From NCBI GenBank assembly GCA_905250025.1, contig CAJNOJ010000001.1, forward strand, positions 1,054,001-1,118,000: a stretch of DNA of 64,000 nt. The letters are read 5' to 3'. How positions within the stretch are numbered: position 1 is the first letter of the stretch; each line of letters opens with the position of its first letter. The notes under the pieces are model-generated. The model saw only the letters and a program-made list of their open reading frames with translations, was not told where the DNA came from and did not search any database. This DNA is from Adineta ricciae. Taxonomy: Eukaryota > Rotifera > Eurotatoria > Adinetida > Adinetidae. Below, in pieces: positions 1 to 64,000 of this stretch. Made by a program: the position numbers and the translations under genes.

Positions 1-601
1 TCGACATCGTTCGATTTCGTCGATTTGTATGTAAATGATCAGCCTTGGCTGAACTAAATAAGGTGGCCATGTAATATTAATCTGCTCATTGTCATCTGTC
101 TTTGCCAATTGATAAGCTATCGTTGACGGCCAATAGCGATCGAGAATAGTGATTGTATCTTGTTGATTTCTTAGTTCATAGGAAACAATTAGATTCCCTA
201 GATTGTAAAATGCACGACGAATTGATTCGGGCTGAGCGTCGAAATAGGTTCGAAATGAAAGCAATTGACTAGGTGGTGTAGATAATAGACGTGCCTTTTG
301 TCCACTTGCATTTAATTGCTGCAGTAATTCATTTGCTAATGTCGACTTTCCACAACCGTCAAGGCCTATGTAAAAGCAGAATTTAATTTCAATAAGTAAA
401 ATTTGACGTTCAATAGTTACCTTCAAGGTCGATGCAATTCACGGTTAACTGATCGTTATGCAATTCCTTGTTATGAGGTCGAAGATCAGCTACTAACTGT
501 TCTTCGACGCTGTTTAATATAGTGGAGAAAAATGTTTGATTGAACGCGTCGCAAGTTTGGACAGTTCGAATATGATCACGTAGTAGTTGCAAAATTTCCA
601 T
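1..601 (-). CDS. CMPK2: UMP-CMP kinase 2 / thymidylate kinase-like P-loop kinase, 5' part
   Basis: Two exons, 421-601 and <1-365, are joined by a 55-nt intron (366-420, GTAACT...CATAG). The splice rebuilds the P-loop EGLDGCGKST, which neither exon holds alone. Downstream are a TPPSQ segment, RRAFYNLGN and the DRYWPST motif. These follow mitochondrial UMP-CMP kinase 2 more closely than ordinary dTMP kinase. The family phosphorylates dUMP, dCMP, UMP or CMP with ATP for mitochondrial nucleotide salvage. The chosen start at 601 gives only about 60 residues before the P-loop, so the long N-terminal part of vertebrate CMPK2 is absent or lies in an exon I did not find. The gene leaves the window at position 1, losing the lid and C-terminus. 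Family assignment is fairly sure; the exact substrate is inferred. Confidence 0.8.
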
Positions 602-848
602 CCTGGTGTCTTAACCGAAGATAGTACATTACACTCGACATAAATAAACGGCGTTTTTTCCCAGAACTTTGTCTTTCTGTCATACAGAAAAAAAAACGTC
701 ACTGGGTAAAACACGCTCGATGAGTCATCAGTAAACACTCGTACTCATTTAGAAAGTACATTTAGCTCGCGGCGATTGCTAAACCATCTCAATTCATTCA
801 TTATTTATTCTATATATAGAAAAAAAAGGACGACGTTTTATATAAAAC

Positions 849-3135
849 TCAAATAAACGGCTGGCAAAGTCGAGCGATTGTTAATGAACAAGTATTTGAT
901 TGTCTTAAAGTGTTCTTAACTGAGTCGATGTTGAAATTCCAAATAGATTGTTCGTTAATCTAAACAAAAATTCCTTCGAACTATTATTATCAACTCGAGT
1001 GAAATGACTACCTTCAAGATAATATCATTAGTTTGAATGCAGTCTGTACCCGTAGAAGATTCAATAGCTATCACTTGATATGTATGTCTGTGTTGTCTGG
1101 ATCGGAATCGTTTGAAATTTGTCTCTTTTGACCGTTCCAGTAACGGACGACGACCGACGAGAATCGAATACGGAACTGTACGAGATAGACTCAATTGCAC
1201 TGAGCTAATTGTCATTTTATATAAAGAAATATTCTTTGGATTATCTATATTCACAACAAATGTTGTATAGTAATCTTGAGATGACGCTGAGGATTCATCG
1301 AATAGGTCCGGGAGAGTAGCAATGTTATCTCCATTCATACTTATCTCATCGTCATCATCGCTATCATAAGTGTCGCGATTGTCATTTTCTGCAGATCCAT
1401 TGTGGCCTTGTTCAGCTGCCTGGCCAAAAGATAGAGGTAACCGATCAAGCATGAGAGTGAAGTCAACAGGAGTGCATTGATTTTCTATCCTATCGAGTAA
1501 ATTGTACAGTTGGGCATTATCATACTGTTTCATCGGTGGCGATGACGAACGTGTTTGCCTAGTCGAGTTTTGAATAGCTGATTCATTTGATACTAATGAG
1601 CGTGGAAAAAACCGTCGATTAAAAAGTGAATCCACTGATCTCGCGTTTTTTAAAGGATCTACTGCTGTCGTAGATATCGCTTCGCTTCCATCAACACGTC
1701 GAGCTACTGGTTTGTATAAAGTTTGTGTTACTGGTAGAGCCGAGGAAGATGCATGAGATGTTTGTGAACTATCATGTTTAGTCTCTAGTTGTGTAACTTG
1801 TGGTTTCGGTAATACATTTTTCGGTGATTTTTGAACATGCCCAGTGTCGTTAGCTTTCCGAATATTTGAAGGTTTCCTGATTGAACGTTTTAGAGAAGAT
1901 GTTGAAGTTGAAGGCTCTTTGACAGATTGATTGGCATTGAGTTGATGAGTTTGAGAATCATGCGATGGATTTGCCGAAAGTACTGAACTGGCATGCACGT
2001 GTTTATCGGACACATCGTTAGAACACGCCGAGATTTTTATTGTTGAGTGTTCAGTGTGTTCAACGTCAACATCATGACGAATAGCAGATTTTTGCATAGT
2101 AATCGACGTTCTCCGACTTGAAGATGGTGTCGATGTTTCTTCAGCACTGTTTTCATGCTGAAGTGTAGCTTTATTTCTGTTTGTTTCCCCTGGAAAATTT
2201 GAAGGATGCGATGACGAGGGTCTCATTTGGTTCGACTCTTGATGAACGTGTCCCGAAGCTATTGCCGAGTGGAGCACAGACGAAGTAAAGTCTTCGGCAT
2301 CTTCACTACTATCTAACCGTTGAATATTGGGTTTCTGAGGGTGTTTTATCAATGAACGTTGTGATGAAAGTACGGTTGAATCGCCCATCTGCTGACCAGC
2401 ATCTTGTTGAACGTCTGCTTGGGTTGCGTCGCGTTGTAATGAAGATATATGGCGTTCTTTGGTCTTTTCAATACTATCGATCGGTCGTGGCATTGATTCA
2501 TGTACTGTTTTTGCTACTGTTGATAAGGGACCAGATGTCATTGTGGTTGATTCGTCTGATGAAGACTGACGGTCAGCAACATTGGATCTAACATTCATTT
2601 GACTTGTATGAGAAGGCATACTGGACAATGCATTGTTATCCAATGTTGATTTAGACAACGTCCAACGCTAAAAGATTCACTGGACGTACTGTTCGCTTAG
2701 ATTGAAGTTGCTTACTCGGCTTTTCATATAGTCGTCGAAATCTTCTTCTCCGATGCTATGTTTGACTTGTGTATGTATGGCATTCAGTCCTTCATCAGTG
2801 GACTTAAAATTTCTCGATAGTCGATTGTTATTCAAAGCTCGCAGGCGTCGATCGAATTCGTCTAAGACATAACCGTCATCACCTAAATTCGATTTCGTTC
2901 GAAGAAATCGGTGATATCGATCAGTCACACCATTATCATCGAATGTATCTCCATCACTTCGTTGATTGAAAAGTTCCTGCAGAAATTCATTCGCTTTCCG
3001 GTGTGTCTTCGTTCGACGATGATGTATTTCTTCGCCTGTCTTTCTCATACCAATCAACGACGACGTCCATTCACATTTGGCCATGATTGTGCTATTGAGC
3101 CGTTGAATATTGGCAAATTTATTCTTGTCAGTCAT
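849..3135 (-). CDS. Orphan Ser/Thr-rich scaffold-like protein with C-terminal PDZ-like domain
   Basis: Three exons: 2716-3135, 1012-2667 and 849-959, about 728 residues. The introns are 48 nt (2668-2715, GTAAGC/TTTAG) and 52 nt (960-1011, GTAGTC/TTTAG), and phases agree at both. Residues 1 to about 140 are charged and helical. About 141 to 590 are low-complexity Ser/Thr/His/Gln-rich and probably disordered, with an acidic patch (DSDDDDE). The last ~110 residues look like a PDZ domain: beta strands, then the GDII-like segment NDIILKINEQSIW, then a helix ending NTLRQSNT and a final strand SLTIAR. The PDZ core is only complete when the last 111-nt exon is added. PDZ domains bind C-terminal peptides of membrane proteins. 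No family was recognised for the rest, so a scaffold role is inference. Confidence 0.68.
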
Positions 3136-4192
3136 GTCGGTTTTGTGGCTGACGAGAAATTTTCGAACGTACAGAGAGCAAAATGAGAAAATATTTGAAT
3201 CAGTATGTTAAAACACGAACGAAACGTGGCAGAAACGACGAACATGTTAAGTAAACAATCGGATGAGAGCAAAGCAATGTAGCGAAAAAAAAGACGACTT
3301 GTGATCACGCTAAATTTACATACGTGTGTGTGACGTTGTTAATGAAAAAGAAAGAACAAGCCAAATAAGACATCGAAATCATGAAAATGAAATTCATACA
3401 TGTCGTGATAAGAAGGTCGAATTAATAGCCGATATAGATTGAATCATTTCTTTCGAATTCAATTTTAAAAAATCCGTTCGCATACTCAGTATGATCAAGG
3501 ATTATTTTTCAAATTCTCGGGCAGTTGAATTGCTTTTAACTTTTGTTTGTCTCTTCAAAGGCTTCGCTTGCCTAAAACAAACGATGAATTATGGCGGTTG
3601 AGTTTTTTTTTCACAAGATATTTCATTGCCATATCTGTGCACAACAGGAAAAGATCTATAGTAAAGATCTGCTAAGTATTGAATGCGAAAATAGATTCTC
3701 GGTCATCACCGTGCCGTGGCATATTCAGTTATAACTGAATTTATTGATACGATTGAGTCCTCGTCGAACCTTCTCTATTTTAAGACCTTTATCAATCAGT
3801 TGGCAACATATTTGCATCTCGTGATCGAGCGGCGACCTCATTATCGTAAATACTTTTTGCAAATTGATCATCAAGCTAGTAACACATGTGGACGTTTGCT
3901 TAAAAGAATGAAGCATTTGATTTTTTTTCTCATTCAACTGATAAGCACTATTAGGATGGCGAAGAAAACATCAAAACTTCGGACTTTTCCCGTTATGTGA
4001 CACATTACTCTCGACAAGCAATGGTGTCGATCTATTGTGTATATTTTGTATTGATACTCAAAGTTGCCCAAGTATACTCGAAGGTATGCGATGAAAATTC
4101 TCTCCATTAACATTAACTAGCAAAAGACAAACCGAAGCCGATGAAATCTAATATCAGTCCTAGACATTTGTATTTGATTAAAATAAGTAGAA
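3136..4192. other. Intergenic spacer, no gene seen
   Basis: AT-rich spacer between two divergent genes (minus strand to the left, plus strand to the right). It must hold both promoters. Short frames at 3716-4000 are low-complexity and have no splice partners. No repeat or RNA gene was recognised. Confidence 0.5.
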
Positions 4193-7100
4193 ATGGCTCA
4201 AGTTCATATTGTCATACCACATCAACAAAAATTGATCATGAAATCAGGTGGAAAACATGACATGAACAGTGCTGACAGTAGAGAAAAGTACGTAGAGTGT
4301 TTTTCATGCTCATCAAATGCATTCTATTTATAAAGTGTCATACACAAAGTAACATCTCTCTTATGTAACTGAATCTAGGTCACGTATGCGACGGTACTTA
4401 GAGAACGACGACATATTCGTTTCGATTAAAACATTGGGAGCGTTCTATTTAAGAGAAGCCAAAGAGGGATAGCACGTGTATGAATCACACGAAAAGCTCG
4501 GCGAAATATGTAACATTAAGAATGCAAGAATTTCTAAAAATAACGCGTCGGGAGTTCTTTGTATTCAACGCACACAATCAAGTAATCATTTGAAATTTTG
4601 CAACACAGTTGTGGAGTTGACAACATTCTTTTTCTCTTATTCCCTATTGGCTTGTATAATGACGACGCGTCGAGTCTTTCGGGTACATTCTGTTTATATG
4701 CACATAGCTGATAGATAAATGTATCTGATTCGCTTAATCCGGCAGACGTTCTTAAATTCAACCTGCGAATATCATAGGACTATAGAGAGTTAACCCACCC
4801 TCGAGTTTTTCTCGTTCTTCCTTTTCCGACGGGATTCTTCTGCGTCTTTTCTTTTTCTTCTATTTTCTCCTGTTCCTGTGCACTAAAGAAACTTCTAAAT
4901 GTCGAGGCAAATGATAAAGAAAAGAAGAAAAAAAATCGAAGGAAGAAAAGAAGTCCGTTAGTACATTGTCAGACAAGTACAAACTTATGTACGAATAGCA
5001 ACAACATAGAATATACCTTGAGAAGTGCACGTGTTCGCATACATACTTATGCGTTATTTTACGCTCCGAGCAGTCTTTCATTGCGTACATAATATAAGTA
5101 TACGGAGAGAGAATGAAAAAAATCGCGCATTTCTTCTCTCTAAGGATCACAGAGTACATCGTTTAATTTGTCTTCTTATTTTATCTTTGCAATAAGCACA
5201 ACCCTTTCTCTTTCTCGCTTCGAATGAAGAAATCGTTTCACTCGTCGTGATGAAAGTTCATCTGATTGTTCGTACGTATTGACTCCTAATGTCTTGCCTA
5301 ATTACTATCAATTTAACCAGACATAGGAGTATTTGAGTGCAAATTACTTCTTTGCAAAATGTCTTTACTGACACGAAAAGGGTGGAATGTCATTTCGAAA
5401 AAAGAGGAAACCATTAGCAACTGAAGAAACAAAAATAACTTCTGATACTTTTTTCTTTTCTTTTATAACCATTTTGTTATTCTAGATGGAAGAATAGAAA
5501 TATAGGACGTACTACATTATATAATACACCTTCGAAGGACACAACTCGTTGCGATCAATATTTCAATGTTAAAACGATGAATCGATACGACTTTGATAAT
5601 GTAGACTATCGACCATTTATGAAAAAAGGACACAATAGCGACAACGATGACGATGTTAATGACGGTGATGATGATAATTCGTTATTTACAAAGCGTATAC
5701 CGAAAAAGGTAACTAATCACAGTTTGAATTACTTCTTTCCCATGTATCGTAGGTGAAAAATGAATCACAGACGTTCTGTTATTTACATCTATGTACATAT
5801 AACCATCGACACAGTATACGGAGACGACATGCATTACTTTTTCGTACTTTCATAAATACGTAGATAGTTTCAGTGCTCGCTAAATGTTTTTATCTTCCTA
5901 GCAAAGAATGAGTGCGAAGAATGAAAATGTTTTTCTGTCCTATGACTTCGAATTTTCTGAAACGAGCATGATTTTTCTTATTATTCCATTTTTCATCAAT
6001 AGATGTACTCAAGTTCATACAATCCCAATGTTCCTGGTGATCCATGTCGCGTTTGTGGGTTTGACAGAAATACAGGACGTAATTTCGGTGTAATAACTTG
6101 TTCCACATGCAAAGCTTTCTTTCGAAGAAATGGCCGCACCGGTTCTGTAAGTTGCCATTCTAAGCAGAGTAGCATCAAACTAACTGGCACCTCGATGTTT
6201 AGTCATTACCACCTTGTCGTTTCGGTGGTCACTGTGCTGTCAACGAGCGAACGCGTCGTCAATGCCCGACGTGCCGTTTAGCCAAATGCTTTGCTGTTGG
6301 CATGCAAAAGGATCTCATACGAACAGACGAGGAACGTGCCGCCCGTCTACAACTAGTAAAAGCGAACCGCATACAACGATTGGAGAAAAGTCAACAGCGG
6401 CTAGTCCTTGATGCAAATGAAACGATTTTACCTACAGAAGCGTCTCCCTCCATACGTTTACCGACAACCAACGATTGGATTCAGTTGACAAACATTCGTA
6501 ATGCCTATGAACACTTCTGTTTGAATCCAATGTTACAAGCCGAAGAAGAACGCGATGAATATTTAAATGCACAACCTGTGAAATGTCGATTAAAAGAACA
6601 TTCTTTTCTAAATGTATTAAATACTCGTTTGACATCATTAGCTGCATTTTTCCGTACAACTATACCCGCATTTTCCATTGGAATGAATGGAAATGACCGA
6701 CAATGGTTGATTCGAACGAATCTACATTATTTATTCCTTTTCTCTTCGATGGATTTAATGAGTATCAATGGCAATCAACCTCATTTCGTTGAAGCGAAAG
6801 CTTGTCACAATGTTTACGTATATGTTTACGGACAAGAATTACTTGAACGTGAAGAATATCTTCTCTATAAGCTTAATAATCTAATTGGTTTCGACAGCAT
6901 GATTAGTAAAATGATGCAGATAATTTTATTTCTTTCTCCATGTTTAGTCGCCAGTCACATGCCAACCGTGAATCTTTATCAACCATCTGTCGAAACTATT
7001 CGACATATTTTCCAGTCCCAAGAAGAATATACTCGCATGTTATGGTCGTATTTAATCTATCGCTATGGTGAATACAAATCATATAAACTATTTATGAAAA

Positions 7101-7219
7101 TTATAGGACAAGTACTCGAACATCAACGATACGGTGCCGATGTGGACAACAGTCTGATCGAAAGGCAGCCATTTGGCGGTCTTGTCTACTCATTATTAAC
7201 ATCGTTTTCACTAGATTAA
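4193..7219 (+). CDS. Divergent nuclear receptor (C4 zinc-finger DBD plus LBD)
   Basis: Core exons are 6003-6146 and 6203-7219, with a 56-nt intron. The splice joins the first zinc finger (CRVCGFDRNTGRNFG, CSTCKAFFRR) to the second (CRFGGHC, CPTCRLAKCFAVGMQKDLIR). The P-box is CSTCKAFF rather than the classical CEGCKGFF, as in divergent invertebrate receptors. A helical region of about 300 residues follows as the ligand-binding domain. No clear activation-helix motif is visible at its end (LTSFSLD). Upstream exons 4193-4287 and 5486-5708 are in matching phase (2, then 0) and add an N-terminal region with an acidic Asp/Asn stretch. A 27-nt exon at 5902-5928 is optional. The 1.2-kb first intron is long for this window. 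It should act in the nucleus as a ligand- or cofactor-regulated transcription factor. The upstream exons are less sure than the DBD and LBD. Confidence 0.78.
4288..5485 (+). other. Long first intron of the nuclear receptor gene
   Basis: A 1,198-nt intron with GTACGT donor and TTCTAG acceptor; the phase is 2 on both sides. Most introns here are 40-75 nt, so this is a likely place for regulatory sequence. It depends on the inferred first exon. No coding content was recognised inside. Confidence 0.4.
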
Positions 7220-8565
7220 AATCCGACGATAGATGACTGCCAACAAGTGTTTATATTTTGTTTGTTTTTTTTTCTAATGTTTTTGCGTTTCTAAAGGTTC
7301 ATGTATGTATTTCATTTAGTCAGAGCAAATATATTGTTATAAAAAGGAATCGGGCGACTTTCATAACATTAGAGCTATAAGCTGCAAAGAGCATATTTCT
7401 AAACTTCGAGTGCGACTATGTTATTAAGGCTAATTGAAGTCTTTTGGAGTTTTCAGAAACAAAAGACATGATGAGATATTTATATCCGACCTGAAAGGAT
7501 TTTAAATTAGAAGTAGGGATGAATTTTAGTTCAGCATGGCGTAATCACAAGGCTTTTCAAGGTCATTCAACCATTCCTTTATATGATAAGTACCTGGAAG
7601 TGTTCTCCGCGTTCGATAAAATGCACAGTCATCGTATTTGCTTTTCACGAACGGTCAAAATGATATAAAAGTATCTAAAAATACGGTATACTTTGTTGCT
7701 TTTGTTTATCTATTATGGAGCGTGAAAAGTAAATTTCGGTGATTTGCTCTATGGAAAAGAACTAATAGAAGGCTTATTTTTAGTCGTCTCTGAATAGAAA
7801 AATAATTAGTTTAATTTTCAGGCTTTCTCCGAACTGACTAGCAGCGAACTAAAAATAGATATCCGCCGACTTTTCATGAATTTTTCGAAGCCAGTAGTCT
7901 AAAAAAAAGTATATGATTTAATAAGATGTTCTTGTCTTCATGTTTTCTCTGATCACACTTCGACAACTGGAACTATTTCATACGTTAGGCATGTGACAGA
8001 CTGTTAACGGTTGTCTATTTCAAGGAACGATAGATCGATGTGTAGCAAATCATCTATTGATGAATAATGGAAGCAAAATTAAAGCAATGCTAATGAAGAT
8101 ACACCGGTTAAAATTCATACGGATGTAGTGTTATATAATACTTATTAAACATCAATGCCTTGTGGTTGGGTTCTTTGCCAGCTCATTTAGGTAAACAACC
8201 GATAATGTGATCAAAACAGGCAAACAAATAATGAATTTTTAAGACGGCAACAGGTTTATGAAGGTTTCCAGCGATGATTGGTGGAAAAGACCATAGCAGA
8301 AAAACAAAGTGTTTGCTTCACTTACCATGCATACACAGACACACACAGCCATAAAAATGCTTTCATTCTATCAAAGTATGGGGGTGCGACAAAGAAAAAA
8401 AAGCTTAGTCAGTCAAATAAATACGAAGTATGACGGTGCAGAAAATGAGTAGTAAATAGAGAAAGAAACGAGGAATTCCGGCAAGTTCAGTATTTAATAG
8501 CGGCAACGACAAAGCATTTTAAGTACACACAGTTCGTAAAGTAGCGTAAACGGTTGATTTGCAAG
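7220..8565. other. Intergenic spacer, no gene seen
   Basis: About 1.35 kb with no frame over 60 residues and no splice-joined coding signal. It contains the 3' end of the nuclear receptor transcript and the promoter of the flavodoxin-fold gene, including the A/G-rich stretch around 8390-8470. Confidence 0.5.
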
Positions 8566-9569
8566 ATGTCCCGAGCCCCTAGCGCATCGAAATCTCGTCC
8601 GATGTCAGCAAAACCCGATGCATCTACTAAACCACGGATTCATGTGATCTATTACTCAATGTACGGCCATGTCTCTACTCGTAATGATCAACTTTGTGTA
8701 CCTCTAAAAATCTATTGTTGAAATTTTGTTTCATCTAGTGGCCAAACAAATCGTTAAAGGTGTTGAATCCGCTGGTGCTGAAGCACATCTTATTCAAATT
8801 CCCGAAACTCTGTCAAAAGAAGTTCTAGCTAAAATGCATGCACCCGAAAAAGATCATAGTATAACGACAATCAGTTTCGGAGCAGGCGGAGAAAATACAA
8901 TTACATTAGAAGATGCATTGGTGAATTGTGACGGTATTCTATTCGGGTATCCTACCCGTTTCGGTGGAATGCCAGCTCAAGCTAAAGCTTTATGGGACGC
9001 AACTGGTGGCCTGTGGATGAAAGGTGCACTCGTTGGAAAACCGTTCGGTGTGTTCATTTCTACAGGTACTCAAGGTGGCGGGTATGATAGTTGACTATCG
9101 TGTCAGTTGAGAAGTATTCAGTCTTTGTTCATAGACAAGAAACAACGATATTGACATCGTTAACGAATTTCGTCCACCATGGCATGGTTTTTGTAAGTAT
9201 TCTTTATCGAAACTGTCTTAATTAACATTTTCTCGTACAGGTACCGGTTGGTTATTCAAGCCCATTACAGGCAAATATGGATGAACTTCATGGTGGTAGT
9301 GCTTATGGAGCAGGTAATTGTCTTTTAGTTACATGCTCAATTTGAATGTAGCTTCTATTGAAGGAACATTTGCTGGTGGCGATGGATCACGGCAGCCCAG
9401 CCAGCTTGAATTGAAAGTAGCTGAACATCAAGGATCGCATTTTGCTCAAATAGCAACGGCATTAAAAATAGGCCGAGCAGCTTTGCCACCGAAGGAAGCG
9501 AATCCTCCCGATCCGAAACAAGACGATGCAGCGAAAAAATCCGATCGCCCACCATCTGCTAAGAAGTAA
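8566..9569 (+). CDS. WrbA-type NAD(P)H:quinone oxidoreductase (flavodoxin fold)
   Basis: Five exons: 8566-8680, 8739-9081, 9135-9192, 9241-9313 and 9352-9569, about 268 residues; phases agree throughout. The protein has a 25-residue Ser/Pro/Lys-rich leader, then IHVIYYSMYGHV (FMN phosphate-loop region). Next are GYPTRFGGMPAQAKALWDAT and FISTGTQGGGQETT, and late AGGDGSRQPSQLEL. All are hallmarks of the WrbA/NQO type IV family. These tetrameric FMN enzymes reduce quinones by two electrons and protect against redox cycling. The last ~45 residues are Pro/Lys-rich and unlike bacterial WrbA. The fourth intron is only 38 nt. WrbA is common in bacteria, fungi and plants but not in most animals, so horizontal gain is plausible though not shown here. 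Confidence 0.92.
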
Positions 9570-9659
9570 CTTTTATCCAATGATTGGTTTTGACTTTTCT
9601 TACACGCATGATTTGTTTGTCAATATACATAGGCAGCTTTTCTCAGGCGCTAACGTTTC

Positions 9660-9665
9660 AATAAA
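9660..9665 (+). terminator. Candidate poly(A) signal of the WrbA-type gene
   Basis: AATAAA lies 91 nt after the stop codon at 9569, in the 3' flank of the flavodoxin-fold gene. Confidence 0.45.
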
Positions 9666-10265
9666 AATTAGTTTCTATTGACTTTCGTATGATTTTCTAT
9701 AATAGGAATGCAATGCTCATTTTGAAATGTAAACAATCCAAGTTGTGATTAGTCTAGTGTGTATGAGTACTCAGAATTAATATAGCATCTGCCGTTTCTG
9801 TGTAGCACTATAATTAACGGATGAAAATAGAGAAAAAACTTCTTTTTTAATGTTCCTGAACAATAACTTTTAAGTGTTCACTTGCCATAGGAGAAACAGA
9901 AAGTGTCGTCTTATAAAGTAATACATAGTAAAGAGTCAATCAAATAGTTCTGGCGGACTAACAAACATGTTTGACTGACCTTCCTTGATTTATCAATTGA
10001 CTTCTGTGAAATTCGAATAACATAATACAAAACGATGCATGATAAATCCTAGCATCATACTGTCTTTGTGATGTATATACAAGTTTACTATCAGATGAAA
10101 TATATCGCCATTCTCTTTGAAGACGAATACTTTCGAAAACAGTGTCATTCTCATTGGTCAATAATCTTCTCTTTTCATATGATTCAGACCAGACAAACGA
10201 AAATAAAATTGTACTTTGTCAACCATCGATAATTCTCTATTGAACCGATTGATTTCGCAAAATTA
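9666..10265. other. Intergenic spacer, no gene seen
   Basis: About 600 nt, AT-rich, between two plus-strand genes. A 67-codon antisense frame at 9958-10161 has no recognisable content. Confidence 0.45.
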
Positions 10266-12388
10266 ATGAGTGCTTACTCGTCTTCAACCCATATCAACAA
10301 TGGCAAACAATCGGGAGATGATCGTTCTTCAACGACGGGAGCTGATGAAAACGCTTCATCAAAGCACGCAGTAAATGACTGAATTTCATTCGAATTCCAT
10401 TTAATCATCTCACCTGCTTAGGGTATTACATTAACTCTACTCTTTGCTGCGTTTGCAGCTGTGACGGGCACATCGTTTCATTTTGGTTATGCTTCTGGTA
10501 TTATGTAAATTCATGAAAATGACTTATATCCAGCAAATATATAATTTTTTTCTCTGTTTTTTAGGAATGCTCCACAGGATGTCAGTTGATTCACAACTAG
10601 TAAACACATTTTTCTAACGTATTTTTGTACAGGTCATCCAAGCATTTATAAACGAAAGCAGCCATCAGCGAAGTCAAAACTCATATCTCAGCGAATCCAC
10701 AATCACACTGATTTTGTAAGTGAACTTCTATAATCCTTTCATCACGACAGATATCCGTTTTTCCTTGAGTTCGTTTGCTGTATCCATCTTTGCAGTTGGT
10801 GGTATCATCGGTGGCCTTTTTGGATACTTTATTACTGATCGATTTGGACGGTAAATTCAGTTTATTAGTCATACAATCACCGGCTTTCTATCTGTACAGA
10901 AAAGGTGGAATGCTGTTAAACAACATTGTCTCTTCCATTGCTTGTATATTGATGTTTATTTCGAAACCTCTATGTACATACGAACTTCTTATCATCGGCC
11001 GATTTTTCATTGGAGTTGCCTGTGGTAGTTCTCTCTATGATATGACAATTTTTTATACTTACGCGATCGTTTTCTTTATGAAGGATATGGGTCATCAGTT
11101 GCACCGACATATATCAATGAAATTTCTCCAAAACAACTACGTGGAACTTTAGGAGTCATTTTTCAGCTAGGAGTGGTACTTTTTATATTCGTTTCGCAAG
11201 CAGTCAGTCTATATCCAATCTTAGGTTCCGAAAGTAAATGGCACTATGCTCTTGGTAAAAGTCACACTCGTTGGTCGAATAGTTTGAACAAAAACCGAAT
11301 CTCATTTAGGATTGCCCATCGTGTTTAGCATTGTACAAGTGGTGTCATTGATGTTTGTACCGGAAAGTCCCAAATATTTGTTGTTGAAGAAAGATAATAT
11401 CGAACAAGCAGAAAAAGGTTTGAAATAAATTTCTAGCCATCTCACCGAATTTTCTTTTCAGCTCTTAAATGGCTTCGACAACACTCCGATCTTCAACATG
11501 AACTAGACGAAATACGAGATGAAGAAACACACCAAGAAAAATCAGTATTGTTTCACTGAGTATATCTGTCAAGATAAAAATTATCTATTTAGGTTCGTTG
11601 GATCGATCTGTTTCGAACGCCTATCGTTCGCTGGGTACTATTCATCACTATTTTCCTTCAATTATCTCAGCAACTATCCGGTATCAATGCAGTTTTCTAC
11701 TATTCAACTGTCATATTACAATCAGCTGGTTTTAACAAACAAGCAGCCGAATATGCCAACTTAGGTTTAGGTGGTGCGAATATATTCGTAACCGTTCTAA
11801 GTATTTTCCTCATGGATCGTCTTGGTCGACGTCTCCTACACTTAATTGGTATTGGCGGTATGTTCATCACAAGTATTGTACTTTTCATCTCTTTGATGAT
11901 TCCGTCAACGGCTGTTTGGAACAAGATTTCTTTAATCGCGACATTTCTCTTCGTGGCATTCTTTGCAGTTGGTCCAGGTTCGATACCCTGGTTGATTACG
12001 TCGGAATTATTCAATCAGGCTTATCGAGTGCCTGCATCAAGTATCGCCGTGCTTGTGAATTGGTCTGCTAATTTCGCAGTTGGTCTGGGTTTTAAACCGC
12101 TTTTCACGGTAAGTGAAGACCTCCAACACTTGCTGGAATCTTTGATTTGCACTCTAGGGTGTACTTGATAAATATACATTTCTTCTGTTCACTGGTTTTC
12201 TGCTCGTCTTCTTTCTTCTCACATTTCTCTTCGTACCCGAAACAAAAGCAAAGACAGTTGATGAAATCTATACAGAAGTAAACACTGGACAAGTCTGGCG
12301 TCGATCTCATTCGAAACATTGCAATGATCGCGCTACTACCGATGACGATCATGGCATCGGACATGACAATATAATGGCATTAACATAG
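10266..12388 (+). CDS. SLC2A: Facilitative glucose transporter-like protein (MFS, SLC2/GLUT)
   Basis: Eleven exons, 533 residues: 10266-10370, 10422-10504, 10565-10580, 10633-10715, 10770-10850, 10900-11024, 11084-11254, 11310-11417, 11462-11544, 11593-12108 and 12158-12388. All junctions keep phase. A 35-residue cytosolic leader is followed by twelve expected membrane helices. Family motifs, in order, are FGYASGIMNAPQ, GGLFGYFITDRFGR, GRFFIGVACGYGSSVAPTYI, VPESPKYLL, QQLSGINAVFYYS, DRLGRRLL, GPGSIPWLITSELF and FVPETKAKTVDEIY. The QQLSGIN motif in helix 7 and the PESPKYL and PETK motifs place it with GLUT-type sugar uniporters of the plasma membrane. Exon 3 is a 16-nt microexon encoding most of MNAPQD. 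Substrate is probably hexose but cannot be fixed from sequence. Confidence 0.94.
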
Positions 12389-12419
12389 ATTTTCTCTCGT
12401 CTCAATTCTTTCCTTTCTC

Positions 12420-12425
12420 AATAAA
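12420..12425 (+). terminator. Candidate poly(A) signal of the sugar transporter gene
   Basis: AATAAA begins 32 nt after the stop codon at 12388 and is well placed for 3'-end formation before the next plus-strand gene. Confidence 0.55.
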
Positions 12426-12578
12426 CCTTGAATTCCACACTCGATTCTCAATACATACCGCCATCTGTCTGCACATGCAAATATATTTGCTCGTTTCTAT
12501 GCAAATGAAGATTCAGTAGGCAAAGCATCATCATACATACATTTTTTCCCATTCCAATCATTTCCATATTTCAATGTG

Positions 12579-14650
12579 ATGTCTTCGTTACTAAAAACGC
12601 TAGCCGATCAGCTTCGTGAACATAATGATACAAGAGCAGGTGAGATCGCTTTCGACCATTTCAATCAGTCCGATCAACCGTATGATGATCTATTCAAATA
12701 TCTTTTATCTTTAACTGAAACAAATAACCAGAATGTGAGATTAATCGATTGCTTGATACAATCTTTTTTACAATGGGAAACGCAAGCAAAGCCTACGTAC
12801 GCACGGCCGGCATTCGATGAAACTTGCATAAATAATTTAATTTTAAGTCAATTGCCGGTTGTATTTTTAAACGATTTCTGTCAAATATTTCGTATTTCAA
12901 AAGAACAATTATTCTCTCTGCTACGAACTGTACTACGCCAGTCAATGAACGCTCCGTTATACAAACGTGCCTTGACTATCATTGTCAAACTCCAGTGCCA
13001 ATCTGAATTTCTCGACGAGGAAATTCTCTTACCGTTAATATTGAATAGCAAAGATCATCTTATCCATCTGTTTGTCGATAATCAGCAGGAGCTAGAAGAA
13101 AAGTTATTGACTATATTGAATCATTTGTATCGATATGGCGGCAGATCACTCGGGAGAATTTTAGCTGAAGAGTTTAACATGAATGTTCCTAATATAAACA
13201 AGAAAGCACTGGGAAAGTTAGCTGTTCGATACTGGAACCTGTATGGACACAATCAAGTTGAAAAGTATCCAAATTTAGCTTCATTGCAGCATAAACGAAC
13301 GTTGAACTATTTGATCAATGTCAAATATAGCGGATCAAGCGAAGAAAAACCGATGAGTGACGAAGCTTGGAATGAAATTGTCGCCGAGGTTATACAAGAC
13401 GACCAAGATTTATTAGAATTTCTACTGGAACAAATGATCAATCGAGACGATATTGTCTCTGTCAAGTATTGGAGTAAGCACTTTTCATCTTGCATACGTT
13501 CACCTTAATAAATCGTTTTAGTACATCAAACCAAGCGCTCAGTCGAGTCATTACCTAACTGGGTATATGCAATTTACTTCTATTTATATTATCTATACTT
13601 CTTTGTGTTCTGTAGATGCAGAGATATGTTTATAGTAAAACAAATTTCGGAAGATCGACAACATTATCAAATCCTGTACGAAGAGCATCTCCTAACTTCT
13701 ATAAAATCCCGCCAAATGATACGCAAATCATTTTTATTGGCTCGAAGTCTGAATATGATCGTTTACTTGATCGATTATTCACCGTTAAAAATGGCGAAGA
13801 AGACATATACCTTGGTTTTGATTGTATGTAATTGAAAAATAAAAACTTGTGTGTAAATGATATATTTATCGATCTAGGTGAATGGAAACCCATGTTTACT
13901 AATGCAGCTAGCGAGCAACGAATCAGTGTAATGCAAATTGCTTTTCCCGACGAAATCTTTATACTTGATATGCTGCATTTCTTTCGCACCTGTGATTCGG
14001 AAACTGTGCAGCAGCGTTTAGCAGATCGACTATTCGATGACGATCATGTGACGATACTCTGTGAGTGAACACGATCAATAGCAAATATTCGAGAGTTATC
14101 CGTTTCGAACGATATCTTAGGTTATGGTTTTCGATCGGACGCATCGATGTTAACTTCGTCTTATCCAGTATTCAGTCGTGCGCTTGTTTCAGGAAAAACT
14201 CTATTAGATTTGTGTCTTGTGCACTTCGATGTAAGTATCAGTCTGACTCAGTTCTGTCTAATTTCATTTTTCTAGTTAATGAATACACAACGTCATGTTT
14301 TTCCGTATGCTTCGACGAACAATACTCCGTCGAAAGATAAGGGCCTTAGCGAGTTAGTTCGCTTGTGTTTTGGAATAGCTCTGGACAAATCTGAGCAATG
14401 TTCTAATTGGGAACGACGCCCGTTGCGATCAGCCCAAATTCAATATGCTGGTAAACAATATTTCTACGCTAATTCTCGTCCTCATCTGTTTATGTCAAAT
14501 TTAGCGACCGATGCATATTGTCTATTAGCTATTTACAATTTTCTGAAAACTCGTGTCGAGTCTGCTGACTATTTTCGTTCGTTTCGTGGACAGCATACGA
14601 AAAAGCCTGATTCCTCGCCAATGCCGAAGGCTATGAATGAAACAGACTAA
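12579..14650 (+). CDS. EXD3: EXD3/Mut-7-like DEDDy 3'-5' exonuclease
   Basis: Seven exons, 585 residues: 12579-13473, 13522-13562, 13616-13823, 13878-14060, 14121-14230, 14276-14450 and 14505-14650. ATG 12579 is the first in frame. The first ~330 residues are all-helical, like the N-terminal region of exonuclease mut-7 homologues. The nuclease core follows. Exo I is GFDCEWKP (D and E ligands), formed across an intron. Exo II is in YGFRSDASML, and Exo III is YAATDAYCLL (Tyr and Asp), also rebuilt by splicing. All four acidic residues and the Tyr of the DEDDy class are present. The C-terminal Mut7-C RNase domain found in many relatives is missing; the protein ends about 45 residues after Exo III. 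In nematodes Mut-7 acts in small-RNA silencing; the role here is inferred. Confidence 0.88.
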
Positions 14651-14977
14651 CAACTGGTACGTATTTTTCAAACAATTCGCCTTTTAATAGTAACTTTGTG
14701 TAAAATTTCGATAGAATTATTTTCGTCATATTTATGCCTGAGTACTATTAACAGTTTTATGTGAATACGAGTATTTCAATTTGAAAAATTTTAATGGCAC
14801 TTTACATATAATAAGCAGATTGTATCTGTGACAGTTAAAAATAACTAAAGGATGTCTTTCGTTTTGCTTAGATTAGAGAAATTTTACTTTCATGAAATAA
14901 ATTCACTTAACAATGATTTATTAATTTACAATTGTATGAATGCTAATCCAACACAGTGCTAAAAGAGAAGGGCATGC
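14651..14977. other. Convergent intergenic spacer
   Basis: About 330 nt of AT-rich 3' flank between convergent genes. It must hold both poly(A) sites. Nothing else was seen. Confidence 0.5.
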
Positions 14978-15817
14978 TTAATTATGGCCTGGCAGTAATA
15001 ACTTGGCAAGTGTTGCTTCATATTCTTCATCTAAAGTCACTAATTCTGCAACGACATTCAAACGTCGTTGTGCTAAATGTTTTAATTGTGCATAGGCATG
15101 ATGCCGTTGTTCGTTACGTGTCTTTTGTCGTTGAATTGTAGTTGAGAGATGTTCTGATAAGCGACGTGTTTTCAATGGAGCTTCAATTCGTGGTGTCGAT
15201 GATGTTGATGACGAACGCATTCGATGATTAGGCACTTCATGACGACGAATGTCCGATTCATGTCTAAAAATGAAAGCTGTGTTCGGAATTCAAATGAGAC
15301 TTTTCGATTTCGACGTACTTAAGCGACGAGATTGATGTGTCAACATGTGCAGGAACAGAATGATTAAGTAATTGTGCTAGAGTTCCCATTTCATGTGTTG
15401 AATCATGTTGATTCTCTTGGGCGTGGTCAATTGTGAAAGGTTTAACCTTAATCTGTGATGGATATTCATCTGAACTTATGTCACCACTTTCACATTCACT
15501 GGCGCTACCCGCATCCGATGAGGCTATTTGCAAATGTGCTGCACTATTATTAACACTGATGACTAGAACGAAAAAACAAAGGAGGGATTCAATTGATGAA
15601 AATCTTTTCTCGAACCTTCTTTCACATAGATACATTTTCTCGAGAAAGTCGTGGTCGCTGCTACTGATCCCGTATTAATGTTTGTGGATATATCCGACAA
15701 AGGTATCGATGGACGATGACGATAACCATGCGTCGCTGAAATCGCTGATGACGTATGCGTTGCTGTCGAATGCCATTTATTACTTGAAGATAACAAAGTT
15801 GAACCTGAATGCGACAT
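14978..15817 (-). CDS. Orphan 237-residue protein with basic helical C-terminus
   Basis: Three exons: 15634-15817, 15319-15562 and 14978-15263. The introns are 71 nt (15563-15633) and 55 nt (15264-15318), with GT/AG ends and matching phases (1, then 2). ATG 15817 is the first in-frame Met. The N-terminal half is Ser/Thr/His-rich and probably disordered. The middle has an acidic stretch (ECESGDISSDE). The last ~70 residues are strongly helical and basic, including HLSTTIQRQKTRNEQRHHAY, then an acidic helix LVTLDEEYEATLAKLL. That looks like a short coiled-coil or interaction module. No signal peptide or membrane segment is seen. I do not recognise a family. The clean three-exon structure supports a real gene. 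Confidence 0.62.
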
Positions 15818-16181
15818 GATTTCCAACAGTCAAAAAGCAATCAATTTCATGTCTTCAGATGACAAACAAAACAGATGAAATGGTCATTCGAGATTTTGTA
15901 TGCATGAAGAATAGAATAGAGAACGACAAAGAGAAAAACAGTCGAGAATACACATTGTCATCACCCTCGATAGATACATAGAAGCGAATTCGACTGATTT
16001 CTTCCTTTGCAATCTCCTCTGTACAATTAATGAACGAAAGTATTTTAAAAAAAAACAACAAAAATATTCATTTATTCACCTGATAGAAGTTCATCGGTAA
16101 AACACTCACACAAACGCAAACAAAAAAGTTAGGAAAAGTAAACAAATATTCATTGTTATTATCTCTCGAAAAGTTACACTG
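15818..16181. other. Short spacer between two minus-strand genes
   Basis: Holds the promoter of the 237-residue orphan gene and the 3' flank of Hsp70. It is AT-rich, with no further gene recognised. Confidence 0.45.
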
Positions 16182-18691
<2,510 letters not shown>

Positions 18692-18754
18692 GATCTGAAG
18701 TATATGTAAATGCAGTCAAATGTTTAATTGATGTAGCAAATGAGAAGCGAACGA

Positions 18755-18786
18755 CCTTTTAAATAGGCTAATCGAATATTCTAGAC
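18755..18786 (-). promoter_or_regulatory. Candidate heat-shock element and TATA-like box of Hsp70
   Basis: At 18774-18786 the plus strand reads GAATATTCTAGAC: two perfect inverted units (GAA, TTC) in register with a partial third (GAC). This matches alternating nGAAn units bound by HSF1 trimers. Closer to the gene, at 18758-18766, the minus strand carries CTATTTAAA, which could serve as a TATA box. The element is about 85-95 nt upstream of the ATG. The position fits a heat-shock promoter; three units is the minimum for HSF binding and one is imperfect. Confidence 0.42.
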
Positions 18787-19312
18787 CTTTCGCGTAGGAT
18801 CATTTGCATACGAAGGTGAATTGGTGGTTGTCGTTACACCTTTCACACAAATCGGACTACGCTGCGACGCAATTTGGAAGGAGAGAGAGAGAAAAAGAAC
18901 AAGAAGAAGAAAGCACATGAAGAAAATGATTGGATTTCGTTTTGCGCTGATGTGCGTTTTACCGATATCCACATTGACGTCTATAGTACAAAATGTATTA
19001 TGAATTACGATCTTGCTTATAAAGACTCGCGAATTTGGAAAAAGTTCACACGCAAGACGGTTCTTTTTCTTCCGACTAGGAAGAAGTCTGTTGGCAGAAT
19101 GACTGTCGGAAGTATCAGGAAAGCAAAACAAATTCTTTTAATAGTCGAACTAGCATATCAAATAAGAGATCTTTTTATTTATTTTCAACAAATAAAGAAT
19201 AATACATAAGCACATACATTGGAACACAGATATACATAGACAGAAAGAAATAGAATAATATCAAATATGTATTCGTTTGTATTGAACAAAAAAATTCTTT
19301 CGCCAGATTTCT
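18787..19312. other. Upstream flank of Hsp70 and 3' flank of the membrane-protein gene
   Basis: The frame at 18874-19209 is purine-rich low-complexity sequence and not convincing as protein. No RNA gene was seen. Confidence 0.4.
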
Positions 19313-19845
19313 CTAATTATGTTCATGTGAAAGTAAACGAAGTTCACTTGGATCAGCATTACCGTTAGCTAATAAACCATTTGTACTTGATGAACCTGCA
19401 TGTCCATTGCCAGTCGGGTTTGAGCCTTGTTCGGAGTATGTGCTAATTTTCGTTTCTTTACCATTTTCATTGATAAAAGTTGTCGTGGCTGTTTGAGACG
19501 AGCTTGTCACCGTCACTCCGTTTTTCTCCACGAGAGCAACCGGTGTTGGACTGTCCGGTAATTCGCTATAGTAACGACGACGGCAAAGTAGATAATAAAG
19601 GCATGTTAAAAGAAAGATTATTGCGAGAATAGACGATAATAATCCAACGAGCTGAAACATGAGAGACAAAGAAAATCATTTCAATTCAGCCCACATCGAA
19701 TTTCACTTACCACAGCATTCCATCCCATGGGCGAATCGTAATAGAAGGGTGCGAAAAAAGTTGGACATGGTGTTGAGAATACCGTTGTTCCATTCGGTAA
19801 TAGAGTATTTGTAACTGGCATATTAGTTGGTACTATTGCGGCCAT
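19313..19845 (-). CDS. Small single-pass membrane protein, family unknown
   Basis: Two exons, 19711-19845 and 19313-19651, with a 59-nt intron (GTAAGT/TTTCAG) in phase 0, giving 157 residues. Residues 1-45 are hydroxyl- and Pro-rich with one N-glycosylation sequon (NGT) and the run PTFFAPFYYDSPMGWNAV, and look extracellular. Residues 46-67 (VGLLSSILAIIFLLTCLYYLL) form one transmembrane helix. CRRRYY follows as a stop-transfer signal. The ~85-residue tail is Ser/Thr/Asn/Gly-rich. Without a clear signal peptide this would be a type III membrane protein, N-terminus out. No family was recognised. Confidence 0.68.
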
Positions 19846-20358
19846 TTTCCGTGAATAACGAACGATTGTCTACGTCTAGCAGAGGAATAATGAAAATGGC
19901 AAGCGAAGTTTGCTTTTCCTTCTATGAATATGAAGTGAATCGAAGAAGTCAAGCGACCGAAAAAAGAGGGAAAGAGAAGAGAGTGCACAGATGAAACGGG
20001 CGAATTTATATAGACTTCGTCTTTTGTTTTCAATGACTGACTGACTGAATATGTAGGAGAAGAAATAACAGCGGACGAACGAACGAACAAACCGTTGGAC
20101 AGACAATTTGAATTGTTCTATGTCGAAGAAAAAGCAAGCAGAGCATGTCAGGCGTTCATCCACTAATATGAAGAAATCATGTAGGCGAAAGTTAATTGTT
20201 CTTCCCCAGGCAGAAAGAACAACACACCATCGCTTGTAATGGATTTTCACACGAAAATTCTCGATAGAAGAGATAGTATCAATCATTTTTGTTCGCTGAA
20301 CTTGCTTGATAAAGTCAATATGTTCACTTTGAGATAGCATGATCATGCTAATAGAATT
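19846..20358. other. Spacer between minus-strand genes
   Basis: Holds the promoter of the small membrane protein gene and the 3' flank of the first 7TM receptor. The 156-codon frame at 19876-20346 overlaps this region but lacks any recognisable content. Confidence 0.4.
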
Positions 20359-21303
20359 TCATTGATTAGCTGGAAGTTGATTGAGAGTTACATTATGAGG
20401 ATGTACGATGTTTTGATGACGACGAAAGCAATAGCGATTTATCTGTTGACTTAGAAACATTTTGATCGGTGTTGGTGTTGTATAAAAACAGATGAAGGGT
20501 GTGAGTAGTGGAGTTACGTACGGCCCGAAAATAAGAAAGCGTGAGATCGATTCATCACTGAGAGAAACACGATCATTCGATAGTAATTGAAGAAAGATCG
20601 CATAAGGAGCCCAGCTTATTGTATACACAGCACAGATCAGACCTGTTTGTATAGTTAGTTTTCTTGTCTGACGCCATTGGAAACGTTGCATCGATCGCTT
20701 TTGCATCACAAACCGTATGGGTAACAGGACGCCGGCAACAATCGTAACTACTGTCGGGAAAAATACTTGAAAATAGACATAAAATAAAAGTAATTCTGGT
20801 ACCAGAATTGAACATGTATAATTACATAAGAAATACGAATAACGGAAATGCAGTTGTGGACAGGTAATGATGATATCTGTTACAAGCGAATAGATAACTA
20901 TCCAAAGAATAATTATGATCAATGGTACAAAATGATATAGCCAACGCGTACGCGTTGTTCGATAAATTTGTGCATGAAAGACGAGAAAATGCCGTTCGAT
21001 GGAGAGAAACGCCATAAACATTCGATTCAAACCGCAGATGGAGAACAATGCGAAATTATAAAATCGACATGCCTCTGGAGTTTTGATTGGAACAGCATTA
21101 GTCCAGAAATAAAACTGCGTTACAGGTAAATCGAAAGTAGTTGACCATGCAGATATAAGCAGTAGACCAGCAATCAGATGGTTTGGCAAACTTCGTATTT
21201 GACTTCGTTTCTTTCCAAACTCGAATAAGATATACAACGTACAGGTAAACGAAATGATCTGTATGATGACGAGAAATACGAGGCTTGTAACATCGCCTTT
21301 CAT
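20359..21303 (-). CDS. Rhodopsin-like 7TM receptor, copy 1
   Basis: Single exon, 314 residues, starting at ATG 21303. Seven hydrophobic segments are visible. An ERH triplet (LSIERHFLVF) stands at the end of helix 3 in place of DRY. Helix 6 carries WAPY (ISWAPYAIFLQLL). The segment FLIFGPYVTPLLTPFICFY replaces the usual NPxxY of helix 7. Conserved Cys residues occur near helix 3 (EACRFYN) and in the second outer loop (CPQL, CNYTCS). It is clearly homologous along its length to the frame at 25698-26615, with shared LPNHL, RHFLVF, VLLPIRFVMQKRSMQR and GPYVTPLLTPF. This type is expanded in bdelloid rotifers; the ligand is unknown. The single exon, unlike its neighbours, hints at spread by retroposition or recent duplication. 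Confidence 0.87.
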   Translation of the reverse strand: MKGDVTSLVFLVIIQIISFTCTLYILFEFGKKRSQIRSLPNHLIAGLLLISAWSTTFDLPVTQFYFWTNAVPIKTPEACRFYNFALFSICGLNRMFMAFLSIERHFLVFHAQIYRTTRTRWLYHFVPLIIIILWIVIYSLVTDIIITCPQLHFRYSYFLCNYTCSILVPELLLFYVYFQVFFPTVVTIVAGVLLPIRFVMQKRSMQRFQWRQTRKLTIQTGLICAVYTISWAPYAIFLQLLSNDRVSLSDESISRFLIFGPYVTPLLTPFICFYTTPTPIKMFLSQQINRYCFRRHQNIVHPHNVTLNQLPANQ

Positions 21304-21748
21304 GATTAAAAACAGAAGTGAGAAGCGCGTGCCTGAATTGAATGATGGTGCTCAACAAACTGTCCAAACCAGACTTCATCAGGAAAAGAAAGCGTTTTCT
21401 TTGAACTGAGTTGCGATGAATGAATCGTTATTCATCCTATGACGCTCAGCCCATTATCTTGAAAACACATCTCGTTAGTCATGTGTCTTGTTTTGATAGT
21501 TAATATAAAAGTATTTTCCTTTCCTACTATTCTTAGATCATAGGTGATAGTAAACTTTATACTTTTTATCTTTATGAATTTATTTGACAAACAGAAAAAT
21601 GCAACACATTGTACATGCCGTTGAAAAAGAAAAAAAACCTAATGTTGTCTTTACAACGAGAAGGAAGAGAAATTTTCCCGTCGAAAGAATCCACGTGCGA
21701 TACATATATGTAAATACAAGCTACACACTTATTTATTTTTCTTTTGTC
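21304..21748. other. Divergent spacer between the 7TM receptor and the F-box-like gene
   Basis: About 445 nt between divergent starts, so it carries both promoters. The F-box-like frame is open back to 21584, but the F-box motif begins right after ATG 21749, so the upstream part is read as leader. Confidence 0.4.
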
Positions 21749-23542
21749 ATGTCTATTTTAACGTTAGAATCTTTACCGAATGAAATCTTGGTTAAACTTT
21801 TCGAGAAATATATCGATGGCACAGATATTATCCATGCATTTGCTGGTCAACAAAATCAACGTATTGACGACATCGTTGCTATATGCCAACGACTGTGCTT
21901 CAATTTCCAGAGTTGTCGAAAAGATGATTTTCAAGTTTGGATTGGCTTAGTACCGAATTATGTGACAAAAATTCATGAATTGATTTTATCTGATTACAAC
22001 TCGTTCGGTCAAGTTTGCGCTTTCCTAACTGCCTTTCCAACATTCCAACAATTTACTGAACTTCACAAACTTTACATTCATTTCCATGGATGTGCAGTCG
22101 ACTGGTCGGTCATTCAAACGGCTTTGCTTTCACTTACAAACACACCACTTGAGACTCTTATTCTGAAGAAATACGATCGTGAAAGAATGCCGTTTAGTTT
22201 GCATGTTCCTGATGATGACGATGGTGTACGTTTGTCAAGACTGAAGCAACTTTACTTCGCTGGGAATTTTACCTGCAGACAATGGAATTTCATTCAAGTC
22301 TTGTCGCCAAATCTCGAATATTTAACGAATTTAAATATCAACGTCGAATTTTCCTATTTACAACGAATCTTTCGACAATATCCTCGTCTGAAATATCTTA
22401 ATGTTCGATTTGTATCAAAATCATATGATGCTGTAGTTTACAATGGTTACTCTTCGGAAGTCGAAGTTCGACCGTTATCTACTCTTCATACGTTTATTTT
22501 GTCGTTTCCACAGGATCATGTGACAGTGTTCGAGGATTTGTCGAGATATTTGGACCTGATGCCAGCTTTAAGCTATTTAGATATTAAGGCACATCGCGCA
22601 CTTCTTAATGCAACACAATGGAGAAGTTTTCTTCACACAGCATTATTTTCACTTACGCATTTTCACTTGAAGACACTATACCGTCATATACATAATGAAC
22701 TTGATAGACTTTTAGACGCATTTGAAACTCCCTTCTGGATAGATATGACGAATTTTTACTTCATTATAACTGAACACCAACATTTCGATTCGGATTCATT
22801 TCGAAGGGGCAAGTCGTCTGATGGAGATGAAGACGAATTCGATTATCCAGTCACTCGATGGTGGATAGTTCCTTTTCGTGGTCTTCATGATGATATTCCT
22901 GTCAACGATATCACCAGTTTTGGTATCCCACACAGAATGCATTCTTTATCACCGTATTATCAATTTACTAAAGTTCAAAGTCTCACAATTTGTCGACTTG
23001 ATGAGAGTGTACTCGCATGGCTTCAAACGCATTTGAATCTTTCCGGAATAAAACATCTTGATCTATCAAACATACCAGATACAAGTGATACATTGAATTC
23101 GCTTGTATCCAATATTCAAGATATAGTTTCATTACGAGTCAGTCGTGATCAGCTACGCGGTAATTGGCACCTTATTATAGATCAAATGAAGTCGCTCAAA
23201 GCTTTGTATATTTCATCCAGATATGAATCCGATGTTTGTGATAGAGATGTTCAATTAATTGCTCAATTATTTCCCACCATAGAGCATTTAGCAATTAGAA
23301 CAATAGCATCGGGAAATGTGTCAATCGCACGAATTCGAATACCATCTATTCGTTTTATTTCAATTGAATCAGCTGATTCAGAAGGGTTACCCGACTGGAC
23401 GAATATATCCAACTTATTCTATCGTGATCTAATAACCTATGATCGGTTCACATCACGACGAAGCCTCAAAACTATAACAACTTGGATTGACTCCACAATG
23501 CAATCAGATCAGTCGTCAGCAAGAAACAGATTGCAAAACTAG
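21749..23542 (+). CDS. F-box/LRR-like protein of bdelloid type
   Basis: Single exon, 597 residues from ATG 21749. The N-terminus MSILTLESLPNEILVKLFEK is a typical F-box start (LPxEIL), which in other organisms binds Skp1 in SCF ubiquitin ligases. The rest holds irregular leucine-rich repeats, such as PNLEYLTNLNINV, YPRLKYLNVRF, MPALSYLDIKA, GIKHLDLSNIPD and MKSLKALYIS, ending in IRFISIESADSEGLPDW. The frame is open further upstream, but the motif position favours this Met. Such F-box-like LRR proteins are numerous in bdelloid genomes. Substrate and ligase activity are unknown; the F-box is degenerate after the first 20 residues. Confidence 0.84.
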   Translation: MSILTLESLPNEILVKLFEKYIDGTDIIHAFAGQQNQRIDDIVAICQRLCFNFQSCRKDDFQVWIGLVPNYVTKIHELILSDYNSFGQVCAFLTAFPTFQQFTELHKLYIHFHGCAVDWSVIQTALLSLTNTPLETLILKKYDRERMPFSLHVPDDDDGVRLSRLKQLYFAGNFTCRQWNFIQVLSPNLEYLTNLNINVEFSYLQRIFRQYPRLKYLNVRFVSKSYDAVVYNGYSSEVEVRPLSTLHTFILSFPQDHVTVFEDLSRYLDLMPALSYLDIKAHRALLNATQWRSFLHTALFSLTHFHLKTLYRHIHNELDRLLDAFETPFWIDMTNFYFIITEHQHFDSDSFRRGKSSDGDEDEFDYPVTRWWIVPFRGLHDDIPVNDITSFGIPHRMHSLSPYYQFTKVQSLTICRLDESVLAWLQTHLNLSGIKHLDLSNIPDTSDTLNSLVSNIQDIVSLRVSRDQLRGNWHLIIDQMKSLKALYISSRYESDVCDRDVQLIAQLFPTIEHLAIRTIASGNVSIARIRIPSIRFISIESADSEGLPDWTNISNLFYRDLITYDRFTSRRSLKTITTWIDSTMQSDQSSARNRLQN

Positions 23543-23656
23543 ACATTTGATGCACACTTTACTGATACTCAAGATCATTGAAAATCAATATTTATATAAT
23601 GAAACATGAATTGGAATGTTCTTGCATTATTTTTTCTTTTTACGATATTGCTTTGT

Positions 23657-23662
23657 AATAAA
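23657..23662 (+). terminator. Candidate poly(A) signal of the F-box-like gene
   Basis: AATAAA lies 115 nt after the stop at 23542, in the short spacer before the convergent ARM-like gene. Confidence 0.4.
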
Positions 23663-23750
23663 AACAATACTTTATGAACACGCATAATACATGATTATAG
23701 ATATTTTTTTCTCCATGAAAAATGCCAGCAAGAAAAAAAAACCGAAAATC

Positions 23751-25016
23751 CTAATTTTTATCAAATAGGATTGTTTGAATTTCCATAGCTGCTTCTTGCA
23801 TACTTTTCATCGTTCGTGGCATAAATGAATCATTCGAAATCTTTTCGTTATTTGCTGCACTTTTCACAATATTCATCAATGTTTCGTCTGTAGGAATCAT
23901 TGAACGATACTCTTCATGACAGGAAATACGCCAAACGACATTGAACAGAAGAACGCAAGTAAAATTATTCAACGGATTATTCTCCAAAGATAGATTCGGG
24001 TAGAACTCTGTCAAAATCGAAGTAAAAAATTCGATGATCTTATCTGTTGTCATCAAGGGTTCGACTCGCGTTCTACACAGAAATTCAACAAGGATCTTAT
24101 CATTGTACAGCAATTTGGTCAGGGCTGTTAACAGCTCACAAATGTGAGCGCCAACACAACGATATTTGCTATCTTTACTCGCGTTGATAATCGATCGAAA
24201 AAGTTCATCCAGAATTTTGATCGAATCGAATCTCATGTGTTGAACGCCATTTAGAAGAAAATCGATCATAGAACGTTGTACGAACTGATCAGATTCGTTT
24301 GGTATATTCTCGATCGCATTCATTGTGTCGAACTTGTTAAATTCATCAATTCCATCATCATGTCGTAAGATATTAACGAGAATTGATAACAGAGCGATTT
24401 GTTTATCTTCTCGAAACTTCTTTCGGCAAGTTCTAATCCAATCGATGATACTTTTTGCATAGCCGGTTTTTAAAAATAGAGGCACGAGCATTGTATTATC
24501 TGTTAAATTCCAAATAAATGATAAGATTCCATCTGTTAAATTATCGTGTGTCAAATCTTTGTCCACATACTGACGCATGACATCGAGTAGGTGAATTTCA
24601 TTTTCAGTGAACAGGTCAATGTCTTCACACGTTAGAGATGAACTTATTGTCGATGAAATTAACATAATAAGACATATATTTGAGACGAAAAACGTGGAAT
24701 TTTGATCGACAAACACATTGACATAATCAGTGAGAAGTTCGAGACAAATGCGAAGCACGTAACGGGTAAATTCGTGATCAGTGTCGTAAAAATCTTTCAC
24801 CAATGTAAGTGTAAAACATTCGGATAGGGTAGCACGACTTGTGTTTAAGAAAAATAGTTCATCGTCTGTTGCATGTTCAGCTACAGCGAGAACTTGACAC
24901 CAATCCGAAAGTAATTTCGTAAGAGCATATTTGATTGTTTCACCCGACTTGCTAGCATCGATTCGAGATAGTTCGTTAATTTTCGAAAGTACTTGAGATG
25001 CTGCTGACAAATTCAT
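23751..25016 (-). CDS. All-helical ARM/HEAT-like protein, family unknown
   Basis: Single exon, 421 residues from ATG 25016. The whole protein is helical, with repeating leucine-rich amphipathic helices of 35-45 residues, such as IALLSILVNILRHDDGI, SMIDFLLNGVQHM and VGAHICELLTALTKLLYND. That is the pattern of armadillo or HEAT solenoids. There is no signal peptide, membrane helix or catalytic motif. I recall no named family with confidence. It lies between two paralogous receptors, perhaps as part of a duplicated block. It could be the scaffold part of a larger architecture, but the stop is followed by nothing recognisable. Confidence 0.7.
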   Translation of the reverse strand: MNLSAASQVLSKINELSRIDASKSGETIKYALTKLLSDWCQVLAVAEHATDDELFFLNTSRATLSECFTLTLVKDFYDTDHEFTRYVLRICLELLTDYVNVFVDQNSTFFVSNICLIMLISSTISSSLTCEDIDLFTENEIHLLDVMRQYVDKDLTHDNLTDGILSFIWNLTDNTMLVPLFLKTGYAKSIIDWIRTCRKKFREDKQIALLSILVNILRHDDGIDEFNKFDTMNAIENIPNESDQFVQRSMIDFLLNGVQHMRFDSIKILDELFRSIINASKDSKYRCVGAHICELLTALTKLLYNDKILVEFLCRTRVEPLMTTDKIIEFFTSILTEFYPNLSLENNPLNNFTCVLLFNVVWRISCHEEYRSMIPTDETLMNIVKSAANNEKISNDSFMPRTMKSMQEAAMEIQTILFDKN

Positions 25017-25697
25017 GTGTTCGAATCGTTACAAGTATCAAAATAACACCGAAAGCCACGCGTGAGTATCAATAGGAAGTAGTAAAACGTTCTTATCTAT
25101 ATCAAATAACATTGTTTTTCAGTATGGTCAGAAAGAGAACACGTGGATATTAGTATGTTTTACATAATCAAAAACATTGAAGCAGAAAAATGTATAAGAA
25201 AGCAAGAAACGTTATACTTCGTGTCTCGTTTAGTAAGCGCCTTGACGAAAATTCAAATGCTTCCCGTTGTTCCTCTCTTTCCAAGGATTTCTACGATACG
25301 TCATAACAGATCAAATATCAAGTTATGCGTACACAAGGTGTTCCTCTGTCATCGACAGTATTGAATAACGGCACTTCATGTATAAACTTAATTTCGTTGC
25401 TAATCACACGTGAAATTTGTAATTTCATGTATACCATCGGCAAATGACATTTAGTTAACTTACATAATTACAATTTGTGCCCAGCATATATCTTCTACAT
25501 GGAAGGATTTTTTTTCATAAAACCGCGTTATTATCTACGTTAATTGTACGTTCTACATATAAGATCTGAAAGAAAAGGATTCTTTGATTTGTGAACGTGA
25601 ATAGCATTCTTAACAGTTCAACAAACAAAACTAATGAATTTCGTTTTTCTAACATACATCTTCATTATATAGAACGTTTAATACGAAGAGTTATGAA
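25017..25697. other. Spacer, no gene seen
   Basis: About 680 nt, AT-rich, between two minus-strand genes. The small plus-strand frame at 25143-25364 is not convincing. Confidence 0.45.
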
Positions 25698-26615
25698 TCA
25701 CTGGACATTTTCAGGCTGAACTGTAGTTTGTCGTGCTGGAAAAAGATACTTTTTGACTATATGTAGCATTTGATGGTTTGCCCAACCTGGAATCGTTTGT
25801 TGTACAATGAATGGCGTTAATAATGGTGTTAAGTATGGCCCATAGATGAGAAACTGACTGATGTTATAGTCATTAAACGATGTGATTCCATTGACAGACA
25901 ACTGAAGAATAATTGAAAAGGGTAACCAACAAAGGATGTATGCTCCGGAGATTACACTTGTGTGTATGATCATTTTTCGAGTACGATTCCATTCTAAACG
26001 TTGCAATGTTCGTTTTTGAATGACAAACCGGATTGGTAACAATATACTTGCAACAGTTATGATTGCTGTCGGAAGAAAGACGTATAACCACACCAAAATT
26101 AATATGAAGCTTGGTACGCGAACCGCACATGTATAACCACACATGAATCGAGTGTAATCATAAGACGCAGTGGAACAAGAGACGAAGATAGTCGTAGGAA
26201 TGAAGTATAATACAACGGCCAATATTGTAATTATGAGTGGAATATAATGATATAAAACGCGTGAACGAAATGTATGATAGAGTTGCGGGCGAAAGACAAG
26301 AAAATGTCGCTCGAGCGACATAAATGCCATTAATGCACGATTCAAGCCACTCATGGTAGAAAACGAGATGTTATAAAAAGTACACATAGAAGAAGTTTGA
26401 ATAGGGACGAAGCCAAGCCATAGAAATGCCTGAGTAAATGGTAAATCAATGGCAATCGCATAGAGTGAAACTATTAATAGACAAACAAGAAGATGATTGG
26501 GTAGACGTGTTAATGGATTGTTTCGTTGCCCGAATCGAAGAATCTGAATTGCACAGAAGAACGACGGGATTTGAACGATTGTCAAACTGATTAGTATCGC
26601 TAGATTACTGCTCAT
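25698..26615 (-). CDS. Rhodopsin-like 7TM receptor, copy 2
   Basis: Single exon, 305 residues from ATG 26615; the frame is open to a TTG at 26630, but the ATG precedes the first helix. It is a paralogue of the receptor at 20359-21303, same strand and length. Shared marks are RLPNHLL, MSLERHFLVFRPQLY (ERH for DRY), VASILLPIRFVIQKRTLQR, CWLPFSIILQL in helix 6 and FLIYGPYLTPLLTPFI in helix 7. Cys residues of the outer disulfide are present (SSMCTFYN; MCGYTCA). Copies differ most in the C-tail and second outer loop, as expected if ligand choice has diverged. Ligand unknown. Confidence 0.87.
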   Translation of the reverse strand: MSSNLAILISLTIVQIPSFFCAIQILRFGQRNNPLTRLPNHLLVCLLIVSLYAIAIDLPFTQAFLWLGFVPIQTSSMCTFYNISFSTMSGLNRALMAFMSLERHFLVFRPQLYHTFRSRVLYHYIPLIITILAVVLYFIPTTIFVSCSTASYDYTRFMCGYTCAVRVPSFILILVWLYVFLPTAIITVASILLPIRFVIQKRTLQRLEWNRTRKMIIHTSVISGAYILCWLPFSIILQLSVNGITSFNDYNISQFLIYGPYLTPLLTPFIVQQTIPGWANHQMLHIVKKYLFPARQTTVQPENVQ

Positions 26616-27081
26616 TCTTGCAAGGCACAAGATGAAATGATTGACAAAAAGCGAAAAAAGTCATGCCGGCGCGCGCATTTCTGCATGCTTGCATCACGCG
26701 CAGAGGAAGGTTGAAAATTCTCGGTTCATTTTTCTGATTTTTTAATTAAAACGTCAAAGACTTTCTCAAGAGACTCATGGTTAAGTATTACTTCGCCCGA
26801 AAGCATCTCGGTAATTTAATTAGAAAACCGAGAAGATGCTTTTCTCACTGATTACCTGAGATACGTGTCGATTTATTATCCATTGCCAGCAGAAACAAAT
26901 ACACACATCATCAATGCCCGCACCAGTCGGTCATTGAAAGAAAAGTAATAGTAAGGCAAAAGAGAACTGAAATAAATACGGGGATAAACACACAAGCCTG
27001 AGATAATAAAATAAATGAAGAAAACAGAAAACAAGCAGAAAGAACAATCTGAACACCGGATCATATCTTTGCTAGTTTGAT
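26616..27081. other. Spacer, no gene seen
   Basis: Promoter side of 7TM copy 2 and 3' flank of the NR2C-like gene. It contains a GC-rich patch around 26670-26705 (CCGGCGCGCGCA) that stands out from the AT-rich surroundings. Confidence 0.4.
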
Positions 27082-30000
27082 CTACAGCGATGATGATACG
27101 AGTGATTGTTGGTCAGTTTTCTCACACTTGATCGTTGGTGATGATGTCGAAACAACATTCATTTTCAGAATACATGGAATGATTTTATGAATTTGCACTG
27201 AACCTGAAGAGAGAAATGAAGCAAATGACCACACAGTGATAAAAATGTTAAAGTGAATGTCAACGTACCAATCAAACCAACAAAGAATATCTCCTCGATG
27301 ATATTTGTATCGAATTCAGGTAAGGATGATAACTTGAGTAAGATTCGACCTATACGACATTCATCAAACGATGTTGAAACCAGACGATCATTTAAATAAT
27401 CCTGTAGTTCTTTGTACGACAAGATGCGATAGGCATCAATTTGATCATAAACTCGCATACATTCTAAACCGACAGAGTTTTGACGTAGTCACTCGAGAAG
27501 AAAATCTTTACCGACGCTGTTGTTTGGATTGAATATTGAAATTAGTTTCAAGTAAGCATATTCGGTTGCTGTGACTTGTAATCGGTCGAATTCGTATAGA
27601 AGAGATTGAATACGTCGTAATTGATGGTACTTATTCGAATCGAAGTTATCAGCTTTTTCTAGACGAGTAAAAACACCGGTCAATGCGACCAAATTAGGAG
27701 TTAAGGAAAATAATTTACTTGTTAGTAATGTTGACAAGATATTTGTTAGATTAACAATCGATGAACATTGAACAAGACTAAGAATGAACATCGCCAACCA
27801 ATTATTCTGGATGAGAGTGATTTGAATGTTTGTACTACGAAAAACAAAGATAAGAAATTAACTTGAAATATGCAGCAAGCAACTTACTCCAATGTTTGAA
27901 AGCAAGGGTTACTTTTAATCCAATCAATCGATTGAAATAGAATACGTGATGCTGATTCACAAATGAAACTGTTCGAGGGTTGAGTATCACGGTTCGATGG
28001 TGGGCTTGGCGGCGTGATTGTGAATGTGCTCGACTCCGCTGTAATTAGTGGCCCTGCAATAGATTTATGCTGACATTCCGCTTGACTTCACGTGTAACTT
28101 ACGGTCGACTTGTCGCCAATAGTGTTTTTCGTTCAGAAGATATTGCTGTTGTATCAGTGATAATGCTTCATTGTTCGTGTTTGATCGCGACTAAACTTTC
28201 GAATAGATGTGGAGATAAATGAATGAAAGGATTACTTGTAAAGCGGCTTTTGCCAAATTATCAAATGCGCGTGAAATTGCCGCGGCATTTTGATTGTTTG
28301 TTGTTTCAGTTTTTATGTTGCAGTCAATATGAAGACTAGTGGTGGTTGTGCTCAATGAAGATGAAGATGATGAGGATGGTGGTGAAAGAAAAACCGCTGA
28401 AAAAGAATCAGCAAGTCATTGACCTGGAGAAATATGCGAGAAAAAAAATCATACGTGTAGTAGGTGTTTCAACTCTCGATGTTGCCGACGACGATAAAAT
28501 ACTATGTAAAGTTTTGTTTTCATTAATAATTCTTATTGTATCATTTCGATTGTTATTTAAATACGTATGAATATCATTTGACGCCGAATTTAGCATCTAG
28601 AATTCGCATAGACTAGTGGGTATTTACTCAAGAGTGATATTTTACTATCGTTTCATTGGATTTTCGTAAGTGCTGATCATGATTTACACTAGCGAGCAGA
28701 TCGTGTTTGGTCGTGTAGGGTCGTCGTTCATTTTGAACAGCTTCAACGCGCATACCGACTTGCAGACATTTCTGTAATCGACAATATTGACATCTAACAG
28801 CCAAGGATGCAAAAAAATAATTTGGACTTTCACGATGATGGAACTTACCGATTTCGCATGAATTTATTAATCGGACAATCTTTTATACTCAAACATGTAT
28901 ACAAAACCTGCTTACGTATACTTCGTTTAAAGAAACCTTTACAACCCTAGGAAAACAAGGCAATTGGTGATTTGGTACAGCGAGATCACTGAAGTTTTCT
29001 CTTACTTCACAGGAGAGAACACCGTAGTGTCTACCTGATGCTCGATCTTGACATACACAACACAATGATGTTAGATCACCATTCGTAGTAGATATTGTTG
29101 TTCCATCACCAATTGGAATATTTAAATGACATTCATTAAGTTTATCATTCGATACTAATAAAGAATCTATTCAAATTGCGAAAAAAACATAATCGTAATA
29201 AACAATCATTCAGGTGAACAAGCGGGAATTTACTTGAAAGACTTAGAAGACCATTAGCGGCTGCGGTGATCTGGTTCGAATGAGATATTGTCGTGCTATT
29301 GAGTGCATGAGCCTCATCATTGTTACAATTATGAGCATCTTCCTTGAAATAGAAAAAAGGAAAGGATTATTTGTTGATAGAAGAGGAGTTAATGAGTCTT
29401 AATCTGTTTTGATTAAGTAATAAAACACGAAATAGCCTTGATTTTCTTCTCGAATAAATACGCCGATATTTGAAATGTTTGTTATTCTATTATCTCCTTT
29501 CTATTTGTTCAAATCAGCGGAGTACTTTTTCCACTTTCTCTCTGTTTTTAGACAACTTTATTCCTTCTAGATCGATGTTTATTAATAGAACGAAGAATGA
29601 AAATAACCTTGGACTGAAATGTATTTTCGTAAGAATGAAGATTATCAAACATTTCTTATTTTTCTGCACCCATCAACTTGTTTATGTCGTCATTTCAATA
29701 ACTAATCAGAATTGTTCAAGGCGCATTTTTATTTGTTGATGATATGTGCTGATGTTCTCATTGAAATACTAGTTCACCTTCGATAATAGACTTTTTTTCC
29801 CTAATAATCCAGATAATATAAGTTAGACATCATAGCAGTTACAACAAGGTCGCCGCCAGTGTTTTTCGACCTTCACCGACGAAGGCTGCCGCCCTCACAT
29901 CTCGTTTATCGTCCTTGCCATCTCATTCTTTTTTTTTCGTCAATTCTACATCTATACTTTCTCTTTCTCTTGAGACGCTACTATTGCTTACTAAGCGCGT

Positions 30001-30404
30001 TCAAGGTCAGATTTATGGTTATGTTGTTGTAAAGTTTACATAATAATACATACGATTAGAACATGTTGATAGATTTGTCACTCGAATGAACGAAACATTC
30101 AACTTACATCATCAAGTTTATAACATCTTGTCAAGGGTTCTGAGTGTTGATGTTGAACGTAGAGTTGTTGCTGCTGCGGATGTTGTGGTTGTTGAATTGA
30201 TAGTAGAGTATCGCGACGAATACGCTTGCGATGAGGTAGAACAGTATCGTGTATTAAAAGATCGTTGTCTAATTTGTCTTCGTCGGAGTTCGTGTTCGGA
30301 TTGGTTTGAGATTCATGTGCTAATCGCGTTGATGAGGACGACGTTGTTGATGAAGTTGACTGTTGTTCATCATCATCATTATCAATGTCTGTTCTTCGTC
30401 CCAT
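27082..30404 (-). CDS. NR2C: NR2C-type nuclear receptor (TR2/TR4-like)
   Basis: Twelve exons, 669 residues: 30108-30404, 29234-29342, 29006-29166, 28849-28946, 28646-28793, 28455-28596, 28236-28396, 28103-28190, 27888-28053, 27512-27834, 27269-27463 and 27082-27203. Every junction keeps phase. Residues 1 to ~180 are Ser/Gln/Asp-rich. The DNA-binding domain is canonical: [26 protein letters not shown] (P-box CEGCK), then [14 protein letters not shown] and VQNERRP. A Ser/Thr/Asn-rich hinge follows. The ligand-binding domain begins [15 protein letters not shown] and includes [16 protein letters not shown] and [10 protein letters not shown], close to vertebrate TR2/TR4. These orphan receptors bind direct repeats of AGGTCA. 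Intron 1 is 765 nt. Much of the gene was assembled from exons too short to stand out alone. Confidence 0.9.
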
Positions 30405-30437
30405 GACAAATCGATATGTGTTAACGAATTTGTATGC

Positions 30438-30453
30438 GAGAGAGAGAGAGAGA
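30438..30453. repeat. (GA)n microsatellite
   Basis: About eight GA units, roughly 35 nt upstream of the start of the NR2C-like gene. Confidence 0.7.
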
Positions 30454-30960
30454 AGTGTTTCGTTATGAAATATTGTCTTCTTGTTTTACCACTGCCAATT
30501 ATTAATACATACCTTCTGGTACAAAATAACGGTGTACGTGTACGTTCGAGAAAGGTAACGTGTTGTGGCTGATAAAGTGCGTCAAAGACGGCGACAACAG
30601 TGTAGACGACACAGTAGAAAGAGGTGACCTGCTTTTTGCTCTTTCTCTCGATTGAGTCGATTGTTCGTCCGCGTTTTTTTTTCTCTTGCTTTTTTTTTCT
30701 TTCTTTCCTCGTGTACTGCTGTTATGTCTTCTTCGGTTTCCTTTTGCCTTCTAGATTATATATCTGTATGCGTAGAGTTTCGTTCGTTAATGCCGGTAAC
30801 GAAGGCAGACGACGCCGATCGGAAACAGAGACGTGTGAAGATCTCAATGTCGTTGTTCTCTCCGATACCAGAAATAGATTGTTATACTATCAGCAAATCA
30901 GAATGACACCGTTTGAAATAGCCAGTCATCGAATTTAATTATTTTTTCCTAAGATAAACA

Positions 30961-30988
30961 GAAGAAGAAGAAGAAGAAGAAGAAGAGG
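30961..30988. repeat. (GAA)n microsatellite
   Basis: About nine GAA units followed by A-rich sequence. A CAA run follows at 31021-31039. Confidence 0.85.
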
Positions 30989-31020
30989 AAAAAAAAGAAA
31001 TGTGAAGGTTATTCAAAAAA

Positions 31021-31039
31021 CAACAACAACAACAACAAC
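31021..31039. repeat. (CAA)n microsatellite
   Basis: Six CAA units, 30 nt from the GAA run. Confidence 0.8.
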
Positions 31040-31831
31040 GAAAGTGATAGTCACTAACGTAAGATATTGAAATGAAGAGAACAACTCTGAGTAAAATAAC
31101 GAGAGAAGGCAAGTAGAAAAAGGTCAATAGAGAACTGATAAAGAAGATGATTATCAAAACTAATCAGAATGACTGTCGCGTCAAATAATAGAACCTTCGA
31201 ATCCACGTAATAGCAACAAGACAACATAACACAAACAAATGCAGGTTTTTCTCCTCTTTCTCTCCCCTCGACAAATTGTCTCCTCTTCATTTTTATTCTT
31301 ATCAGCAATTGACTTTGAGACTTAGACGTGTATACATACATATATATGCAGTCACATTCAAGGAAGAACGAGAGAACAACCTTTGATCGCTTCAAGGTTC
31401 AGTTCACGTACTTGAATTGGGGTCATAACTATCTATTATTCTCATTCAATAGTTTCTTTTCTCATATGCGAACTTTAAGAAGAATTCATTTTATTTCAGC
31501 TTCCATCTTCTCCACTGTCTTTTACCTAGAAAAACCAATTCATATACATTTTTCATACATAAATACAAATTCGTTTGTCCCACAAAGAAAAGCCAAAGAA
31601 ACGAAACATACGTGTTTACAAAACAAATAAGAACATTTCTCGCACAAATTGAGAGTACAATATAAAAAGAAATCTCATGAATGATATTTCTAATCTACTC
31701 CGTTCAGGAATGCGCACTTTCAGTACAAATACTGACAATGCTCATTCCCAGTCCCTTTCCTATACGTCTAAATACACAAGACAACAAGCAAACATAAAAG
31801 AATTTAATAAATAACACAGAAAACATCTGAA

Positions 31832-33567
31832 TCACATGCAAGTCGATGATTGCAACTGGAATTGATCGTAAACTGTTTGAAGATCAGTCAGTGGAAACTG
31901 ATATAGAACGACGACATGCTCGAAATGTTTATCATCTTGTAAAGCACAATCTAAACAACGTACTACATGTTTACGATCCATTTCTGCCACGAACAGAATG
32001 TTAAACACTTCACAATCGCATGTAATACAATAGTGTGCAGGTTCATCTGGTGTACGAAGTTGTTTTCGTAGGCTAAGTGTATCGGCGAATCGTTGTGTTA
32101 AGTAATTCAATGTCGAGTGAACATATTTTAAGGATTGAGTAAGAATAAACTTAACCACGTCGAATAATTGTCGATCATTTACACGAATATTACGTGCAAT
32201 ATTCCAAGTTAAATGTATAACAGGTACAATTGATTTACATGCATTTAATTTATTCCATTCGTATCGTTCAACAGCAGCGTAAAATTGATTGTAAGTCAGT
32301 GGACCGATATTCCAAGCGATATTGTTACACCATCCGATTGCTTGTACCCAATGAACACATCTAAAAGTTCATATATTTTATATTCATACAGATAACGTTC
32401 TGCGAGCTTTGACAAATTCACAGACGTGACGCTTACCCTGTGTTGACAAAGACAAGATCGCCAGGTTTCTGTATGAAACGATAAACAGGTACTCCGGCAT
32501 CGTACAGATCGTCCAATATTGGCCACCATGATCCCGTGAGATAGTTCACGCCATTCTTTTCACATAATGTATGTATCACACCCCAATACTCCATTGCAAC
32601 GCCGAACCATTCGCAGTCCCCTGGTCCAATATTGATATTCACCGAACAAAAATTATTGTTTTCTTGATGTCCCGGTGTTCGTGAGCCAGGTACTTTCATA
32701 TATAATTGTACACTATTCATTCCTAGGATTGTATATCCCACATGTGACAGAAGATTGCCTGGTGATACAACACGCAGAAATGGTGGTAGTTTGGTTAGCT
32801 CAGCTAGCTGTACCGCCCATTTCTTTTCGTCGGATAAGTCAAGATTTGTACCGAATTTAATTGTTCGCGCAGATAGACCTAATGACACGTGACCTAAATG
32901 AAGAGAAAAGTAACGTCTTTCTAGCTCAAATAACGAACTCATAGTGCTTACTCGATGACTTTTTCAGTGATCCATTCATCGTCGATGAAACCAAAGGTTC
33001 ATTGCACTCTTCTTTGATCATGTCATGATATGAATACGCTTGGTATTGAGCATATTTAGCGATGGTTGTGTATGATCGATTTGATTCACATTTCCAAATG
33101 TTTTTCAACGGAGCTGATGAGGTAAAGTCAATATTTTCGTCACTGGCTTGTTGTCGTTGGGTGCGCACTTCAATTTGATGATCAGGTTGAGTTTCCACCA
33201 ACGTTTTCGTCGAAAATAAACCCAGATCGATTTGAAGCACATTAGCGATACCACGCACAACAGAAATCGGTTGGGACAAACAATATTGTTGTAATTGTGC
33301 TGATAAAGCTTCGCTTGCTGTTTCCAAAATAACAGTTGGCGTGGGAGGATTTAGATCGAATGGAGAATATTTTGGTGGTTGCGGTGGCGTTGGAATTCGA
33401 CCATTGGGTAGGTAAGAAACTGGTGATGGCAGTGGAATCGTCGATAGAGGTAAATTTGGCGAATGTATAGGTTCAGTTTTAATGCGTTTTGTTTTCAATG
33501 AGAGTTCATTCGGAAAAAGGCGTTTGTCAATGCGAAGAACACTAATTGGAGGTTTGGCCGGCTGCAT
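31832..33567 (-). CDS. KDM6: KDM6/UTX-type JmjC histone H3K27 demethylase, no TPR region
   Basis: Three exons, 533 residues: 32952-33567, 32437-32893 and 31832-32360, with 58- and 76-nt introns in phase. Residues 1-205 are a Pro/Ser-rich linker that begins [20 protein letters not shown]. The JmjC domain follows, with [12 protein letters not shown] and [20 protein letters not shown]. The iron ligands H281 and E283 are present, and the third His is in [17 protein letters not shown] (H361, formed across a splice). The C-terminal GATA-like zinc domain shows both cysteine pairs (HYCITC and RCLDC) and ends VYDQFQLQ. The enzyme removes di- and trimethyl marks from H3K27 using 2-oxoglutarate, O2 and Fe(II). 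The long TPR region of UTX is absent, so the architecture is closer to JMJD3 or to a truncated UTX. An unfound upstream exon is possible. Confidence 0.94.
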
Positions 33568-35127
33568 TTTAATTTTGATGAATGTCTTATGAATACGTCG
33601 ATGTCAACGATTGTTTTTTTTTGCCAATGAGCGAATAGGAAATGAACAGAGGCAGCTAACTATTGGACAGTGGTGATAGCGATGAAGAAAGAGGACAAGG
33701 AGGTTATATTGTTGATGAACAATGATGATGGTGATCTAGTTGATCGCGAATTTTCTCAATCACAGTACTAGAAGAAAACTTGTCCGATTTCTATGTGCTG
33801 GATTGTGCTACTTACTCAATCAAATATCAAACGTCAACATTTTGATTGCATTAAAAACGTCTACCTGTTTTTTCAGTGCATCTTTTGCAAGTTTATCGAG
33901 AAGATTTCTTAGTTTAATCTTCGCTTGAGTGTTCAATGACTTGCTATCGTCCACTAAAACTTGGATGGATGCAAACGTTGGTGAATATACACTTGATTAA
34001 AAATTGCCACAAATTGAAAAAGAGTTTGTCGATAAGAGTACGACTAGGACAAACAAAACCGCAGATAAATGAGAGAGAAAAATCTAACCGCAGTCGTGCC
34101 CCTTCACATAAACGACCTTCTATTGACAACAAGTAAGAACGCCGAAGTATTTTTTTCCATGTTGTTGTTATTATAGTAGTATTCTGTCTCTCGCCCTCGA
34201 ATCTCGTATAAAATAAAACGAGGAAAGGAAAAAAAATCCGCTGTACTCCGATGAATAGAACGACAAGAAGACGAACAAAAATAGTGCTTTCGTCCAAATG
34301 AAATGAGTTCATTTCAACATATGTAGATGGACTGGAGATATTTGCCGAGAATGAACGAATGATATCCTTATCTGTAGTTTACATTTTCGGTCTGAAATCA
34401 TTCGACAAGTGAAAGCTTTAAGTTTCTTCACAATTGTGTTGCACACCAGCATTGGAGTTCTTCATTTCGAGAGAAATTTTCTTCATTTAGCTTTTTATTC
34501 GTTCATATGACAATCAAAATGAAAACTCAATGAAACAAGACAAGGCAAGACGGTTGCCGGAATATTCAACAATAAATTGTATTGTCTCTTATGTATTTCA
34601 ATTCATCATATCACCCTTTTGCAAAACAACGCCGAAGATTTTTGTTTTAATATGCCTGATTTTCGTTGAACAACCAAAACTTCTCATCATACGCATACTT
34701 TCTGATACTAATCTGGAAAATCCTGTAGTAACTTAGCATGACATTCTTTATTTCATTGCATCATACATTTTCGATCATATGAAATAAATCAGATCAATTA
34801 CTAATTCGCTAAGATTTCATGAAGAACAAACTTTTCCTTTCCGACTCGATACTGTTCATCGAAACAAAACTAAGAACGAAATGATATAGTCACATGAAAA
34901 TCTTCAATCTATGATACGGAGGGAAATTTTTTGATTCAGATGAATCATACCATCCATTTTTGCTTGGCCATCTTTTCACATACTGTTTTTCGCCCTCTGT
35001 GCTCATATATTGTCGCTACTGTCAACGCAATGTTTCGATTGATTGTGTCGCTAAGCGTAAATCTTATTCTTTCCCAATGTGTACTCCATGTTCTTTCTTC
35101 ATTCATCCAGTTTATCACACAATTCAA
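33568..35127. other. Divergent spacer, no gene seen
   Basis: About 1.56 kb between divergent KDM6 and cyclin T starts. Frames at 33944-34312 and 34931-35299 are not supported. An acceptor-like TTCATCCAG at 35102-35110 lies just ahead of the cyclin T start. Confidence 0.45.
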
Positions 35128-37556
35128 ATGCAAGCATCATTGTCATCAATGGCAACGGCATCAGCATCTTCCGTCGCATCAACAACAGTTGCAACTGGAC
35201 CAGCTTTGCCAAAAGTTCGATTTAGTTGGATCTTTCCAGCCGATAAATTTGCTTCCACACCGTCGAATCGTGATGGAATACCAGCTGAAGAAGAGTTAGC
35301 TTTACGGCAACAAGCAGCTGTTTTTATTTACGAATTGGGCACGAATTTGAAAGTGTACGTATTACGAACATTTTTCCGTTGCAAAATAACTGATTTCAAT
35401 TTGCTTTTAAGGCCACACTATTGTATCAACACAGCGGTTGTTTATATGCATCGTTTTTATATGCTCAATTCTTTCAAACGATTTACTCGTCAAGTAGGGA
35501 AATCGATGTTTCTCGATGGATTCAGTTCTTAGATATGGATGATCTTTTAGCGAGTATGTGCGGCGTCATTGTTTCTAGCGTGCAAAGTTGAAGAGTGTCC
35601 TCGAACATTACGGGATGTAATCGAAAATACGGGAAAAGTACTACGCCGAAAGAAACCCGAAGAACTCACACCTGAAGTAAGTAAAACTAGCATTGAAAAG
35701 ATATTCTGATAAGGCTCTGTGTATTCCTTTAGATTATCGGGCAATATACCGATGATATTGTCCTTCATGAAAATGTACTCTTGTCGACATTGGGTATGGC
35801 AACGTCGAATTGAAATCAGACTGATATTTTCTCTTCTATAGGATTTTCATTGATGGTAGATCATCCACATCCGATCATTATTAAAACCATTCAAGCGCTT
35901 GGAGGTTTGCTATATGAAAACAGTGATGTGTATTAGAAATCTTGTTTGTTCGATATCTTTTTAGGCCAAATCCAGTCACTACCAGAAAAAAGTAAACGAA
36001 TTCTTTTGAATTTGTCAGTAGTGAATGAATATTCTCGTGTTCTTAGCACCTCGTGAGCTCGCTCAGACGGCATACTATCTAGCGACGAAAAGGTGGTGAT
36101 TTTGTTGTGAATAAACACACCTAGTCACCTAATCGTTTCTTCTAGTATTCTACTCACTTCATTTTGTGTCAAGTATCCGCCTGATCTCATTGCTTGTTTC
36201 TGTATTCATCTGGCGGCGGCTTGGTTAAAGATCGAAGTAAGGAAAGATGCAATGGAAACTGAATAGAGTTGTCCTAACTGGTCGTATATTCATTTTAGAT
36301 TCCGTCGCCACCAGCATCGACTACGGGCGCAACTACCAATGGATCTGATACAACAGTAGCAGAAAATGCACCAAACAAACGCTGGTTTCATACTGTGAAT
36401 GAGACTTTCACTGAAAAGCAGCTGGGAGGTGAGAAAGAGACAATGATTTCCAATCTGTCTCACTGAATGATTCGACTTTGTTCGTTTAGAACTTGCGGAT
36501 GAATTCCTTGCAATTTACGAAAAATGTCCGGACAAGATTAAGAAGAAACTTGTCTACCAAAGTGAACGAGTTTGTTATTTTCATTATTTGTGATCTGCTG
36601 TAATCATTATTTTCTTTTGAAGCAACCACAAGCAGTGTTAAATGAGGGCGCATCCACGTCACAACAACAGCAGCATTCGTCGTCATCAGTCGCTTCATCT
36701 CGTCCAGCAGATCTTGCAGACAGTGTCGTACCTCAAGGGGCCACACATGTTAAAACTGAACCCCGCGTTAATCAACCACCACTATCACAAAATCGACCGG
36801 TTCAACCGCCACTTCCTCCGTCCTCACAAATGTTATCTTCTGATATAAAACGAGAAGCATCAACACCTATGTCATACCCACCATCGAACCGCCCACCCAT
36901 GCCACCTCATCATAGTTCATCATCGTCGTCGTCATCGTCGTCGTCAGCTCGACATCCACCATATCCACATCAATCATCTACACACTATCAATCTCATCAT
37001 CCGCACAGTAATAATAATTATAATAACAACAATCCACACTCTCGTTATCCACCACAACAATCTCGGCCCGGACCGCCACCTTCAAATCGTTCCTCACAGC
37101 AACCACCACCAAATCGTCCGTCGCAACAACAGCAACAACCACTTCCTCCTCCACCTCTACATGGTAATGATTGATTTTTTATTCGCAATCTGCATTTTGT
37201 TCAACTTCAGCTCGAAAAAGATGTTTTCCACTGATATTGATTGCCTTTCTTTATTTCTAGCCGGTGATCGCAGACATCAACAACCTCCCCCTCATGGATA
37301 CGATCATTCTTCTCAGCCACCACTTCCTCCGCCAACATCATCATCGTCATCGAATCGACCACCATACGGTTCACAACAACAACCAGCACATGGTGGTAAC
37401 CACTATCCGAACGTTCCGATGTCTGCTGATTCTTATCATCAACAAGGACCATACAATCGTTCTCGTCCGCCATCACTGATGCAGGGTGGTGACAAGCGTG
37501 CTTATGATCCGTCATACGATCCTAACAATTCAAACAAACGTCCTCGACCATCTTAG
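35128..37556 (+). CDS. CCNT: Cyclin T (P-TEFb regulatory subunit)
   Basis: Twelve exons, 589 residues: 35128-35354, 35412-35493, 35551-35676, 35733-35793, 35842-35904, 35965-35991, 36047-36092, 36146-36236, 36299-36428, 36490-36569, 36623-37163 and 37261-37556. Phases agree at all junctions. The first cyclin box has the CycT marks STPSNRDGI, QQAAVFIYELG, AVVYMHRFYM and AASLFLACKVEE. The second has DHPHP, ELAQTAYYLATKS and YPPDLIACFCIHLA. A long tail of Ser, Pro, Gln, His and Asn runs follows (residues ~310-589), with an (AGC-type) poly-Ser block near 36911-36950. Cyclin T pairs with CDK9 to phosphorylate RNA polymerase II and release pausing. The His-rich low-complexity tail of CycT1 is known to promote phase separation; this one looks alike. 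Donors GTTTGC and GTTTGT in two introns are weak. Confidence 0.9.
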
Positions 37557-37791
37557 TATTCATTACATCGCAACAATCGAATATTCAATGAAGAAAGAAA
37601 ATATTTTTTTGTTCAAGTCAGATCAAAGACAATTAACATTTCTTTTTCCGTCGAAAGAATTCGTTTTCTCTCTTGGTTTTGTCATTGTTCTAATTATTGA
37701 CATTTATTTCTTGATTTTGTATATGAGAAAAATGCAAACAAAAAACTTTAGAAACGCAGAGCAAACCAGCATGTATATCTACCATTTATTC

Positions 37792-37803
37792 GATGTATTT
37801 CAG
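37792..37803 (+). promoter_or_regulatory. Possible trans-splice acceptor directly before the DPH2 start
   Basis: GATGTATTTCAG ends exactly at the ATG of DPH2, 247 nt after the cyclin T stop. A pyrimidine-rich AG abutting the start codon fits a spliced-leader acceptor, as known in bdelloid rotifers. It could also be the acceptor of an ordinary 5'UTR intron. Confidence 0.35.
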
Positions 37804-39200
37804 ATGGATAAATTCGAAATCAGTGCTTGTGTGAAATGGATTGGAGAAAAGAATTTCCACACGGTTGCTTTACAAATGCCCGATGATGATCTTGATAAAG
37901 TTCACGATTTAATTGAGAAATTGAAGTCTGAGATTCAAATTGAAAATCTTGAGTTTTTTCTTGTTGGTGAAGGATGCTCACCATGTTGTAACGATCTATT
38001 AAATGCTCAATATTGTCAAGCACAAGGTTTAATCCATTTCGGACATTCATGTCTTTCAACAACATCGAGTGATCAACAGCAAACAATACCAGTGTTCTAT
38101 GTTTTCTATCAACAATCGTTGCCGTATGTTTACTATGTTCTGCAATCTTACTAATAATCAGACTTGTGTGTTTTTGCTGTGATCAGCATAGACGCGTCTA
38201 CTTTTCTTTCAACAAACAGTGCTGATGATAAACCTTATTGTCTGGTATTTTACGACCCATGTTTCCAAACTAGCGTCGAACAGTATTCGTCATCACGTTA
38301 CATTATTTCAAAAATAAATACGGAAAGTACAACTGATCCATCCTGCTTCTCACTATATGGTCGTTCAGTACAGCTTCCTGTTGCACTTGATCCAACGAAC
38401 TATTCCATCGTTTTCATTTCTCATTCGAAAGCATCATTGCATAACTTTGCTCTGTACTTCTATGCTTATAGCTTCCAGTAAGTTCAATCAAAACTTTCTT
38501 TCAATCGAATTAATTTCACATTTTTTCTAGTTCATTTCCATCGAGTTCAATTTCAAGTAGTAAACTATTAAGCAAACGTATGTATGCTGTCGAATGCGCT
38601 CGTAATGGTTCATCTTACGGTTTATTAATCTCGTCGAATTCTTTACTTAATCTACCTTCGACTATTCATACACTACTTGATCGAATCAAAATAATTTTCG
38701 ACAAAAACGATCGTCAATATTATACATTTCTCATGAATACACTTTCGATAACGAAGATGAATAATTTCGAACGAAATATCGATACTTATGTTCTTTGTTC
38801 ATCATGTGCGGAAAGTCTGTGGTTGTCACCGGAACATAAACAGTTCAATATTCCACTGATTAGTTTAGCAGACATTGTACACGCATTTGAAACATCAGAT
38901 GAAGATCTACCGATGAACTATTCGTTTGACTTAAGACAGATCTTATCAATGATCAAACCGATCAGCGACGATACCACGAAGAACGAAGACGATGTCAGCA
39001 AAGCAATAGTTTTGAAAAATCCCAATTCACTCTTGCTGCAACAACGTGATGGAATTACGAGGGGACTGGATAATAATAAAAAATGGTGGGGTTTACAGAT
39101 GAACAGTGAGAGTAATGAAATTCAAGAGAAACTACCTGTAGCTGAACTGAAAGAAGGAAGAACTGGGATTGCTGCTGGTTATGAAAACGAAAAGCTTTAA
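37804..39200 (+). CDS. DPH2: Diphthamide biosynthesis protein 2 (DPH2)
   Basis: Three exons, 426 residues: 37804-38123, 38187-38477 and 38531-39200, all in phase. The N-terminal domain has VALQMPDDDL, a Cys-rich segment GEGCSPCCNDLLNAQ (the conserved CC-D position of DPH2) and LIHFGHSCLS. The third domain has YVLCSSCAESLWLS, then PLISLADIVHAFE, and the end shows KKWWGL and RTGIAAGYENE as in eukaryotic DPH2. DPH1-DPH2 is a radical-SAM-type Fe-S heterodimer. It makes the first step of diphthamide on histidine of elongation factor 2, with DPH3 as electron donor. In the complex DPH1 does the catalysis and DPH2 helps keep its cluster reduced. It acts in the cytosol. Confidence 0.9.
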
Positions 39201-39441
39201 GGAGATTTATAACAATTTTTCTGCTATGTTATGTTATTTCGTTTCAGATCGATTGTTTATTTTCATATCAAATCTTGTGATAGACTTGCTTTAATAGTGA
39301 TAATTTTAGAAAGTTCGTTATTTCTTCGTTTCTCAGTTGAAAAGGTCATCTTTCATTTCTATTTTAGTTCAATATTTGCTTCGAATGGTTTATTCTTTTT
39401 CCTCAAATTATGTTATGAGCCATTGATTATCTTTTTTACCA

Positions 39442-41100
39442 ATGGCAAATAGACCAACGGCATATGAGAGAGATTCATCAGATACAGATGAATCAACTAA
39501 TACTAAACGATCAAAACAAACACAAGTCGCTGTGGAACAACCATTGGCGACAGTCAATTTAATGCAGTTCGTTGAAGTAACACCTTGCGGTTCAAAGGCG
39601 CAACCACACCCACGCTCGGGCCATCGTGCAGTGGCAACTTATTCGGACTTCTGGATATGGGGTGGCTATTTTCCATCGCATAATCCAGAGCGACCACCGA
39701 TGTTTGCTGAAGTATGAAAATAGTATTCGTGGCAGAGTGATTCTTTGTTAATAGAACATTGTTTTATCTAGTTGTGGAGATTTAATTATGCGCTTCGACA
39801 ATGGACATTAGAACCTACGACTGGTGATGCACCGGACTCTACAGTTGCTTCACATTCAAGTAAACCGACAGATTTCTGTTCGTAACAGAGAAGTTATTGA
39901 AACTGTCTTCTTTCTGTTTCAGTGTGTGTGCATCGCAATCATGTCTTCGTCTTTGGTGGTACTGGCTACCCATTTGGACGTAATGTTTCCAATGATTTGT
40001 TCATGCTCGATTTGAAACGACTGCAGTGGAAAAAACTGCAACTCCAAAATCAACAGCCACACCCTGTCTATGGCGCAGTTAGATCAATTCATTACTCATT
40101 AATCGCCTAAATTTTTCTTCTTTGATAGAGTCTGATTGGTAAAGGTGATTATTTATATGTATTATGTGGGACGGATAGTTGGCGTTACTGTTCTGATGTA
40201 TACGAGATTCACTTACCAACATTGTGCTGTACACAAATTGGATATACATTTGACGAACCAGAAGATACAACAGGCAATGGAAGGTACACAAGAAATTTGT
40301 TTTTCTAAGAATACGAAACGCCTATTTTTCTCGAACTGTTGGTAGATATCGACAAGAAGCACTTATCTATGGAGATAAAATATTCCTATTTGGTGGAGGT
40401 AGCAACTCTGGTCTAGCGTTCGCTTTCGAACTTGTAATTATATGCAACTGTTTGTCGTTTGTACTAATAGAGACTTTCGAAATTTAGTTGCCAGTGTTTG
40501 ATTTAAACGAACGTCGTTGGTCATTTGTTCATACGAATCCAGATCCAATTCATAGTAAGCTTTCACTAAATATGTGAATGGTCGTCTGATGAAATCTCTA
40601 TAGATTTTCCGACGGCGAGAAAGTTTCATTCGATATTTCCTCTCGGTGAACATCAGATTCTGATGTTTGGTGGTGCTAACTTCGATCAAACAGCGGGCAT
40701 TCATACGGTTACTGAGGCTTATGTATGGATATTTGATTTTGAAAAGTTGGAATGGTCGAGATCGTCTTCATCTATGATACAACCAACTTATTTTCATGCA
40801 GCTGCAATGAATCGCGTAAGTAACTCTTCTATCGTGTCGTATCAATTTTATCATGTGACTCTTCTGTCGTAGCGCGGAGAAATCTGGTCTCATGGTGGTG
40901 TTATACAAAGATCGACACACGATTTGCCCGACGAACGTATCACATCAATATATAAAATGCATACTAAAGTACCGGATCTTACAGAAGTGTGCTGGGATCG
41001 TTTTTTGAATTGTCTTGCTGATCGAAATGTTCTGATCAGTCAACCACATTTACTCACACAGCTCAACATTCCCGTACAATATCTCGAACGTATTCGTTGA
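39442..41100 (+). CDS. KLHDC10: Kelch-repeat protein, KLHDC10-like
   Basis: Eight exons, 420 residues: 39442-39711, 39772-39859, 39923-40077, 40129-40283, 40346-40433, 40488-40554, 40604-40815 and 40873-41100, all in phase. Kelch blades are marked by HPRSGHRAVA...WIWGGYFP, HRNHVFVFGGTGYPFGRNVSNDL, YGAS...YLYVLCGTDSW, RYRQEALIYGDKIFLFGGGS, ARKFHSIFPLGE...LMFGGAN and YFHAAAMNRRGEIWSHGGV. The C-terminal helix pair (VCWDRFLNCL ... QPHLLTQLNIPVQYLERIR) matches the Cul2-box region of KLHDC10. Vertebrate KLHDC10 is a substrate receptor of a CUL2 ubiquitin ligase reading C-terminal degrons such as those ending in Trp-Gly or Ala. The same role here is inferred from overall likeness. Confidence 0.88.
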
Positions 41101-41189
41101 GTACGTTACTCTTGGCTGTTATTTATCATGACTGATAAAGGTGTGCCGGTACAAAAAACCCTTGTGAAACATTTACAATTTCAAAATGA

Positions 41190-41195
41190 AATAAA
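41190..41195 (+). terminator. Candidate poly(A) signal of the KLHDC10-like gene
   Basis: AATAAA begins 90 nt after the stop at 41100. Confidence 0.45.
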
Positions 41196-42781
41196 ACGAT
41201 TTGATCTTATCTTTTTTTCTATATAAACCAAGAGAATTTGTACAATAAATAGTTTTATTCTTAAATACATTCAATGGTAACGAACGGAAAGATCGCGATC
41301 TGTACACGGAAATACATTTGTGCATGCGTCTTGTAGAATAATCTCTGTTAGAGAATGAATAGGTGTTTCTAATTACTTGATCTAGACAGATATTCCAACT
41401 CGTGCGCTCAACGATGTGAAGTAGCGACATCTATAATTAATGAAATGATCGTGCAGCAGTTTAAAATAGATTAAAATGAAAGGAAAAAAATTAGTTGAAC
41501 ATGTGGGAACTGGTTGAAGAAAGTATTTACGTAAAGGGGTGATCATCAATTTGTGATTGGTCTGGTAATGACATCTAGAAAATAATAATGGCCGTTATTG
41601 ACCCAAAATTTTGCGGCTTTTAACCAGTTGATGTCGATATTGAATTCTCTTGTTCTTTCTCTACACATCATTTCGTATTTCAAATAGATTAACCTTCTAT
41701 TTATATGTTTTCACAAACTTGATTAGCATTTCTATCTCTCGAGTAAGTCCTATTTCCAGGAAAACAATGGCTCATCAAATGTTATTTTTTAAACAATCGA
41801 TTTTATTCTCTCTCTCGCTCTTTTTTCACATTGAACTCTAATCCATAATATAATCACATCAGACTCTTGAGAGGAAAATTAGATCTCTGGCTGGTAACAT
41901 CTCCATTCGCCAAGATTATCGTATCTTTCAGACATGTTTCTTTTGCAAATATCGACACCTTCGTGTCTATTCAATCTTATGTTGATTGATTGTTTGATAA
42001 ATTGGGAAGAGAAGAGACGATCAATACAGAGAGGGAAAGAGAAAGAAAGAAGAGCAATCGTCGTCACTAATGAATGTATTATTTTTGGTTTCCTTTTCTC
42101 CCTCTCTCTCTCTCTCTCTCCCTTCCTTTTAGTCTTGCAGACTAACTAGAACATCTTTTTTTTTCGTCTGTTCTTTTTCTAACCACCATCACCATCATCG
42201 TCAAAAGATAATCGCTTCTTTATGTTCCGTTTATTGTATAGGCGAATGCATACTTGCACATTCGTTCTTTTCTTTTCTTCTCCTGTTTGTTCACATCGCT
42301 GCCGCAGATGACCTCGCCTTGACTGATACTGGATATGTGTAAAAATAGTAGTACATATAGTAATGCTTTGCATATTCTTGTTGTGGACGACGCCGTCGTC
42401 GTCGCTGCGTCTTCATCATTGTATTCTTTCTGCGATCCGCTTTTTTTCTTCTATCAGAAGAGCTTATTCATTGAAATTGAATATGAAAGTATAGAAAAAG
42501 AAACACTATTATGTCTATACAAAAATATCGATTTCCCCTGCAAGTGATGTGATGAGATAGTACGAGACCATCTGGCATAAATCGTAATAATGATTTGTAT
42601 TTTTTTTTCTTCTTCTCTTCTTTCTACTCGATAATGTAACTGAACACTAAGTATACATTTGATGACAGTTTGCGGCAATTTTAGTGCATCAAATTCGTAG
42701 TATACTTGCGCACGTTTGAACGTGACGAACACCGAACAGGGTGAGAAGAAATGTCTTTATTTTGTGTTGTTTTTAGATAAT
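41196..42781. other. Spacer with (TC)n run, no gene seen
   Basis: About 1.6 kb, AT-rich and then pyrimidine-rich, with a (CT)n run near 42101-42120. It ends with GTTTTTAG four nt before the start of the short adducin-like gene, a possible trans-splice acceptor. Confidence 0.45.
42101..42120. repeat. (CT)n microsatellite
   Basis: About nine CT units in a pyrimidine-rich tract. Confidence 0.75.
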
Positions 42782-44941
42782 ATGCCAGGTGAAAGCGATA
42801 ATCAAGCAACGTTAAACGGTAAATAAAAATATTTGTGTAGATTTAGTTGTTGAACGAAAAAAAGAAACGAATGGATTGGATGTCAATATCATAGTTAAAC
42901 AATGGATTATAGACGACTGACAGGGTATCTGTTAGCTACGCTTCTTCTCTAGCTATTAGGATATTACATATTGAAACGATCTTCTTACCATTGAAACTCA
43001 ATGGATATAAAAGGTCGTAATCCGATAAATAATCGTCTTTCTTTACCGTCTACATTACGCGATGAACATATGGCCTTCTCAATTGTTATTATTTCGCATC
43101 AAACGATGATAGAACAGTCTCCTGTTAGACATATATATATATATAAGCGTGTCTGTAAAATAGCTCACGTCTTCGCCCATCAAATTATTGATAAATCATT
43201 CAATTTTGAACCTACTCTCTTTTCACTATTTATTGCACCAATCCAATGGGTTAACCTTTGAATATTCTCAGTAGAACTGTTGGCGTGTCTTGCCTGTTGT
43301 GAGAAACGTTCCTATACCGAGAAAAAAATCAGGTTCAAGTATGTTCTTTACATTTGGCCTCCAATGCTTTCGTTTAAGACGTGTACACAATTTTCCGCTC
43401 TCTCTAATCTCAATAGGATTAAATAACGAGCATAGTCCTCACCGAGAAGTGAGCAATTATTTTTAGAGGATTTCACTATAAACGAGCTCTGAGATTGTAA
43501 TTCTTGGAGAGTTCTAGCGGATCTGTCCTTTTCTAGCTATTTTCATGGCATCATCCATATCCAAGGATAGATGACTAGGATCTCTGCAGATAATTAATGA
43601 TGTCATTCGATATTTAGATCGTCCTTCGGTAACAACATTATTGAATTCGCCTGAATTTTATACTGAATTAAACAATTTATTGATCAGTGACGGAAATAAA
43701 GAATCACTTGAAACACTTTCGAACTTACTTCTACCAATTACTAAGCTTGACGCAACAGTTTGTAAAGGTAAATGAAATGTTGTTCAGGAAGGAAGAACTA
43801 CAATACAAACTTGTACTTCTAGGTCCTGTTTTGCCCGTTAATGATATACGAGGTATCGATAGCCGTTCGTATTCTAAAAATGAACGCTATTTACGATGTA
43901 AATTAGCATCGTTGTATCGTGTTATTGATCTTTATGGTTGGAATTATGGTACATGTTATAATCATGTTTCTGTAAGATTCGCTTTTGATACAAACTCGTC
44001 TAGACATTTCGTGCTTCTCTTAGGTCCGTGTGAATAATAGTACAGATCAATTTCTTACTAAACCGAATGGCTTAGCTTTTCATGAAGTGACTGGTTCGTC
44101 GCTGGTGAAAGTTGACTCAAATGGTAAAAACTTGCCAGCAGTTAATGAAAAGAACACATTTTGTTCTTTCTAGGCTCAAAGATTGATCCCGGTAGCACGA
44201 CGTTCGGTGTTAATGCACTTAGTTTTTCGTTATACGCATCTGTTTATAAACATCGTCCAGATATCAATTGTATTATTCATGTTCAGACGCCAGCTGTTGC
44301 AGCTGTCGCTGCCATGAAATGTGGTTTCCTTGCACTTTGTCAAGAAGCACTCATCTGTGGTCCAGCAACTAGTCATGAAATACAGATCGACTTAGATACC
44401 AATCGTTTGTCGGTCGATGAGGGTGTTCAAAAATCAACGGCCAAAATCCTTATCCTTCCTAACCATGGCATACTAGCTTGTGGAGCAAATATCGAAGAAG
44501 CGTGGCATATAACATTTCATCTTATTTTGGCATGCGAATCACAACTACGAGCAGTTGCAATGGGCATTGATAATTTGATTATTTCTTCAGATCAAGCTGC
44601 GAAACAGGTAAATGTCAATACCTTGTAATTGTGTGAGAGAGTTCTTCTTTGACAAATTTTAGGTAACAAATACTGTTGCTGCAGGTGGCGGTGGAGTTAA
44701 TACAACAGATGTCAAATGGGCTATCGGCGAACTCGAATGGTCAACATTAATGGTTGTTTTAGATAGGGCAGTATGTATCTATTTTGTTTTCGAATTGCTC
44801 ACGCCATCAGATGGAGTCGAAATAATACATTGACTCGCTTAGCGAGAAGAAATATCCAACTGCATTGTTTGTTCATTTTAGGGTTATCATACTGGTTACA
44901 TCTATCGTGAACCTTTAATTCGCTTTATTGACAAACAATAA
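42782..44941 (+). CDS. Adducin-like protein with class II aldolase head only
   Basis: Seven exons, 358 residues: 42782-42818, 43579-43767, 43823-43971, 44024-44123, 44174-44607, 44663-44770 and 44882-44941, all in phase; intron 1 is 760 nt. It is a paralogue of the adducin gene that follows on the same strand: both have VNDIRGIDS-type, [40 protein letters not shown] and TPAVAAVAAMKCG segments. It ends (GYIYREPLIRFIDKQ) at the head-neck border, so it lacks the neck, the flexible tail and the MARCKS-like domain needed for spectrin-actin capping. The HxH of the aldolase fold reads HVQTP here, HLHTP in the full copy. It is probably a tandem duplicate with a changed role. Confidence 0.86.
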
Positions 44942-44979
44942 TAAGATATTCGATGATCTTAGATTTATCTATATATACA

Positions 44980-45003
44980 TGTGTGTGTGTGTGCGTGCGC
45001 GTC
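44980..45003. repeat. (TG)n microsatellite
   Basis: TG/CG dinucleotide run just after the stop of the short adducin-like gene. Confidence 0.75.
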
Positions 45004-45200
45004 TATCCCTTCCCCTTTGCTTTGTTTTTTTTTCTGATATATTAATCTCTGAAATTAATAATTGGTTTTGTCGTGCAATGCACAAAGTCTTTCGACTTTA
45101 TATTCATACGCCGAACCCCTTTCACATAATCTGTTTGCTAAACAAAAAGGAATGAATATTTTCTAGATCATTCTCTTTGAAAAAAATCGTCTTTTATACA

Positions 45201-48200
45201 ATGCCTATAGCAACAAACGGTGCACATATTGGATCGCCTGTCAAGAATCAATCTTACAATCAAGATGTCGACGATGATCGTCGAGAACTTGACCGACCAG
45301 CTGATGTCGTCGAAGATATGCGACAAATGGGCCAACGACAACGTGTCAAAACAATCCTCAATTCAAGAGAATTTCGTGACGAACTCGAAGCGATTATCAC
45401 CGACGCATTGAAACATGGTCCACATCCCGCATCGTTGATCGCGTTACAACAAATCTCCGAACTATTATTACCACACACATCGCGTTGGACAACCGTTTCT
45501 TCATTATCGCGTGCAGGTGGATCTGTTATTGTGCCAATCAATGACATACGTGGTGTAGACTCACAGGGGTACTCGAAAAGTGAACGTTTACTTCGTTGTA
45601 AACTAGCATCACTTTACCGTCTCGTTGATCTTTTCGGATGGTCACAAGGCATTTACAATCATATAACGGTTTGTTTTCGCGAAATGAAATAGTGTTTGTA
45701 GCTAATTTGCATGTTGTAATGTATTTCTAGGCTCGTGTCAATCAAGAGCAGGAACATTTCTTAATTAATCCATTTGGTTTAATGTATCACGAAGTAACAG
45801 GCTCAAGTTTAGTCAAAGTTGACATTGCTGGTAAGTGATCATAGATAATTCAACACATCTGTGATATTCTTATTTCTATTCCTATTTTTTTCCTTAGGTA
45901 ATGTCATTGATTCGGGCAGCACAACGTATGGAATAAATCGCGCAGGTTTTACACTTCATTCGGCTATTCACAAAGCACGACCGGATATAAAATGTATTAT
46001 TCATTTACACACACCAGCCGTTGCTGCTGTTTCTGCAATGAAATGTGGACTGTTACCATTATCACAGGATGCTTTATTTTGCGGTAAAATCTCCTATCAT
46101 GATTACCGTGGCATCTTGATCGAAGACGATGTTAAGAAACTTCTTGTGGAAGACTTAGGTCCAATCAATAAGGTTATGATCTTACGTAATCATGGATTTG
46201 TTGCATGTGGTGAAACGATTGAAGAAGCTTGGAAATACGCTTACAATGTTATAAATGCTTGCGAAGTTCAAGTTCGTGCCGCACCCATCGGTATTGATCA
46301 GTTGTACTTACCATCGAGTGAACAACAGAAACGGGTGAGATGCGTTTTGAGTTTCAGTTCAACAAGTAATAGAAGCTTTCTTTTTCTTTATCCGGTAGAT
46401 ATCCGATGTACTCCAAGGCAATTTAAATGAAGCAACTGGAGATAAAAAATGGAAAATAGGTGAATTAGAATTCGAAAGCTTGATGCGCATCTTGGATAAT
46501 GCTGGCTTCCGTACGGGTTATGTTTACCGTCAGCCGTTGATTCGTACAATTGATAAAACAACAACATTCAAAGATATCGAGGTTCCACCGGCTGCTTCGT
46601 CGGCGACAACATTTGTCGAACAACTACTTCCCGAAGCTTAGTAAGTCTTTTCGAAGAAAAATGCTCTGAGTTCGAACTGCATCTTCTGATTTAGTTCACC
46701 AACACGTCAAGCTCAACGTACAACTGAATGGCGTAATTCACCAAATGCTTATTTACGACAAGAAGTAGAAGAAACAGGAACACCCAATCCAAAGAAGGTT
46801 ACTAAGGTAAATCAATCATCGATGTTTATTCAAATCCATATAATCAATGAGAATACACGAAAGTTGTGCTTTGATAGATAAATCTAATACACAAGTGAGT
46901 TCTCCATTCACTGACACGCAGCTCTACCCGCTAGTCTAACAACATATGAGATTTCAATAGCTTCGAATATGTTAATAATCACCCATATGATTTTGAAAAG
47001 TTATTTTCATGAACGGACACATCAGAATCGATATTGTAACAGCAAACAGTAAAGAAGCGGTGCTTTGCTAATGCTTCTTAAACAAATCTATGCTCTCAAT
47101 ACCGGAATGCGACTTTCCCAGTTGATTTACTACATTGATGAATTCTTAACTTTAGTGGGTACCGGACACGGGCTTGAAACATTCAACTCCAATAAAAATT
47201 GATACAAAACATCAATTTGCTCCAAGTAACGTCGATCCCAAAGAATTGAAGAGTCATCAGAAACAAATAAAAGAAGATCGCTTCAATGAAAAAGTCTCTG
47301 CTGGTTATCAATCGAAACTTCTTGACAATGGCGCTTGGGACGATGCTACACAAACAAAAGTGAGAAAGAAGATGTTTCCGGTAATACCACAATTCGTTCT
47401 TGATTACTTAGGATCCTCATCAACCATCAACGGAAGCTGTCATTGTTGTCGGTGCAGCATCGAAAGGTATCATAAAACGTGATCAACAAAACAATGCTGT
47501 CGTTTACAAAACTTATTACGCTCAAAATCCATTTGCTCACATGGACGATCAAGAAATCGAAAAATACAAACGAGAAGTTGAACAAAACCAAATGCGTGAA
47601 CAAGGTATGTTTAAGCAAGATTAACTCGAGTTTGCAAATCTTTTCTTCGTTCAGCATTTAAGAAGAATGCACTCTTGGATGACATTCGAAAGGGTATACA
47701 CTAAACGCTTCAACTTTTCGCTGAAATGCAATCATCGATTTTGCTACTATTTTATGTTCGTTAGGAGGCAAAAAGTTACAAACAAAATCGCCTAGTATAA
47801 CTCACACCGGTGTGCAGCCGATTTATTCTTTTCTTGCTTGGAGTTAATAAGCATGCTTGTATATTTTCCTTACCTGCACAGCTAATAAGCGCCAGAGAGA
47901 TTTTCTCAAACGTCATAATAACCGAGAGCCTTGTTCGTGTATATACACGGATTGATTGATAGATTTTACTTGAGGATAGTTGCTAAAACTATCGAATACT
48001 AATTGGAAAAAGAATCCATTGAAAAGGAACTGATTGCAGTGAAAAAACAGACTTATAACTCAGATTGACCATCTTAGTTCACATATTTGAATACACACGA
48101 ATCTTTTGTTTCATTCCGCACGATTTTTTGCTTATACAAAGCCTGCTAATCATAACTTGTTCTCAAGTCGCCTTGATATACGTTTATCTCTTCCCCATAG

Positions 48201-51200
48201 CCACGATTTTGTAAAGAAATATTTCCTTTGAAATCTGATCATATCTCCAATCTCCTATTTGATTTTTTTTCAAAAGCATGGGTTCAATTGTCAACAGCAG
48301 CACTCAACTAATCTGAATTTATTTATTTTGTAGGAGGTGACTCGCAATATGATGATCACAATGATAGTCGAGGTAAGTATGACACGAGTCAGTTGTACTG
48401 CGTTCTCTCTCTCTCTCTGCCTGCTTTTCTGATGATTCATTGCAATTATGAATCAAACATTTTGGCACAGAAAAAGAATATATTAGGTAGTGTACAGAAC
48501 GTGATTCATTCTCTTGCGCGCCCACTTCTGTTAAGATCAACACAAGTTTTATGTCCGTTGTTCTTCACGTTTTTTTTCTCGTTTTTTTTTGTTCTTTCGC
48601 TTCTTCTTCTTCTTTTCCTCTTGTCTTTACTTAACAAAAAAAAATGTCATTTATGTTACCGGCACCCACTTTCTATGCATCAGTTTTTATGATTCATCAT
48701 TAAAAATATACTTATATTGGAATTCAATAAACATGGCAAGAACAAGTTAACAAGTATTCAATATCAACTGAAGGTAAGAACGATTCTTTCTTTTGATCAT
48801 TGCAATGAAGACTTAGTGTAGAAATAGAACGAGAATAAAAGAAAAAAAGATAATAGTGAGTGTTTCTTCGAGACTATTGACGGTCAGATAAAGTGTCAAG
48901 TACCATCTAGTTTTCATTTTTTTTTATTATTCAATTCACATACACAAATATTTAACATTAATGCGGCGTGTACGGGTAGTTTGATATGGCTTTTGAAGGT
49001 TTCCTCGATCGGGAAAATAATCCAAATATTTTGACGATTTCATAAGCAAAAAAAATAAAGAATAGGTAGAAAGAAAGAAGGAAAGAAGAAAAAAGGGTCC
49101 TAACAATTGTATTCTTTGAGTTCTAATTTTGACATGACGCTGAAAATTTTCTTTTTCTTCGTTTTCTTTTCCTTCAGTGTTATAGTGAGCGACTCACTAA
49201 TCCTGACTGTGCGTTGTGGTAGCGTTAGCATAGTAAAACGAGCGAAGAAAAAGAACATTACATGTTCTTAAAGAAAAGAAAAAGAAACCAGAGATGAAGA
49301 GGTGATGATGATTTAAATATGTCTATATACTATGAAGAGAAGATGAAGAAGAAGAAGATCCATACGTATTTAGTCAATATTCTTTTATAGTGTGAAATGC
49401 AACAACAACAGAAAAGATTTCAAACATCGTCATCGGACGATTCCTTATCTCGAGTGTTCATCCATAGTGCTGAACAAACGAGTCAACATACTTTACCGCT
49501 TAGTATTACACCTTTAACACCTGCGACAGTACGACGTACCAGTGAAACACAAACAGCTGAGAAGAACTCAACACCAAAATCTGCTCCGTCGTTTGCCGAA
49601 ACTCAGCTTTTATCTGTTTACTACCCAAGTTTAGACCCAAAGAACCCTTCAACAAACGACAAATGCATATTTGTTGAACAGCAAGATCGACAACCGATAC
49701 GTTATCGTGCTGCATATGATCCCTTATCGTCGTCAAGGTCGACGCAAACTTCCCCATCTTTATCAACCTATGGTTCAACATTGATTATCGATCGAAACCA
49801 AAGTACAGATGTTAAATACGACCAACATGTGAAAATTCATTCCGGCAGTCAGAACCTGCCAGATACTATTCATGATAAAAATGCCCTGCCTAGCGAACTG
49901 CTCGAAGAATCGAAATACTCATACGAAGAATACATAGTACATGTCGAAAGGGAACACAATCGAACACCTTCATCCTCGTCATCATCAGTGACAACGGTTA
50001 TTGCACAAAATGGGGAAGTTGACTCTGATCGTACGTCGAACTTGAGTTTTGATGTTAAAAACAATTCAAAATTAGTTACAAGTACACCAATCAAAGAAGA
50101 AAATAAACGAGTATCTAGTTGGCCACCTGTACCAGATGATATCATATCATTGGATGTTCAGTATGAGAACGACGAAGCGAAACGTTCAGGACGTGTGCAG
50201 TTCGCTGAACAACTAATTCACGTTATACCACCATCGACAACAACTAGTTTAAGTGATGAGTCAATAACGCCACCTGCAATCATCCCACGAACAAATATTA
50301 AAGAGCAAACGAAATCAGTCAATACTGATCCTCAACCTGTTGAAGATCAACTGCAAAGACAAGATTATCGACCTATGAATCAATCGAAGTGGGTTAAAAC
50401 ACAGTTGGATCAGTCCGAGACGCAAACAAATACGACATCGCATCGAGTCGATACCTTACGTTCAATGTTCGAGCGACAGAATTCGCGCTCATCGGATTCA
50501 TCAACAATCAGCAGTCCAACTAGTCAAAGTCGACGAAAAGAACCTGATGAACGGCCATCACGTCAAGGAGACGAGATCCGATTTCGTGTTAAAGATAAGA
50601 ATTCGTCCGGCATTCATCACGCTGAACCAGCCAAAATTATTCAATACACAATAACTCCATCGGCAATTAACAACCAATTGGATTTACTTCCACTACATCA
50701 AATACGTCAGATTACTGGTAAACAATTGAAAAGCCTTGACGATGCCGGACATTATTTACAGGTAAAACTCCTCTTCTTTTTCCCTTCTATTGAGAAAAGT
50801 GATTCGAAAATGCAATTGTAACATGTTGTTAGGCAATTAATAGATTTCTAAATAATTAAATCCAGTTGAGTCGAACCTTTTGCTTTAATGGTTAGAAGAA
50901 GAGAAAAAAAATCAACCACTGAGAAGCCATTGACATATTTCTTTTCAAATCAACTACACCATCTGGCATCTCAACAAGAAAATTCCAGTCTCCTATTGAG
51001 CGCTCGTTTGCTTCTCGTCTCTAACGTATTTTTTTTACGCATCATAGGATGGTTATACTTGGCAATGGAATGAAATCTTTTGGTTAAGTTTAACAACGTC
51101 TCAGCGTGATCAATTGAAAGAGCTCGAACGTCAATTAACTATTCGTCCACGTAGCGCCGAACAGACATTAGCTTCAAACGATTCCGAACTCTCATCAGTA

Positions 51201-54200
51201 TCATCCAATGAAACAAAACGTTACAAATCAACTATTAATATAACTGCAGCTGGTTCGTGGCAACTACAAAAGCCAACAGCAGCTCCCTCGGGGATAACGA
51301 AGTATACAGAAACGAGTACTATACATGAAAGTCAGCCGACAGTAAGCGTCTTCGGCTCAGCACCGAATTCGACTTCATCGAAAGTTGGCTCGCAAGAATC
51401 GATTACTTCTTCAAGTGCTCAACAGCAAGTATTGGCATCGAATAAGCGAACTGATAGTCAACTTACAATTATCGAGTCGGGTTATGGTTCAGCAGATGAT
51501 CAACAACGTTTTAGACCGAACTCCAGCACAATCATCGAAGAACCGCCTGCTGCACAACAGGTTGGCAACAATATTCGAACGAATCTGCCGCCAAAACAAC
51601 CGAAATTAGATCCATTAAGCTATGAACAATTCGTCAATGATTATCTATCAACTTATGCGAGATCAACACGTTCGACCGACGGAACATTACTTCTTTCCAT
51701 TGATGATCAGCAGATTCATCTTCCACACATTCGGTTTTCTTCGTCGAACCAAACAATCATTCATTCCGATGCTATCGACAAAGCTCTTTCACCATTCGAA
51801 ACTGAATCCAATGAGTTAGTTATATTCGTCTATGGAACAATTATTAACATTCCAGCTGATCGATGGCTCATCCATCGTAATAAATATAGTCACACTCGAT
51901 GGGTTCAGAACTTAAAGCGTGTCAATCGAAATCTTCCGCTAAAGGTCATACCCTTCATCGATCAATGGCTTTTGAACCATAGCACGCTCTCTATTGACAC
52001 CCATGAACTTAACATCGATGGATTAATCATTCCATATCTCGACCGACTAGATTCACATCAGATTCGACAATTTCAAACCAATTCATCGAATGAAACGTTC
52101 AACTATCTAATGCGAACGGGTTTTATCTCTTATGATGAGGATCAAACATTGATCCATATCGGTAATAGTGAACTTGATGCTCACCGTCTTTTCACATCTT
52201 CGTCGGCAGAGTTCGTTGAGCGAGTAACAAACGCTCTTCGTTCATTAACTAACATTCAATTCAACAATGAAAACAGTTCTTTAATCTTGGCAGATGATTT
52301 CATTATTCCCCATGAATATCTGTCCAATCTGCTCAGTCAAATCGAACATGGAGGAACTTTAAATGCTCATGAATTAGCGCAATTTTTGTGCGAAATTTGT
52401 CAAATCGAAGAGGACGAAAACGATCGGTCGCTGATTCTCACATTTGGAAAACAGATTTTACGTATGAAAACATCCGATGATAATCACGTACAAATCTTAT
52501 CTCAATGGTTGGAACAACTCAATTATCAAAGACAAATTCATATCAACGAAGAAAACGATGTTATTATCTATCCCAGTCGTCCTCATCAGCAAATCTTCAT
52601 TAAACATGAATACGTCGAAGAATACATGATAGGCAAGGCTGGTTTAACTCATATCTCGATGAACGACCTTGCAAATATTTTACTTTTCTACAATTTCGTT
52701 CAATATTCATCGGGGCAGCTAATATTTCCTGACCAGCAAATCGTCGTGGACACCAATCAATTAACCTGGTTACAATCGATCATCCAATCGATTCGTGTGC
52801 ACGACAATACAAAAGAAACCGAAGTCGAGCTTTTCGATGGGCAGCACACACAAAACCTTCGAATTCCATACGAATACATGCTTCCGACTGATCAGCCGCA
52901 ACTAGTGGCAAGTTATTTACTTCAAAATGGAAATATCCGCTTTGAAGTGAACACAGGAAACTATGAATACGTCTACGCACGACCTGAAGAAAAAGTCCTT
53001 TCGGTTGATCGTGAAAATATCGACTCCATTCGCGAAAATCTTATTGATGATTTTGTTGAATATGTCAACAATCAAGATGGAGTTCATTACGATAATACAA
53101 AGAATTCGCTAGTACTGCAAAATTTATCGAACGGTTCAAGACTATACTTAACTCCTGAACACACACAATTCATTAAGGAAAACCAATACCGACGACAAGA
53201 TATGAAATATATTTTGAAAAAACATGCTCAATTGAAACGCAATGAGTCGAATCAATGGATCATGTACTACAATAATCAATCCATACCTATTTCAATCGAT
53301 GAAAATGTTCTAAGTAATCTCTCACAACAAACTCCGAACGATTTACTGCGCCGCTACCATGCAACGATTGAATATATGTACAATCATGGCTTAATTACAT
53401 GTAACAAACCATTGAAATTAGTTCGTTTGCAATGCACCAATGAAATTCTGACTATCCCAACGGATTTCCTACGTTCAATATTAAATACCAAAATTTTTCA
53501 TTCGTCTAACGACGACATACTTCCGTTTACTAGTCAAGAGTTATCTCAATGGTTATTAGACCATTCCAGTAACATTAGTCGATCATTACAAGATTTCATT
53601 CAAATCACATACCGAAATCGCCTGTATCATTTGCCATTGATCTCGTCGAACACTGAAGATGAAGATCGAAAGTTAGAACTACTATTTCCATTCAATACCT
53701 CCTTACGTTTGCTACAGAAAACTCCGTCAACAACAACGTTAGACATTCAACAGCCCGATGAAACAAATGATTATGCGATCGACCCATTATTAATCTTGGC
53801 GAATTACGTTCATCGTGCGGGAACGATCTACCAAGACCAATTAGGTCGGTTGGTGATTAAATTAGACACGAACGAAATAGTCATACCTCGTGCGGACGCT
53901 GCTAGTGCTATCGAATCGATTAATACTTCACCACAACGAACTGGTACGATCATTGCACGTTTAATACATCGCATAGGCAAAGTCCAGTCAAATCAGTTGG
54001 GTGGACTGACCATTACCGTTGGTAAAAAGTCGATTGACATTTCGCAAGAATCGATCAATCGTACCAGTACCAATGACTCATCTTTACATGCTCAAAACTC
54101 CAAATCAGCACGCAAGTCCTCAAACCTACCTGTCTTACAACAGTCAAAATCAGCGAATAATTTATCGTCATTCTCTGATGATCAACAAATCCTCTCCACC

Positions 54201-55820
54201 AAAGATAAACGAACTGATATAAAACATCTACCTACTATTCAACAGGATAGAACGATGAGTAATCCGACCCAAACATCTCGGCAATTAAAACCACGTATAA
54301 TTATTATACCTGATAATGATTCGAATGCTACTTCGAATCGTGCGACACGTTTCTACGTTCAACATACATCTGAATCGAACTCGACGGTGAATATAAATTC
54401 CAATTCCATCCAACAGACACAACCGCAATTGATTACTCCACAATCATTTCGTGATGCAACGCTTCGAGATGCTCCAGTCTTCGTTCGGCAACAAGGCCGA
54501 GAGATTCACTATGAGAATCTCGCGCACTATTTAACAACAGAACAAGTTGAATTGGCATCACATACCGTTCGTCATATGTTGAAATTCTCATCTGATGACG
54601 AGTATTTTGCTTATTTGAACAAGAAAATGTCATCTAGCTATGCGAACCAACTTGTCCGAGAAAGTGAAGAGAAACCTCGTCGATCATCGTCATCTTCTCA
54701 CCTGATCGATCGACAAACGAGAGCATCGAACGAGAATCTTGTTCGAGATCGCTCGAAATCACCAGGCAATTCATATAACGTTCAAAATGGCACTGCAAGA
54801 CGGGAAAGATCTCGATATCCTGAACGAGATCAGCGCTATGCATTCGATCGCAGTCTATCATCCTCGAGTTTAAATTCTGGAATGTTAATTGCGAACACGT
54901 TCCCATCATCTTAAACTATTCCTCGCTCGCTATTATTCATTGTGATTTTCATGTTCTTTTTTGTATTATACTTTTCTATTTCTATCATTTCTATATCTAC
55001 TTTGAGCAACACAGAGAGAGAGAGAACGCCACGTTTTTATTTCATTGAAATGTATCTTATGAATATCTATTGAATTTTTAGGTCGATCACCGTTGACAAC
55101 GAGCACAGGTGGTCATAGTTTAACAACTCCTGATAAGAATGTGACATTGCCTCGCACTTTATCAGGACAAAGTATGTTATTTTGTTGATTGATTATTTGT
55201 TGAGCATGAATTCTGCATGTGCATGTGTTTTTTCATAGGCAATGATGGAGAGAGTGAAAGTCGTGCAACCGTTTCGCGCAGCGCTAGTGCTGCTGCAAGT
55301 ATGGATTGATTGACAAGTTTATCGCTGAATATTAAAAATACTCCGATTTTGTTTTTCTCTTTGCAGAAGTAACAAGTAAATCGGATACAATCAAATCGAC
55401 AACGTCATCATCAGCTGCATCAAGTCGAGAAGTATGTTTTCATTCAGTTTGATATCTGCTCTTAACATGTTGAAAAAGTAAACTATCGAGCCCTATTTCT
55501 CTCTGCAGCAGTCAGCTGTCGCAGCACCGGTAGGAAGAGCTCAAAGCTTGGTCAGTATATAATGATTACCCTGAATCCTCTTTTCTTGCTTCTAATGGGA
55601 CGCTGATTACCCGTTGACAGCATGGTTTTGGTTTTCAGTAGTTCGAGCCGAGTCTATCTTTCTGTTTCTCATTTAGGCTTCGCCCAATCGTACAAGTGGT
55701 AGTAAAACTGCCGACGATTCAACAAAGAAAGAAAAGAAATCGAAATTTCGTACACCGTCTTTTCTTCGAAAACGCAAAGAAAAGAAAGAAGCTGCTGGTA
55801 AAGACAAAGCTGAAAAATGA
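45201..55820 (+). CDS. ADD: Adducin, full-length with MARCKS-like tail
   Basis: Fourteen exons give 744 residues: 45201-45668, 45731-45830, 45898-46334, 46399-46640, 46695-46806, 47156-47359, 47412-47604, 47655-47693, 48334-48372, 55082-55171, 55239-55298, 55367-55431, 55509-55550 and 55677-55820. The class II aldolase head has [28 protein letters not shown] and YRQPLIRTI. The neck holds [17 protein letters not shown] and [14 protein letters not shown]. The tail is Ser/Thr-rich and ends in [20 protein letters not shown], the basic MARCKS-related domain that in vertebrates binds calmodulin and is phosphorylated by PKC. Adducin caps actin filaments and recruits spectrin at the membrane. The end at 47704 (GIH) is an alternative if 47693 is not used as donor. 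All phases fit the 6.7-kb skip from 48372 to 55082. Confidence 0.85.
49397..54914 (+). CDS. Giant tandem-repeat protein of unknown family, nested in adducin intron
   Basis: Two exons, 49397-50761 and 51048-54914, with a 286-nt intron (GTAAAA/CATAG) in phase 0, give about 1,743 residues. Residues 1-440 are Ser/Thr/Gln-rich and probably disordered, with a PP1-docking-like RVQF at 266-269. Residues ~445-640 include [28 protein letters not shown] and a Ser-rich linker. Residues ~640-1460 hold about fifteen degenerate repeats of 50-70 residues: an amphipathic helix ending in a turn, then two beta strands with an I-x-I-P-like end. The C-terminus is Ser/Arg-rich and basic. No signal peptide, membrane helix or enzyme motif was seen. 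I recognise no family. It may be an independent gene, or an alternative adducin isoform. The upstream phase-1 adducin exon cannot join directly at 49391, where TGA would follow. Confidence 0.75.
51606..54050 (+). repeat. Coding array of ~15 degenerate helix-plus-hairpin repeats
   Basis: Units share the plan: hydrophobic helix (e.g. [34 protein letters not shown], [25 protein letters not shown]), then a polar turn, then strand L-x-I, a short turn, and I-x-I-P ([40 protein letters not shown]). Spacing is irregular, 50-80 residues. The last two units are the most alike ([19 protein letters not shown] and [19 protein letters not shown]), which suggests recent duplication there. Confidence 0.65.
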
Positions 55821-56595
55821 ACAGGAAAAACTTCGCTCATTATCATCTAGTGTTGTCGTGTTGTTCCTTTCTTTTGTTTGTTTTTTTGTAGACAACTCGT
55901 TTTTTCTCTCTTCTCTCGAGATACTCATTCGTATATAATACCCGCATTTTTCTCGTTTGTGTGTAGCTCTCGGCTTTCATTGTCGTGTGCGTGTGTGTGT
56001 GTTCAATCTTAATGCATCTATTGATCTCTACTGTAGCAAAAGAAGGTTTGATTGAAAGAAGAAGAAGAAGAGAATTGTATTGATTTTTTTTCTTTTTTCC
56101 TTACGTTTTCCTTTTTCTGTTCGATTTACTTAGTTTCTTCTGTTTCCATCGAAGAAAATTCAATTGCTTTGTGTCCTTGTATTAATACTCTTCTTTTGCT
56201 TTCTCTTTTCTGTTTTTCTTTTGTGAGTTGAACTCATTCAGTTTGTTTCCCTTTGTTTCGTTTCTTACAATGATAGCGCGCGTGAGTTTAGACGCACACA
56301 CACAAATCATCTTTGGTATAATAAACATATGTACACATTACCTAGAATAGCGTGAGCAACACTAAAACAAAATTGAAAACATTCATGTGCATCTCTACTT
56401 GGATCAAAGGTCAGGAAATACTCCAGATCGGAAAAACAACGATTATCTTATCTGTACGATATGTCACATGAGGAAAACAAATGATCGATTTAACAGCAGA
56501 GAATAGCAAGAAACCGTGCTTTTATTCATCAATCAAACCGAATACACTAGTTGAACTACGAGAGTAAAATATGCGAGAGCAGAATAGAAAACTGT
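55821..56595. other. Convergent spacer, low-complexity
   Basis: 3' flanks of adducin (plus) and the SelP-like gene (minus). It contains pyrimidine-rich tracts and a GAA run near 56059-56073. Nothing else was seen. Confidence 0.5.
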
Positions 56596-57243
56596 TCAGA
56601 CACACATGGTTGGACAAGGTTGTTTGTATTTAGAAACCGAAATAATTGCTCGGAGAAGTTGTTGATAATTGGTTTCGTCTTCAATATTGGACTGCGGAAA
56701 AGTTTGAGTATAGACAAGATAACCGCATCTAAAAATAGCATTTCGGTGGAAACAATCTAAATCTGAGGAAGTCATTTTTCCCGTCTCACCTTCCAAAGAT
56801 AAGATTATTTAATCGTTGACCGTAATAACCTAATTTTTCGATGGCACGATCTTTGTAACTATCTTGAAATAGTCGAATCTTGCCATAATATACTCCAGGT
56901 AAATACTGAGCTGCGGTTTCTTCATTAACAAGAACTAAACGTATATCCGGATCCCGTATATTGTGATATTCAAGGTCCCGATAAAGATCATTGTATCTAT
57001 ATTGAACAATTTGAAAGAATTAGATTCAAACAAACGTACGCAATCTTACCGAACTGCTTGATTTCGACAAACTTGACATCCAAGATGTGTCACACCCACG
57101 ACCAGGATCTGTTTCCGATAACTTGTTAACAAATTCGTTCCATTCACAACAAAGTTCCGGAGACATACTAATCCTCGGTCGGGATTTGCTTGAATAGAAA
57201 CAAAGCAAACTAGAAAGAGAGCAACTACTTGTTGTCGGTGCAT
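56596..57243 (-). CDS. Secreted thioredoxin-fold protein, selenoprotein P N-domain-like (Cys form)
   Basis: Three exons, 177 residues: 57050-57243, 56790-56996 and 56596-56728; introns are 53 nt (GTAAGA/TATAG) and 61 nt (GTGAGA/TTTAG), and phases agree. The N-terminus MHRQQVVALFLVCFVSIQA is a signal peptide. Then NFVVNG, a strand ILVVGVTHLGCQVC and the helix YNDLYRDLE form a thioredoxin fold with a CxxC (CQVC) where selenoprotein P has U-x-x-C. DIRLVLVNEE matches the following strand. The last exon begins RCGYLVY, like the DRCGRLVY of SelP, and ends CPTMCV. SelP carries selenium and reduces peroxides outside cells; a redox role is likely here, but selenium is not evident. Family by fold and order of motifs. 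Confidence 0.75.
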
Positions 57244-60200
57244 AGTCCAAGCTTGAAATGATCTGCAACTTCATCATCGAATGGCGATTAACTCATATCA
57301 TACTGACAACCGACATTTTTCTTCATTATACCGAAGAGAAAACTGTATACATAATACGGTTAATGTTCTGTATTGCATTAGATAGCACATGTTAGTTACA
57401 ACATTAACCTTTTAGTATGAACTAAAAGATAATGATGACGATAGTTAATTGAATCGATTCTTGAATGTGTTGAAGAGAGAGTAACAAACAAAAACGAAAT
57501 TATCTGGAATGATTTATGACACAGAGTGATCTATTGGCCGGTCATCGAAGAGCAAGTGTCAATTGAATTTTCTTCTCTCACTCTCTCTGTTTCTCGGTCG
57601 CTACATATGGAACTTTTTTCTCACACAGTCAAAATAGAATCAAAATCATTGTCGAAGACGACAGCGTCCATACATCATTTAATGCAAGTAGCCTCAAGCA
57701 AGTTGAATCTACGAGTAAAGGCAAATACAGACACAGACAGTTTCCAAATGCGAACATCTCGTTATTGTTCATTCGTCGTGACGATTCAAGGATGTTTTCA
57801 AACTATGTATGAATGGTGCATCGATGAAGTTGGATTGTAACCTCGGGTAAAAAAGGAGAAGATAGTCGAACAGGAAGTGACCATCTAGTTGACCTTTATT
57901 GAACGTACAGTTATTGATTGTTTAATTGGTCTAGCACGTTGTCATCATCGTTCGGAGAAGTAATAAGAAAGAAGAAGTTGTCACGCACGTTAATCTTGTT
58001 CAATTTTCTCTTCTATCCGCCTATTTCCTTTCTTCTATATCGGAGCAAACTATCTGCTTAACTGAGTCAATTAGAGACAACATTGTTGTCCGCATTTGAT
58101 CGCTAGAAATGAATTTCTTCCTTTCTTTTTCCAAAGACAGCCAAGGTTACTCTTGTTAAATCCTTGAAAGTATCTTTCTAACACATTCCTAAATATCTAT
58201 TTCCGCTTCCTAGTCTCTTTTCTTAAGAAACACAATTATCCTGGGAATGGCACATCCGTTCGATGGTCTCGCGATTAATTCTATTGTCAAATGACACCTA
58301 GGCAAGGTTAATATGTGTAATCAGCAAACGATGCCTTTCTTGTGTTGTCGTTTAACCTGTAATAAATAAATATGGAATTCCAATGGGAATATTTCATTGT
58401 TTAATTGGAATGAATCAAGGTTGACTAAGCACAAGAAGAGATACATAAATATTAATATGTGATACGCCCTACTCTTCTCTCTCTTTAACTTCCTTCATTT
58501 AGCTTCTTTTGTACGAAGACGTGGTGTGCCAGGAAGCAATGAAGATTAATCACTTTGACAGTTTGCGGTGGTTCTTTCTTACGCAACAATCTCCTTCCTT
58601 TTCCCCTCTGTATCTCTTCTCTCTCTTTTTTTTATATATGTGAAGGAAAAACCTCTTCTTCTTCTTCTTCCTCTTCTTGTCGTCGTCGTTTTTTTATAAG
58701 CATCTATTTTGCTCTCTATTGCTCTTATCGGCAGTGACATGAACCAGAGTAAATGAACGTTGTCTCGATGCCAGACATATGCTCCATTTCTTCTTACTTT
58801 TCATCAATGAACGCTCGCTATACATACGTACGTAAGTTTAATAATACCATTACAACTGATCAATTCAATACGGACTGAAAAATATTTTCATTTCCCATCC
58901 TATCCTATTGAAGAAGATCGCCTTGTCACATCGCAGCGGAAATCTCTGAGTAGCTGATTTAATTGATATATTGATATTGTATCAAAATAGAGCAGCTGCT
59001 AAGCAAATAGTAATAATAAGGTTGACTTCTGTTTCTCTCTTTCTTCTCCGATAACCTTCGTGTATATCTGATCTGATTCAATGTAAACATCATTTATGTT
59101 TATTGCATAAATCGACATAAAGATTATGAACATGGACAAAACGTCATCATTACATGTCTACATTGACAGAACTTTTCTCGAATGACATCATCGACGATTA
59201 AACTTTTTTGCGATCATTTCTGTCTCATTACACGCTGCGATTTGAATTCTTCAGTGTTACTTGACAAATATATGCATTATAAAAGTATATAGATATTGAT
59301 AAGCGCAATTACATTCATCAATCTATGTTCAACACTTGAAATATGTTCGTTTTAACCTTCAATTCGAGTCGAGAATGAAGACGATGATGAGATATTTGAG
59401 TATGAGATCGAATGCAGATAAAACTTTACAATACATGACTCGATTCGATTCAGTTTCAAATTCTAATCTATCGCGTACAAAGAATCTCTTTCTATTGTTC
59501 GTTATTGCTATTCGCAATCCTATTACAAATTGTAATGATCACTTTGTCAAGTGAAAATGGTCAGAGCGGCTTAGTACATTTGTTCTCTTTGTTCATAATC
59601 CATCTTTCTCTCCCTCTCTCTTCTCTCATACTCAACTGCTCTCTAATTGTTTTGCAGTCTCATAAATCATGTCATCATTGTCTTCGAACAAAGTTAGTCT
59701 CAATCTGTTTAACATTTCCTCTTTGGAGTCGAACCGAACAGATGAATTCGTTCTTGAGTGTTTGTATACACTTACCTTGTTATGTCTAGTTATTTTCTCT
59801 TTTGTGATGAATGCAATTCCGACTAGAGACATATGTTCCCTCAAATTCCATGGACAGCTCTGCATAACTTCATTAACAAGATCATTTTGCGTGTCTGTGT
59901 CATGTCGAAACTTTCCTTTCCTTCCTAATCAATTCTTTGAATCATATATAACGAAGAACTCGTAATTATCGGTGCAAGTTTCTTACTATTTAAATGTGCC
60001 TATGGATTCTTACTAATTCCGTTGCATGCCGACAAGTGAGTTGAAGTATAAAATGATTATTGAGATAAAACAAATTCTTCCACTCTGATGCTTTTCTTCT
60101 ACCCGAGCATCGATACTTTTTTTTTCTAACATTTGAAAGAAAAAGAGAAGAAAACTTCTTGAATTGTCCATTAAACTATGATCTAGAGTGTTTGGCAAGT

Positions 60201-60721
60201 GTCATTTACATTTATCACGTCGCGATGATGTACGTGTCTAATAGAAAAATGTTAATTGCAAGTGAGATGGACATGTGATGACGCCGGAGAGATGTCCGTG
60301 ACTGTGATTCATGTAGTTCGTTGTCTGTCGTCTCTATCTTTGCTTTCTCTTTTCTCACACGATTGTGCAATCTTTTCTTTCTCTTCTTCTTCTTCTTCTG
60401 TTGACAAACGCGTCGAAGTTCGATGAGATGAGTATGCGAGACAAATATCATCATTGCATCGTTCATTTATATTAGTCTTTTCATCATGATTGTCTGCAAA
60501 GCAAATGAATACTGGACCAGCAGTTCAATGTTTCTTGTCGGCATTCCATCTGTCTTCATCGTCGCGGCATCAGCCCGAGAATAAATTAACGATTATTAAT
60601 CGTTTTTCTTTTGGACATTGGTCATTTATATTCGATACTTTCAATCAGTCCCATTGGTAATACGAAACCTCGTCTACTCTCTTTTCGATTCTAGATTGGT
60701 AATTAGTATTATTCAATCACG
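57244..60721. other. Long divergent spacer, no gene seen
   Basis: About 3.5 kb between the divergent SelP-like and Robo genes, the longest gene-free stretch in the window. Short frames (57526-57840, 59505-59789, 59669-59965) have no splice partners or family marks. A (CTT)n run is at 58653-58678. It probably holds Robo regulatory DNA. Confidence 0.5.
58653..58678. repeat. (CTT)n microsatellite
   Basis: CTT units interrupted by one CCT, then GTC repeats to about 58690. Confidence 0.75.
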
Positions 60722-63700
60722 ATGATCATTCAATTTCTCTTCCTTCTCTTCGTATTTCGTAAGTAGATTCTGAAAAGACACTTCCCACGGCTTTGTTCTT
60801 CCCTATTAAAAATTGATATATCACGTTCTATATTAGATTTATGTCACAGTAGTAATAACCCGCCGGTTATTATCGAACAGCCGCAAGATATGATTGCCGA
60901 ATTAGATAAACCCATGGCCATTCATTGTCGAGCCGAATCATCTACATTTGATGATCTTCAAGTTGATTGGTATAAAGATGGTCGATTGGTTACAATAGAT
61001 CCAAATGCACGTATTATCACGGAATTTATGGCTTTACATGTCATAAATACGATGCCACAGGATGCAGGTGTTTATCATTGCGTAGCAAAAAATTCGCATG
61101 GACGAACCGAAAGTCGAAAGGCACGAATACAATTTTTGAGTGAGTGTATTTTTGAATAGGAGAAAAGAATACCAGAAAGTTTAATTGCGCTTATTGTAGA
61201 ACTTGATAAAGATTTCATTGTTTCTCCTGTTTCAACGAGTGTTTCAATCGGCGAACGTGTCCGTTTATCTTGTCAACCACCGTTCGGTTCACCAAGTCCG
61301 CAAGTTTACTGGACCAAAGACGGCAAGAACGTGTCCATAACTCTTGATCACTATGATTTAGTATTTCCATCGGTGCAAATTGCCGATTTTGGTTTATATC
61401 GCTGTATTGCATCGAATGGTTTGACTCGAGAATCATCTCCAGCCTACTTAACCGAATTTCACCGGCCAAAACTGACGATCCAACCATCATCATCACGGGT
61501 TGATCTACGTCGTGGAAAATCGATCGATCTACAATGTCAAATAGATGACGACGAATACAAACTGGAGTGGCATTTCCAGAATACCTTGATTCGAAGCTCT
61601 ATCCTCAACATGTCGTCAGTTGAATTCAATCAAAGTGGATTGTATACATGCACAGCTCGGTTTCAACGGCATGTTTTTACCAAAGAAATTCTTCTAGCTG
61701 TATACGAACAAGAAACTCTCAGAGATCAAGAGATTTTCTATAGTCAATTGAATCTAACAGTATTCGCTGGACGTTCAGCAATTGTTGAATGTCCACTACC
61801 ATATAATCCTCAAAAGAAGATTTCATGGGCAATTGTCAATCAAACTGAAACGAATAATTTTACATTCGACTTTGTCGATCAACCTCAATATCGATTTCAG
61901 ATCAATCCTGTTAAGGAATTTCACCATAATATTTTATTTCAATGTTCCTACGAGCAAAGTCACGGTTTAATACAATTGAATGTGGAACATATTCAAGCAC
62001 CGCCACTTGTTTTCTTTGTACCAAACAATCAAACTGTGCCGATAAGCACTCAAGTTATATTTCCGTGCCAATCTAATGATGAAAACACCGTTCAATGGTG
62101 GTTTACACAATCTCATCGTCCGTATAAAACGATGAAAATCGATAATAATCGGAAATATCGTCTGGAAATCAATAACGATTTGGTCATTCGACATGCAGAA
62201 AAGTAAGGAAAGGGTGGTTGACTTCAACCTTCATAGTCACTCGATATTTTTAGAAATGATGCTGGCATTTATAAATGTGTATCAACCAATGATAAATACG
62301 AAGAATCGGTGTGGACTGCTGTTCTAAAAATTGACGATAATCGTTCACATATGAAATATAATCGTCTTGAACGAAAGGACCTTCCATCGGCGCCATCTCA
62401 ACCATTGCTTGTCACGGCTAATAGCAACTCAATCGAATTATCTTGGGATATCCGCTCAACGGATATTGTGGATTATCTCATTGAGTATTTTGATCTTAAT
62501 CCGATGAATAAAAATCTTCAATGGGAACGTCATATAACAAAGAATTCAAATTCTCAACAAATGATCAATAATCTAAAATCAAACACAACGTATCAGTTTC
62601 TTGTTCGTGCAAGAAATTCATTTGGCTATGGTCCACCTTCAATCTTATCAGAATTAATCGAAACAAGAACATATCCATCATCGAATGACGATTTAATCTA
62701 TCTCTACGATCCAATAACTGTTCAAGAAACAAGTATAACAATCAAATGGGATGTTTTACAAAAACATCAGTTAGTTAAACGAATCTCAATCTATATTATC
62801 AACGGCAAGGACGCCAATGAACGTATTGAAACAATTACAAATGCTGTCACAAACTATACAATCAACAATCTACGACCAAATAGAGATTATTCGATTCATT
62901 TAGTACCCTTACTGGATGCACCAGGTCGTTCAAGTAATAAAATCACGATTCGGACATTGGAAAGCACACCAGCAACAGCACCAACGAATATTCATGTTCA
63001 ATTATTGTCTACAACTAGCCTTTCTATTCGATGGAATCCACCGCTAGACAATGAAACAAACGGAGATATCATCGCTTATAAGATTCACTGTTTGACTACT
63101 AACGAAACAAATTCTATTCGTTTGACGAATATCAGTTCCGATGTCAAAGGCCTATTTATCAAAAGTCTCATCGAAAACGCAGAATATTGTATTAGCATAG
63201 CCGCACGAACAAGAACAGGTTATGGACCTTATTCTCAACCAATATGTGTCACAATGAGTAAGAATCCATTTTCAGTCAAGTTCAAAATCTTCTACAAATT
63301 TTCATTTTTTTAAAGATGCGAAATTTTTACAGATCGATCAAAACGGATTTCGATATCGTTTGCGCGAAGCTATATCTCAACCATGGTTTTTGCCAGTCAT
63401 TGTTCTCTCTAGTATTTGTTTCACCTGTGCTTTTTCCTATGGTATTTGGTTATGTTTTCACTACTTGACGCAACAACACCGTCATCCAATGAAGTTCAAC
63501 AATTCACCATCGTCATCCAATCAATCAGTGGAACTACCAATTCATAAAACTTTGAGTAATGGAAATCGTTATGATCTAATCAAAGATGCTCCACCACAAT
63601 CATCGACCGTATGGATAGATTCGATACCGAAGAGTATTCGTCTGCAATGTTGTTCGACGACGGCAGCATCAGCTGGTAGCAATAGTGAACATTACTCGAT

Positions 63701-64000
63701 GGGTATACATAAAAATCCGATAAATGCTTTGCTGCAAGAGTCTCGACAACAGCAACAACAACAACAGTTAAACCCATATGCAACCACAGGAATATTTCAG
63801 CAAACAACACCGAGTTTTGTACATACATCTTCATGATTTCCGTGACTATTTGATGATGTGTGTGTGTTTGTATTTTTCTAGTCAGATACAATTCACTCTG
63901 CAATCTCATCACCTCATCAACTATCCGATTCTCAACAGCAAAGAGCAATATCACCATCGTCTGTACAATATCAACCGCCCTGGCTAGATTATCCTGCGCC
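60722..64000 (+). CDS. ROBO: Roundabout (Robo) guidance receptor, 3' end cut off
   Basis: Exons 60722-60758, 60837-61139, 61200-62202, 62254-63257, 63316-63818 and 63882->64000, all in phase. A signal peptide (MIIQFLFLLFVF) is followed by five Ig domains: Ig1 at ~25-112 (PPVIIEQPQD, CRAE, VYHCVAKN), Ig2 with CQPP and YRCIASN, Ig3 with CQID and YTCTAR, Ig4 with ECPLP and FQCSY, and Ig5 with PCQSN and YKCVSTN. Three fibronectin III domains follow (SIELSWD, SITIKWD, SLSIRWNPP). A membrane helix is at FLPVIVLSSICFTCAF...GIWLCF. The order Ig5-FN3-TM matches Robo. The cytoplasmic tail holds VWIDSIPKS near CC residues and PPWLDYP near the window end, like conserved Robo motifs. Robo binds Slit and steers axons and migrating cells. 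The tail is incomplete. Confidence 0.93.

Follow-up and report, generated by a model that had tools for sequence, protein, structure and literature searches.

An intron of the adducin gene of Adineta ricciae contains a second, complete coding sequence on the same strand (49397-50761 joined to 51048-54914, +), which encodes a protein of 1,743 residues and which we hold, with near certainty, to be a gene. Positions refer to the window, the whole 64,000-nucleotide stretch of contig CAJNOJ010000001.1 that was analysed (Table 1). At a probability of roughly 55%, we read the nested gene as independently started, probably spliced-leader trans-spliced, and encoding a giant scaffold paired by the dynein light chain LC8. 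We infer the expression of the gene, the LC8 binding of its product and the product's function. The protein belongs to an uncharacterised giant repeat-protein family of Adineta and Rotaria, and our searches turned up no catalogued relative of this family.

Table 1. Features of the nested gene and of its adducin host, with positions in the window.
Feature	Position	Strand	Remarks
Adducin host gene	45201..55820	+	13 coding exons, 737 aa; one open frame joined on splice signals
Host intron	48373..55081	+	phase 1, 6,709 bases; contains the entire nested gene
Candidate 3' splice site	49176..49177	+	2nd of 320 AG
Second candidate 3' splice site	49389..49390	+	4th of 320 AG; six bases 5' of nested start codon
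Nested coding exon 1	49397..50761	+	455 codons, open
TQT motif 1, LC8-type	49547..49555	+	residues 51-53; identical in 14/14 N-termini (window and 13 relatives); also in C6
TQT motif 2, LC8-type	49742..49750	+	residues 116-118; 13/14, missing in P0028; also in C6
RVQF	50192..50203	+	residues 266-269; strict [RK]VxF in 10/14 N-termini; also in C6
Nested intron	50762..51047	+	phase 0, GT..AG
Nested coding exon 2	51048..54914	+	1,288 codons and stop, open
Array of 16 helix-plus-three-strand units	51612..54053	+	AlphaFold2 model and unit self-similarity
Units 15 and 16	53778..54053	+	AlphaFold2 on 53757-54080 alone: mean pLDDT 88.5, pTM 0.80
Own C-terminus of nested protein (18 residues)	54858..54911	+	recurs in relatives
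Weak donor	54868..54869	+	matches join in public A. ricciae model; 56th of 297 GT, score 2.7
Adducin tail exons	55082-55171, 55239-55298, 55367-55431, 55677-55820	+	carried by six public nested-protein models
Optional extra adducin exon	55509-55550	+	keeps frame

A gene inside an adducin intron

The two exons put forward in the preliminary description are both open, with GT..AG between them, and the host intron reaches an open frame of 1,288 codons, its longest, whereas 300 mononucleotide shuffles gave 165 at most. Together with the conservation and dN/dS values given below, this argues against the view that a long intron here carries a fortuitous or decayed frame, to which we give practically no weight. 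Splice sites in the host-intron interval were scored with a matrix of 11 sites, the host donor and acceptor each being left out of its own matrix. The donor of the nested intron ranks 4th of 297 GT and its acceptor (51047) 50th of 320 AG; we accept the join despite this poor acceptor because relatives such as P0026 run through the junction and the paralogue on contig C6 has a 71-base intron at the same place.

The nesting itself, in a phase-1 intron and on the same strand, is as that description had proposed. Adducin is complete around the nested gene, its best relatives carry Pfam PF00596, and at its C-terminus is a MARCKS-like tail (16 residues). Head exon 48334-48372 is followed, in phase 1, by the top-ranked donor of the interval (48373, 1st of 297); this phase fits the tail acceptor, which is in turn the best of its kind (55081, 1st of 320). 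An AATAAA lies at 56320, 3' of the adducin stop, and an Rfam scan of the window gave no match at gathering score.

Between the window and C6, dN/dS is about 0.20 for exon 1 and about 0.14 for exon 2, with dS saturated in both; the two copies of a stand-alone 548-codon relative give a dN/dS of 0.105 at a dS of 0.164. On these comparisons, coding change in the nested gene is constrained. The protein starts are alike in those relatives whose models reach the N-terminus, and the protein's own C-terminus is recognisable by eye in 13 of the 16 relatives with their own stop (P0011, P0012 and P0021 end earlier). The gene's own start and stop are under selection, given their recurrence and a dN/dS of 0.14-0.20 at saturated dS. 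Relatives were also checked for frameshifts, and those in other bdelloids are intact proteins.

The family has further loci in the A. ricciae genome. The C6 paralogue is longer. On the same strand, it follows a second adducin head at the matching intron position, within a collinear segment, and its frame can be read as far as a single N (834418). No second adducin tail was found for it at E up to 1, so that nesting there is half seen, and the absent tail side may reflect a deletion or an assembly gap. Contigs of equal size tie nested and adducin models together in Rotaria sp. Silwood1 (P0009, P0044) and R. sordida (P0011, P0036). Because C6 is placed collinearly and Rotaria models of the C6-type paralogue carry the adducin tail, the sequences suggest that the nesting predates bdelloid tetraploidy and has apparently been kept in place since. 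Same-strand nested intronic genes, complete within the host intron, are known in animals. The present gene is likewise complete inside its host intron; it differs from them in its unusually large product, in having a paralogue similarly placed at a second adducin locus, and in its occurrence in a lineage with spliced-leader trans-splicing.

The 5' end and entry from the adducin head

According to PMC1925144, the spliced leader is found on more than 50% of bdelloid transcripts. The genome holds 41 copies of the spliced-leader exon, against 0 for the control, and GTAAA directly follows the exon in all seven lines listed (five distinct copies). An acceptor-like site lies directly 5' of the start codon in both paralogues (window and C6), compared with 94 of the 1,331 ATGs on the window's plus strand. 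No such site precedes the ATG of the stand-alone relatives on C99 and C249. The candidate at 49177 shows a weak alignment to the acceptor immediately preceding the C6 start codon (77% over 43 columns, E 0.006), amid many pyrimidine-rich chance matches. In our preferred reading, the 5' end of the nested mRNA would be made at a 3' splice site lying before the start codon, with spliced-leader trans-splicing as the likeliest mechanism; this would release the mRNA either from the adducin transcript or from a separate one initiated within the intron.

Entered from the adducin head at the two acceptors that were read, 49390 and 49177, the nested frame is closed at once: a stop is the second codon when the head is joined to 49391, and the third when it is joined to 49178. 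Searches for relatives, to which length limits apply, found no model fusing the adducin head to the nested protein. The preliminary description had drawn a parallel with Drosophila hts, which holds insofar as an adducin locus there too gives a second cytoskeletal protein part, and is otherwise loose. The extra part of Ovhts comes after the adducin head, in one polyprotein, whereas the nested gene has its own start, stops when entered from the head at either candidate acceptor, and could share only its 3' end. Ovhts is described as having an RC domain and undergoing cleavage in PMC4265757 and in the title of Petrella et al. 2007, which it cites.

The 3' end and the adducin tail

None of 13 poly-A hexamers tried occurs in the 167 bases from the nested stop to the host acceptor, and six public nested-protein models from five species (P0003, P0004, P0009, P0010, P0029 and P0030) end with the adducin MARCKS-like tail. 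Both observations favour a possible, though less probable, alternative in which the nested unit is an alternative adducin head whose transcript continues into the tail exons; these would serve as 3' UTR or be spliced on, and in the latter case the giant protein would gain the tail. So does the lack of the tail in all 21 bdelloid-like adducin rows (P0032-P0052). For two of the five species, A. ricciae and R. magnacalcarata, the 2018 annotation made use of RNA-seq (PMC5916493), which may have informed these models. Against a shared 3' end, five distinct join positions occur among the six models (P0029 equals P0030; P0003 and P0004 lie two residues apart), the window donor that matches one of them is weak, although its T at +3 is also found in one accepted adducin donor, and the C-terminus beyond that donor is the one recurring in most own-stop relatives. 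The host donor and acceptor, moreover, are the best pair of the interval. Gene finders unable to nest genes would produce mis-joins of this kind, and the tail-less adducin models end differently between species. We consider the tail-bearing models to be mainly mis-joined annotation and keep the shared 3' end as an alternative; the joined tail was dropped as proof of a fusion protein, since the joins mostly differ and cut off the recurring C-terminus. Should a shared 3' end be real, the locus would offer a direct test of how trans-splicing permits a gene to reside within another.

The same tail-less rows would also fit a permanently tail-less bdelloid adducin, with the tail exons serving the nested gene only. 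No head-plus-tail bdelloid adducin appears in the best 120 of the 5,200 matches listed, nor does any adducin model named A. ricciae or A. vaga. We nevertheless find such a capture of the tail very improbable, considering the strong phase-1 donor of the head exon, which fits the tail acceptor, and the species-dependent ends of the tail-less models, 3 of the 21 of which are partial. A recurrent annotation fault is likely, by which the bdelloid adducin models examined stand without their regulatory tail and the tail is assigned to an orphan protein.

The encoded protein and its relatives

The core of the protein is a degenerate array whose repeat nature is above chance, with an hhalign probability of at least 10 in 23 of 120 unit pairs against 1 of 120 after column shuffling. 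The earlier count of about fifteen helix-plus-hairpin repeats is refined by AlphaFold2 to 16 units, each with one helix and three strands, with unit borders drawn by the analyst on the model (825 aa, mean pLDDT 74.5); its pTM is low (0.33), and hence the packing of units cannot be read from it.

That the array cannot be placed in a known family is borne out by the searches. Pfam gave no family for exon 2 at E up to 10 and one for exon 1, below its curated cut-off; in a comparison of 27 array members, matches at E up to 0.1 (best 0.0025) involved 13 families, each reached by one or two members, in a table that shows no curated cut-offs. Profile searches of the PDB gave nothing better than E 0.15. 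Foldseek, run with the whole array against the PDB only and with units 15-16 against PDB and viral structures, returned weak matches with nothing in common (sliding clamps, Cre recombinase, PUR repeats and scattered viral proteins), which we do not read as kin. The lack of a match in these searches does not demonstrate a new fold.

Relatives are present in Adineta and Rotaria, and all named ones are bdelloid rotifers, a restriction that extends as far as protein searches needing shared exact words could reach; rows without an organism name (19 of 26 in one search, 7 of 14 in the other) could be other animals. Our tree comprises the window and 19 of 29 relatives, with 9 of 17 inner branches open; it leaves out P0016-P0019 and P0021, which have no anchor, and P0020, P0026-P0028 and P0031, and alignment A2 takes in 24 of the 29. 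The viral contigs searched held no relative. One genome-contig match, in a Hyphomicrobiaceae bin, sits between bacterial genes, was drawn in by the search pattern and is taken as chance.

The exon 1 product is taken as disordered, judged by eye from its composition. TQT is expected by chance at 0.16 to 0.75 per 600 residues and is the core of the LC8-binding motif according to PMC5746249; two recurring cores in this putatively disordered segment would give the nested protein the motif of an LC8 client. The LC8-binding scaffolds GKAP and ASCIZ are described as likewise carrying multiple LC8 motifs along an extended disordered segment. The nested protein differs from them in the folded array that follows, and the likeness is one of motif layout, with no sequence kinship claimed. 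LC8 dimers bound to the two motifs would pair the N-terminal halves, while the array may form a long binding surface. The nested scaffold would probably act in the cytoskeleton or at the cell cortex, the sites of adducin function, a placement suggested by the genomic neighbourhood alone.

It is tempting to go further, at rather long odds, and to see in the locus one transcription unit for two unrelated cytoskeletal proteins. Spliced-leader trans-splicing would cut the scaffold from the adducin pre-mRNA and a regulated splice could add the MARCKS-like tail, so that adducin and scaffold would be rivals for a single membrane-binding module. The array's repeat fold would be new and specific to bdelloids.

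Exon 1 also encodes an RVQF, its strict form missing in P0005, P0009, P0010 and P0011, which we take to resemble the RVxF docking motif of protein phosphatase 1.

Nested gene, host adducin and relatives

Our findings identify the two-exon frame lodged within the adducin gene as a true, conserved gene whose product is a giant repeat protein, so far uncharacterised; any function ascribed to that protein is a matter of inference. The two open frames lie exactly where the preliminary description had placed them (see table) and, joined across a GT..AG intron, encode 1,743 residues with a single terminal stop. The host intron's longest open frame spans 1,288 codons, compared with a maximum of 165 in 300 mononucleotide shuffles. 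The host adducin gene was modelled as complete, ending in a MARCKS-like tail, and the intron enclosing the nested frame is indeed of phase 1, as had been proposed. With splice-site matrices built from 11 adducin sites each and the tested site left out, the host donor ranks first among the 297 GTs in the interval and the host acceptor first among the 320 AGs; for the nested intron the donor ranks 4th and the acceptor only 50th. Among open-access papers no description of the locus was found: none was listed for bdelloid adducin, and for nested genes in bdelloid introns there was one general review.

Searched with the repeat array, a set of 5.8 billion proteins yielded 26 relatives; a profile search gave 14, three of them new. 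Rows carrying an organism name (seven of the 26 and seven of the 14) are bdelloid without exception, the remaining rows of both lists coming from jgi, lgn, ena or ncbi sources. Named relatives belong to Adineta ricciae (92% in the array), A. vaga (69%), A. steineri and Rotaria species, and in a tree A. ricciae adjoins the window sequence (95% over 348 columns). Start, exon junction and C-terminus recur among the rows that reach those parts. One relative on a 760,799-base contig, P0026, continues through the nested exon junction. Its ragged end suggests a raw frame, in which case its locus would lack the nested intron.

Features of the nested locus and its copies (window coordinates unless a contig of the same genome is named)
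Feature	Location	Details
Host adducin gene	45201-55820	13 exons, 737 aa
Host intron	48373-55081	phase 1
Nested exon 1	49397-50761	455 codons
Nested exon 2	51048-54914	1,288 codons plus stop
Candidate donor	48774	second-best of 297 in host intron; no assigned exon
Acceptor near nested start	49177	2nd of 320
Acceptor near nested start	49390	4th of 320
Tandem adducin-head-like gene	43684-44941	
Collinear segments	39427-63833; C6:853732-826102	
Break in long paralogue	C6:834418	single N
Stand-alone frame	C99:322953-324596	548 codons
Stand-alone frame	C249:92665-94308	548 codons
Spliced-leader exons (example)	C6:235175-251415	

Paralogue and stand-alone copies

Our search of the organism's own genome (130 Mb, 1,033 contigs) revealed a paralogue on contig C6 that is longer than the nested gene (exon 1, 702 codons; exon 2, 2,172 codons before it breaks off) and carries a 71-base intron at the identical position. 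A second adducin head precedes it on the same strand. Because the two segments are collinear, they are most likely ohnologous, stemming from the ancient bdelloid tetraploidy, which is considered older than the families (PMC5916493). Comparison of the window with C6 gives a dN/dS of 0.20 in exon 1 and 0.14 in exon 2, at saturated dS values of 1.9 and 2.7. The paralogue breaks off exactly at a single N, beyond which the nested gene's closing part and the adducin tail would be expected; relative to the window about 1.5 kb is absent there, tail included, and no second tail was found in the own genome. Nesting on C6 therefore shows at the head end alone; for the tail end the evidence comes from the long-type Rotaria models P0029 and P0030, which finish with the adducin tail.

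A third kind of locus is the stand-alone frame with several repeat units, adjoining a frame that by eye resembles a glutathione transferase; no adducin match occurs within 20 kb of sequence surrounding either copy. The two copies differ at a dS of 0.164 with a dN/dS of 0.105, indicating coding constraint.

Just upstream of adducin in the window lies a second, shorter adducin-head-like gene in tandem, its tail absent by eye, whose frames match only the single adducin head of the collinear C6 segment.

Repeat array and N-terminal half

About fifteen helix-plus-hairpin repeats had been described. The repeat array itself stands and its form is revised, AlphaFold2 predicting 16 units, each built of one helix and three strands. 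Self-similarity among units exceeds chance (23 of 120 pairs at a probability of at least 10, against 1 of 120 after column shuffling). The model of the array (825 aa, 27 sequences) has a mean pLDDT of 74.5 and a pTM of only 0.33; units 15-16 alone (25 sequences) reach 88.5 and 0.80. As previously judged, the array could not be placed in a known family: a Pfam search gave no family above cut-off for either window exon, and PDB sequence searches gave no match (best E 0.15). Foldseek at E up to 0.001 returned nothing in the PDB for the whole-array and units 15-16 models, and nothing among viral models for units 15-16.

The N-terminal half looks disordered, with short conserved islands. A strict RVxF, resembling the phosphatase 1 docking motif, occurs in 10 of 14 aligned N-termini. 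Two of the islands are TQT motifs, the first identical in all 14 and the second present in 13, and the C6 paralogue has both; many LC8 sites have TQT as their core (PMC5746249).

Ends of the nested gene

Six public models of the nested protein from five species (P0003, P0004, P0009, P0010, P0029 and P0030) end in the adducin tail. None of the 21 bdelloid-like adducin rows in the 120 best matches listed (19 with organism names, three of these partial) has this tail; they stop at or before the exon 48334-48372 or in species-specific read-through. For the coding join we lean towards an annotation mis-join of the two nested genes: the six joins fall at five different places; the donor needed in the window ranks 56th of 297; and the nested protein's own C-terminus beyond that donor recurs in 13 of 16 relatives with their own stop. 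The nested gene and adducin may nevertheless share a 3' end: none of 13 kinds of poly-A hexamer lies in the 167 bases 3' of the nested stop, P0029 and P0030 join at an identical place, and RNA-seq formed part of the annotation made in 2018 for A. ricciae and R. magnacalcarata (PMC5916493), although the models themselves may or may not stem from it.

At the 5' end, splicing the adducin head to the acceptor 49390 brings in a stop as the second codon, and splicing it to 49177 as the third. The C6 paralogue has an acceptor five bases upstream of its ATG, which aligns weakly with 49177 (E 0.006). Of the window's 1,331 plus-strand ATGs, 94 have by a loose rule an acceptor-like site at most 15 bases away; the same rule finds none before the ATG of the stand-alone copies. 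The spliced-leader exon occurs 41 times in the own genome (control, 0) and is followed by GTAAA in all seven lines listed, which represent five distinct copies. Given these copies, and such a leader on more than half of bdelloid transcripts (PMC1925144), trans-splicing would be the simplest way for a nested mRNA to mature; a non-coding first exon that uses the good donor 48774 may do equally well. Of the 41 places at which these exons of SL RNA genes lie, 34 stand as 17 opposed pairs, and in 14 of these the members lie about 150 bases apart.
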